The notes under the pieces were generated by a model, which was given only the letters and a program-made list of their open reading frames with translations, had not been told where the DNA came from and ran no database searches. A DNA stretch of 47,585 nucleotides from Bacteriovoracaceae bacterium (lineage in GTDB: Bacteria > Bdellovibrionota > Bacteriovoracia > Bacteriovoracales > Bacteriovoracaceae). Positions 1 to 47,585 of this stretch are shown here, in pieces. The position numbers and the translations under genes were made by a program. Position 1 is the stretch's first letter. The number at the start of each line of letters is the position of its first letter. Location: assembly GCA_017858255.1 (NCBI GenBank), contig JAFMBV010000018.1, positions 1 through 47,585 on the forward strand, written 5' to 3'.

Positions 1-438
1 TGCTTCTATAAAATTAATTTTGCCAAGTTTATTAAAGGTAAACTCTTCATAGATATCAACCAGAGAACCTGATGATAGGTAATAAAAGGTTACCCGACAG
101 CGGGCAAAGGGTTGGACTTTAAAAAAACGACAATCTCTGTTAATGACTTTTGTAGGGTAAAGCTTTACCAGTTTATCAAGCCACATCCAGTGATCTTTAT
201 AACCTGTAAGAAAAAGCCAAGGGTACCATTCCCAACGAATGACATGACTAGCGTAATTTGGTTTTGATAACTTATCTGCGTAAGTATCTAGCGTGTCAAA
301 ATATTTGTCTGCTTGTTGGACATAATATTGTGGTGACTTATTTGGCGTTACTTCTATAGATAATTGGTTGTTATGGGCACTTGTCCTAAGGGACACGATG
401 GAGATGATGAATGCTAGTATGGCCACTTTGGTTTTCAT
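1..438 (-). CDS. Secreted protein of unknown function (3' end outside window)
   Basis: An open frame runs on the minus strand from an ATG at 436-438 to the window edge (146 codons) with no stop, so the C-terminus is missing. The first ~21 residues (MKTKVAILAFI...RTSA) form a Sec signal peptide, so the product is exported. The mature part is rich in aromatic residues (for example HVIRWEWYPW and HWMWLDKL) and has two cysteines in a CRFFKVQPFARCRV stretch, which could form a disulfide. I recognise no family. It is divergent from the small secreted-protein gene starting at 587, with a 148-bp gap between them. The gene call is secure; no function can be assigned. Confidence 0.75.
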   Translation of the reverse strand, partial: MKTKVAILAFIISIVSLRTSAHNNQLSIEVTPNKSPQYYVQQADKYFDTLDTYADKLSKPNYASHVIRWEWYPWLFLTGYKDHWMWLDKLVKLYPTKVINRDCRFFKVQPFARCRVTFYYLSSGSLVDIYEEFTFNKLGKINFIEA

Positions 439-586
439 GAGATTCCTATTTAAATGCCTTATAAAGATGTAATAACTCCAAAATAAGAAACCTTCTCTTA
501 ATTGTAAATTTTTCTCACTTTTGTGTCGGTGTGTAGGTTTTTCTAAGCATCTAGGCAAATTTATGTTTATTCGATATTTCACCTTA

Positions 587-1123
587 ATGAAAAAACTCCT
601 TAATACATTGATCCTTTTCCTACTCTGTACTTTCTCCTTTGCTCAAGACATTGCGCTAGAAGGCACTCTTATTGTTGGGGACCATAACTTCAATGATGCT
701 CTAAAAGAAGAGATTGTTAAGTTGGTAAAGAGTCAAACTCAGCTAGCAAATTACTATTCCCAAGCAATGGATGAGGCCTTTGATTTTCTTGATAATGAGG
801 ATCCAAGACGCATAGACGCGAGGGAAGTTGAAAACCTTTCGACTTATTCTTTAAGTGTATGGACACCTAGTCATAGTTTTAGATATGGCCAAGGCGACTA
901 TAGTTTATGCCAACAACCAGAAGAAGTGGCCTCCTTTGATTTTGGAACTATCATGGTCGGATTTGATACTAGCTACAAGAGAGAAGAGACTTATGGTTTT
1001 TGGGCAGTTCTATCATATGAGTATAATTGGTGTGAAATTGAGGGTTCAACAACAAAAGGTAAAATTAATCTACGCTTTACAAAGTGGTTATCTGCAAGTG
1101 AAGTAACAGGAGTCCTAGAATAG
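587..1123 (+). CDS. Small secreted protein, unknown function
   Basis: This is a 178-residue protein with a clear signal peptide (MKKLLNTLILFLLCTFSFA, cleavage expected before QDIALEG). The frame is open back to 521, but the ATG at 587 puts the signal peptide at the N-terminus and is preferred. The mature protein looks like a small alpha/beta or beta domain, with two cysteines (SLCQQP and NWCEIEG) that could pair outside the cytoplasm. The C-terminal third alternates polar and hydrophobic residues as beta strands do. No family recognised. It converges on the truncated minus-strand ORF ending at 1131. Confidence 0.75.
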   Translation: MKKLLNTLILFLLCTFSFAQDIALEGTLIVGDHNFNDALKEEIVKLVKSQTQLANYYSQAMDEAFDFLDNEDPRRIDAREVENLSTYSLSVWTPSHSFRYGQGDYSLCQQPEEVASFDFGTIMVGFDTSYKREETYGFWAVLSYEYNWCEIEGSTTKGKINLRFTKWLSASEVTGVLE

Positions 1124-1130
1124 ACTCCAT

Positions 1131-1691
1131 TTACCTTGGTAAATCATTTTCTTCGCTATTCAAAATATCATCAACGAAATTTATGACCCCATGGGTTTTG
1201 CTAGAGTACTCAGGGTTCTCACTTGCATACCAAAGGTCACCTGTGACAGCTGCTCCCGTTGTAACGGCGACACCAGCAGTAACGGTCTGTTGACGGCGGT
1301 AACGATCATGAATTTCCTTTAAGCGCGCTAAATCCTCACTATGATTCGGAATTTGATAATCAGGAATTAGCGTGGGTTGATTTCTTAACACTTGTTCTCT
1401 CGTGAAACGAAGCCGTTGAATCATATGTTTGGTACGACTCAGAAGACGGGTGTTTCTTTCAAGAAAATCATTTGGTTTATCGTCTCTCCATATTTTTTTA
1501 ACCTCATCGCGATTTAGGGAGCGATGTTTTGTTATGTCATCGGTAAGCTTCAGTTGCGTCCTTATTTCTAGATCAAGACTGGCAAGAGCAGCTTTTTGGG
1601 CCTCAGGTCGATTGACAATTTCTAAAGTATATCTTTGTTGAAGGTCTGTTATAACGGCCTCAGTCTCATTTATCGTTTTTTGACCAAAATT
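1131..1691 (-). pseudogene. 5'-truncated ORF, unknown family
   Basis: An ATG at 1424 would give a 97-residue product, but the same frame stays open upstream to 1691, just after a TAG at 1692-1694. It holds 186 sense codons of protein-like sequence (for example EAVITDLQQRYTLEIV and PEAQKAALASLDLEI). No ATG, GTG or TTG occurs in frame between that TAG and 1424, so the upstream half has no usual start. The simplest reading is a gene that lost its 5' end next to the hydrolase gene, whose stop is at 1730. A rare start codon or a sequencing frameshift is also possible. The protein is charged and helical, with one small hydrophobic stretch (TVTAGVAVTTGAAVTG). No function recognised. Confidence 0.5.
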
Positions 1692-1729
1692 CTAGAACAC
1701 TTTATTTATGATGATTTCAGTTAGTTACT

Positions 1730-2725
1730 TTAGTTTATGGCCTTTAGAAAAGTTGTTTCAAAGCGAGGAAAGGATTCAAAATGAGGCATATGGCCTAAAC
1801 CTTCTAGGGTATAAAGCAAGGCATGTGGAAAGGCGATCTTGGTTTTATGGGCAAGTTTCTTATACTGTCCGAGCTTGTGCTTAACTCCCTTCTTTAGCCA
1901 TCCACGCCCTGGACCAGTTTTATCTCTAGTCCCTATAATTAAGCGAACTGGCCTTTTAATCTCAGAGAATAGACGGGTAATATCTTCAGTAAAAATAGGG
2001 CCATAAGTCAGAGCATTATTCCATGCTACCTTTTTCCACTCAGGGTTATTCATTTGACCAATATGAGGGATGAGTAATGACTCATACTTTGGGGACCACT
2101 TACCATCATAGTAATTGTTCTTTTGGTAATTTCTAAACTTATCTGGAGTTTTAGCTAATTCTCTTTCATAGAAAAAAGAAGGGTCTTTATATTGAGCATA
2201 TTTTAGATAGGGTTCTAGACCTATTGGGTTTATTAGAATCATTTTCTTTACACGTCCTGGACGATCATAGGTCATATGAGTCGCCAACATACCTCCCATT
2301 GAATGACCGATAATAGTAACCGAGTTGATGGCAAGCGAATCCAAAAGCTTATAAGTATTTAAACTCCACTGATAAAAGCTAAATTGATAAGATTGTGGCT
2401 TTGAGCTTTTCCCAAACCCTATCTGATCGGGGATGATTACTCTATATCCTTTCTTAATCAAAAAATTGGCGACATCTTCCCAGTAGTAACCAGCAAAGTT
2501 TTTACCATGAAGAAGAAGAGCTATTTTTTGCGAACTCTTGGGGCCAACATCCATATAACTCATTTGAAGTGACTTTTCTTGTGATCTTAAAGCAAGGCTA
2601 TTTGTTTTAAAAGGGTACTTGTATCCAGTGAGGATAGAGTCATAGCTCTTTTTATTACCCTTATTAAGGACTAACTTGCTACAGCTCGTAGTAATTACAA
2701 GGGCTAGGAAAAGAAATATTTTCAT
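1730..2725 (-). CDS. Alpha/beta-hydrolase lipoprotein
   Basis: This 331-residue product has the alpha/beta-hydrolase fold. It starts with a lipoprotein signal peptide (lipobox TTSC, lipidated Cys about residue 15), so it is probably membrane-anchored on the periplasmic side or at the outer membrane. The nucleophile elbow GHSMGG has its Ser near residue 141. An acid in GTRDKTG near 267 and a His in LGHMPH near 311 complete the triad, and an oxyanion-type LLHGKNF segment lies near residue 72. These features suggest an esterase, lipase or haloperoxidase-like hydrolase; the substrate cannot be read from sequence. A good ribosome-binding site (AAGGTGA, about 5 nt upstream) supports the ATG at 2725. 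It is divergent from the gene at 2869. Confidence 0.9.
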   Translation of the reverse strand: MKIFLFLALVITTSCSKLVLNKGNKKSYDSILTGYKYPFKTNSLALRSQEKSLQMSYMDVGPKSSQKIALLLHGKNFAGYYWEDVANFLIKKGYRVIIPDQIGFGKSSKPQSYQFSFYQWSLNTYKLLDSLAINSVTIIGHSMGGMLATHMTYDRPGRVKKMILINPIGLEPYLKYAQYKDPSFFYERELAKTPDKFRNYQKNNYYDGKWSPKYESLLIPHIGQMNNPEWKKVAWNNALTYGPIFTEDITRLFSEIKRPVRLIIGTRDKTGPGRGWLKKGVKHKLGQYKKLAHKTKIAFPHALLYTLEGLGHMPHFESFPRFETTFLKAIN

Positions 2726-2818
2726 ATATTCACCTTATTGTTAATTTCAATAAATCTTATTAACTATAAACACTTTTAAGTAGACTAAAAAGAACAATTA
2801 TCCTTCTTATTAGCTCGC

Positions 2819-2824
2819 TATAAT
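2819..2824 (+). promoter_or_regulatory. Candidate -10 box (TATAAT)
   Basis: An exact TATAAT lies 45 nt upstream of the ATG at 2869 in the divergent intergenic region. I see no good -35 at normal spacing, so the assignment rests on the -10 match in AT-rich DNA. Confidence 0.3.
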
Positions 2825-2868
2825 TATAACGATTGTTGAGTTATATAGGCTCTTACCGATAAGGATTT

Positions 2869-4275
2869 ATGAAGTTCTTCCTATTATTTGTGATTTTCTC
2901 GCTCTTTGTAAGTTGTCAAAACTTTAGAGGAAATAGACTACCCAGTAGCCTCAATGAAGAGGGTTGCAGTGAGCTATTAAGAAAATCATTGGGACTTGAT
3001 AATGTAGCTCTCCTTAAAAAAATGGATAGCAACGCCATTATAGATATAGAACCAACTTTCTTTGGTAATTTCTTGGCCTATGCACGAAAGAGTAGTAACG
3101 AAAAACAAGTAATCGTAAGAAGGTTAACTGATGGGAAAATTATCCATCAGGGTCCAATGAAAAATAAAGAAGGCAAGGCGATTTATTTTGATTCTAAGAA
3201 GGGACGACTTTTTCAGCGGCTAGAAAATGGCCAGCTTTTAAAAATTAAGGGTTTTTCTATAAAGCCAATTAAAAGGGATGCTGTTTCTTACGATGAAGTT
3301 CTAGAGATAATGAAACGAAATCCTTATGAGATTCAGAGACTACCTACAATACCTTTACAAATGTTTCGCTTTTTTAAAGACAGAATAGTCGATTTTTTTG
3401 TAGGTAGGAGATCTGTTGATATACTAACTCGAACTTCCGACTATAGACAGATGGGTATGAATAAGCCAATTCATCCTATGGGAATTGGTGTTGAAGGGGT
3501 CATGTCTTTCAAGAAGACAAGGTTCTCAGGTGCCTTTTCTGGAGGAAGCTTTCCTATGCTTGGGAGACTCTCAATTAGCCAAGGAAACCCAAGTAAATTT
3601 AAGAAGAGAACTTGGTTTGAAGCTTTATCTGGTAGGCCTGCTCGCGCAGAAAATCGTAGCGTTGCTGCGGCCTTTAAATTATTTCCTACTCAAGACAAGA
3701 AAGAAAAAGTAATAACCGCGAATGCCGTCTTTCAAAATGATTTAAATGGCGAAAAGTTAGATAATTATGTCGACGGGGTAATGACTAATCAGCCTCGTTT
3801 AAATTTCTTAAAAATAAGAAAGCTTTATGAAGTTTTCACTTTAATTGGAGTGGCAAAGGGTGCCTTAAGTAGTCCAAATGACCTCAAGGCAAGCTTTCCA
3901 TACATGAACCCACAGTTAAGACCGCTTCATCAATATGCTGAAATGGGTGTTGAAGACCCTGCAGATGTCGTTGTCCCAAAATGGATAAAAATTCAAACTG
4001 TAGAGGATCAAACGGTTTTTAAATCCGATGATTTTCGCGTGGAGCTAGATGAGACAATCAAGGGAAATGGCCTGAAGTATAAAGTCTATTTGGCGGATTC
4101 GACAGATGAAAGTGATCAAATCATTTGGGAAGAAGCGGGGATGATCGATATTAATAAATCAATCCTGTCTGAAGCCGTTGATAAAAACTTACTCTTCTTT
4201 CATGATGGCCTAAGAAGCCCTTTCACGGGTGAGATGATTGATAATGACGTTGTTCCTATTCCTGTGAGAGAATAA
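2869..4275 (+). CDS. Large lipoprotein of unknown function, first gene of a three-gene unit
   Basis: This is a 468-residue protein with a lipoprotein signal peptide (lipobox FVSC, Cys16). A conserved-looking segment EEGCSELLRKSL with Cys33 follows 17 residues later; the same pattern occurs in the lipoprotein at 25518 and near the C-terminus of the ATP-grasp protein at 37659. Residues ~60-130 look like beta repeats (TPP-like strands such as FLAYARKSS and KQVIVRRLTDGKIIHQ). The rest is mixed alpha/beta with no transmembrane segment. No catalytic motif recognised. An AAGGA Shine-Dalgarno precedes the ATG. The next gene starts within ~30 nt, so the three genes to 5661 are probably co-transcribed. 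Confidence 0.8.
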   Translation: MKFFLLFVIFSLFVSCQNFRGNRLPSSLNEEGCSELLRKSLGLDNVALLKKMDSNAIIDIEPTFFGNFLAYARKSSNEKQVIVRRLTDGKIIHQGPMKNKEGKAIYFDSKKGRLFQRLENGQLLKIKGFSIKPIKRDAVSYDEVLEIMKRNPYEIQRLPTIPLQMFRFFKDRIVDFFVGRRSVDILTRTSDYRQMGMNKPIHPMGIGVEGVMSFKKTRFSGAFSGGSFPMLGRLSISQGNPSKFKKRTWFEALSGRPARAENRSVAAAFKLFPTQDKKEKVITANAVFQNDLNGEKLDNYVDGVMTNQPRLNFLKIRKLYEVFTLIGVAKGALSSPNDLKASFPYMNPQLRPLHQYAEMGVEDPADVVVPKWIKIQTVEDQTVFKSDDFRVELDETIKGNGLKYKVYLADSTDESDQIIWEEAGMIDINKSILSEAVDKNLLFFHDGLRSPFTGEMIDNDVVPIPVRE

Positions 4276-4303
4276 TTCACAGATAACCTTCTTTGTGAGA
4301 TCC

Positions 4304-4789
4304 ATGCAAAATTATTCAAAGAAAATTTGGCTTAATCTAATCACTCCGTTATTCGTCCTTTGTTTATTTTCACAAAATATCTTTCATGATAGAGAAGATT
4401 TTCCATTCTCTCAGTGGGGTATGTATAAATATTTAAAAAAAGAAGGTCCTTATCAAAAGGTATCGATGGAGTTGATTGCTGATGGTAAGAGAGTGGACCT
4501 CTTTCAAAAATACTACTCTCATGCCTTTGCCTGGGATGATCTTGTCAGAATTGAAATCCTTGGTGTTAAGAAAAATCGTTTCTCTTCCCCTGCCTATAGT
4601 CATTTAGGTAAAAGGGAGCGCTTCTTAAAAATTTTAGACGAAGTAATTTATCCAAGATTAAAGAAAAATAATGATTATGTCGTAGGCTCAGAAGTTATAG
4701 TTTATCAAAATTACTGGGAGAAGATATCTCGAAATAACCTATTTCAACCTGATAGGCGAGAGGTTTTGTTCAAGGATACCTTAAAGTGA
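4304..4789 (+). CDS. Membrane-anchored protein preceding an HTTM gene
   Basis: The product has about 161 residues from ATG 4304; an in-frame GTG at 4295 would add three. A single N-terminal hydrophobic helix (LNLITPLFVLCLFSQ) anchors it or serves as an uncleaved signal. The remainder is soluble and charged, with FSQWGMYKY and YLKKEGPYQKVS segments. Its last codons overlap the start of the next gene by 4 nt (GTGA at 4786-4789), which implies translational coupling and a shared role with the HTTM-type membrane protein. No family recognised for this partner. Confidence 0.7.
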   Translation: MQNYSKKIWLNLITPLFVLCLFSQNIFHDREDFPFSQWGMYKYLKKEGPYQKVSMELIADGKRVDLFQKYYSHAFAWDDLVRIEILGVKKNRFSSPAYSHLGKRERFLKILDEVIYPRLKKNNDYVVGSEVIVYQNYWEKISRNNLFQPDRREVLFKDTLK

Positions 4790-5661
4790 AGAGACTTTAT
4801 AAAATATGGGAAACGTTTTGGATGCCAGAGCTAAGTTCTAAAAACCTAGCGCTTGTGAGGGTTTTGATGTTTTTAGGGGCCTTGATACTTGTTCAAAGAC
4901 CTGATTTTAATGAAGGTCTTTACCAAGCGAAGTTTTGGAAACCTATTGGTTTTTTTAAACTTTTTTCAGGACCACTGCTAAGTAAGGAAAGTTTTTATCT
5001 TATCTGGAATGTATGGCTGGTCTTTGGCGTGCTAGCAACTCTCGGCCTATTCTATCGTTTGAGTGCCGTTGTGGCCGCATTGAGCCTTATGTTTATAATT
5101 GGTTACGACTATAACTTTGGTCATGTTTATCACTCTTATCATGTTATTTCTTTGAACCTACTAATAATTGCTTTATTTCCGGCCTCAAATTCCTGGTCAA
5201 TAGACGCTCTTTTTAAAAGAAAGCAAATAACGAAGAAGGCTTGGTTTTATGGACTTCCTATAAAACTTTGTATGTTTCATATTGTCTATGTCATGACTTC
5301 AAATGCGGTACAGAAATTATACTATTCAGGATCTGCGTGGATATTCTCAGACAACTTATTATTACAAACTAAATATATTCCTGGATTGAAGGAAGAAACG
5401 AAGTTTCTAATGGTTAATTATCCAAGTCTATTTATGGTTTTCGCAGGAGTTGTGATTTTTATTCAACTTTTTTCTTTTTTGTCTTTAATAAGACCTTCAA
5501 TAGGTTTGGTCTTTGCTGTTCTTTGGGCATGCTTTCATTTTGGGGTTAGCTTTGTCATGGGAGGGCACACTTCCTTCTTTTCTCAGATAGCGGCCTATTC
5601 AGTTTTTCTTGTTTATTTTGTCGAAAAGAGAAACCCACAATTATTTAATTCAGTAGACTAG
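4786..5661 (+). CDS. HTTM-domain integral membrane protein
   Basis: This 291-residue polytopic protein has about six or seven hydrophobic helices. It resembles the HTTM family (horizontally transferred transmembrane domain, related to the membrane part of vitamin K-dependent gamma-carboxylase). Evidence is the layout, the N-terminal LALVRVLMFLGALIL helix, and the GHVYHSYHVISLNLL segment, which matches the family's conserved His-rich helix. Bacterial HTTM proteins mostly have no proven reaction. It starts with GTG overlapping the previous stop, and its stop overlaps by 4 nt the convergent radical SAM gene. I do not see a C-terminal carboxylase-type lumenal domain, so carboxylation should not be assumed. 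Confidence 0.75.
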   Translation: MKRLYKIWETFWMPELSSKNLALVRVLMFLGALILVQRPDFNEGLYQAKFWKPIGFFKLFSGPLLSKESFYLIWNVWLVFGVLATLGLFYRLSAVVAALSLMFIIGYDYNFGHVYHSYHVISLNLLIIALFPASNSWSIDALFKRKQITKKAWFYGLPIKLCMFHIVYVMTSNAVQKLYYSGSAWIFSDNLLLQTKYIPGLKEETKFLMVNYPSLFMVFAGVVIFIQLFSFLSLIRPSIGLVFAVLWACFHFGVSFVMGGHTSFFSQIAAYSVFLVYFVEKRNPQLFNSVD

Positions 5662-6785
5662 GCAAAAGCCCAAGGGATTTGTTTAGGGCCAGATAGATTT
5701 CTTTTAGAATCAAGGTCATGAAGATAGTTGATAAGCCTCTGATTCGCAGTGGCATCAAATTGATAGTCCTCTAGGTATGATAAAACTTTTCTACTTACCT
5801 GAGAGTCTCTCCCTTGGTGGTCCCTTTTTACTTCTTCAATGATATGGGGCCTTAAACTATTTATTCTGATTATGTCTGGGTGATATAATCTATGGATATT
5901 TAGTTTGTTTCCTTTGGAGAATTCTTCGACATTCAAAATATCTGGAAGGTTTAGCGCACTAAAAGTTAAATTGAAGTCTAACCTTGTCGCTACCTCTTTC
6001 AACCTCTCCAATATTTTTGTAAAGGTCGACCAGTTTGTGGGAAACCGAATATATTCATTAACCTGGTCATAACCATCGATACTGACCGTAATATTTATAT
6101 TTTTAAAGAGGGAAAGTGTTTTTTCTAATTTGTCATTAAAGGACACGCCATTGGTCGTGATGGCTATTAATGTATTATCTCTATTAAATGAATATTGTGA
6201 TAGCTCTTCCAGATAATTAATAACATCCTTCATGTAAAAGGGCTCTCCTCCTACGATATTAATTTTCTTCGCTTTATTGAAGGTATGCTCTTTTATATAA
6301 TCCCAGTCCATGGCATTTTTACGGGTATTAATTCCCTCTGTAACTTTGACGATATGTTTATTGAATATATCGATATCTTCATGCCAAAGAGAAGACTGTA
6401 GAGGTGAGCACATAATACACTTTAAATTACATGTATTATCAGCTCTGAGATCAAAGTCCACAAGGTCGTTAAGAAGCTCTCCATCATCTTTAACAATGAT
6501 TTCATTATCGTACACGGGATCCAAAAAGGACTTCTGTCTCTTGCTCTTCTCGCCTGCCTGTTCAATTAAGATACATTGTTGACAAGATTCCGGGAGAGTA
6601 TCCCCGAAGAACTCAGTTCTTACTTTTTTTAAGTAAGTAGAGTTTTTTAATTCTTCTAAATTATCGACAAACTGTTCTTTGGATTTTGCTATACAGCAAT
6701 GATGAGTTTTAAAGCCTTTATTCGTTGGATAAATAAAGGCCTGTTGAAATGGAATCTTACATAGTACTTTTTTTGAGTCTACCAT
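5658..6785 (-). CDS. Radical SAM protein with N-terminal twitch/SPASM-like cluster
   Basis: This is a 375-residue protein. The radical SAM motif CNLKCIMC (Cys119, 123, 126) binds the catalytic [4Fe-4S] cluster, followed by a GGEPF motif typical of SAM binding. Upstream lie Cys9, Cys30-Cys31, Cys68 and Cys71 in the arrangement of the N-terminal 'twitch' radical SAM family, which probably binds an auxiliary cluster. Substrates of this family are mostly unknown; peptide or sugar modification is possible. It sits 15 nt downstream of the catalase-like gene on the same strand, so the two may form an operon. The ribosome site is weak. A second, more distant paralogue lies at 19099. Confidence 0.85.
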   Translation of the reverse strand: MVDSKKVLCKIPFQQAFIYPTNKGFKTHHCCIAKSKEQFVDNLEELKNSTYLKKVRTEFFGDTLPESCQQCILIEQAGEKSKRQKSFLDPVYDNEIIVKDDGELLNDLVDFDLRADNTCNLKCIMCSPLQSSLWHEDIDIFNKHIVKVTEGINTRKNAMDWDYIKEHTFNKAKKINIVGGEPFYMKDVINYLEELSQYSFNRDNTLIAITTNGVSFNDKLEKTLSLFKNINITVSIDGYDQVNEYIRFPTNWSTFTKILERLKEVATRLDFNLTFSALNLPDILNVEEFSKGNKLNIHRLYHPDIIRINSLRPHIIEEVKRDHQGRDSQVSRKVLSYLEDYQFDATANQRLINYLHDLDSKRNLSGPKQIPWAFA

Positions 6786-6800
6786 ATAAATGCTTGATAC

Positions 6801-7868
6801 TTATTTTTGATTATATTCTGTTCTAAATTCAAACTGACGTAAGTATACTTCAAGACGAACTCTATTTAAACCACCAAGAGGTCGATTTGCCATAGGCGCT
6901 CGCCATGGGTTAAAGGTCATTTTTTCGCATTTATCTTTAGAGGCGTCTTCTAAAAATCCAACTTGCTTCTTTAAAGTTAGACGACCCACTTTAACGAAAG
7001 GTGACTTTTTCACGTTCCACTTATTAATAGAATCTTCAATATCGTTCTTTTTAGGATCACGATTTATTTGCACTAAGAAGTCAAAACACTCTTCACCAGC
7101 AGCTAATGACTTAGCTAGCTTTTCACTAAGAAAGTTAGGCGTTGCATTCTTTGGCATAACATCCACATGCTTTTTACAAGTCTCAAACTTCATTTTCATG
7201 GAGTTAGGACCAATCTTATAGGGAGTGGCACTTCGATAGTTGATATCTAGTGGGTTTGCAATTTTCTCCCGTGCTTTAAGGATTACTCCAAGAGAGCGCC
7301 AGTGTGTTAAAAGATAGGGAAGGACCCCAAAACGTCCTTGAGTGGCATTCATAAATTTTTCATATTGTTTTGGATTACTTATGAAGAACTCATCCGAATT
7401 CATAAAAACGAGATCATGAACTTGATCTTCTTCAATGGAAGCCTCTTGTAATAGATTCTTATAAGTCGTACCGAGGATTTTTGTCGCCATTCCTCTAACG
7501 TCCGCCTTATCATCATCTTTTTTATGATTTGGGTCTCCATTAGAAAAACGAGTAATAGTCTTATATGTTTGTTGTTCTTTAAAAAGGCCTACTTGATGTT
7601 CTGGTTTTAAATTTTCAGGGTTGATCTGTAGGCTACCTTCTACACATCCGTGGGCCTTAGGGTGAGCATCTCTTCTCATGAGGGGAGCATCACCAGTGGC
7701 CTCTATGAGACTTTCTCTAAATACTCTTGCTACTTCTTCTACATTGGCGACCTGTTTAGGTCCCCAAATCTCTCCTTGTTCTACTGGAGGTTGGATACTA
7801 AAAAAGTTAGCACTAGTAATAGGGGAAACCAAAAGCATTAGGCAGGCGCCTAGTAGTTGATAATTCAT
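6801..7868 (-). CDS. Secreted catalase-like heme protein
   Basis: This 355-residue protein starts with a Sec signal peptide (about 20 residues, ending ...ITSA) and is predicted to be periplasmic. It belongs to the short catalase-like group. Visible landmarks are the distal His in RRDAHPKAHGCVEGSL, TRFSNG, DVRGMATKI, FMNSDEFF, and a C-terminal NRVRLEVY in which Arg and Tyr match the proximal heme-ligand pattern RxxxY. It is shorter than classical catalase (~480+), so it may act as a peroxidase or on organic peroxides rather than as a true catalase. An 8-bp hairpin holds its Shine-Dalgarno site. A radical SAM gene follows 15 nt downstream. Confidence 0.85.
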   Translation of the reverse strand: MNYQLLGACLMLLVSPITSANFFSIQPPVEQGEIWGPKQVANVEEVARVFRESLIEATGDAPLMRRDAHPKAHGCVEGSLQINPENLKPEHQVGLFKEQQTYKTITRFSNGDPNHKKDDDKADVRGMATKILGTTYKNLLQEASIEEDQVHDLVFMNSDEFFISNPKQYEKFMNATQGRFGVLPYLLTHWRSLGVILKAREKIANPLDINYRSATPYKIGPNSMKMKFETCKKHVDVMPKNATPNFLSEKLAKSLAAGEECFDFLVQINRDPKKNDIEDSINKWNVKKSPFVKVGRLTLKKQVGFLEDASKDKCEKMTFNPWRAPMANRPLGGLNRVRLEVYLRQFEFRTEYNQK

Positions 7869-7871
7869 ATA

Positions 7872-7891
7872 ATTCTCCTCTTAAGGAGAAT
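7872..7891 (-). promoter_or_regulatory. Hairpin sequestering the ribosome-binding site of the catalase-like gene
   Basis: On the transcript (minus strand) the sequence reads ATTCTCCT, then TAAG, then AGGAGAAT, then TAT and the ATG. The two 8-nt arms are perfectly complementary with a 4-nt loop. The 3' arm contains the AGGAG Shine-Dalgarno, 6 nt from the start codon, and the 5' arm contains CTCCT, which pairs with it exactly. Translation would therefore depend on opening the stem, as in RNA thermometers or other RNA switches. The structure is read directly; the regulatory role is inferred. Confidence 0.6.
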
Positions 7892-7950
7892 AGAATAATT
7901 AAGGAGTTAGAAGGGTAAAAAGTCTAAGATCAGTAATATTTACAAGGACT

Positions 7951-8589
7951 TTAGTCCTCTAGAATGACCTCTATCTCTCCCTCTTGATTGATAGTCACAA
8001 TATCTAAGTCTGAATCACTATCTAGGTTTCCAACGGCCGCAAATTTAAAGCTGGTATTTGAAACCGTGCAGTCTGGACAAATATCCGCCAACTCCGGCAT
8101 GGTTTCAATTGTTTCGATGCGATACCTGCCTTGGGAGTTATTTGGTACGAGATTTTGCCAGTCGTGAGTATAGTTGCCGGTTTCGACCATTTGGGATTCC
8201 ATTGAAGTGTTTAGTCTTACTAAGTGAAGTTTTGCCTCAGTTCGCATGGCCTTTTTCTGATAGGTCGAAAAATAAGGAATCATTATGGAGGCGGCCAATC
8301 CAAGGATAAAACTCCCTCCAACGATTATGAACCCAGCAATGCTCCAATATCTCTGTACTTTATTAAAATGTTCAACATTTTGCCATTTCCCTTTTTCCCA
8401 TGCCCATTCACGGCCTTTGAAGAGTAAGACAAAGCCCATTACAATATTAACAATAGGAATAAAGATAAGAAGAGAGATCCATACTCGATTGAAGATACCC
8501 CAAATAAAAGTCAGGAAAAATGCACCCCAGCAAAGTCCTCGGGCATTTTCTGGTAGTTTATTACTATTATCCTGAATGGTTTGATTCAT
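7951..8589 (-). CDS. Membrane protein fused to a type IV pilin-like domain
   Basis: This is a 212-residue protein. Residues ~15-80 contain two hydrophobic helices and a Trp-rich stretch (LCWGAFFLTFIWGIFNRVW, GREWAWEKGKW) resembling DUF2628-type small membrane proteins. The third helix and what follows (ILGLAASIMIPYFSTYQKKA, then EAKLHLVRLNTSME and GNY) resemble the N-terminal helix of type IV pilins, and the end (AAVGNLDSDSDLDIVTI) resembles a pilin C-terminal strand. A prepilin peptidase site is absent because the helix is internal. It is probably an inner-membrane protein with a periplasmic pilin-like head. A small hairpin (AGGAC-TAAA-GTCCT) spans its stop codon. Confidence 0.75.
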   Translation of the reverse strand: MNQTIQDNSNKLPENARGLCWGAFFLTFIWGIFNRVWISLLIFIPIVNIVMGFVLLFKGREWAWEKGKWQNVEHFNKVQRYWSIAGFIIVGGSFILGLAASIMIPYFSTYQKKAMRTEAKLHLVRLNTSMESQMVETGNYTHDWQNLVPNNSQGRYRIETIETMPELADICPDCTVSNTSFKFAAVGNLDSDSDLDIVTINQEGEIEVILED

Positions 8590-8691
8590 CTTTATATGTC
8601 CTAATGTTCTAATGTCCTTAAAATATATATTTGTTTATTTTAACTGACATTAGAAAATTAGATAGTTTTTTATTGGAATTTTTGTCAAAGA

Positions 8692-9486
8692 TTAATTGAA
8701 AAAGTTTTGCTCCTTTAGGTATTCGAAAAGATTTCTTGAATATAACTCATGACTCTCTTTCGTATATTTTATCTTAGTATAAACCTGAGCAAGGTTTTCA
8801 ATATGGCCTGCTTCAATTTTCTCATTTAATTCTCTAACGTCCTTATATCTCTTCATTCCACTTTGTTCACGTTCTCTGTAAATCTCTTGAATTTCGCTTG
8901 TTGTGTAGTCTTGATATTTCTCTTCATGGACTATGCTGCTAAGGGGAAGGCGATCTTTCTTATTCGTTACTCCTTTAGGATAACCAAGAGAAAAACCGAC
9001 TATTGGTACGACATTCTTCGGTAAATTTAAAACTTCACCAATCTTATGGGCATTTGCCAGTGTTGTGCCCATGTAGCACACACCAAGCCCTAGCGATTCC
9101 GCTGCTAGCGCGCAGTTTTGGGAGGCCAAGGTTGCATCGATTGAGCCGATCATAAAGCTCATAAAGTTATCAAAATTCTCTGGAGCATTAGATATATCTA
9201 ACCACTTTCTCATGCGATTAAAGTCGGCACAAAATGTGAGTAATACTGGCGCATCCATAACCATTTCTTGATTAAAGTGATGGGGGTAGAGTTCTTTTCT
9301 AATATTGATGTCCTTCGTGACAATAATACTATAGGCCTGCATATTGCCTGAGCTTGAGGCCCTTATTCCTGACTCTAGGATTTTGGTTAAGTCCTTCTCG
9401 CTTATTTCTCTTTTTTCATATTCACGAACACTCCGATGTTCTTTAATATGAGTGATGATATCCGCTGATGCATTGAGTGGATTCAT
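8692..9486 (-). CDS. Nitroreductase family flavoprotein
   Basis: This 264-residue FMN-dependent oxidoreductase is of the nitroreductase superfamily (NfsA/FRP-like). It begins with HIKEHRSVREYEKREIS, the usual N-terminal FMN phosphate-binding RSVR motif, followed by RASSSGNMQAYS and a GLGVCYMGT segment typical of the fold. The reaction is likely NAD(P)H-dependent reduction of nitroaromatics, quinones or flavins in the cytoplasm; the true substrate is unknown. Its ATG lies inside the 3' end of the upstream secreted-protein gene (44-nt overlap), so the two are probably co-transcribed. Confidence 0.88.
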   Translation of the reverse strand: MNPLNASADIITHIKEHRSVREYEKREISEKDLTKILESGIRASSSGNMQAYSIIVTKDINIRKELYPHHFNQEMVMDAPVLLTFCADFNRMRKWLDISNAPENFDNFMSFMIGSIDATLASQNCALAAESLGLGVCYMGTTLANAHKIGEVLNLPKNVVPIVGFSLGYPKGVTNKKDRLPLSSIVHEEKYQDYTTSEIQEIYREREQSGMKRYKDVRELNEKIEAGHIENLAQVYTKIKYTKESHELYSRNLFEYLKEQNFFN

Positions 9487-9853
9487 GTAGCTTCTCTCCC
9501 TTAAACTTGCCTATTTGTTTTTGACTATTAAAGTCATACACATGACCAACAAAGTCTTGATTGGTAGTGTCTTTGTTTATAATTTTTGCTTTAAACTCAA
9601 ATTTAAAATCCTGACCAAACTCTTTGGCCTCTAGTAAGAAACTTAACTCTTCTCCCTGTTCATTTAATTGAATAGACTTTGTAAAGTTTCCTGGCACCGT
9701 GAAACTACTTTTTTGTGAGGACTCCTTGATGAGAATATCCTCGAAGACGGGGCCATCATTAAAGGTTAAGAAAATTTTATAAATACCGTTATCGATTCCC
9801 TCTGCACTTAAACTCTTCATCAAAAATAGTCCTATTAGAAAATATATTTTCAT
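9443..9853 (-). CDS. Small secreted protein, unknown function
   Basis: This 136-residue product has a signal peptide (MKIYFLIGLFLMKSLSAEG). The mature part is mostly beta strands (YKIFLTFNDGP, FEFKAKIIN), suggesting a small beta-sandwich. Its last 14 codons overlap the start of the nitroreductase gene in another frame, which is long for a normal overlap. A recent stop-codon loss extending this gene is one explanation. No family recognised. Confidence 0.65.
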   Translation of the reverse strand: MKIYFLIGLFLMKSLSAEGIDNGIYKIFLTFNDGPVFEDILIKESSQKSSFTVPGNFTKSIQLNEQGEELSFLLEAKEFGQDFKFEFKAKIINKDTTNQDFVGHVYDFNSQKQIGKFKGEKLHESTQCISGYHHSY

Positions 9854-9994
9854 AAGTTGATTCCTTTTCTTCTGTTAGGTTTAATGCAATTTCAGGAAGA
9901 AAACTAATCGCTACAGGAATAACAGGTATTCTCCGAATGGGGATTTCATCTAAATGCTGTAATATTAGCTTGTTATGTGAAGGTTTATTCGAGT

Positions 9995-10753
9995 CTAGAG
10001 AAGAGGGTGTTTTTTGAGCGCCTCTTTAACCCAAATACTAGCACCACGATCATTAAAATAGAGACCGTCAGTCGTAAAACTTTTATCATTTTCTTTTAAG
10101 AGCTCGTGAACTTCTGGTGTCATGGTTGAGAGCAGGGGACACTCTTGTAGTAGTCCTGACTTTTGCAAGTGATGCCTTACTCTCTCGATATAGTTGGCCT
10201 TTCTTTTGTTTGTTATAAAAGGGTTTTCGTCTTTTTCTCGCAACTCTTTAAATGACGGTAGAACAATTCCACATACGCGTGGTCTCTGCTCTTGGTTTAC
10301 AATAACCTCTACAAGTTCTTTTAAAGCCACAGGTGCCCCATCTTTAAAAAGATCGTTATCACCAAGCTGAATGAGCATACAGTCAATGTCTTCGTTCTTA
10401 TGAAAATTAAAGATTTGTTTGATAAATGATTCTGAAGTTGTTCTATCTAGCTTTAGATCCGACTTTCCAAAGACGAAGGGATTGATCTCTGTTGGTGTAT
10501 TGAGTTCACCCAAAATGAGAGAGTCGTTTTTTGTTGGATCAGTTAGCCAGTCCTTCGCTCCAGAACCAATTAGGGCATAAGTTGTGAGTTCGTAGCCTTT
10601 GTCTTTTAAAGACTCTGCAAGCCTAGGGGCAAATCCTCTACCTTTCTCAATTGATAGAGCACTTTGAGCATCACCAATACTTAAGCATTTGGCCGCCCAG
10701 GATACTGAGGGCAAGGATAGGCAAAGCAATAGGCTTAATAATCTTAGAGTCAT
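9995..10753 (-). CDS. Secreted SGNH-fold protein with degenerate catalytic triad
   Basis: This is a 252-residue protein with a signal peptide (cleavage near SWA-AKC). The layout is that of an SGNH/GDSL hydrolase: block I (SIGDAQSAL, residues 25-33), block III (IQLGDNDLF, with the conserved Asn), and block V (TDGLYFNDRG). However, block I has Ala29 where the nucleophilic Ser belongs, and block V has Tyr232 where the catalytic His of DxxH is expected. Both codons are clear in the DNA (GCT and TAT). The usual triad is therefore missing. It may be a binding protein or pseudoenzyme, or may use the nearby Ser31. It is transcribed divergently from the formaldehyde operon. Confidence 0.75.
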   Translation of the reverse strand: MTLRLLSLLLCLSLPSVSWAAKCLSIGDAQSALSIEKGRGFAPRLAESLKDKGYELTTYALIGSGAKDWLTDPTKNDSLILGELNTPTEINPFVFGKSDLKLDRTTSESFIKQIFNFHKNEDIDCMLIQLGDNDLFKDGAPVALKELVEVIVNQEQRPRVCGIVLPSFKELREKDENPFITNKRKANYIERVRHHLQKSGLLQECPLLSTMTPEVHELLKENDKSFTTDGLYFNDRGASIWVKEALKKHPLL

Positions 10754-10862
10754 GCTGGTATTATCACGGTAAGAGGCTGTTTTTAGTGCCTATTTGAAAA
10801 ATATTTAGGGTGTGAATAGAGTTTTTACACTTTTCTACGCTAGGTAGTCTCGACCTGTTTGG

Positions 10863-10872
10863 CCCTTAAGGG
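10863..10872. promoter_or_regulatory. Palindrome upstream of the formaldehyde operon
   Basis: CCCTTAAGGG is a perfect 10-bp palindrome 72 bp upstream of the dehydrogenase start, within the 190-bp divergent gap. It could be an operator. No FrmR-like regulator gene is present here, so the link to formaldehyde sensing is only positional. Confidence 0.25.
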
Positions 10873-10940
10873 TTGTCAGAGATACGGAGAGCTTTTAAAA
10901 TTCCTAAAAATCTAAATCTTTGAGCTATAAAGGATAATAA

Positions 10941-12065
<1,125 letters not shown>

Positions 12066-12890
12066 ATGGATTTACGACTCAAGAAATCACATGTGACTTT
12101 CGAAGGTAAGACTCAGTTTTTCGAGCACGACTCCCAGGTGACTAAGACTCCCATGTCTTTTTCAACTTATACACCAAATGGTGAGGTCAAAAATGCCATT
12201 ATATGGCTCTCTGGTCTGACTTGTAATGAAGAAAACTTTATAACAAAAGCTGGTGCCCAAAAGGAACTCTCTGGTACAAGTACGATGATTATATGTCCAG
12301 ATACTTCTCCACGAGGTCTTTCTCTTATTGGAGAGCACGAGGCTTATGACTTTGGCTCTGGTGCAGGTTTCTATGTCAATGCCACTACTGAAGGTTATAA
12401 AGATCACTACAGGATGTATGATTATATTCTAGAAGAAATTGTTCCTCTTTTGAAAAAACAATTTTCCGTACAAAAAATTTCAATAATGGGTCACTCCATG
12501 GGCGGCCATGGTGCTCTCATCTTGGGAATAAAAAACCCCAATATATTCTCATCAGTATCGGCTTTTTCTCCAATTGTTAACCCGAGTTTTTGCCCTTGGG
12601 GAGTAAAGGCCTTTAATGGTTATCTTGGAGAAGAACGCGAGAGTTGGAAAGAGTATGATACTTGTGAACTATTAAAAAATGGATTTACTCGCAAAGATAC
12701 TCTGTTTATCGACCAGGGAAATGCTGACGAATTTCTCAAGGAGCAACTGTTAACCGGAAACCTAGAGGCGACCGCCACCGATAGTGGTCAAAGCGTCAAT
12801 ATTCGTTACCAAGACGGTCATGATCATAGCTATTACTTTATTCAAACCTTTTTAAAGGATCATCTTGATTTCCACATGCTTTCTTTTTGA
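12066..12890 (+). CDS. frmB: S-formylglutathione hydrolase
   Basis: This 274-residue serine hydrolase of the esterase D group hydrolyses S-formylglutathione to formate and glutathione. The sequence shows IWLSGLTCNEENFITKAG near residue 46, which is characteristic of this family; the nucleophile elbow GHSMGGHGAL (Ser near 147); an Asp in IDQGNADEFL; and His in DGHDHSYYF near 262. The start codon follows the dehydrogenase stop with no gap, implying coupled translation. A short hairpin (TGACT-CTTT-AGTCA at 12896-12909) follows the stop and might be a weak terminator. Confidence 0.96.
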   Translation: MDLRLKKSHVTFEGKTQFFEHDSQVTKTPMSFSTYTPNGEVKNAIIWLSGLTCNEENFITKAGAQKELSGTSTMIICPDTSPRGLSLIGEHEAYDFGSGAGFYVNATTEGYKDHYRMYDYILEEIVPLLKKQFSVQKISIMGHSMGGHGALILGIKNPNIFSSVSAFSPIVNPSFCPWGVKAFNGYLGEERESWKEYDTCELLKNGFTRKDTLFIDQGNADEFLKEQLLTGNLEATATDSGQSVNIRYQDGHDHSYYFIQTFLKDHLDFHMLSF

Positions 12891-12962
12891 GATCGTGACT
12901 CTTTAGTCATTAATTCAGATTTTTATTTCCCAACAGGGATTTATTCGAGTTAATATTTAGAT

Positions 12963-13541
12963 ATGAAAAATCTAATTGTAATACTCTCACTATCTTTTTT
13001 AGTTTCTTGCTCTCATCTCTCAAGCTTTAACTCTATAGAGGGTAAGGTTAACTACGATGAGCACTATGCCTCGGTCAATGGCACCGACTATGAGTCTGGT
13101 GAACAGGAAGGCTATGGGGTTGGGATCACAGGACAAGTCAAAAATAAGAAAGAACTTGTTTTTGATTATGGATTCTATCCAGATTTTTCCTTTGAAACAT
13201 CTCGCTTGGTGGCAAGAACAGACCTCAATCAACAGCGTTTTCAGTCCTTAAAAACCAAAAGAGTTAATGGACTAATGAATACTCGAGGAGTCCTCTTTTC
13301 ACCGATTGGTCGTTTTGAGTTAAATGTAGGGGTCGGTGCTTCCTATTTTCAAGCTTATAATGACACGATCGATACTTCAAAAGTAGAGGCCGTATTTAAG
13401 TATGAAGGGGTCTATACGTTGATGCTCTTTGATAAACTTTATGCCAGTGTTTCTTTCTTGTTTCAGGAATCTCCAGGCTCTACTTATGGCGAATATTACT
13501 CTCTCGTCTATAAACTCGGCTACGTCTTTATGAGCTTCTAA
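12963..13541 (+). CDS. Outer-membrane-type lipoprotein, unknown function
   Basis: This 192-residue product has a lipoprotein signal peptide (lipobox LVSC, Cys16). The mature region is made of alternating beta-strand segments (VFDYGFYPDFSFE, FELNVGVGASYF, LYASVSFLFQE, YYSLVYKLGYVFMSF) and ends in Phe, as many outer-membrane barrels do. A lipidated Cys on a barrel-like protein is unusual, so it could instead be a periplasmic beta-rich lipoprotein. Its 3' end overlaps that of the convergent glycosyltransferase gene by 14 bp. Confidence 0.7.
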   Translation: MKNLIVILSLSFLVSCSHLSSFNSIEGKVNYDEHYASVNGTDYESGEQEGYGVGITGQVKNKKELVFDYGFYPDFSFETSRLVARTDLNQQRFQSLKTKRVNGLMNTRGVLFSPIGRFELNVGVGASYFQAYNDTIDTSKVEAVFKYEGVYTLMLFDKLYASVSFLFQESPGSTYGEYYSLVYKLGYVFMSF

Positions 13542-14226
13542 GAATACGACCTTTAGAATATACGTTCTTAAGCTTTTGCATATCTCCTAGGCCTGTTCGA
13601 AAAGCGAACATAATAAAATAGTTTCTCATCACCTGGTTAATGACCCCACTTCTCTTATAACGCCTACTTGATACGATGACTTTTTCTCTGTGAACTCTTG
13701 TTCTAAAAGAATTCTTTCTTAAGTAATCACATATCTTGATGTCTTCGAGGAAACCTACTTCGTTGGGTATAAAGCTTTTTAATAAATTCGTTTTAATATA
13801 GAGACAATTAGTCCAAACAAACTTATTGAATAGCTTACTTCTTACCCTATTTAAGAGTATCGATTGAATTGTTAGGAGGGTCCCTCCAGTATCATATCTC
13901 TTTGGAAAGAAGCCATAATCTTCACTCATAATTTGTAAGTCGGTAAGGGCCTTAGAGGCCACTATATCAACAGGATGGATGAGGGTATAAGATGACTTGA
14001 TTTGTTCTATACCAATATGAATTGTCTTCAAAATAGACGGATTATCGAGTTGCTTGCAAATATAGTTGAAACCGGACTCTCTTATAAGCTTTATACTCGA
14101 GTCTTTCGAGCCACCATCACAAAAGAGGATGGGATATTCTCTAGGGTAGTTTTTAAGAGTTTTAAAGAGGAGAGGGAGCTGACTCTCTTCATTTAAAATG
14201 GGAACGAGAATCGTAAGGGATGGCAC
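13528..14226 (-). CDS. Family 2-like glycosyltransferase
   Basis: This 232-residue protein resembles GT-A fold glycosyltransferases of family 2. The N-terminus LTILVPILNEESQLPLLFKT and the DGGSKDSS segment (nucleotide-sugar binding) are typical; a classical DXD is not obvious. It probably adds a sugar to a lipid or cell-surface glycan at the cytoplasmic face of the membrane. It starts with GTG, which shares its G with the TAG stop of the upstream VanZ-like gene (TAGTG), indicating coupled translation. The acceptor cannot be deduced. Confidence 0.8.
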   Translation of the reverse strand: MPSLTILVPILNEESQLPLLFKTLKNYPREYPILFCDGGSKDSSIKLIRESGFNYICKQLDNPSILKTIHIGIEQIKSSYTLIHPVDIVASKALTDLQIMSEDYGFFPKRYDTGGTLLTIQSILLNRVRSKLFNKFVWTNCLYIKTNLLKSFIPNEVGFLEDIKICDYLRKNSFRTRVHREKVIVSSRRYKRSGVINQVMRNYFIMFAFRTGLGDMQKLKNVYSKGRILRSS

Positions 14227-14549
14227 TAGGAATACTTGCCAGTTTTTAACTTTCTTATGAAAATCATGAACGATGGCAAAATAATAGAAGCTGAAAAATC
14301 CATTATTCCTTCCTCTAAGGTGTAATTCAAAACGCGACTATCAATGAGTTCCTTTAAGAGCGCCAGTGCGGCGACGACAAATAGAGAAGAGAGAAAACTT
14401 GTTTTAAATTTCTTGAGCATGAAAAGCATAATAAAATAACCTACTATTACATGGAGGGTTTTATCGACGGGTATAATTCCAGCTATCTTTAACTTAAGAA
14501 ATTCTCCGTAGCATTTCGCGGCAGTCGTACAAATCATGAGCAAAATCAT
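14226..14549 (-). CDS. Small VanZ-like membrane protein
   Basis: This is a 107-residue protein with about three hydrophobic helices. The order of motifs resembles VanZ-like proteins: VDKTLHVIVGYFIMLFML, then ALLKELIDS, then EGIMDFSASIIL. The conserved Asp-Lys-x-x-His, Lys-Glu and Asp positions lie at helix ends. The molecular role of this family is not settled. It is coupled to the glycosyltransferase gene, so a shared role in envelope glycan or lipid handling is plausible but inferred. Confidence 0.6.
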   Translation of the reverse strand: MILLMICTTAAKCYGEFLKLKIAGIIPVDKTLHVIVGYFIMLFMLKKFKTSFLSSLFVVAALALLKELIDSRVLNYTLEEGIMDFSASIILPSFMIFIRKLKTGKYS

Positions 14550-14678
14550 AGCCTAAAAAATAAATTGTGAATAGCTTAGATTTCTTTAGGCTTGTTGATG
14601 GATAGTTTTAGTTTCTAAAGACCATTTTAATAGCTGAGTGGTTTAGGCAGACATAAGTAAGAGTTGATAGGAAGAGTC

Positions 14679-15212
14679 CTAATTCCCTGAATTAGATCTA
14701 AGTGTGTACTGAGATAAGATTAACCAAGAGATACGGTCCCAAATAATGCTACCTAACAACCAGAATGAAAAGAAGACAATCGAAAAATTTATAAAACTAT
14801 TGGCATCTCTATTTCCTATCATCATGAATAGTCCATAAATGAGAGCGCTAACAATCGTAATATTTAATGTGGATACTCTACTAAGCAAGAGGATATCTTT
14901 TCTTCCTAAAACCATGAATTTAATGAGAGCGCCTATTCCCATAAAGAGGCTGCCACAAAATAATCCACACGCCCAAGTTCCATATTGCATAAACATGTGA
15001 ATAAGTTCTGGCGAACGATTAAAAGGATTGAGTCCAAATTGTGGGCAGATGGCAAGAGATATAAACCCCGTGATTGTGTATAAGAAAATGATCTTTAGAT
15101 GAAGAGAAATAAGGTCCTTTCGTTGAAGGTCACTTATATTCTCTCTGATTCTTAAATCAAGGTCAGAAGAGGTTTTTTTATCAGACTTTATAAATTTCAA
15201 ATAGTCTTTCAT
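14679..15212 (-). CDS. Membrane protein coupled to ECF sigma factor, putative anti-sigma factor
   Basis: This 177-residue protein has a charged N-terminal cytoplasmic segment (~45 residues) and about four transmembrane helices. Its ATG overlaps the TAA of the ECF sigma gene (TAATG), the usual arrangement for a sigma factor and its membrane-bound regulator. I see no HxxxCxxC zinc anti-sigma motif, so it is not a classical ZAS protein. It may be a DUF1109-like or novel anti-sigma factor, and that role rests on context only. Confidence 0.6.
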   Translation of the reverse strand: MKDYLKFIKSDKKTSSDLDLRIRENISDLQRKDLISLHLKIIFLYTITGFISLAICPQFGLNPFNRSPELIHMFMQYGTWACGLFCGSLFMGIGALIKFMVLGRKDILLLSRVSTLNITIVSALIYGLFMMIGNRDANSFINFSIVFFSFWLLGSIIWDRISWLILSQYTLRSNSGN

Positions 15213-15712
15213 TAGTTATATCCAAGATTATCTTTTAATTTCTTTACCAGGCGACTAATACGCTTTCTCAACGTCGCCGATTTAATATTCAGCTTATCTT
15301 CTAATTCTTTATAAGAGAGCCCCTCCACAAACTTTTGGTATAGGAGTAGGGCCTCCTTCTCATCTAAGCTTTCAAGGATAGAGAGGTCAAATTCTTGTAT
15401 TTCATCCTCTCTCTCCCACATCATCTCTTCATTAAGTTCAATATATTCAAATTTTCTTTCTCTATAAAAATCTATAATCACATTTCTTATCAGCGTATAG
15501 AACCAGGGTGCGAAAGGGTATTCTTGTTTATAAAGGTGCTTTTTTTGATGAAGTCTTGTAAAAACTCGTTGAAAGATTTCATCGCGAGAGTGCTCCTTAA
15601 CCCTAGAGGATATGAATCCATAAACTTTACCTTTATAGCGACCATACAGCTCATCAAAAGAGCTCATGTCACCAGCTTGGTAATTCTTCATAAGCTCTTC
15701 ATCATTACTCAT
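15212..15712 (-). CDS. ECF-type RNA polymerase sigma factor
   Basis: This 166-residue sigma-70 family protein has only regions 2 and 4. Region 2 spans ~15-85 (SFDELYGRYKGKVYGFISSR, then APWFYTLIRNVIIDFYRERK for -10 recognition). Region 4 spans ~110-165 (EALLLYQKFVEGLSYKELED, then a helix-turn-helix in LNIKSATLRKRISRLVKKLK). It directs RNA polymerase to a specific stress or envelope regulon. The overlapping downstream membrane-protein gene is the likely anti-sigma factor. Confidence 0.92.
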   Translation of the reverse strand: MSNDEELMKNYQAGDMSSFDELYGRYKGKVYGFISSRVKEHSRDEIFQRVFTRLHQKKHLYKQEYPFAPWFYTLIRNVIIDFYRERKFEYIELNEEMMWEREDEIQEFDLSILESLDEKEALLLYQKFVEGLSYKELEDKLNIKSATLRKRISRLVKKLKDNLGYN

Positions 15713-15782
15713 TCTTTACCTTAATACGTTTGAAATTATAGTTTTGTGACATTAGTTAATTCTACTTAAGTACATGGAATTA

Positions 15783-16994
15783 TTATAATCGACCCTCGAG
15801 TAAATAGGTTTTCATCAATCCCTTCCCCTTGACCTCTTTCTCACCATTGTCGGAGAGGGCAAAGTTACCCTTCAGAAGCTGGTAGGTTGAATCTGATACC
15901 TGAACTTTTCCTACGACACCATGAGACTCCATGCGTGAGGCGACGTTAACAGCATCACCCCAAAGGTCATAGATAAACTTCTTTTTACCAATAACACCGG
16001 CCACGACTGGACCACTATTGATTCCTGTCCTTATTTGTAGCGATGTCCCCAATTCTTTATTAATATCTAAGAAAACCTTTTGAAGCTCAAGAGAAAAGTC
16101 TGCCATTTGAATGGCATGTTCTGAGTGAAACTCTGGAATTCCACTTGCCACCATATAAGAGTCACCAATTGTTTTAATTTTTTCCAGTTTATACTTTTCA
16201 CACAGATCATCTATCTGAGAAAAGATTTTATTGAGGATATCTACTAGCTCATTTGGTGTTTTAGTGGACGACAATTGTGTAAAACCAACAATGTCTAGAA
16301 AGAGTACCGTAACCACATCAAACCCTTCTGCGATACTTGTTTTACCTTCCTTTAATTGAGCAGCAATAGGGATAGGAAGGATATTGTGAAGGAGATTTTC
16401 AGCTTTTTCTTGTTCTTTTTCTAGGGCCTCTTCGGCCACATTTACGGAATTATTAAAGTAATAGGCCCATACGCAGATGAGTGATAGTGAGAAAAAGATA
16501 TTAATTTCATTAAAATAAAGGGCAATGTTTTCTTCAACTAAATATATCGGTGCAGCCATTTTGAAATGAAAGTCTAAGTACATGTAGGTTATGATTATAC
16601 TTATGGAGAGTACAAATTTGATGGAAAGATTTTCTTTATCAGTTAAAAAGGGCAAGAAAATAAGGGCAAAGAGATAGTTTTGAAATCCTGTTGATAGGCC
16701 TAAAAAATTTACTGCTAAAATTTGATGTAAAAGTATCTCAATCGTGGCAATTGAGATGGCCAAAAGAAACTTTCTCTCTTTATTTAAATAAAGACATAAG
16801 ATGAAAGTCAAAATACTAAAAATATTAAAAATGGCCATTTTTTCAAAGCCTAAAAAGTAAAAGAGGAAGAGCCACGATGTATGAACTGCTATGGCAAAGA
16901 AATAGGTAATTTTACCTAATATAAAATAGCGTTCTGTTTTTAAGAGGGCTTTTCCAAGATCTTTGCTGTAAATATTATTAAGTCCACTGACCAT
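15783..16994 (-). CDS. Membrane-bound class III adenylate cyclase
   Basis: This is a 403-residue protein. Residues ~25-190 hold about six transmembrane helices. A short coiled linker (ALEKEQEKAENLLHNILP) leads into a class III nucleotidyl cyclase domain from ~215. The two metal-binding aspartates lie in FLDIVGFT (near 233) and TIGDSYM. Purine-specificity positions appear to be Lys (EKIKTIGD) and Asp (YDLWGDAVN), which favours ATP over GTP, and NVASRM supplies the transition-state Asn/Arg. It should make cAMP. It is divergent from the TIGR02147-like gene and shares the control region with the 10-bp repeats. Confidence 0.92.
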   Translation of the reverse strand: MVSGLNNIYSKDLGKALLKTERYFILGKITYFFAIAVHTSWLFLFYFLGFEKMAIFNIFSILTFILCLYLNKERKFLLAISIATIEILLHQILAVNFLGLSTGFQNYLFALIFLPFLTDKENLSIKFVLSISIIITYMYLDFHFKMAAPIYLVEENIALYFNEINIFFSLSLICVWAYYFNNSVNVAEEALEKEQEKAENLLHNILPIPIAAQLKEGKTSIAEGFDVVTVLFLDIVGFTQLSSTKTPNELVDILNKIFSQIDDLCEKYKLEKIKTIGDSYMVASGIPEFHSEHAIQMADFSLELQKVFLDINKELGTSLQIRTGINSGPVVAGVIGKKKFIYDLWGDAVNVASRMESHGVVGKVQVSDSTYQLLKGNFALSDNGEKEVKGKGLMKTYLLEGRL

Positions 16995-17028
16995 ATAATG
17001 CCTTTAAGAGAATCGATGATTTTACTTG

Positions 17029-17034
17029 ATTATA
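17029..17034 (-). promoter_or_regulatory. Candidate -10 box of the adenylate cyclase gene
   Basis: An exact TATAAT is present on the minus strand 34 nt upstream of the cyclase start. The -35 is weak. The 10-bp repeat array begins about 36 bp further upstream. Confidence 0.35.
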
Positions 17035-17070
17035 CTAAAATCTAAATACAAACCTACTAAAATGGTATTG

Positions 17071-17110
17071 AGGTTGATAAAGTCGAGCAAAGTCGAACAA
17101 AGTTGAGCAA
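17071..17110. repeat. Array of four 10-bp direct repeats between divergent promoters
   Basis: Three consecutive units AGTCGAGCAA, AGTCGAACAA and AGTTGAGCAA occupy 17081-17110, and a degenerate fourth (AGGTTGATAA) occupies 17071-17080. The period is exactly 10 bp, close to one DNA helical turn, so a bound protein would meet each copy on the same face. The array lies between exact TATAAT boxes pointing outward on both strands, and a TTGGCA -35-like box lies 14 nt past its right end. It probably serves as a shared operator; the binding protein is unknown. Confidence 0.55.
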
Positions 17111-17151
17111 ATTATGGGGTCTTTTTGGCACTACGTTTTTAAAATAACTAA

Positions 17152-17157
17152 TATAAT
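17152..17157 (+). promoter_or_regulatory. Candidate -10 box of the TIGR02147-like gene
   Basis: An exact TATAAT lies 122 nt upstream of the preferred GTG start. TTGGCA at 17125-17130 matches the -35 consensus at 5 of 6 positions, but the spacing to this box is long (21 nt). A weaker TAATAT at 17149 gives 18 nt. Confidence 0.35.
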
Positions 17158-17279
17158 GATGTCATTTTCTTGAAAAAAATAACATTTAAACAATAGGTAC
17201 CCTAATTAATTACAATATTTGTTAATTTCAAGTGAATCTCTGGTAAGTTTTCTCGAATCTAGTATTGGGAGAGCCAGTA

Positions 17280-18050
17280 GTGACCCTAACAACTCAGCTG
17301 AAAGAGCTCGTTGATAATTATTTTGTCCAACATCCTCATATGAGTATGAATGCTTTGGCGAATAAGTCTGGTGTAGGGGCCACAACCTTAAGAAGAATTC
17401 GAAGTAATTCAATTAAAGGAGATCCTGTTCCTCATACCGTTCTTGGTCTTGTTAGCTCTATTACCAAGGAAAAGCGCCTCTCTATTTTAATAAAAAAATG
17501 TGAGGGCCCTATCGGCGAACTTCTTAAGGAAACATTTGGACCCTATGCTGAAGAGGGAATTACGCATCAGTATTCAGAAGACCTAAACTATTATTTAAAA
17601 GATTCAACTTCATATTTTATATATAAGCTTGCGGCCAACCGGTGTGGAACAAGCCGTTTTGAAATACAAGATAATTATGGACGCCTAGGCCTAAAAAAAT
17701 TAGAAGAATTAATGAACGCTGGTCTAATCACTGAAAAAAAAGAAGAAGAAAAACTCCATGCCACTCGTAAAGACTATGCTCTCGATGTGAATATGGTCGC
17801 CAATCATATGCCTCAGTTAGTCTCCCACTATAAACCAGAGGAAATTAGTGAAGGAAATAATCTCTTTTATACGATGAGTGAAGGTCTTAATGAAGACGGT
17901 ATAAAGAAAGTCAAAGAAGTACAGAAAGAAGCAATAAAGAAAATAATGATTATTATGCAGTCACCATTTTACGAGGGAAATATTCCCTATTTTACTTTGG
18001 ATATGGCAGATACTTTAAAAATGCCTAAGATCAAAGGAGCCTTACAATGA
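17280..18050 (+). CDS. TIGR02147-like transcriptional regulator
   Basis: This is a protein of about 256 residues. The N-terminal part (LVDNYFVQHPHMSMNALANK, then SGVGATTLRRIRSN) looks like a helix-turn-helix. The C-terminal half resembles the TIGR02147/DUF4423 family known from Fibrobacter and Bdellovibrio-group genomes, with a winged-helix-like ADNR-type segment (YGRLGLKKLEELMNAGLI). A TTG at 17265 is also possible, but GGGAGAG sits 7 nt before the GTG at 17280, which is preferred. Its TGA overlaps the ATG of the next gene (ATGA at 18047-18050), so it is translated together with the secreted GEITGAG protein. It probably binds DNA; the target and signal are unknown. Confidence 0.7.
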   Translation: MTLTTQLKELVDNYFVQHPHMSMNALANKSGVGATTLRRIRSNSIKGDPVPHTVLGLVSSITKEKRLSILIKKCEGPIGELLKETFGPYAEEGITHQYSEDLNYYLKDSTSYFIYKLAANRCGTSRFEIQDNYGRLGLKKLEELMNAGLITEKKEEEKLHATRKDYALDVNMVANHMPQLVSHYKPEEISEGNNLFYTMSEGLNEDGIKKVKEVQKEAIKKIMIIMQSPFYEGNIPYFTLDMADTLKMPKIKGALQ

Positions 18051-18406
18051 AATCTATGATCCTGTTAATTACCTTGACCCTTTTTAGTTCCTTAGCACTA
18101 GCTGGAGAAATAACTGGTGCTGGTCAGGCCATTGAAGTTTTGAAGGCCCATAATATAAGTATCAATCAGCTTCAGCAGAGAGGACTAAAGGTTCTTTTAG
18201 GCGAGATTACTGGCGCTGGAAAAAGGTTGGACCTTGATAGGATTAATATGATTGTAACAGGGAGCAAAGTATTAGAGATGCAGCAGGCCAGCCATATCGA
18301 ATTTAAGCACCCAAGTCAGGCAAGAAGCCTAAAAGATGTGAGGCATTTAGAATTTAACCACATCAAAGTTAAGGTCTCTCAGGTTAAGGGAATTATTTAT
18401 AAATAA
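18047..18406 (+). CDS. Secreted protein with repeated GEITGAG motif
   Basis: This 119-residue product has a Sec signal peptide; cleavage after LALA would leave GEITGAG as the mature N-terminus. The same seven residues recur exactly at positions 52-58, 32 residues later. Five of the seven codons differ between the copies, all synonymously, so the peptide rather than the DNA is conserved. The rest is short beta-like segments (HIEFKHPS, HLEFNHIKVKVSQVKG). The start overlaps the stop of the TIGR02147-like gene by 4 nt. The gene is not one I recognise. A secreted signal, adhesin or envelope component whose level is tied to the regulator is an inference. Confidence 0.7.
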   Translation: MKSMILLITLTLFSSLALAGEITGAGQAIEVLKAHNISINQLQQRGLKVLLGEITGAGKRLDLDRINMIVTGSKVLEMQQASHIEFKHPSQARSLKDVRHLEFNHIKVKVSQVKGIIYK

Positions 18407-18979
18407 CTAATATTCTCGTTGAAGAGGGTCTAAAGAAAGCTCATTAATATGGATGCCCTTGGGTTGGTTAATAAGCCAGATGACGTATTCGGCAACCTTT
18501 TCTAATGAAAGAGTTTTCCTTCCTGGGTTTTGTTCGGCCCGATTGTCTAGAGTACCAAAAGATAAATGGGTGACCAGAGGGGCATTGTCCCATACTGATT
18601 GTAAACTTAGACTAGAACTAAGCTCTCTTAATGCTCGCTTTTCAAAATGATAGAGATTTCTCTTTCCTCTATGAACACGGTCTGTCGTTGAGCCAATATT
18701 GATGATACGACGATCAAGATAACCTTTATCATACCAATCACAGAAAATTTTATGGGCCAATAAACTTTGATTAAAAAAGTAGTTAGCATATAGGTTTACG
18801 AAGCAATCGTAATCATCTGCGAGGGTGACAATCTTTTTTATTAGGCCATAGGGGTTTTCACTGAAGTCATAACCATTCTCTCTACTAATTGTCAGGCAAA
18901 CATGTCCTTCTCTCTCAAATGCTTTAACAATTTCGCAACATAAATCCTTCTTACGATTACCAGTGATTAGAATCTTCAT
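18407..18979 (-). CDS. Short-chain dehydrogenase-like protein of phage type
   Basis: This 190-residue Rossmann-fold protein starts MKILITGNRKKDLCCEIV and retains the SDR-style NIGSTTD segment and a YxxxK pair (YHFEK near residue 110). It is shorter than standard SDRs (~250). The pattern (GHVCLTISRENGYDF, then IINIGSTTDR, then LYHFEKRALREL) resembles compact NAD(P)-binding proteins that I associate with marine T4-like phages, so horizontal transfer is possible. The substrate is unknown. Its stop abuts that of the GEITGAG gene, and it is divergent from the radical SAM gene at 19099. Confidence 0.7.
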   Translation of the reverse strand: MKILITGNRKKDLCCEIVKAFEREGHVCLTISRENGYDFSENPYGLIKKIVTLADDYDCFVNLYANYFFNQSLLAHKIFCDWYDKGYLDRRIINIGSTTDRVHRGKRNLYHFEKRALRELSSSLSLQSVWDNAPLVTHLSFGTLDNRAEQNPGRKTLSLEKVAEYVIWLINQPKGIHINELSLDPLQREY

Positions 18980-19098
18980 TTCGTCCTACCCTTATAACTT
19001 TCTTTCAGCACGTATTGTTTCATTTGGACTACTTTGTTGCAAATTAAGCCTATTTACCGACTGTTTTAATTTTGAGTGAAGTTAGGTAGATTAAGGTC

Positions 19099-20145
19099 AT
19101 GAGTTTAAAGACTAAGTTTTGTAAAAAACCTTTCACTTGGTTAGAGCTAGGGCGACATGAACAGGGAGCAGTTCATTGTCATAGCTGCTGTCCTTCTTGG
19201 CTTCCTGAAATAGTTGGAGATTTAAACAGGGAAACGATCGATGAAATTTGGAATGGGGAGGTTTATCGTAGAATCCGTCGCTCTATCTTAGATGGAAGCT
19301 TTCGTTATTGTAACCATGACCTATGTCCATTAATTAGCGACAACAGGTTACCTGAACGCTCTGATGTCAAGGATCCTTACTTGGAAGACATCATAAAAAA
19401 TAAGAGAGAAGTTCTTTCAAAGGGACCTTTAGAGATTAATATGGCAAATGATTTGTCTTGTAATCTGAGCTGTCCTTCCTGCAGAACGAAAGAGATAATG
19501 CTAAGTCATGGTTCTGAGTATGAGGCCATGGTTAATATGCATGAGCAACTTTTAGAAAATGTGCTTAAGGATCTGGAGTTGTTGATTCTATGTTCTGGGG
19601 GAGACCCTTTGGCCTCCAAGTATTATCGCCAACTATTAACCACCTTGAAGGGGAGTCAGTACCCACAGCTAAAGATCCAATTAGTCACAAATGGAACCTT
19701 ACTAAATGAAGAGATGTGGCAACAGATGTCTGGTATTCATAATAACATTGGTCTTATTTGTGTCTCTGTTGATGCGGCGAAGGAATCAACCTATAGAGTT
19801 GTCAGAAGAGGTGGTGACTTTAATAAACTCAAGAAGAACTTAGATTTCCTAGGTGAACTTAGGAAGAAAAAAGCCTTTGATCTATTACAACTTGATTTTG
19901 TGGTCCAAAATCGTAATTACAATGAAATGGTAGATTTCGCGAATTGGGGTCTTACCATAGGAGCGGATATTATTAATTTCCAAAGAATCGTAAATTGGGG
20001 CACCTTTTCAGACGAGGGGTTTTTAGAGCAAGCCGTCTATTTAAAAGGACATAAGAATAACCAACACTTTGTTCGTACTCTTAATGATCCTATTTTTGAT
20101 AAAGATGAAGTTATGCTCGGTAATCTTTATGAGTTTAAGAAATAA
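19099..20145 (+). CDS. Radical SAM protein with N-terminal SPASM-like cysteines
   Basis: This is a 348-residue protein. An N-terminal block with Cys8, Cys27, Cys30-Cys31, Cys71 and Cys76 (including EIWNGEVYRRIRRS, typical of SPASM regions) precedes the radical SAM motif CNLSCPSC (Cys121, 125, 128) and a CSGGDP SAM-binding motif. Placing the auxiliary-cluster domain before the catalytic domain is the twitch-type layout also seen at 5658. It generates a 5'-deoxyadenosyl radical for an unknown modification. No obvious peptide substrate gene is adjacent. Gene order with the divergent SDR hints at small-molecule or sugar chemistry, which is only inference. Confidence 0.82.
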   Translation: MSLKTKFCKKPFTWLELGRHEQGAVHCHSCCPSWLPEIVGDLNRETIDEIWNGEVYRRIRRSILDGSFRYCNHDLCPLISDNRLPERSDVKDPYLEDIIKNKREVLSKGPLEINMANDLSCNLSCPSCRTKEIMLSHGSEYEAMVNMHEQLLENVLKDLELLILCSGGDPLASKYYRQLLTTLKGSQYPQLKIQLVTNGTLLNEEMWQQMSGIHNNIGLICVSVDAAKESTYRVVRRGGDFNKLKKNLDFLGELRKKKAFDLLQLDFVVQNRNYNEMVDFANWGLTIGADIINFQRIVNWGTFSDEGFLEQAVYLKGHKNNQHFVRTLNDPIFDKDEVMLGNLYEFKK

Positions 20146-20170
20146 GCTCAAGGTCCGCCGTTTTTCAGTC

Positions 20171-21505
20171 TTATTGACAAAACCTTTGACCTCTCTTGAG
20201 CAGACCATCAATCTCTTTATATTCTAAAGAAATGGGAGAGAAACCACAGTCCATTTTCTCTTTATCACGTTTAACATCAGTTATTTTCTTGTGGAGTTTA
20301 CCTAAGTTTTGACGTCCTTGTTGCCAAAGCTTATGAAAGTCTTTATTGAAATCTAGTAAAACCTCTTTTGCCTCAATCTCTTTTAACTCAATAATATTTT
20401 CTATGTGATTAAACTCACTAGAATAGGACCAGTTAAAGGACCCTGTTAAGAGAAGGTGGTCGTCTATAATAATATATTTAGAATGCATTTGCTTTGTTAG
20501 GTATGCCGCAGTTTTAAGGTGGAAGAACTTTAGACGAATGTCGACATTTTCATGGCCCTCATAATTATCTTTTGCCAAAAAAGCAGCATAGTTCATACTT
20601 GAAGAACATTTACGATCAAATTCATCAGAGCAGTTCTTTATTTTCATTTTTGCCCTTTTTGATGCCCACTCATATTCGCCCATTGTTACGACAATTTGAA
20701 TTTTTATACCTCTTTTTGCTGCTCTAACTAAAGCATTATAGATGGGGCGTAGTTTTAGGCGGGTAGTAGCTATTTCGATTTTGTCACTTGCTTCGTCAAT
20801 AGCGCGAACAACTTCTTTTGTCAGACGAAAGCCTACATCGTTACTCTTTTTTCGTAATTGGCCATTTCGAGCTAAAAAGTTGTTTCGATTAAAGTAAACT
20901 TTTCCGATACTTGGACTTGTCTTTTCAAATGTATAGGGACGTACTTCCTTTTTATGACCAATTTCTTTGCTAATATTCCAGAGGAAATCAAACTCTTCCT
21001 GAAATTGTTGGGCCATATCTCCCTCTTGGTCAAAGAAGAGAATGTTTTCATTGTAATTCTTAAGGGAGCCGATAGACCAATTTGCTGACCCTGAGATGAC
21101 GCTGCCATCTGCTCTATTACCATCTATGACCGCAAACTTATGATGCATTTTCTTTGAAGAAGAAAGCGCACGAGCGTCAATTCCGATTTTCTCGAGAGTT
21201 AACATCTTTGCTAAATTCTCTTCTTTAGAAGAATAGCCTTCAAAAATAAGGCGAATTGAAAGTTCATTAGAATTAATACGGTTTTGAATTTCTTTAGTCT
21301 TTAAAAAGGTAATAATTGAACTTTGATCAGAGGCCTCTAAATTGTAGAGGGCCAGGTCAATTCTTTCACGGGCCGTTTTTAAGCGGGTAACAATGGCGCT
21401 AAAAGTGTCATCGTAAGGGTGAAAGAGAACACTTACTTCTGCAAGGGTGATATTGCTGAAAATGATTAGTGTGAGGAGGATGGCTACATTTTTAATGTTC
21501 TTCAT
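20171..21505 (-). CDS. Secreted phospholipase D-like protein with two HKD motifs
   Basis: This 444-residue protein has a signal peptide (about 22 residues). Two HxKxxxxD motifs are visible: MHHKFAVID (His121, Lys123, Asp128), followed by SGSANWS, and MHSKYIIID near residue 340, followed by TGSFNWS. Both halves of the PLD active site are therefore intact. Substrates could be phospholipids, cardiolipin or nucleic acid (Nuc-type); the sequence does not decide. An AGGAA ribosome site lies 7 nt upstream. Export suggests a role in the periplasm or against other cells. Confidence 0.9.
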   Translation of the reverse strand: MKNIKNVAILLTLIIFSNITLAEVSVLFHPYDDTFSAIVTRLKTARERIDLALYNLEASDQSSIITFLKTKEIQNRINSNELSIRLIFEGYSSKEENLAKMLTLEKIGIDARALSSSKKMHHKFAVIDGNRADGSVISGSANWSIGSLKNYNENILFFDQEGDMAQQFQEEFDFLWNISKEIGHKKEVRPYTFEKTSPSIGKVYFNRNNFLARNGQLRKKSNDVGFRLTKEVVRAIDEASDKIEIATTRLKLRPIYNALVRAAKRGIKIQIVVTMGEYEWASKRAKMKIKNCSDEFDRKCSSSMNYAAFLAKDNYEGHENVDIRLKFFHLKTAAYLTKQMHSKYIIIDDHLLLTGSFNWSYSSEFNHIENIIELKEIEAKEVLLDFNKDFHKLWQQGRQNLGKLHKKITDVKRDKEKMDCGFSPISLEYKEIDGLLKRGQRFCQ

Positions 21506-21782
21506 GGTCTGTTCCTAAAAAAGATTATGGGCATTGTTACCATGGTATTTTGATCCTATAAATTAGAATGTTTTTATCTATCCTATCTTAAAATTAGATA
21601 TAATCTTAGTGACACCTCTTCGTTTTAGTTTATTAAAATCAGGCACTTAAGGGGGGTTTTGTTTTTAGTTTAAGACCTTTTTACTCTGTCATTTTCTCTA
21701 AATTCAAACTTAATATTACCAATGATTGTCATAGCTTGGGCCACAAACCATGATTTAGGAAGACATAAGTTTCACGGAGGAA

Positions 21783-22637
21783 ATGATGACAGTTGCGGCA
21801 AACGTATTCAAAGTAATTCTTTTTAGTTTTTTTATCCTACCAATATTCGCCTATAGGCCAATTGATTTAAATCTTCTCAAAGCAAATATCGAACCACCGG
21901 TTAGTTTAGGTACTTATAACTTTGAAGGTATTGTAAAACTTTCAAACTGTAGTGGCTCTTTAGTTCGCTTTAAAGGTCAACCGCTAACAAGCAAGGCAAT
22001 CGTTTTAACGAATGGTCATTGCGTGAGTCGTAGATTTATCAAACCTGGAACAAATATTATTAATCAGAGAGATCGCAGACGGATGAAAGTGGCAGACACA
22101 AATATGCGTTTTATTAGAATCCGTGCAGAAAAAATTCTCTATGCCACGATGACTGGAACTGATGCCGCACTTTTTCGTATCGAACAAACTTTTGAAGAGT
22201 TGGAGAGTAAAGGAATTAAGGCCTTTGAACTCTCGGATGTAAGGGCATACCTTAATACTGAGATTGAAGTAATCTCTGGTTATTGGGAAAGAGGCTACTC
22301 TTGTCAGCTTGAAGAGTTTGTTCATGAGTTACGTGAGCAAGATTGGGTCTTTCAAGATTCTCTTCGTTATAGTCGACCAGGTTGTGAAACGATTGGTGGT
22401 ACAAGTGGTTCCCCAATAATTGATAAAATAAAAAGAGTCGTCATTGGCGTTAATAATTCAGGTAATGAGTCTGGTCGTGAGTGTACGATGAATAATCCTT
22501 GTGAAGTAGATGCCAATGGAAATATTCAGGCCATTAAAGGGGCGTCATATGGTCAACAAACCTATTGGTTTTATGACTGCTTAACAAGTGATTATGAGAT
22601 TGATCCAAGTATTGAAGGTTGTCTGTTACAAAAATAA
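21783..22637 (+). CDS. Secreted trypsin-like serine protease
   Basis: This 284-residue protein has an N-terminal hydrophobic signal (ILFSFFILPIFA). It shows a chymotrypsin-fold triad: His79 in LTNGHC, Asp127 in GTDAALFRIE, Ser208 in GGTSGSPI. Several cysteines could form disulfides. Two ATGs are adjacent (21783 and 21786). The GGAGG at 21776-21780 is 5 nt from the second, so translation may start at 21786. The protease is probably released or periplasmic, and a propeptide of ~25 residues may be removed. A strong bidirectional hairpin follows the stop. Confidence 0.9.
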   Translation: MMTVAANVFKVILFSFFILPIFAYRPIDLNLLKANIEPPVSLGTYNFEGIVKLSNCSGSLVRFKGQPLTSKAIVLTNGHCVSRRFIKPGTNIINQRDRRRMKVADTNMRFIRIRAEKILYATMTGTDAALFRIEQTFEELESKGIKAFELSDVRAYLNTEIEVISGYWERGYSCQLEEFVHELREQDWVFQDSLRYSRPGCETIGGTSGSPIIDKIKRVVIGVNNSGNESGRECTMNNPCEVDANGNIQAIKGASYGQQTYWFYDCLTSDYEIDPSIEGCLLQK

Positions 22638-22642
22638 ATTAA

Positions 22643-22691
22643 AAGCATAGAAGAGAGGTTTGGGATTGGGCGGACACTCTCTTCTATGCTT
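22643..22691. terminator. Bidirectional terminator hairpin between convergent genes
   Basis: AAGCATAGAAGAGAG at 22643-22657 pairs perfectly with CTCTCTTCTATGCTT at 22677-22691: a 15-bp stem with a 19-nt loop, located between two convergent stops. The flanks are A/T-rich but lack a long T tract. Confidence 0.75.
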
Positions 22692-22702
22692 ATATTAGTC
22701 CT

Positions 22703-23317
22703 TTATAGGACCTGACATCTTGTTAAGGGTACTTCATTTTGTAATCGATTACATTTGTTCATGGCCTTTTGGCAGGCTTGTCTAGCAACTCCTGTTCCTT
22801 GTGTTCCTGTTGCTTGACCTGAAAATTTACGAATATCTTTTCCCCAAACAGTCTCTAGCACTACTTGGCAAGATCTTGTCACTTGTGGACGACGTGGCGC
22901 TTTCTTTTGGGCAACAATGATAACTTTCTTAACTTTAATATTACCTTTTAGGTGAATCTGCCATTTTCCTTGATCCGGTCCAGGGGAGCGAAATGAAATG
23001 CGGTGATAGTTTCCTTGATTTCTAAAGTCTGGTCTATTTCCATCGATTGTCTCAATCCTTGATTCATCTCTGCCGACTTTTAAATGAGCTTCACCAAAGC
23101 CTCTGGCAGATTTTGCTACTAGGACTACTCTCTTTAGGTCCCATTTCTTAAAGTTAATCCGTGGATGTTTTTTAGTGATTTCTTGTTTTAAGAATAGAAC
23201 GGATTGACCCTTAAAAATTTGGCCGCCATATTCGATTTCCAGTCTTTGATTTTGTTGGGCCCGCGCAGAAACCATTAAGGTCATCATCATCGCTACTACA
23301 GTTAAACAAGTTTTCAT
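22703..23317 (-). CDS. Secreted basic protein, unknown function
   Basis: This 204-residue protein has a signal peptide (ends VSARA-QQ) and an excellent AGGAG ribosome site. Residues ~25-135 look like a beta-sandwich (strands such as HRISFRSPGP and KWQIHLKGNIKVKKVIIVAQK). The C-terminal ~60 residues are basic and carry four cysteines (SCQVVLETVWG, QACQKAMNKCNRL, RCQVL), probably two disulfides. This C-terminal module may be a separate small domain. The high positive charge might suit binding to nucleic acid, LPS or peptidoglycan, but no family is recognised. Confidence 0.75.
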   Translation of the reverse strand: MKTCLTVVAMMMTLMVSARAQQNQRLEIEYGGQIFKGQSVLFLKQEITKKHPRINFKKWDLKRVVLVAKSARGFGEAHLKVGRDESRIETIDGNRPDFRNQGNYHRISFRSPGPDQGKWQIHLKGNIKVKKVIIVAQKKAPRRPQVTRSCQVVLETVWGKDIRKFSGQATGTQGTGVARQACQKAMNKCNRLQNEVPLTRCQVL

Positions 23318-23618
23318 TCTCTCTCCTAGGCTTGTTTTTTATTGGAGTTATTCTCCTGATTCTGTTGTAGAAAAAACCACGTGGGCTTGGATAGAGGCAA
23401 ACTGGCACCACGGGGTATTTTAAAGGCCGATGTCAGAACTTTTCATCTTCTTACACAAAATAATTTGATTGCAGTATCAAATTGACCATCTTCTCAGTCA
23501 TTTGGTTTTGATAGTGAATAGAGCGGCCTATAAATAGAGAATCTTTGGAGGTATCATTTAGGTTGATATTGATTAGGGTTTTTCTTCTAGTTGGTTTTCA
23601 CGGGCACTTTGTGGCTTC
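23318..23618. other. 301-bp intergenic region, no gene seen
   Basis: No convincing coding frame is visible. It contains the upstream region of the basic secreted-protein gene (minus strand), including the inverted repeat at 23462-23483 and a small GGAG/CTCC hairpin near 23344. No tRNA-like or ncRNA structure was recognised by eye. Confidence 0.5.
23462..23483. promoter_or_regulatory. Inverted repeat, candidate operator
   Basis: AATTTGAT, 6 nt, ATCAAATT: a perfect 8-bp inverted repeat about 145 bp upstream of the start at 23317. The size and symmetry fit a dimeric regulator site. There is no T tract, so a terminator for the lipoprotein gene ending at 23619 is less likely. Confidence 0.3.
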
Positions 23619-24584
23619 TTAGTTATAGTTTCTCTCAAAGAGCCATGCCACATAAACTTCTAAGTCATCAATAGAAGTTGCTTCACAGCCCGCCATATCG
23701 CGTAGGTCACAAAGAGCATCCGCAAATTGAGTTACATCCTGGCAAAGAGTATTGAAAGTTGTGCCAAGATTATTAAGGTCACCAGTATTATTGCCGCTAA
23801 AGTTTACGTTTATTATGATGTCGATAAAGTTATTCAAGAGAACAATTCCGCGGCAAAGCCTTTGTTTATCGGTAGTAGGCACACCTGTCGTAATATCAGT
23901 TGTGCCATTATAGGGGGTATTGGCGCTATTACATGTTCCTGATTGTCCTGCACCATCATCAAGAGCATCCGTTATTACCGCAAAGTTTGCTCCACCAGTA
24001 TTGTAAGTATAGAGACAATTATTAGCTTCTGGATTTGTTCCAGCACCTTTATTGCCCAAGGCATCGGCATTCCCATGGTAATTCAACCAACGACCTAGGT
24101 TTACAAGAATCATATAGAGGGCTTGAACATTGAGGTTTGTTGCGTCTCTAAGACCAAAAACTGAGATTCTATTAGCACTTGAGGAAGTTGTATTTGAACC
24201 AGAATATAAAATCGTATCGATAGCTTGTTGAAGCGTGAGAAAGTCTGTATCTGTGGCCGATGTCATTAATCCAGAAGTGCTAAAGCCCGAAAGGGAGCCA
24301 AAGAAACCACCTGCAGTTGAATTTAAGCCTGTTAAGTCATTCGCAAAGAAGTTGACGGTAGAGTAGTTCGCTTCACAGGCATAAGTTGTGGCATAAACTG
24401 CGATATAACGATTATTAGAGCTTTGGTAGCCGACTTCATCAAGTACCTCACGGGCCTTCGAACACTCTCTATCAGTGAGCAGAAAGTTTGCTTGATCAAT
24501 GGCCGTTGCCACTTCTTCACTTTCTCCACCACAGGCAGATAAGAGAAGAAGAAGAATGAAAAGGTAGAAGAAGCCTCTATTCAT
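23619..24584 (-). CDS. Lipoprotein of unknown function
   Basis: This 321-residue product has a classical lipobox (LSAC, Cys18) followed by GGESEE. Residues ~25-75 are helical (AIDQANFLLTDRECSKARE, then YIAVYATTYACEANY) and resemble tetratricopeptide-like helices. Later parts are rich in Asn, Thr, Ser and Gly (NTGGANFAVI, NNTGDLNNLGT). Seven or more cysteines suggest disulfides. It lies 74 bp downstream of the barrel gene on the same strand, so it may be its outer-membrane partner. No family named. Confidence 0.75.
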   Translation of the reverse strand: MNRGFFYLFILLLLLSACGGESEEVATAIDQANFLLTDRECSKAREVLDEVGYQSSNNRYIAVYATTYACEANYSTVNFFANDLTGLNSTAGGFFGSLSGFSTSGLMTSATDTDFLTLQQAIDTILYSGSNTTSSSANRISVFGLRDATNLNVQALYMILVNLGRWLNYHGNADALGNKGAGTNPEANNCLYTYNTGGANFAVITDALDDGAGQSGTCNSANTPYNGTTDITTGVPTTDKQRLCRGIVLLNNFIDIIINVNFSGNNTGDLNNLGTTFNTLCQDVTQFADALCDLRDMAGCEATSIDDLEVYVAWLFERNYN

Positions 24585-24658
24585 AAAGATATTTTAACCT
24601 ATTGAGGTGACAATTGGGCAGGGGTAAGAAAAATCCCAAGTCCGATCATTGAGGTCGG

Positions 24659-25396
24659 TTAATAGTGGTAGCTTAAGCCCGCGCTTAGCCTGGCATCCGT
24701 CTTTTTTATGCCTTGGGGAGGGCGAGAGTCTCGTTTAATGGTGTATTCAAGAATTTGGGAAAAAGACCCAAGAAATTTAGTTTCAAGCCCTGTACTAAAG
24801 CGAAATCGACCGTCACCCGTATCTTCTAAATTAGGTTGGTAATAAAGTGTTGAACTAATATTGTAGTTTTTCTTTTTATAAAGATAACTAAGATAGAGGT
24901 TTCCTCTTGGGTTTTCTGGATCATCGGTTCCTATAAGGTCTTCTTTTTCATAGAAGGCACCAAGACCGCTAAAAAGAGACTGATGCTCATTTTTAAATAA
25001 CTGGAGACGAAGGCCACCGCCTGCAAGAATTCGAAGAGTTAGGTTCTCAAATTTATTGAACTCAGTCTGTTGAAAAATTTCGCCAAAAGTACGAGAAGTG
25101 AACTCTCTGGTGTAGCGAAGATGAATATCACCCTGTCTGGTGTCTTCTCTGGAGAAGCTTTTCCCATAGCGGTAACTAGCGAGAAAGATAAAATTACTGC
25201 GACCATTAGTCATCATATTGAGGGTATTAAATTGAATAAGCGTCTTATCAACATTGCCTCTTTGGTCATTTAAGCGAACACCTGTTGAGCCCGTTAGATT
25301 TCGGCCTTGGAGTTTTTCTTGTCTAAGTGACTCAATATTGAGAAAGGCAAAGGTGGAGTTCAAAAAGAGCAGGTAAAAAAGGATTAATTTTGTCAT
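24659..25396 (-). CDS. DUF481-like outer-membrane beta-barrel protein
   Basis: This 245-residue protein has a signal peptide (ends NSTFA). It is made of amphipathic strands typical of the DUF481 (YdiY-like) barrel family: NFIFLASYRYGKSFSR, HLRYTREFTSRTFGEIFQQT, ILAGGGLRLQLF, and a final LSAGLSYHY ending on an aromatic residue. It should sit in the outer membrane. The function of the family is unclear; some members respond to salt. It is probably transcribed with the lipoprotein gene downstream. Confidence 0.75.
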   Translation of the reverse strand: MTKLILFYLLFLNSTFAFLNIESLRQEKLQGRNLTGSTGVRLNDQRGNVDKTLIQFNTLNMMTNGRSNFIFLASYRYGKSFSREDTRQGDIHLRYTREFTSRTFGEIFQQTEFNKFENLTLRILAGGGLRLQLFKNEHQSLFSGLGAFYEKEDLIGTDDPENPRGNLYLSYLYKKKNYNISSTLYYQPNLEDTGDGRFRFSTGLETKFLGSFSQILEYTIKRDSRPPQGIKKTDARLSAGLSYHY

Positions 25397-25517
25397 GTTT
25401 TAACTGTGACAAAGACAGGGGGAATTGTAAAAGATTTCTTTATAACTATTTGGAATCAATCAATAAATCTTACTTGATAGACCTAAAACTTTATATTTTA
25501 AAACCGATAAGTCTTCT

Positions 25518-27602
25518 ATGAAATTTTCTTTTAAGAATTTATCCATACTCTTTGTTCTTCTGATGACGAACTGTTCACAGAAGCAGGTTCGCTTCTTTAG
25601 AGCACCTGCCGCTATTGAGAAAGAAGGGTGCCTATCTTTGATGAGAGGGCTTCTTAAAAATACAAGACCGGAAAGACAATTCACGAAGAGAGTCGATAGT
25701 GTTCGAAAAGGGCTTATGGCCCAAAAAGGAACAGAGGATTTTCAGGCGCTAGTCGATGATATCGTTGCAGATGCTGCTAATTTTGAAGATGAGGTTCTTA
25801 ATCAGGAGGCCATCTCTCTACATTCTGTTTTTACAAATTACACTGAGGCCTTAGCGAGAGGGGAGAAAGACTTTACTCCTTTTAACGAAGAATTTCAGAA
25901 AGTGGCCGATAACTTTATTAAAGCAAGGGGACGTGTTCGTCCTCTCTCAAACAGCTATAAAAACCAAGAGCATTTTGAAATGCTTAGGTTTATGGAAAAG
26001 ATGCCGCAGAAAAAGGTAAGCTCAATAGCTGAAAAAGACAGGCTTAATGAATTTATTCTTTTTATGACTCATAAACAGTTTATTTTTGATGTAAGCAAGC
26101 AAGATAAAAATGAATGGAAATCTTTCGCTTATTGGGTGATTAAAAACCCTGAGATTTTAAATGCTGAGAATAAGTCTTTTGATGAATTTTATAAAAGAGA
26201 ATTTTCTCGCTTTCAAGAAGCTTTCAAAAAACAAAGTAAGGCTGAACGAGGAAGTATAGAACGTGCCGGTAAGGAGTATATGTTAGAGCAGTATAATCAA
26301 CTGTCTCAAAAGAATATCAAATCCACGACTGATATTACAACCATCAAAAAGGATGCAGTCCTACTACTACGACTATTTGGTGATCTTGATAATCAATTCG
26401 AAGAGGATCGCTTTCTTTCCTGGCTATTTAAGAATGACCACTTAAGCGCGAATAAATTCAACTCTTTAAAAGAATTGGCCACAAAAGAAGACTTTGAACT
26501 TAAGTTGGGTGATGCCTTGAGGCAATCTTACCGAGAGTTTGCCTCCTTTCAAAATGTTCCTCCATTTTCAGATAAGAACATTCTAGGTCGTACGAAAGAA
26601 AAGGTTAAAGGGCTTTGGAAAGGATTAAGAAAAGAGGCACCAAGTTGCGACACACTTGATTGTGTTTCTGAGAAATCGCTAACTGGTTGGAAAAAACTTT
26701 TCCAATCTAAGTTTTATAAAGATTCCTTTTCTTGTCTTGCTCACAACCCTTTAGTATTGAAGACGATGACCATGGATATGGCATTAGTGTGGGGAGCCTT
26801 ATTTTGGCATTATAGAGGGCGAGAGGAAGAATTTCAGCGATTCCCCTATGAAATTATTGTTAGTGGTGCTGTGTTTGCCCCCGTTATGGCCGAGGCAAAT
26901 TGCCGTGCGAGTTTTAAAAGTGCTCTTCCTTTTGGTGCTACTTTGCCAAAAGATGAGGTGTTTGCAAGTCTGTCCAAAAAGTTTGGGCGAGGAGTAAAGG
27001 CCTGGAGAGGCGTCGCTCTCAGAGGATTTCTCGCAAGCGCTGGAACCTTAGGTTTAACGATGGGGTTTGATCATCTCTTCTTAGCGATGGGCCACACCAT
27101 AGCAAAACCTCTAGCGTTAAATGATCTTATAATCCTTATGCCACTTACTTTTCTCTACCATGGTGCCTGGTCAGGAATTAAAAATGTCGCCTTCATTAAC
27201 CCTTTACGCCATAAGGTCTTGCCTCGACTTGCGGAGTACGTTACTCGTAAAAGGGGAGGTAAGATGGGTTATCTGGCCTTACAAACAGGTCTAGACTTTG
27301 GAGCGTTTTATGCTCTTATGAATTTTAATCAATGGGAATATCTTGTTTTATATCAAGAGAAAATTCTCCCTATCCTTACAGGAAGTTTCTCCGCAGGAGT
27401 AACCCTTGAACATCGTAGAGAATTATCTCCAGAAGGGGTAAATCTAGATAATTTTGAAGGAGTTAGTGAGTCCGGAATAAGTTCTCATATGACTTTGGCC
27501 GAAGACGACGAAGGCATCTCTCTTAGAGATGGCGATACAGATATACCAAAAGATGAATTAGAGGCCTGGGCCGATGAGATTTTAAATGGTGTTAAAAACT
27601 AA
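25518..27602 (+). CDS. Large lipoprotein with C-terminal hydrophobic helices, unknown function
   Basis: This is a 694-residue protein with a lipoprotein signal (lipobox MTNC, Cys19). Nineteen residues later it has KEGCLSLMRGLL, the same C-x2-L-[LMF]-R-x2-L pattern as the lipoprotein at 2869. Residues ~40-400 are highly charged and helical. Residues ~410-600 include several hydrophobic helices (MALVWGALFWHY, LIILMPLTFLYHGAW, LQTGLDFGAFYALMNF), which is odd for a lipoprotein and implies insertion in the inner membrane. The tail is acidic. No family or active site recognised. Its stop overlaps the convergent DTW gene. Confidence 0.75.
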   Translation: MKFSFKNLSILFVLLMTNCSQKQVRFFRAPAAIEKEGCLSLMRGLLKNTRPERQFTKRVDSVRKGLMAQKGTEDFQALVDDIVADAANFEDEVLNQEAISLHSVFTNYTEALARGEKDFTPFNEEFQKVADNFIKARGRVRPLSNSYKNQEHFEMLRFMEKMPQKKVSSIAEKDRLNEFILFMTHKQFIFDVSKQDKNEWKSFAYWVIKNPEILNAENKSFDEFYKREFSRFQEAFKKQSKAERGSIERAGKEYMLEQYNQLSQKNIKSTTDITTIKKDAVLLLRLFGDLDNQFEEDRFLSWLFKNDHLSANKFNSLKELATKEDFELKLGDALRQSYREFASFQNVPPFSDKNILGRTKEKVKGLWKGLRKEAPSCDTLDCVSEKSLTGWKKLFQSKFYKDSFSCLAHNPLVLKTMTMDMALVWGALFWHYRGREEEFQRFPYEIIVSGAVFAPVMAEANCRASFKSALPFGATLPKDEVFASLSKKFGRGVKAWRGVALRGFLASAGTLGLTMGFDHLFLAMGHTIAKPLALNDLIILMPLTFLYHGAWSGIKNVAFINPLRHKVLPRLAEYVTRKRGGKMGYLALQTGLDFGAFYALMNFNQWEYLVLYQEKILPILTGSFSAGVTLEHRRELSPEGVNLDNFEGVSESGISSHMTLAEDDEGISLRDGDTDIPKDELEAWADEILNGVKN

Positions 27603-28729
27603 GACAAATCTTTAAGATAATTCTCTTTCAAACGTTGACTACCAATAAAATTCACCTTTTTTTCAATAAAAGTATGAAAAGCGGAGAGAAGTTCTTGCTG
27701 TTCATTGGCCTTATTAGGCTCCAGCTCTTTCCAGCAGGCACAAAATGTCTCAAGAGTATTGAGTGCTCCTGGAGTCTTCTGTTTCCGAATGAGGTAATTT
27801 GATTGAAGTCCTGATATCTCATAACGTGGTAGTTTGCTAAGCCACGGGTTTTGAAAAAGAATTCTTTTACTCTTTTTCCAAGTAGCATCAATCAGAATGA
27901 GAGGAAGTTCTGCTAGTGATTGATTGATGGCCAGGCCTTTTTCAACGGCGTTAGAGTCGTGTGGGTAAATAAGGGTTCCTTTTCTTTCTTTAAAAACTTC
28001 TCCTTCTATTACACATAAATCTTTAAAATACTTTTGTAGTAAGGGTACTGTCGCCAAGGGGTGTTTTTTTTCATCTGGGTGACGAAGAATAATTATGCTA
28101 GGTGATGTTTGTTTCTTTTCTGGAAAGTAAGGACACAAACAAAGTGTTTCAACTTGTTCACATTTTGAGCAATACTTTCTTTTGAAAAGTGTTCCAGCAA
28201 CCACTTTCGTTTTCTTAACCTTCTTTTCATTAGGGTGCCAGGCGACCCCCCATATTCTCCCATCCTTTAAAGTATGTATTTGAACCTCTCTTAATTGAAT
28301 CCCTGTTGAAAAACGATTTACCTCTAAGATTTCAAGGGAGTATTTCTCTTCCGTGATTTTCTTCGGTTTCCTATTGATGACTAGAATATGGCCAGTATCA
28401 CCTGATTGGGGCAGTCTTTCTTTTTTCCAACAGAGAAGATCGTGTCTCTTTAACTCTTTAATATTCTCTTTTGCTCCAAGTGTTTCTATTAGATCAAAGT
28501 AATCGCTTGCTTTGGGGAGGCTTGGTAGGGACGCAGGAAAGAGCTGTAACTCCTTAAGAAGGAGAGTGATAAGTCCTGCGCAGTCACATTTTAAAATACC
28601 CTTGGAGCGATCAAGGAAGGGGGTTCTGTCAAAAGCATGTCCCTCCTTAAAAGAGGTCAGCTCTTCAAGGAGGAGGTGCAGAGGTAAAGTTTTTTCTAGG
28701 TTAAGGGATTGCGGCTTCAAGGATTCCAC
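27599..28729 (-). CDS. Fusion: NlpC/P60-like domain plus DTW-domain (tRNA acp3U-type transferase)
   Basis: This is a 376-residue two-domain protein. Residues ~1-165 resemble an NlpC/P60-type cysteine peptidase/amidase: CDCAGLITLLL with Cys50 as possible nucleophile and SGDTGHILVI with His114 as possible base. Residues ~180-365 match DTW-domain proteins, related to TapT-type enzymes that add 3-amino-3-carboxypropyl from SAM to uridine in tRNA. The zinc-like cysteines (CSKC...CLC, 187-199), RHPDEKKHPLAT, DATW (281-284) and NTLETFCACW are all visible. The GTG start lies within the last 29 nt of the nuclease gene. No signal peptide is seen, so it is cytoplasmic. Joining these two domains is unusual. 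Confidence 0.8.
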   Translation of the reverse strand: MESLKPQSLNLEKTLPLHLLLEELTSFKEGHAFDRTPFLDRSKGILKCDCAGLITLLLKELQLFPASLPSLPKASDYFDLIETLGAKENIKELKRHDLLCWKKERLPQSGDTGHILVINRKPKKITEEKYSLEILEVNRFSTGIQLREVQIHTLKDGRIWGVAWHPNEKKVKKTKVVAGTLFKRKYCSKCEQVETLCLCPYFPEKKQTSPSIIILRHPDEKKHPLATVPLLQKYFKDLCVIEGEVFKERKGTLIYPHDSNAVEKGLAINQSLAELPLILIDATWKKSKRILFQNPWLSKLPRYEISGLQSNYLIRKQKTPGALNTLETFCACWKELEPNKANEQQELLSAFHTFIEKKVNFIGSQRLKENYLKDLS

Positions 28730-31700
28730 CGAATATTCCTTGAACGTCGTCCCATGTGAAGGAATTTGGGGTGTTAGCTTTTCGATTGCAACTTATCTGC
28801 GTTTGTTTGCCAGAGTTGCTCTCTAGAGTAAGAGTTATGATCTCTCTACCCTGAGACTGATTGGTCTCACTTGTTTTGAGAGTCAATTCTAGTTGATTCT
28901 TTGGAAGTTCGCCTTCAACCTCACAATATGGTTCACTTTTAACTTTCTTTAATCTCTCTGGAGAATATAGGTGAGGACTTTGTATTCTTCCATCAACAAT
29001 AAAATTATCTTTTATGGCCGATAGTGCTTGAAACTTTTTAGCATCCTTTATTAAGACCTTTATTTGGGCTTCGAGCTCACTTAAGGGGGACATGGTTTGT
29101 TCGCGTAATTCATCAACACGGCTAGGGTTTTTAAAGTAAAAACTCGCTAGTACCGGATCATGATCAGACAGACGACCCATATAGTCTGAATTAATATGAA
29201 GAACTTCAAGCACAGGACTTTTGCTCATGAGATTCTTGTTGGCAAAAATAAAGTCTATGGCCGAACTACTACCGTTAAAATTGTGAGAGTAGCGGTCAGC
29301 CGGATCAACCAAATTACCTGAGAACATCATATTATGGAGAGTGCCTTCATTTTCAAGTGTCCGCATGGAGCGCTCATTATATTGAGCATTGAAGTCACCT
29401 AGGACCACAACATGGGCATTTGGTTCACGAAATTCAATGATTCTTACAAACTCATTAATCCCTTGAGCGAGTAAGGCCCTACGTTCATCTGACTTAGGGT
29501 ATGGAGGCTGTTGGGCTCCCCAAAACGAAGTGTCACCAAGTTTAGAGTTAAAGTGGTTTCCAATGACAAAAACTTTTTCACCCTTAAAATCAAACTGGGC
29601 GACAATACTCTTTCTCGTGTTCTTAAAGGCCTCTGAGTTAGGAAACACGCGACCTGGATTTACCGATAAGTTTCCTTCTTGAGTCATGCGTGTTTCTTGA
29701 AGACTACCGCTAGCAAGTGGACCGTCTGTTGGCTCGCCCCAAGTCGTAAAACTTACGCGATTAGCATTATAAATCATGGCCACTCTGATATTACCGCCAG
29801 GTTGACCACCTTCATTATGGTTGATGGGGTTAACATTTATACCTAAGTATTTAACGCCATCTTGCGCACATTGAGATCTTTTTATGAGCTTATTAATTGT
29901 TTCACTGGCTTCGGCACCACCTTGTAAGTCAAGGCCGTTATCATCTTGTATTTCAATGAGAGAAACAATATCAGGACATTTTAAATTGTTTCTAATGGCC
30001 TTACCCATGCTTTCAAGACGATCTTCTTGATTACCGGCCAAGTTCTCGAGGTTGTAAGCCGCTATGGTTAGCTTACGGCCTTTTCCAATTTGAGTTGATT
30101 GTGGACGACATTCAAATGGCATAGGTCCTTTGAAGAAATCGATATCAAGACAATTAATAATCTTTTTTGGATTTCCATTTTCATCTTTATCAAAAGATTC
30201 TCTTAAAAGTTTAGAGCTAGCTTTTGCAAACTTAGGGTCTTCTGGATCATCACTTAAGAGTTCTCGCATTTGAATGATTTCAGCGCAAGTTGCACTTGAG
30301 AGGCCTTTATCGAAGAGCTGAGTATAAGCAGGATTAAGATATTCTAGAGAGCGCACGACGCAAGGGGCTTCCTGGGAGTTGTTAACGAATTTGTCATAAC
30401 GATAGACAGTTTGGGGAAGAACAAACGTGTATTCTCCACCTCCAAAAAGGTTACTCTCGAAGCTTACAATACCGGTGATATCACCTTTGAAAACATCTCC
30501 AATATTATAATGATATTCAGGGGTGACGAGACCAGATGGAACGCGGCACTTTTTTTGTCCACCATCGTCCGTGTATACGATCCCTCCCTGAAGCTCACAT
30601 GTATCAAGCTTCCTAGGGTTGGAGGGACTTAAACGATTAAAATCACCGGTTAGATTACCTGCTGAAAAGTGAATAACTTCAGGGTTAAAGTTACCGGCCA
30701 TAAAGTCTTCCGTGATACCACCGGTTAAGGTACGACTCGTCTCACGACGGAAGCCATCGCCAACAATAAAGAGGCTCAAATGTCGTTGAGGCCTTAGACG
30801 AACAAGCTCTTCGTTACCACCACGAAAACCAGTTATACGTGGGTTTCGTATCTTTACCCTCATGCCTTCTAAAGATTCCCAAAAATCAATTCCATCAGTA
30901 AGTTTTAAAAAGGGCTTGAAGTTGAGATCTCCTGCCCAAGTTGAAAGAATGCGATTGGGAATTGCTCTGCCATCCATTCCAATTAATGTTGCCTTAGGTA
31001 GAGGTTGACCCTTTCTTAAAATCTTTTGGGCGGTTACATCGCGAATGACGGTTTTGGACATATTTTGTTTGTTCTCCAAGGTCATATGCTCAAAGACTGT
31101 TCCACTTACTTCAATTTCGTCTCCAACTTCAATATTTGTAAGGTCGGCGACGAGGTGAATATGAAGGGCATCAGAAGTTTCATCAACTCCGTCCCCCTGG
31201 GGGTCTTGGATGATGATATCAATTCCTCTTGGGAACCAATCGACATTATCAACAGCAGTTACTATTCCTCTCGTTGTTACTTTGTGGCCCCAGACGGGAG
31301 AGCGGTGAGAATTTCCTTGAATTTCATAGGTCTTTTTAAAACCAATATTATTCAAGGTGAAGTCACTAAAACGGGCACGAGTTTCACTTAGATAAGGCAG
31401 TTCTGGGACAGTTCTCAAATAAGTCCTGAGTGTTTCTTTGGCGGAAATAATTTTCCCCGTAGGAACGAAACTAAAGTTTAAGCCGTTTCTAAACTTATAA
31501 GAAGGAAATGTTTCACCAGAAAAGAAGAAATGATTATTTATGGCCACACGGTAGCTTTCATTGTCTTCAAATGTACGACCATTATCGAGGCCGTAGTTGT
31601 CCATTGTTACGACTCCCGCAACCATGTGGATGTTGTAGACCATGCCGGCAACTTCAATATCAAGTTTAAAGTTATCCTGGACACGCGTACGCACCAGCTT

Positions 31701-32072
31701 TTTAATATCGCGACCGCGCATTACGCCCACCATGAACTCGTCTTTATTTCCTGAAAGGGGATAAAGATCCATGAGGGTGTCCATATCTTGACCAGACATT
31801 GAAGTAGAGACAAAGGCCACATTTTCTTCGTTAACGAGGTCTCTTGGATATAGAGCAATATCTAAATCATGAACATCTCTCATGGCCGTGGCCATAAGGT
31901 TACCTGCACTTGAAGAAGTGTAATCGTTACGAACACCATTTTTCAAAGTAGTGGTCTTATGAGTTCCTTCAGTTGAAACAAAGGAGGTTCCGTTGGCGAG
32001 GCGATAGGTCTTATCACCACAAGAAATGACTGCAAGAAGGATGAATGGAAGAAGAACTTTGTTCAAATTCAT
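28701..32072 (-). CDS. Large lipoprotein nuclease: 5'-nucleotidase C-like, OB-fold and EEP domains
   Basis: This is a 1123-residue protein with a lipobox (VISC). Residues ~50-235 resemble the 5'-nucleotidase C-terminal domain (AGNLMATAMRD, then IALYPRDL) but without the metallophosphatase half that normally precedes it. Residues ~255-355 resemble an OB-fold as in ExeM-type nucleases (TTRGIVTAVDN, then GDEIEVSGTVFE). Residues ~665-985 form an endonuclease/exonuclease/phosphatase domain: IAAYNLENL, SLIEIQDDN, GNHFNSKLG, VVLGDFNAQ, SDHDPVLASF, all catalytic positions present. It probably degrades extracellular DNA at the cell surface, which would suit feeding on prey or biofilm DNA. It overlaps the upstream gene by 4 nt (ATGA). 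Confidence 0.88.
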   Translation of the reverse strand: MNLNKVLLPFILLAVISCGDKTYRLANGTSFVSTEGTHKTTTLKNGVRNDYTSSSAGNLMATAMRDVHDLDIALYPRDLVNEENVAFVSTSMSGQDMDTLMDLYPLSGNKDEFMVGVMRGRDIKKLVRTRVQDNFKLDIEVAGMVYNIHMVAGVVTMDNYGLDNGRTFEDNESYRVAINNHFFFSGETFPSYKFRNGLNFSFVPTGKIISAKETLRTYLRTVPELPYLSETRARFSDFTLNNIGFKKTYEIQGNSHRSPVWGHKVTTRGIVTAVDNVDWFPRGIDIIIQDPQGDGVDETSDALHIHLVADLTNIEVGDEIEVSGTVFEHMTLENKQNMSKTVIRDVTAQKILRKGQPLPKATLIGMDGRAIPNRILSTWAGDLNFKPFLKLTDGIDFWESLEGMRVKIRNPRITGFRGGNEELVRLRPQRHLSLFIVGDGFRRETSRTLTGGITEDFMAGNFNPEVIHFSAGNLTGDFNRLSPSNPRKLDTCELQGGIVYTDDGGQKKCRVPSGLVTPEYHYNIGDVFKGDITGIVSFESNLFGGGEYTFVLPQTVYRYDKFVNNSQEAPCVVRSLEYLNPAYTQLFDKGLSSATCAEIIQMRELLSDDPEDPKFAKASSKLLRESFDKDENGNPKKIINCLDIDFFKGPMPFECRPQSTQIGKGRKLTIAAYNLENLAGNQEDRLESMGKAIRNNLKCPDIVSLIEIQDDNGLDLQGGAEASETINKLIKRSQCAQDGVKYLGINVNPINHNEGGQPGGNIRVAMIYNANRVSFTTWGEPTDGPLASGSLQETRMTQEGNLSVNPGRVFPNSEAFKNTRKSIVAQFDFKGEKVFVIGNHFNSKLGDTSFWGAQQPPYPKSDERRALLAQGINEFVRIIEFREPNAHVVVLGDFNAQYNERSMRTLENEGTLHNMMFSGNLVDPADRYSHNFNGSSSAIDFIFANKNLMSKSPVLEVLHINSDYMGRLSDHDPVLASFYFKNPSRVDELREQTMSPLSELEAQIKVLIKDAKKFQALSAIKDNFIVDGRIQSPHLYSPERLKKVKSEPYCEVEGELPKNQLELTLKTSETNQSQGREIITLTLESNSGKQTQISCNRKANTPNSFTWDDVQGIFGGILEAAIP

Positions 32073-34228
32073 TCAAGTAGCTCCGGTATATCTCTTATTT
32101 CTGTATCCATGATCTGCCACGCTGGTGAACTCTTGTCCCTTGAGCGATGAGACCAACCTACGCGAACCTTTTTGTTCTTAAGGTTTTCAGGAATAAGGAC
32201 AAATTCACTCTTGTAGCGATTCCAATTGTCTCCCGGAGGATTATTGAGTTCAAAAGTAACTCTCGTCCAATCGAGATCAGCAATTTCTTTACCTGGGATA
32301 TCCTCGGCAATTACTAGGCGGACATCATTATCATCTTTATAGATGCCTTCATAAAATTTAATCGTATGTTCGATTCTAATTGCTGGTGCGACGGTGCCAT
32401 CAAGATCAATCGCTGCTGAGTAGAGAAGCTTTGTCCCTTGTGTATTAACATCTCCACCACGAACGTACTTATCGCCGTCTCTCTCTTCACCGCGAAACAT
32501 TGCGGGGTCTCCAGAGAGTGTGATTTGCTCTAGGTCACCAAGTAAGTCTTCAGAAAAGTTTTGGCGCCATAGTGGTTTACCTAGGTTGTCCTGAGCATTT
32601 GGATCAAAGGGCTGAGGTCTTGTGACGTACTGGAGGTTTTCTAAAACTCCATAGAGCTCAAAACGCTCGATCGCCCATGAGAGAATATGGTTACCTAGGG
32701 AGGCATTGTTTTCATAAACAAAGGCAATTGTGATTTTCTTGCCAGCAAACTCTTCAAGAGAGTTGATGCCAGAGTCAACTGTATTAAAGTTGAGACCGAT
32801 TGGTAGTTTTCCTAAGCTTATGCGTTTCCATAGACGCTCTTCTTTAGTGTCTGATACCTTGGCCTCAAATGTCGAAAACTTTTGGGTAGGATTTCCAGTT
32901 GCCTGGTGGGTGAAGTCTTTTACGCCGAAACGTGAAAAGTCATTGCGCCAAAAACGACTCCATTTTTCACCTTCATTTTTCGCAGATAACGCTGAATAAT
33001 ATAAGTCCCAAGTTGTGCTTGGAGTAGTTGCATTCATCTCAAAGGCCAACAAAATCTTCTTACCAGCGTATTTAGTAGGAATATCAAAGAAGAATTGGTC
33101 TTGCTTCTCCCACGTTTTCTTTGAAGTCTTGGCCGGAGTTATTGAAGTCCACTCTAGTTTCTCATGGTCAATTTTATCGTTGTCTAAGTTCGTAACCTCC
33201 GCAATTTTTATTCTCGCACCTTCTTTTTCATTTTGTGAAGATAGCCTGTGCCTAAGGGCCAAAGATATAGAATTCTTAGCGGGAACGTTAATTACTTTTG
33301 AAATTATACGGCTTACAGGCGCGATCTCTTTAACGCACTTTTTTGATTGTTCAGGTCGCACCATAGGTGAGCAGGTAAGGTATTCACCTTCTTTTGCTTC
33401 ATTCGAAGAAATTTGACCGTCTTTAATAAGACCATTGTCTGTTACTAGGAAGCGCTCGTAAGTCGTAATCTTACTCCCAGATACAGTAACTAATTTATAA
33501 GGCTCATTATTATCGTTATATTTCTCCGTCACGAAAGCACGAAAAGCATTATTTAGAATATCACTACGGTTAAAGAAGTCTCTTGGAAGATAATGTTTTT
33601 CAAGTTGAAATGAGTGACGAATGGAGTAGCCTGGGTTTTTAGCATTACTGAGATCAAAAGTTGGACTCAGGAGCGTTGCTGTCTTATTTTCCCCACGCAC
33701 ATTAACAGCGTATCTTTCTTGTTGAACAAAACGAATAGACCAAAAATTAGGAATATCTGAAGAGCCAAAAGGAGAAATTCCATCTGAAAAGCGGTAAGAG
33801 AATATTTCCCACTGAAGGTCGTCTAGGGGAACACCTTGAATAGCGGCGTACTTAACCATTAGTGAACGGGCACTATTGAGAACCTTGTCAATTCTTGGTT
33901 GGTCTCTCTCTGTAATAACAATATTTTGAAAAAACTTAAACGCAGTTTTTAGGCTCATTAAGGCCGATCGGTTGAAGGGATCGGCATCAAGTAGAACACT
34001 TGAAACTTTCACTCGCTCTATCGTTCCTCTTACTTGGCCTCTATCACGAAGAGAAGCATTTCTTAAAATTCTTCCGGTATCCATTTGGAACGCCAGCTCG
34101 TCAGCTTCTTGAACTAAGGACTCAATGAGAGGGTCGCCAATTGAAGGCTTAACTTCATCTTGATTATCACCACAACCTGCAAGGAGCAGGGAGAGAGAAA
34201 TTAAAAATGGCCAAAAATAAGTCTTCAT
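32069..34228 (-). CDS. Large lipoprotein with jelly-roll (choice-of-anchor J-like) repeats
   Basis: The product has about 719 residues. The frame is open to 34273, but the ATG at 34228 starts the lipoprotein signal (LLLAGC) and has an AGGA site upstream, so it is preferred. The N-terminal ~150 residues are helical. Beyond them are at least three jelly-roll-like modules of the type called choice-of-anchor J (TLLSPTFDLSNAKNPGYSI, then KKILLAFEMNATTPSTTWDL, then LLYSAAIDLDGTV and VGWSHRS). Such modules bind glycans or surfaces in other proteins. It sits between the barrel and nuclease genes and is translationally coupled to the nuclease, so it may present or anchor that nuclease at the outer membrane. 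Confidence 0.75.
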   Translation of the reverse strand: MKTYFWPFLISLSLLLAGCGDNQDEVKPSIGDPLIESLVQEADELAFQMDTGRILRNASLRDRGQVRGTIERVKVSSVLLDADPFNRSALMSLKTAFKFFQNIVITERDQPRIDKVLNSARSLMVKYAAIQGVPLDDLQWEIFSYRFSDGISPFGSSDIPNFWSIRFVQQERYAVNVRGENKTATLLSPTFDLSNAKNPGYSIRHSFQLEKHYLPRDFFNRSDILNNAFRAFVTEKYNDNNEPYKLVTVSGSKITTYERFLVTDNGLIKDGQISSNEAKEGEYLTCSPMVRPEQSKKCVKEIAPVSRIISKVINVPAKNSISLALRHRLSSQNEKEGARIKIAEVTNLDNDKIDHEKLEWTSITPAKTSKKTWEKQDQFFFDIPTKYAGKKILLAFEMNATTPSTTWDLYYSALSAKNEGEKWSRFWRNDFSRFGVKDFTHQATGNPTQKFSTFEAKVSDTKEERLWKRISLGKLPIGLNFNTVDSGINSLEEFAGKKITIAFVYENNASLGNHILSWAIERFELYGVLENLQYVTRPQPFDPNAQDNLGKPLWRQNFSEDLLGDLEQITLSGDPAMFRGEERDGDKYVRGGDVNTQGTKLLYSAAIDLDGTVAPAIRIEHTIKFYEGIYKDDNDVRLVIAEDIPGKEIADLDWTRVTFELNNPPGDNWNRYKSEFVLIPENLKNKKVRVGWSHRSRDKSSPAWQIMDTEIRDIPELLE

Positions 34229-34244
34229 TTTAAGTCCTAGTATT

Positions 34245-35678
34245 TTATGGTCTAAAAGGCTTTGAGCCATCAAAGCTATAAGTTAGGAAAATTCTAAATA
34301 GGTAATCTGTCTTAGAGAAACGTGCTAAAAGTCTCTGACTCTGGTTGTTGTTAGCAAAAAAGGCGTCAGCGGCATTTGTAAATACTGGGTTTTTAGCGTT
34401 TCTAAATTCAAACTCTGGGTTGACGACAAAGTTTCCATAATGAAGAAAACTACCGACGGCACCTCTTATCAACCCCCCGTGGGAGAGCGACTCATCGGCC
34501 GTTCTTAAAGCATTCGCACTTTCATCATCTCTAAAAATAAAGTTCTTCCCTTGGTAACGAAGGGCCGCGTAGGGAATAAGGTCTTCTCTGACTTCAAAAC
34601 CAAGTCTTACGCCGGTTGCAAAATCTGTTTTCCCTAGCCAATCTTGAAAGTTGCCATTGTAATCTGAATAAACAGGAAAGAAGCCTGGAGTCGTTGTTTG
34701 CTCAAACCAATTGTTTGATCGACTTAGGCGCCATGGACGTCTGCCGGCCTTTGTCCCTACGAACTCACCCTCAAAGATAAAACCACTCTTGAGGCGAAAA
34801 ATTCCATAAAGGGAAGCGGCTTGTTCTAACAGCGAGCCGGTCTCTTCCGACTTTGTGTGACCTACGGCGCCTAACCAAACACGAGCCGATTTACTTCTAT
34901 AGTTTGCACCAAACTTATAACCAAAAGTGGTTCTTCTCTCCCAACGAACGGCCGTCTGGTTATTTTGAATATCAAAGTTGGGGTTGGTTGAATAAAGGTA
35001 AGTGGCAAGACCTGCACCTGCATAAATATTAAAGCGCTTATTTCCTAGGGTTAGCTCAAGTCCAGGAATTGTCTTTCCCACGACGTTATTATTTCCTTGG
35101 GCAGGAAGAACTGTTGTTGGACCACCTTCAATAAAATAGATTCGAGTGACATCCCAGGTATTAAATTCAACACCGACTTCACCATCAAAGTTAAAGGGAT
35201 AGAAGGCCAGCTGAAGGTTGTCTGAGATCTGCCAATTTAATCTGGTAAATTCAGAATCAATATCAAGGCCTAGGGACGTACCACCATTTGCACTTTCATT
35301 GGTGTTTATTTGGAGATCTACCGTGAAGTCTACGGCGGAATATTTGTGAAAGGCTAAAACTTCAAAATCGGATGTTTTGTTATTAAAGCGGTTATCTTCT
35401 GGATATGTTTCAAAGCGTGTTCTGAAATAGGTGTCATCTGAATATTGGTAACGAAGAGAAGCACTTAGGCCAACCTGATCACCAAGCTCAGTTTTCTTAC
35501 CCTTTGAATAAATAAAGTCTTCGTAATAAAAGGTCTCGATAAAGAACTTTTTTAACTCAGGTGTCTCTTGGTCGATTTCAACCCTTTTCATCGATTGAAT
35601 AGTGACGGTGTCTGCCGCAAATAGAGGAAGAACACAGAGGAAAGCAAGAGTAGTGGCCGTAACACGTTGGAAATTCAT
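34245..35678 (-). CDS. Outer-membrane beta-barrel protein heading the nuclease operon
   Basis: The product has about 477 residues from ATG 35678; a GTG at 35690 is the alternative. It has a signal peptide (ends LPLFA-AD). The body alternates strands and turns throughout (LSASLRYQYSDDTYFRTRF, YIYAGAGLATYLY-like segments, YLFRIFLTYSF), as in a 16-strand or larger porin or receptor-type barrel. No plug or TonB box is apparent. It is the first gene of a four-gene operon with a lipoprotein, a nuclease lipoprotein and the DTW fusion; uptake of nuclease products is a plausible but unproven role. A LysR gene is divergent from it. Confidence 0.75.
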   Translation of the reverse strand: MNFQRVTATTLAFLCVLPLFAADTVTIQSMKRVEIDQETPELKKFFIETFYYEDFIYSKGKKTELGDQVGLSASLRYQYSDDTYFRTRFETYPEDNRFNNKTSDFEVLAFHKYSAVDFTVDLQINTNESANGGTSLGLDIDSEFTRLNWQISDNLQLAFYPFNFDGEVGVEFNTWDVTRIYFIEGGPTTVLPAQGNNNVVGKTIPGLELTLGNKRFNIYAGAGLATYLYSTNPNFDIQNNQTAVRWERRTTFGYKFGANYRSKSARVWLGAVGHTKSEETGSLLEQAASLYGIFRLKSGFIFEGEFVGTKAGRRPWRLSRSNNWFEQTTTPGFFPVYSDYNGNFQDWLGKTDFATGVRLGFEVREDLIPYAALRYQGKNFIFRDDESANALRTADESLSHGGLIRGAVGSFLHYGNFVVNPEFEFRNAKNPVFTNAADAFFANNNQSQRLLARFSKTDYLFRIFLTYSFDGSKPFRP

Positions 35679-35907
35679 TAAAGTTCTCACAGAGATTAAA
35701 GATTTGAGCCGACATTACCTAGTAAGACGCTGCGTCGCAACGAATTGTACCGACCTTGTAAAAATTCCCAGAATCCTAACTTCATGGACATGGAAAAAGT
35801 AGTCAGAATTATTAGGTTTTCATTAGGAATCAGGGTGTTCAATAGCTGTCAAAGAGCTCTAAATAATAGGAGGCTAATTTTTGCCTTTAAAGTTAAGAAA
35901 AATTGAA

Positions 35908-35913
35908 TATAAT
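35908..35913 (+). promoter_or_regulatory. Candidate -10 box of the LysR-type gene
   Basis: An exact TATAAT lies 33 nt upstream of the ATG at 35946. TTGCCT at 35881 resembles a -35 but the spacing (21 nt) is long. The divergent region would also hold the operator for the outer-membrane operon. Confidence 0.35.
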
Positions 35914-35945
35914 GACTGTTTACGCCCATAAAAAGTGAGGTTTAT

Positions 35946-36827
35946 ATGGCGGGTTGGCTTAATTATCATCATCTTATGTATTTTAGAGAGATTGCCTCCG
36001 GTGGCTCGATTGCTGCCGCTGCTCAGAAATTAAAACTCAGTCCATCAGCTCTTAGCATGCAGTTAAAGAATCTCGAAGAGTCTCTTGGCCACCCAGTTTT
36101 CGAGAGAAGATCGAAGAAGCTTTTTCTCACAGACTTCGGGCGCCATACTCTTGAATATGCAGAAAGGATTCATCGTCTAGGTGACGAGTTCGTACAGACC
36201 GTAAATAATGCTTCCTTTAGTGATAAGGCACTTTTTAGAATTGGGGTAATGAGTGGTCTCCCAAAATCTATGACTGTCGAAATTGTTCAAAAACTAAGAG
36301 AGAATTTTCCAGAGAGCCCTGTTTCCATTTTTGAAGGAAATTTTCACAATCTAAAACAAGATCTTCTTAATCATGAAATTGATGTTTTGTTTGCGAACTT
36401 TGCTCCTGTCGATCAGTCCGATCTCTTCTATGTGAAAAACTTTAAGAAGGAACAGATTTCTCTTTATGGAGTAGAGAGCTACCTACCGTTAAAAGAAAAT
36501 TTCCCAAAATCTTTAGAGGGACAGGAGATTGTCTTACCTAATAAGCACTCCAACATGAGGGCCTCAGTTGAGTACTGGTTTAAAAAGCAAAATTTGCATT
36601 ATAAACTTTCTTCTGAGGCTCAAGACTCCTCTCTAAAAAAATACTTGGCCCAAGCAGGTCTAGGACTAGTGCCACTGGCCGACTTTTCTGCACAGCAATT
36701 TGTTAAAGAAGGAAAGCTATTTAAAATAGGCCAGTTAGATGGCGTATTTGAAGAGTATTTTCTGATTATGACAAAGAGAGTTTTAAAGGTTCCAGCAGCT
36801 GATTTTCTAACAAAAAACTTGCCTTAG
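35946..36827 (+). CDS. LysR-family regulator, NhaR-like
   Basis: This 293-residue regulator has the LysR winged helix-turn-helix at residues ~5-65. Its opening WLNYHHLMYFREIASGGSIA and SALSMQLKNLEESLGHPVFERR match the NhaR subgroup closely. NhaR proteins activate Na+/H+ antiporter and some surface-polymer genes in response to sodium. The C-terminal effector domain (residues ~90-290) is complete. No antiporter gene is nearby; as for most LysR genes, the divergent operon (outer-membrane barrel, lipoprotein, nuclease) is the likely target. Confidence 0.9.
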   Translation: MAGWLNYHHLMYFREIASGGSIAAAAQKLKLSPSALSMQLKNLEESLGHPVFERRSKKLFLTDFGRHTLEYAERIHRLGDEFVQTVNNASFSDKALFRIGVMSGLPKSMTVEIVQKLRENFPESPVSIFEGNFHNLKQDLLNHEIDVLFANFAPVDQSDLFYVKNFKKEQISLYGVESYLPLKENFPKSLEGQEIVLPNKHSNMRASVEYWFKKQNLHYKLSSEAQDSSLKKYLAQAGLGLVPLADFSAQQFVKEGKLFKIGQLDGVFEEYFLIMTKRVLKVPAADFLTKNLP

Positions 36828-36920
36828 TTATGAGCTTAATCGTTGTCTAGTTCTTTTTGTAAAAACCTACGATAGAAAATGATAAACTCTCGATGTTTTT
36901 TTATGTTTATGGAGGTTTAA

Positions 36921-37574
36921 ATGCATATCGTGATTACTGGTGGAAATAGAGGGATAGGTCTCTCTTTAATTAAGAAATATTTGGCCAATGGGCACAAGGT
37001 CACGAGCTTTTGTCGTCAGTCTTCACCAGAGTTAGATAGTACTGACGTTTCGGTTATAAGCGGGGTTGATGTCACGAGTAGTGAATCTTTAGAGAAGGCG
37101 GTGGCGACAATAGAACCAATCGATATCCTCATCAGTAATGCCGGTCTGTTGATTGCTGATTCGTTTGATAAATTGAATTTTGATAATATTAATCAGCAGT
37201 TTCAGGTTAATACTTTGGGACCTTTAAAGCTGGCAAAAGCTTGTGCTTCTAAATTAAATGTAGGTGCCAAGTATGGGATCATAACCAGCCGCATGGGCTC
37301 AATAACAGATAACACATCGGGTGGTCAGTATGGCTATCGTTTGTCTAAGGCCGCTGCCAATGCAGTAGGTAAATCACTTTCAGAAGATTTTCGTTCTCAA
37401 GGGGTAACGGTATTGATGCTACACCCTGGCTATGTAAAGACAGATATGACAGGAGGAAGTGGGCTGATTGATACAACGGAATCAGCCGATGGCCTCTTTA
37501 AAATACTGAACGAAAAAGGTTTTGAAAGTACTGGGACCTTTTGGCATATGAATGGCGAAATTCTGCCCTGGTAA
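36921..37574 (+). CDS. Short-chain dehydrogenase (CsgA/C-factor-like)
   Basis: This 217-residue NAD(P)-dependent oxidoreductase has the SDR landmarks: TGGNRGIGL cofactor loop (residues 6-14), DILISNAGLL, catalytic Ser in ITSRMGS and YxxxK in YGYRLSKAA, and HPGYVKTDM. Length and pattern match the short cytoplasmic SDRs that include the myxobacterial C-factor CsgA. The substrate is unknown. A GGAGG ribosome site lies 5 nt upstream. The ATP-grasp lipoprotein gene follows on the same strand. Confidence 0.92.
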   Translation: MHIVITGGNRGIGLSLIKKYLANGHKVTSFCRQSSPELDSTDVSVISGVDVTSSESLEKAVATIEPIDILISNAGLLIADSFDKLNFDNINQQFQVNTLGPLKLAKACASKLNVGAKYGIITSRMGSITDNTSGGQYGYRLSKAAANAVGKSLSEDFRSQGVTVLMLHPGYVKTDMTGGSGLIDTTESADGLFKILNEKGFESTGTFWHMNGEILPW

Positions 37575-37658
37575 GCCGACTATTTGGGAAGATATTTCCT
37601 AAAAGATAGAACTTTATTTAGTCAAAAAGGTCTTCTTTATAAATTCCGAAAAGTTCTT

Positions 37659-39428
37659 ATGATTAAGGCCAAATTTTGGTTCCTCCTGGGAATCGTTTTA
37701 ATTTATTCATTTAGTTGCCAACACCCTCTTCGCAAACTCGCTCAAGAGAGGACAGCTTTTGATGAAATTTATGGAACATCTCAGGGACAGAGGGTTCGCT
37801 TGGTATATGAGGGAATTATTGAACACTATGAAGCACTCACTCAAGCTGAAAAGGAAGATCTCGCCAAGGCAACCTTAAGAGACTTTGATGGTGATAATTC
37901 TCTTTTACCTTTGCCTAAAGTTTTATCAGAGATTGAATTTGAGGAACTCTCAAAGGGCGTAGAGCAAAGAGGTAAAGCGCTGCGTGCCTTTTTAGAGGAT
38001 CATTATTCAGGCAAAAAGAAGTACCTAGATAAAGGAATTATTCCCGAAGCTGTTCTTGAACGTGTCATAAAAAGAGCAGGAGAGGAAGATTGGGATAAGT
38101 TTATTAAGCCCAGTAATCTAAATTTTTGGTATGGGCCCGATGTTATTCGTGGACCGCCTTCCTCTGAATTTCCCAATGGCCAATTTCTCGTTGTTGAGGA
38201 CAATCCTAGTTTTATTGGTGGTATGGGAGATCTGATCCGGGCACGAGAGATTCTCGACAAGTACATGCCTGCTTATTCACGGGTTACAGAAAGTAATGGT
38301 CCAGAAAAGTTTTATAAAGAATTAATAAATGATTACAAGCAAAGGGCAAAAAACTTTGAAGGCAGACCAGTACTCCTCCAATATATTACTGAATTAACGG
38401 CAGACAATGAGGAGGAAAGAATTAGAGTCTTAATGGAAAAGGCGGGCATCGATGTTGTATTTGTAAATCCTTATACACAAAACAAAGGTTGGCAGAAAAA
38501 TAATAAACGATTATTGATCGAGGGCGATAAGTTATTCCTTGAAAAGAAGAATAAGGCCAATAGAATTACAAAAAGTCGGGTTGGTTATGTCATCACCAAT
38601 ATGAACCCACAAGATTTAGAATTGAGTCATCCAGGAAATCGAAAATATCATATTATGGCGGAAGCAGAGTGGGAACTAGAACAAAAAGGTCTTAAAAATA
38701 GCTATAAAGATGGGTTAAAGAGTCTTATGCGAGTTGATTCGCGAACAGGTAATATTCCCTATGAAGAGATTAAAAATTATATAAAAGAGAATAGTCCTTA
38801 TAAGTCTTCCTTTGGTCAGAAATTAGGTATTCCTGGGCTTATTGACCTTACGAACCAAGGAAAAATTGGAATCACCAATGGACCAGGTATGGAGTTTGTT
38901 GGTGATAAGGAGTTTTATATTTATATCGAAGAGTTTATTAGGTATTACCTCAATGAAGAACCTATCTTGAAGAATATGGATACGGGAAGCTTCGCTCGGA
39001 TAAATAAAGAGGGGCGAGAAGTAATAGATGGTCGCAAACTTAATGAAGTATTTAATAAGAAAGGAAATTTCGTTATCAAAGACGTTATTGGCCGCGGGGG
39101 TGATGCTGTTTGGGTTGGTCCAAAAGTAACGGACGAAGTTTGGGAAGAAGTAAAGTTAAAGGTAAGAGAGAACCCAGCCCGATTTATTTTTCAAGAGTTT
39201 AATCCATTGTCTACTTTAAGTGGTTTTATTGGGGATATACGTCTTATAAGTGACGTTAGTAGTTCTGGTGTTCGTGTCGCCGATATTCCTTGGGCAAGAG
39301 TTGTTGGTATGGATGGGGATGGAAAGGTTAATATATCCGCAAATGGATTTGAGGCCACCGTACTTGTTAGAAAACTCAGCACTATGGGGTCTTGCTATAA
39401 ATTGTTTAGAGATATTCTTCCACAATAA
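37659..39428 (+). CDS. Lipoprotein with a circularly permuted ATP-grasp-like domain
   Basis: The product has about 589 residues. The frame is open to a TTG at 37584, but the ATG at 37659 begins a lipoprotein-type signal (FLLGIVLIYSFSCQHP) and is preferred. Residues ~150-560 resemble the circularly permuted ATP-grasp type 2 family: FLVVEDNPSFIGGMGDLIRA near 179, NGPGMEFVGDKEFYIYIEEF, YYLNEEPIL near 428, FVIKDVIGRGGDAVWVGP near 470 (ATP-binding Lys and glycine loop), and RFIFQEFNPLST near 507. The C-terminus ends with GSCYKLFRDIL, echoing two other lipoproteins here. The family normally forms peptide-type bonds in the cytoplasm, so a secreted form is strange. The lipobox (SFSC) is not canonical. 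Confidence 0.7.
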   Translation: MIKAKFWFLLGIVLIYSFSCQHPLRKLAQERTAFDEIYGTSQGQRVRLVYEGIIEHYEALTQAEKEDLAKATLRDFDGDNSLLPLPKVLSEIEFEELSKGVEQRGKALRAFLEDHYSGKKKYLDKGIIPEAVLERVIKRAGEEDWDKFIKPSNLNFWYGPDVIRGPPSSEFPNGQFLVVEDNPSFIGGMGDLIRAREILDKYMPAYSRVTESNGPEKFYKELINDYKQRAKNFEGRPVLLQYITELTADNEEERIRVLMEKAGIDVVFVNPYTQNKGWQKNNKRLLIEGDKLFLEKKNKANRITKSRVGYVITNMNPQDLELSHPGNRKYHIMAEAEWELEQKGLKNSYKDGLKSLMRVDSRTGNIPYEEIKNYIKENSPYKSSFGQKLGIPGLIDLTNQGKIGITNGPGMEFVGDKEFYIYIEEFIRYYLNEEPILKNMDTGSFARINKEGREVIDGRKLNEVFNKKGNFVIKDVIGRGGDAVWVGPKVTDEVWEEVKLKVRENPARFIFQEFNPLSTLSGFIGDIRLISDVSSSGVRVADIPWARVVGMDGDGKVNISANGFEATVLVRKLSTMGSCYKLFRDILPQ

Positions 39429-39461
39429 TTTGCCTTAACTCCATCTAAGGTAAAGATTAGG

Positions 39462-39487
39462 GCACCAATAGACTTCCCCTCTGGTGC
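39462..39487 (+). other. Small stem-loop before the MFS gene
   Basis: GCACCA (39462-39467) pairs with TGGTGC (39482-39487) around a 14-nt loop in the 75-bp gap between the ATP-grasp and MFS genes. It could be a weak terminator or leader structure; no T tract follows. Confidence 0.3.
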
Positions 39488-39503
39488 AGGGTAGCTTTAG
39501 GCC

Positions 39504-40748
39504 ATGTCCTTAATTAGAAAAGTCCCCATTGTTGCTGAAAACGAGCTTAAATATATTTTATTATTAGCAGCTATTCAGTTCGTTCATATGGTGGACTTTG
39601 TTGTCTTGATGCCACTTGGTCCGACATTAATGAAAGACTTGAGTATTACGCCCGCACAATTTGGGACCTTAGTCTCTTCATATAACTTCTCTGCCGCAAT
39701 CTTTGGCATTCTCTTTGGTTCCTTTGCTGATAAGTTCGATAGAAAATCTCTGTTACTTATGGCCATGGTTGGTTTTACTTTAGGGACTTTTTCTTGCGGT
39801 ATGGCCTCTGATTTTCATCTACTAATAACAGCAAGAATTATTACTGGCGCTTTTGGGGGCATGCTTAATGGTCTCATCTTTGCTGTGATAAGTGATATTG
39901 TTCCTTTTCAAAGAAGAGGGCGGGCCATGGGAGTTGTCATGAGCTCTTTTTCTGTTGCCAGTGTTGTTGGGGTTCCTATTGGTCTCGCAATATCAGATTA
40001 CAGCCATTGGAAATTTACGTTTGTCTTTATTGGTGTGTTTAGTATGTTTATTATTTTACTGGCACAATTTATTTTTCCAAATATTACGGAACATTTAGGA
40101 AAAGATAGCAAGGTCTTCTCTTCACGCCTTAAAAAGCTTTTTTATAACCCTCGTTATCGTAAGAGCTTTTTGTTCATTTTTCTTGTTAGTGGAAGTATGT
40201 TCTTGTTGATTCCCTTTCTTTCTCCCTTCGCGGTTAAGAATATGGGTATTGCCACTACTAATTTAAAATATATGTATCTCGTTGGAGGATTGTTTACGAT
40301 TGTTACTGCACGCGTCTTTGGTGTCCTGACGGATAAGGTTGGCGCATTAAAACTTTTTGTTTTGATCGTCTTGGTTTCATTTATACCGATCAGTCTTTAT
40401 ACCCATTCTGGTGTAATCTCTTTCGTTACTTATCTTGCCTTAGGTTCATTATTTATGACGATGGTTTCTGGTCGTATGATTCCTTGCATGACCTTGATTT
40501 CCGAAGTTCCGGGTTCAGAGGAGCGCGGTCTTTTTATGAGTGTGCTTCATTCAGTAAGGTCTTGCGGAAGTGGAGCGGCGACATTTTTCGGCGGGCTTAT
40601 TATAAGTGAGTCGGCTTCAGGGAAATTAATGGGCTTTAATCATGCTGGCTACTTATCAGTTCTCATGGGACTTTCAACAATCTTTTTGGCCTTTCAAATA
40701 TTTAAAAATATTAATGAAGAAAGCTCATCTCTAGTAAAGCAGAGCTAG
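39504..40748 (+). CDS. Major facilitator superfamily transporter
   Basis: This is a 414-residue integral membrane protein with about 12 helices. It has the MFS signature between helices 2 and 3 (GSFADKFDRKSLLL, matching GxxxDrxGRR) and a helix-5 PIGLAISD-type motif as in drug/sugar antiporters. It resembles arabinose-efflux or Bcr/CflA-type proton-driven exporters; the substrate is unknown. It starts 75 bp after the ATP-grasp gene and may be in the same transcription unit. Confidence 0.9.
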   Translation: MSLIRKVPIVAENELKYILLLAAIQFVHMVDFVVLMPLGPTLMKDLSITPAQFGTLVSSYNFSAAIFGILFGSFADKFDRKSLLLMAMVGFTLGTFSCGMASDFHLLITARIITGAFGGMLNGLIFAVISDIVPFQRRGRAMGVVMSSFSVASVVGVPIGLAISDYSHWKFTFVFIGVFSMFIILLAQFIFPNITEHLGKDSKVFSSRLKKLFYNPRYRKSFLFIFLVSGSMFLLIPFLSPFAVKNMGIATTNLKYMYLVGGLFTIVTARVFGVLTDKVGALKLFVLIVLVSFIPISLYTHSGVISFVTYLALGSLFMTMVSGRMIPCMTLISEVPGSEERGLFMSVLHSVRSCGSGAATFFGGLIISESASGKLMGFNHAGYLSVLMGLSTIFLAFQIFKNINEESSSLVKQS

Positions 40749-40961
40749 TGCGGTTATTTATTGGCGATTAGGTGACTAATTAGGTCGGTCGCGTTTTGGG
40801 TCTAAGTCTGCATAATGTTCTATAAATGCCTTGTATTTTCTTACATCAAACTTCTTTTTTGAATATCTTTGAGTTCCAGTCTAGCGATGGTTTTAAGTAT
40901 TCTATACTATATAGGTGGTCGGTTTTTTGACTCTAATTAATAGCTAAATTTAGGATAACTT

Positions 40962-42332
40962 ATGGTCAACTTTAGAAATCTCCTACTCGTTCTTATTGCT
41001 GGAGTTTCCCTCTTTTCTTGTAATGAAGAAGACAAGAAGTGTAGTGATGACTTTGTTGTGGCCTATCAAAGGATGGGTGATTCTTTTGAAGCCGTTTACA
41101 GGCCAAGAAGTGGTTCCTTTGAATTAAATAATTTAGCCGAGGCCATTGATCTTTTTCTGGCCGACAATAAGGACGTATCTTGTACTTACAAGGGCAGTAA
41201 GTTAAATCCCACTGTTGAAGCACAGGGCATGCGCCAAGTTTTGCCAAAACTAAGACAGAAGAGTCTAGAGAACTTTTTAAAAGTCTTTCCAAAAGTTATT
41301 TATGGGGATGATAACCGTGAGCAAGTAGCGGATTCACCTGGTATTTATCAATCTTGGGCAAGCGCCACTATGGCGCAAATATCTCCTGATGAATGGGATG
41401 CAGATTTTAATTTTATTTCAAAAAGTTATGGAGATGAGTTCTCGTTATGTTCAGGAGAAAGGTTTTTTGATGAATTAAGTGTTTCTCGCTGTAGCGGATT
41501 TCTCGTTGCTCCTGATATTGTCGTGACGGCCGGGCATTGTGTTCAAAATGAAAATGACTGCCAAAATTTTAAATGGGTACTAGATTTTAAAGACGGGGTT
41601 ACTTCTACTAATCCAAACAATATCTTTTCTTGTAAGTCCATTATTAGTCGAGACTTGAATGATGATAGTTTGTTGGACTATGCAGTTCTTCGTTTGGATC
41701 GCTCGGTTAAGGGACGTAAATTTTTTAGAACAAGAACTGCGGGTACTGTTTCTAATGGGACGGAACTAGTTCTGATAGGCCATCCTTCTGGCCTTTCAAC
41801 GAAAGTGGCGGCAGGTGCGATTGTAAGAAGTAGCTCATCAGATATTTACTTCAAAACAAATACAGATTCCTTTGGTGGAAACTCTGGCTCAGCAGTCATC
41901 AATGCCCAGACAGGAGTTGTTGAGGGTGTGCTCGTGCGGGGTGATTCTGACTATGACGTTGTTGATGCATCAGATGGATCTCGCTGTCGAGTTGAGAGGG
42001 TTTGTGCTAATGATGGTTGCCAAGGGGAAGACGTTACTAAGATGACTTCAGTTAAGGGAATCCCTCTTGTTGCTGATCCTGTTGTCATTAGAAAAGGCTT
42101 CTATCAAGATAAGAATTTTCCGAGTGCAAAAGAGGGACTTCCTATTGAGTTCCTAAGCTACTCCTATGGTGGCTATACTCTTGGTGGTTTGAAGTTCTTA
42201 GATCGTTGTGGAGTACATTTCTATAATGATGGAAGTCCTGAGCTTTGGGAGAACTTCTATGCTGGAGAGTGTGGTCAGCAACAAGATATTGATCAAGTGA
42301 TCAATACTTTTGGAAATCTCTTCTATCTTTAG
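40962..42332 (+). CDS. Trypsin-like serine protease lipoprotein
   Basis: This 456-residue protein has a lipobox (LFSC, Cys20). The N-terminal ~150 residues are a unique, helical region. The protease domain follows: His192 in VVTAGHCV, Asp239 in LLDYAVLRLD, Ser308 in GGNSGSAV, so the triad is complete. A C-terminal ~120-residue extension contains several cysteines (SRCRVERVCANDGC, DRCGVHF, AGECGQQ). Surface anchoring suggests a role in cleaving external or periplasmic proteins. An AGGA ribosome site precedes the ATG. The gene is the second trypsin-like protease in the window (see 21783); the two are not close paralogues. Confidence 0.9.
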   Translation: MVNFRNLLLVLIAGVSLFSCNEEDKKCSDDFVVAYQRMGDSFEAVYRPRSGSFELNNLAEAIDLFLADNKDVSCTYKGSKLNPTVEAQGMRQVLPKLRQKSLENFLKVFPKVIYGDDNREQVADSPGIYQSWASATMAQISPDEWDADFNFISKSYGDEFSLCSGERFFDELSVSRCSGFLVAPDIVVTAGHCVQNENDCQNFKWVLDFKDGVTSTNPNNIFSCKSIISRDLNDDSLLDYAVLRLDRSVKGRKFFRTRTAGTVSNGTELVLIGHPSGLSTKVAAGAIVRSSSSDIYFKTNTDSFGGNSGSAVINAQTGVVEGVLVRGDSDYDVVDASDGSRCRVERVCANDGCQGEDVTKMTSVKGIPLVADPVVIRKGFYQDKNFPSAKEGLPIEFLSYSYGGYTLGGLKFLDRCGVHFYNDGSPELWENFYAGECGQQQDIDQVINTFGNLFYL

Positions 42333-42482
42333 AGTACTTGGATAAGGTCACTGATAGGCTAGGCAGAGGGCCTATCTCACTGGGTCATACTTGTTTGACA
42401 TAGGTTAAACCACAGATTTAATACGCAGATTCCTTGTGCTTGGCCATAGTAACTTACTAGGAATCAGGTTATCTTCTAAGGT

Positions 42483-43802
42483 ATGGCCAAAAAGTTCATT
42501 TCTCACAGATTAGGACGCTTCGCTCAGCTTGGAAAGTCTTTGACTAAGGCCACCGGGCACCTCGCGCTTGATAAGCTTGGAAGTACTATCAATAAAGCTA
42601 CTCAGAAAAAGGAAGAGGTTGAAAACTTTCATCGCAAAGCTATGGCAGCGAAAGAGTTAATTAAAAGTATGGGTGAATTGAAAGGGGCCTTGATGAAGCT
42701 TGGCCAAATGCTCTCGATCACCGAAGACCTAGTCATACCACCTGAAATATCAAAACTCTTCTCAGAGCTTCAAAAGAATGCTCCCTCTATGAGCGACAGT
42801 GAGCTTGATCAAGCATTTTTAGAAAGCTTTGATAAATTACCTGAAGAAATCTTTAAGAGTTTTAACAGAGTCCCAATCGCTGCTGCTTCCATTGGCCAGG
42901 TTCATCTTGCTACTTTACCTGATGGAACAAAGGTTGCTGTGAAAGTTCAGTACCCAAAAATTGTAAATGCTATTAAAAATGATTTTGAAAACTTGGAGAG
43001 TTTAAAAAAACTCGTGTCTCTATTGTTTCCTAAGGTACCCAATATCGATAGTTACCTTCAAGAGCTCAAGAGGTCACTCGCTGAAGAGTGTGACTATATA
43101 AAAGAGAGAGAGTCGATTAATTTCTTCCGAGAAAATTCCTTGGAAAAATTTCCTGAAGTTAAAGTACCCCAAACTTATGTTGATTATTCATCTACCACTA
43201 TTTTAACTCTTGAATTTATGGAGGGAGAGGATTTTGTTAAGACTAAGTCATATGATCAGGAAACTAAGGATCGTTTAGGTCAACTCTTGTATGACTATCA
43301 TAACTTCTGCTTCTATGAGTTGCGCTGTCTACATACAGACCCCCAGTATGGTAACTTTCTCTTCACAGAGAACTCAATCATTCTATTGGATTTTGGGTCT
43401 GTCAGGCGCTTTGATAGTGAATTCATTAAGGACTATATCCAGTTACTTCAAAGTATTGAAAATAAAAACCTACCTGACTATCGGCAAGTTCTTTTAAAAT
43501 TCGGGTTCTTTGAAGAAAAGGATACTAATGAACTTTTTTCTAATCATTTAGAAATGGTTTACGACCTTTATACTCCTTACATTCGAAAGGGAAAAAATAC
43601 GATTCCGAAAGTGAACCCAATGGACCTAGTCAAAGGTTTTGTTGATAAGATTGACCTTAAAGGACGTAAAAGTCCTCGAGAAGAATTTCTACTCTTAGAC
43701 AGGGCCCACCTCGGATTATATACTAAGCTGAGGGGCTGGGGTGCAGCGATCGATTGGGTAGAAACAAAGGAAAGAGGCTGGAGTCTTTATGAAAATACTT
43801 AG
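42483..43802 (+). CDS. ABC1/UbiB-family kinase-like protein
   Basis: This 439-residue member of the ABC1/ADCK/UbiB atypical kinase family shows the family's KxGQ region (GALMKLGQMLS near residue 73), the Ala-rich loop replacing the glycine loop (PIAAASIGQVH), the lysine in VAVKVQYP, the catalytic-loop LHTDPQYGNFLF, and the metal-binding DFG in ILLDFGSVR. These proteins act as ATPases or kinases in quinone or lipid metabolism. It lacks the C-terminal transmembrane helices of UbiB. The next gene, msrA, starts 14 nt inside its 3' end. Confidence 0.9.
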   Translation: MAKKFISHRLGRFAQLGKSLTKATGHLALDKLGSTINKATQKKEEVENFHRKAMAAKELIKSMGELKGALMKLGQMLSITEDLVIPPEISKLFSELQKNAPSMSDSELDQAFLESFDKLPEEIFKSFNRVPIAAASIGQVHLATLPDGTKVAVKVQYPKIVNAIKNDFENLESLKKLVSLLFPKVPNIDSYLQELKRSLAEECDYIKERESINFFRENSLEKFPEVKVPQTYVDYSSTTILTLEFMEGEDFVKTKSYDQETKDRLGQLLYDYHNFCFYELRCLHTDPQYGNFLFTENSIILLDFGSVRRFDSEFIKDYIQLLQSIENKNLPDYRQVLLKFGFFEEKDTNELFSNHLEMVYDLYTPYIRKGKNTIPKVNPMDLVKGFVDKIDLKGRKSPREEFLLLDRAHLGLYTKLRGWGAAIDWVETKERGWSLYENT

Positions 43803-44355
43803 TCTGATTTTATTACTTTCTTTTTCTGTAAAAGCAGAGGTTGCGACTTTTGCTGGTGGCTGCTTCTGGTGTATGGAACCACCTTTTGAAAAACTCCCCG
43901 GTGTTGCTAGTGTGATTAGCGGATATATGGGGGGAGAAAAAGAGAGTGCAAACTACAAACAAGTCTCAAATGGAACAACGACTCACCTTGAAGTCGTGCA
44001 AGTTGATTTTGATCCAAAAATAGTCACTTATAAGAAACTCTTGGAAGTTTTTTGGCGTAACATTGATCCTACACAAACGGATGGGCAGTTCGTAGATAAA
44101 GGGCCTCAGTATTTGTCGGCCATCTTTTATCATAATGACATTCAAAAAAATGAAGCAAATAAATCAAAAGATGAGCTTAATAAGAGCAAGAAGTTTTCAA
44201 AACCTATATACACAAAAGTATTGAAGGCCTTAACATTCTATCCCGCTGAAGAATATCATCAAGACTATTATAAGAAGAGTACCTTTCGCTATAAACTCTA
44301 CCGAGTGAATAGCGGGCGAGATGAATTTATCAAAAAGTACTGGGGTTCAAATTAA
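43789..44355 (+). CDS. msrA: Exported peptide methionine sulfoxide reductase A
   Basis: This 188-residue enzyme reduces methionine-S-sulfoxide in proteins. The catalytic GGCFWCMEPPFE motif places the active Cys at residue 24, followed by GYMGGE, YKQVSNGTTTHLEVVQVDFDP and EEYHQDYY, all typical of MsrA. A signal peptide (residues 1-15, SFSVKA) indicates export, so this form repairs oxidised periplasmic proteins. The gene overlaps the kinase-like gene by 14 nt, which suggests coupled translation. No MsrB is adjacent. Confidence 0.95.
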   Translation: MKILSLILLLSFSVKAEVATFAGGCFWCMEPPFEKLPGVASVISGYMGGEKESANYKQVSNGTTTHLEVVQVDFDPKIVTYKKLLEVFWRNIDPTQTDGQFVDKGPQYLSAIFYHNDIQKNEANKSKDELNKSKKFSKPIYTKVLKALTFYPAEEYHQDYYKKSTFRYKLYRVNSGRDEFIKKYWGSN

Positions 44356-44547
44356 CTATACAGTCCAAATGATAAAATTTTGAAAATATAGGCCGTAAGT
44401 TCTCTTCTTACCCAGCTTATTTCTTGTTGAGACGCTTTTGACTGACTAATTGACCAAATTAAAAGAAAAATTTGTCTAAATGACTTCTGACTTTTTATCA
44501 TTATTAAAACTCTTTCCTAAGGGTTAGAAGGCTTTCCACTTTTACTA

Positions 44548-44553
44548 TATAAT
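44548..44553 (+). promoter_or_regulatory. Candidate -10 box of the PilZ gene
   Basis: An exact TATAAT is present 37 nt upstream of the GTG at 44590, with only a weak TTAGAA at -35. It lies in a 234-bp gap where I find no other gene; a small GTAAG/CTTAC hairpin occurs near 44395. Confidence 0.35.
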
Positions 44554-44589
44554 TAAATTTATCAAAGTTATTTTACCAGAGGAATAGGC

Positions 44590-45297
44590 GTGAAAGAAAT
44601 TGATAATTCTCTTGAATTACAGAAATTAATTCAAGAGCAAAACGCTTCTGGTGGTGAGCATACGATTTGGGTAACTAATAAGGAAAATATTCGGTTTTAT
44701 TCTTTTACTATTAAAAGTATTGATCTCGTTAATCGCTCTTTGAGTCTAAAAATCCCATATCAGGAAGATGAAGAGAATAGTTTGTCTTTGCTAGAGGGAG
44801 TAGAAGTTAAGGTTTTTCTATCAGGCGTCAATCTTACCTTCTATTCAGAAATATTAGCTTATAAAAGTCATGAAGGTTTACTTAAAGTAACTTTCCCAGA
44901 AATAGGCTACTTTAAAGAGCGTCGTACTGAAGAGAGAAAGCGACCATTGGGCACTGTAAAAATTAAATTTCCCATAAAGGGAGAGCTTAGTAAGGGCCTT
45001 ATAAAAGACGTTCTTGATCTCTCTTCTGGTGGAGTCTCGTTTATTTTGAGAAAGAATGAGAAATTTCCTTTTATAGAAGGCCATAATTTAATTGAGCATT
45101 TCTCTATCCTAATTGAGGGCAAGGAAATAAAGTTAACTGGAAAAGTCGTAAGGATTTTAAAAATAAAGCCATTTGTTCTTGAAAATGTACCTTATGGTGA
45201 CAGGTTGGTTTCCATGGCCTTTACGGCAGATGATGAGGTGTCTCTTAAGCGATGGCATCAATATTGGGACTCCCTGCAAAAAAATAAAGCTGACTAA
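44590..45297 (+). CDS. PilZ-domain protein (c-di-GMP binding)
   Basis: This is a 235-residue cytoplasmic protein. Residues ~1-110 form a beta-rich N-terminal domain as in YcgR-like proteins. The PilZ domain follows, with the c-di-GMP-binding RRTEERKRP (RxxxR) near residue 116 and DLSSGGVSF (D/NxSxxG) near 143. Both signatures are intact, so binding is likely. It may control motility or surface functions. The start is GTG with AGAGGA 6 nt upstream. An acylase gene follows after 80 bp on the same strand. Confidence 0.88.
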   Translation: MKEIDNSLELQKLIQEQNASGGEHTIWVTNKENIRFYSFTIKSIDLVNRSLSLKIPYQEDEENSLSLLEGVEVKVFLSGVNLTFYSEILAYKSHEGLLKVTFPEIGYFKERRTEERKRPLGTVKIKFPIKGELSKGLIKDVLDLSSGGVSFILRKNEKFPFIEGHNLIEHFSILIEGKEIKLTGKVVRILKIKPFVLENVPYGDRLVSMAFTADDEVSLKRWHQYWDSLQKNKAD

Positions 45298-45377
45298 AAG
45301 CTCTCCTCTGACTAGTGAAAAGCTATACATTCCTCTGTATACTTTGAAAAAATTTAAGAAATATTAATGGAAAAAAT

Positions 45378-47585
45378 ATGAGAAAGGCATTCGCCGCATT
45401 ATTTGTCGTTTTAATTTTAGGACTGGGGATTTTTGCATGGACCTTTCCTAAGAGTCGTCTTCCGCAAAGGGAAGGTGCTCTAAGTTTAAGGGGATTAAAA
45501 GATAAGGTTCGAGTTACTAGGGACAAGTGGGGAATACCCCATATTGAAGCAGAAAATGAGCATGATCTTCAGGTCGCTTTAGGTTTCACCATGGCGGGAG
45601 ACCGCCTCTTTCAAATGGACCTTCTTAGGCGAATTGCCAATGGCGAACTTAGTGAAGTTCTTGGAGAGAAAACGGTTGAGTTTGATATTCTCTTAAGAAA
45701 GTTACGCTTGCGCGCCCATATGGATGACTTTTGGGAGTCAAATCGCCATAAGCTAGACCCACGCATGATTTCTTTAATGGAAGCTTTTTATAGTGGTGTC
45801 CATCAGTATATTGAAACTCAGCCACTTCCAATAGAATTCAAAATACTGGGATATAAACCTCGCCCTTTTTCCCCTCAAGAGTCGATGGCCATTAGTGGCT
45901 ACCTTGCCCTCAGCTTTGGCGAGGGGATCATCGCCGATCCTCTTTATACGGATCTTTTAAATGATCTCCCTAAGGATCTTGTTGATAAAATGTGGATCCG
46001 CGAAAAAAATGACAAAAATATTGTAACTGATCAAAGAACCGTTAATGTACGTATTAAGGATCAGCCATGGTATGGAAAGTTTTTAGAAGCACAAAATTAC
46101 TTTCGTGATGTTCTAGGCCTCTTTCATGGTTCCAATAGTTGGGTACTCTCAGGAAAGCGTAGTGCATCAGGCTTTCCTCTCTTGGCGAATGATCCCCATG
46201 TAGCCTTTTCTAATCCATCTGTTTGGTATGAGGCCCATTTAAAATCTCCAGAGCATGAGATTTATGGTCACTATATCCCTTTGATTCCCTTTCCCGCCAT
46301 GGGGCACGATAGTTTTAGAGGGTGGGCGATAACGATGTCTGAAATTGATGACATGGATCTCTATGAGGAAAAAGTTAATGAATTAGGGCAGGTTCAATTT
46401 AGAGGCAAGTGGGTGCCCTTGATAGAAGAGAAGGAAATTATCAAAGTAAAAGGTGGCAAAGACCTCGAGATGATTGTGAAGAGAACTCCTCACGGGCCAC
46501 TTATTAATGGAACAAAGTTTGAAGTGGAAGGAAAAAAAATCGCTCTTAAGTGGTCTTATCATCACCCTGAAAATGATGTGGCGACCGCTCTCTACAAGCT
46601 TTCGCATACAAAAAAACTTAGCGATTTAGATGGAGCACTTAAGCATGGGGCAACTCCAGGATTGAATGTCAGTTGGGTCGATGCTGAAGGAAATATTGCG
46701 TGGAGAGTGATGGGTAAAATACCCATTCGTCGCGGTTTTAAGGGGAATCAGATTCTTGAGGGTTGGAATGGTAGGCATGAATATGAGAGATACTTTGATA
46801 TAAAAGAACATCCTGGTGTGATTAACCCAAAATCAGGGGTTATTGTTACGGCAAATTATCGGCCCGAATACAACGGTCCTCTACCTCTTGAAGGTTATTG
46901 GCAGCCTGGCGAGAGATTTGAGCGAATCTATGATCTTTTAAAAGTGAAAGAGAAATGGTCGTTAAATGAAATGAAAGAAATTCAAAATGATCAGTTTGTT
47001 GTCACAGGATCAAAGATGCGAGATGTCCTGTTAAAAGAAGTTATCCCACACACCCAAGAGGAGAGAAATATTATTGCTCTCTTTAAAGAGTGGAAGGGTG
47101 AGAGTCACACTGATAGCTTTGGTAGCTCTCTATATCATATGTGGACTCATCATCTTGGAAAGTTGGCCTTTCATGACGAATTAGGTGAAACACGCTATGT
47201 CGCCTATAACAAGGTCGCTGATTTTTGGAACTTTTTTAAGACATTCATTTTTGATGAGGATTCAATTCTTTGGGACAATAAGAAAACCAAAATAAAAGAA
47301 AGTCGAAATGATATTGTGAATGAATCTTTTAGAGTGGCCATCAGTCGTTTGAAAAGTAGGCTAGGTGAGGACTATAGAGGCTGGCGCTGGGGTGATCTTC
47401 ATACTCTTGAGTTTCAACATCCTCTAGGAAAAGTTAAGCCACTTAATATGATTTTTAACCTCGGTCCTTATCCTGTCGGAGGTGGTTACTTTCAGGTGGA
47501 TAATATGAGTACGGCCCGTTATGAAGACTCTTTTAATGTAAAACTTGGTGCGAGTGTCAGAAGGTTAATCGACTTTAAAGACCCC
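45378..47585 (+). CDS. Penicillin acylase family N-terminal nucleophile hydrolase (partial)
   Basis: An open frame of 736 codons runs from ATG 45378 to the window edge with no stop. It starts with a signal-anchor (LFVVLILGLGIFAWTF). The family features are clear: VRVTRDKWGIPHIEA near residue 47, FTMAGDRLFQMDLLRR, and the autoprocessing site FHGSNSWVLSGKRSASG, where Ser252 becomes the nucleophile at the start of the beta chain. LLANDPH and the substrate-pocket GWAITM follow. The enzyme cleaves amide bonds of acyl compounds such as penicillins or acyl-homoserine lactones in the periplasm; the substrate is not decided. The C-terminus lies outside. Confidence 0.92.
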   Translation, partial: MRKAFAALFVVLILGLGIFAWTFPKSRLPQREGALSLRGLKDKVRVTRDKWGIPHIEAENEHDLQVALGFTMAGDRLFQMDLLRRIANGELSEVLGEKTVEFDILLRKLRLRAHMDDFWESNRHKLDPRMISLMEAFYSGVHQYIETQPLPIEFKILGYKPRPFSPQESMAISGYLALSFGEGIIADPLYTDLLNDLPKDLVDKMWIREKNDKNIVTDQRTVNVRIKDQPWYGKFLEAQNYFRDVLGLFHGSNSWVLSGKRSASGFPLLANDPHVAFSNPSVWYEAHLKSPEHEIYGHYIPLIPFPAMGHDSFRGWAITMSEIDDMDLYEEKVNELGQVQFRGKWVPLIEEKEIIKVKGGKDLEMIVKRTPHGPLINGTKFEVEGKKIALKWSYHHPENDVATALYKLSHTKKLSDLDGALKHGATPGLNVSWVDAEGNIAWRVMGKIPIRRGFKGNQILEGWNGRHEYERYFDIKEHPGVINPKSGVIVTANYRPEYNGPLPLEGYWQPGERFERIYDLLKVKEKWSLNEMKEIQNDQFVVTGSKMRDVLLKEVIPHTQEERNIIALFKEWKGESHTDSFGSSLYHMWTHHLGKLAFHDELGETRYVAYNKVADFWNFFKTFIFDEDSILWDNKKTKIKESRNDIVNESFRVAISRLKSRLGEDYRGWRWGDLHTLEFQHPLGKVKPLNMIFNLGPYPVGGGYFQVDNMSTARYEDSFNVKLGASVRRLIDFKDP

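Follow-up and report, generated by a model that had tools for sequence, protein, structure and literature searches.

In the 47,585-nt stretch of Bacteriovoracaceae DNA analysed here (the window), a regulator gene and the gene of a small, probably exported partner protein form a tightly linked cassette, and we regard this cassette and its conservation as established at the level of sequence. The reading that we prefer, with a probability of roughly 0.4, is that the cassette is autoregulated and that a single binder, perhaps the cognate regulator, recognises the glycine-rich motif GEITGAG of the exported partner.

A conserved pair of overlapping genes

The original prediction of a regulator gene that overlaps the gene of a 119-residue protein by the nucleotides ATGA is confirmed, including the coordinates of both genes (Table 1). 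The GTG start of the regulator aligns with the ATG start (MTL..Q) of its homologues, and since these start at the equivalent position, the longer frame from the upstream TTG at 17265 is unlikely. A profile of the regulator found 53 named loci, from which the near-identical duplicate L050 was set aside. The partner stands directly behind the regulator in all 47 orthologous loci (46 named loci and the window); 45 of these, the window included, have the 4-nt overlap and the other two a gap of 2-3 nt. The claimed coupling of the two genes is thus free of exceptions in this set, which holds no homologue lacking the regulator neighbour. Six named loci without the partner carry regulators of 30-38% identity that form a clade of their own. 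Many of the named loci are labelled Bacteriovoracaceae, Bacteriovorax or Halobacteriovorax and others Bdellovibrionales, Deltaproteobacteria or Proteobacteria, which are broad or older names.

A search for homologues of the partner among the Bdellovibrionota had been suggested. Using a 14-sequence profile we found the family in 55 of the 129 genomes of the same GTDB family, while the rest of the 369-genome phylum search, outside this GTDB family, gave no match. In 27 loci from the family search and 20 further stretches, some of them from strongly diverged members and some already in the named set, the pairing is present wherever the script could read it; the regulator regex came back empty in six of these cases, several of which are loci whose regulator had already been seen under the public name. 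The congener G006 has neither the partner nor an orthologue of the regulator.

Table 1. Features of the regulator-partner cassette in the window
Feature	Position	Strand	Description
Candidate promoter/operator element TTTTCTTGAAAAAAATAACATTTAAA	17165..17190	+	26 nt; PWM over upstream regions
Regulator CDS	17280..18050	+	GTG start, 256 aa; orthologues conserved
Regulator N-terminus, lambda-repressor/XRE-type HTH; predicted winged-helix-like part follows			Structure comparison
ATGA stop/start overlap	18047..18050	+	4-nt overlap in 44 named loci and the window
Exported partner (predicted)	18047..18406	+	ATG start, 119 aa; small helix and beta domain predicted (pLDDT 88)
Predicted Sec signal peptide MKSMILLITLTLFSSLALA	18047..18103	+	Cleavage before GEITGAG; heuristic only
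Motif copy 1, GEITGAG	18104..18124	+	Residues 20-26, start of the predicted mature protein; present in the two-copy clade
Motif copy 2, GEITGAG (inner)	18200..18220	+	Residues 52-58; G, E, T and G columns invariant in the 14-sequence alignment

The regulator and its kinship

In the predicted structure of the regulator, the C-terminal third of which is of low confidence, the first ~88 residues resemble XRE/lambda-type helix-turn-helix (HTH) domains (Z up to 7.6 over 71 residues, rmsd 3.6). Residues ~100-250 resemble the winged helix 4g6q (Z 7.8 over 94 residues, rmsd 3.1) and ArsR-type structures compare with the model at Z 6.2-6.8, and all these Z values lie in a range that can reflect a common arrangement.

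The regulator had been described as TIGR02147-like, and a distant kinship does hold: in hhalign the regulator alignment matches 29 TIGR02147 members with a probability of 93.6% over 216 columns, most of its length. The TIGR02147 model itself, at its 50-bit cut-off, is matched by neither the window regulator nor its 13 homologues, a TIGR02147 search of the same genome lists other loci only, and the DUF4423 model does not match the regulator above chance. Taken together, these comparisons support the regulator as a distant relative of TIGR02147 at best. It is like the TIGR02147 (Fsuc_second)/PF14394 DUF4423 regulators in its length, its N-terminal HTH, the distant homology and the placement of an exported partner right after its gene. 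It differs from them in reaching neither model and in belonging to a sub-family of its own, in which the C-terminal Gln, located at the overlap, is invariant.

The region upstream of the regulator

The upstream element is a candidate only, because its position weight matrix (PWM) was seeded by eye. It scores 17.8 in the window, compared with 12.4 for the best of 50 shuffles, and lies ~72-102 nt before the regulator start in most loci of the two-copy clade described below. A palindrome search for an operator found no dyad common to more than three loci, a scan for sigma-70 promoters and terminators gave results near chance, and Rfam yielded no match. At least 26 of the 44 orthologous loci also encode an exported DUF4360-like protein (PF14273, with a Pfam match below the gathering cut-off) ahead of the regulator; none was found upstream of the pair in the window, and these proteins are distinct from the 119-aa partner.

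Upstream of the pair in the window lies a gene for an adenylate/guanylate cyclase with a hydrophobic N-terminal half (15783-16994, minus strand), and an ORF similar to the N-terminal part of this cyclase is also located upstream in L004. An exported PLD-family protein is encoded at 20171-21505 (minus strand) of the window, and in the congeners L003 and L004 a homologous-looking ORF is found directly beside the pair.

The exported partner protein

Export of the partner is predicted from its signal peptide, which was called solely by a hand-written heuristic and by conservation: the homologues keep K/R, a hydrophobic core and a small residue before GE. Members of the family are mostly 104-140 aa long. 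Searches of Pfam, NCBIfam and PHROGs gave no convincing match to the family, and the PDB holds no relative detectable by sequence. Comparison of the partner model with solved structures gave no convincing fold match, with a best Z of 2.7, which does not show a new fold. The model comprises two helices followed by a beta-rich domain (pLDDT 88); the N-terminal motif is located in a less certain stretch, and the inner motif between a strand and a short helix within the confidently predicted domain. The mature partner is under strong purifying selection, with dN/dS values of 0.04-0.10 in the six pairs where they were computable (dS being near saturation in two). Conservation spans the whole mature protein, beyond the motif.

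An ordinary operon is nearly as likely as recognition of the motif. Here a local HTH regulator would simply be encoded together with an exported envelope or prey-facing protein, and the motif, unrelated to the regulator, would be a structural turn or a functional site for a ligand, a metal or a partner protein outside the cytoplasm. The position of the inner motif within the predicted domain and the conservation of the whole mature protein, not of the motif alone, are consistent with this explanation, and a glycine motif beside beta strands could be structural.

The GEITGAG motif and its doubling

As originally described, the motif occurs twice in the window protein, with five of the seven codons synonymously different between the copies. 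The selection on the peptide proposed on these grounds is borne out by the homologues, which keep the motif, and by the low dN/dS values. It had also been asked whether homologues retain both copies next to the regulator; the neighbour is indeed found in 47/47 loci, the doubling in one half of the family only. In the regulator tree, 23 two-copy and 23 one-copy loci each make up one side of a single branch (support 81/53 and 96/91). The inner copy is the more widespread, the N-terminal one being a feature of the two-copy side. Within this side, L059 and L085 have lost the N-terminal copy and carry instead, at another site, a second copy of the form GEFTGAS that has the same F residue. Among the exceptions, L193 has lost the inner copy and kept the N-terminal copy alone, and the inner copy of L195 is degenerate. 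As half of the family is single-copy, two copies are not required, and the persistence of both forms is a further point in favour of an ordinary operon.

Between the two copies, the variable third residue is identical in 12 of 19 non-redundant two-copy proteins compared with 6.2 in shuffles (p 0.0009), and the match over the whole motif gives p 5e-5 against shuffles of the same 19 proteins. A tree-aware simulation with a shared ancestral state yields a weak p of ~0.03 for the residue match, which is only suggestive because tree and rates are approximate. Different codons are used at 91 of 141 identical positions (65%), demonstrating that the match is kept at the protein level. A functionless origin of the repeat, by a recent duplication within the gene or by gene conversion, could explain why the two window copies are identical as peptides. 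It is contradicted by these codon data, and as the flanks are unlike and the copies are retained across the two-copy clade, we give it almost no credence.

The DNA pattern encoding GE-[NTN codon]-TG[A/G]G matches only the two window sites in the 4.08-Mb genome. When a broader pattern was run over 39 genomes, it gave 14 matches inside the partner family and five elsewhere, compared with 13 for a reversed-pattern control; four of the five stray matches are in short or unconvincing frames and one is in a long unrelated protein.

The repeated short peptide with matched residues invites comparison with RRNPP systems, which have been described from Firmicutes and their mobile elements and consist of a TPR receptor of 250-500 aa and a Sec-exported propeptide of 10-100 aa encoded by direct neighbours (PMC10075063). 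Like the pairs PlcR-PapR and Rap-Phr, the window cassette combines an HTH receptor with an adjoining small protein predicted to be exported by Sec; its genes overlap by 4 nt and the regulator, at 256 aa, has the length of an RRNPP receptor. In contrast to these pairs, no TPR was detected, since TPR models at E <= 0.1 matched none of 14 regulator members, the structural neighbours being XRE HTH and winged-helix proteins. Moreover, the partner is a conserved folded protein that, with 119 aa, exceeds the size of the propeptides. Membership in RRNPP thus fails on TPR and size. Signalling of the RRNPP type would require that the partner is an exported pro-signal from which GEITGAG or a mature N-terminal fragment is released, re-imported and bound by the regulator. 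Gene adjacency, the Sec-type signal peptide, the HTH receptor of ~256 aa and the matched repeats would agree with such a route; the TPR result, a partner conserved and folded along its length and an N-terminal copy missing in half of the family make it improbable. A loosely RRNPP-like working of the window pair may apply, and the regulator and exported protein may, as first suggested, serve as a signalling or surface system.

Recurrence of the layout with other partners

In the window genome an exported-type gene repeatedly comes next after paralogues of the regulator and after true TIGR02147 members, in many cases with a 4-nt overlap. Across relatives, a signal-peptide ORF that starts within -25 to +60 nt lies behind 48 of 58 paralogous or TIGR02147 regulators (83%), compared with 99 of 516 other genes (19%); signal peptides were called in both sets by the same simple heuristic, and the background rate was taken from the fetched loci. 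After clustering of the regulators at 40% identity and removal of one doubtful case, 23 of 33 clusters have a signal-peptide gene directly behind (p 4e-10). For most partners of different regulator groups no homology was detected: by hhalign the window partner family matched none of eight partner groups, and in pairwise comparisons of four groups L162 and L115 gave the only match (71%).

Motifs of the form G[DE]xxG[NASG]G are present in 6 of 24 partner clusters and in 5 of 303 other exported-type ORFs (p 3e-5, an optimistic value because the partners had been seen before the patterns were set). In the window genome, GDxVGNG is found in one regulator-linked partner only, and GNGGD is likewise confined to a single gene, a different one that is also linked to a regulator. 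A tag for sorting or processing by a general envelope machine, like the LPXTG or PEP-CTERM signals, would also be short, glycine-rich and often at the mature N-terminus, and could account for similar motifs in other exported partners. Such tags occur in many proteins, whereas GE-x-TG[A/G]G is confined to the partner gene in the window genome; its absence elsewhere in this genome speaks against a general tag, and the equally narrow distribution of GDxVGNG and GNGGD adds to making this explanation very unlikely. An ordinary operon, in turn, leaves unexplained why similar G[DE]xxG[NA]G motifs occur in partners of no detectable homology beside related regulators and why the pair is never separated.

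Metalloprotease-like partners of the exported type with HELGHQ stand behind TIGR02147 regulators in L103, L126, L130, L131 and L133, and these proteins contain SGD[TIV]VGNG twice, 51-60 residues apart. The motif is thereby doubled a second time, here in an unrelated partner. The ORF 1144-2442 of L116 (G000:C141) unites a regulator paralogue and a signal-peptide-like, glycine-rich segment in one frame of 432 aa, an apparent regulator-partner fusion. In L112 (G000:C183) two exported proteins that are alike by eye (914-1318 and ~2220-2644) flank one regulator, and in L152 (G008:C1) a partner-like exported protein with GEQSGGGG is encoded before, not behind, the regulator.

The recurrent layout suggests that self-contained cassettes of this kind make up a regulatory class yet to be described. 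A partial survey of the literature on TIGR02147, DUF4423 and RRNPP in Bdellovibrio turned up no account of them.

Discussion

The preferred reading, autoregulation with recognition of the motif, would work as follows. The cytoplasmic two-domain DNA-binding regulator most likely controls its own operon via the conserved upstream element, and stop-start coupling would lead to translation of the second gene. The output of the operon would be a Sec-exported small folded protein, in which G-E-x-T-G-A-G may act as a recognition element held constant by selection; in two-copy proteins the same binder would read both copies. This binder would most likely be the cognate regulator, which could meet the precursor before export, and the contact between the two would adjust synthesis to export in a feedback loop.

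We infer that the regulator controls its own operon, that the partner is exported and that the regulator reads the motif. Recognition by the regulator is suggested by the restriction of the motif to regulator-linked genes, by similar motifs that recur in partners with no detectable homology and by the match of the two copies within a protein. The cassette model draws on the linkage in 47/47 loci, the purifying selection, the recurrence of the layout (48/58), the relocated motif copy in L059 and L085 and the apparent fusion in L116.

A wider generalization, which we consider rather unlikely, is that the TIGR02147-type regulators of the phylum are a large class of receptors in the cytoplasm, each sensing a motif of its own overlapping exported protein, with regulator and motif coevolving. 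If true, the G[DE]xxG[NA]G-type motif would be the cognate ligand, providing modular, multi-copy protein or peptide sensing in Gram-negative predatory-type bacteria.

Little is known about the control of prey-directed exported proteins in Bdellovibrio-like predators. The recurrent layout, in which a regulator is tightly coupled to an exported protein and some of the partners are metalloprotease-like, offers a handle on such control. As each cassette names its own regulator, its output and a probable recognition motif, testing one pair would allow the rest to be predicted.
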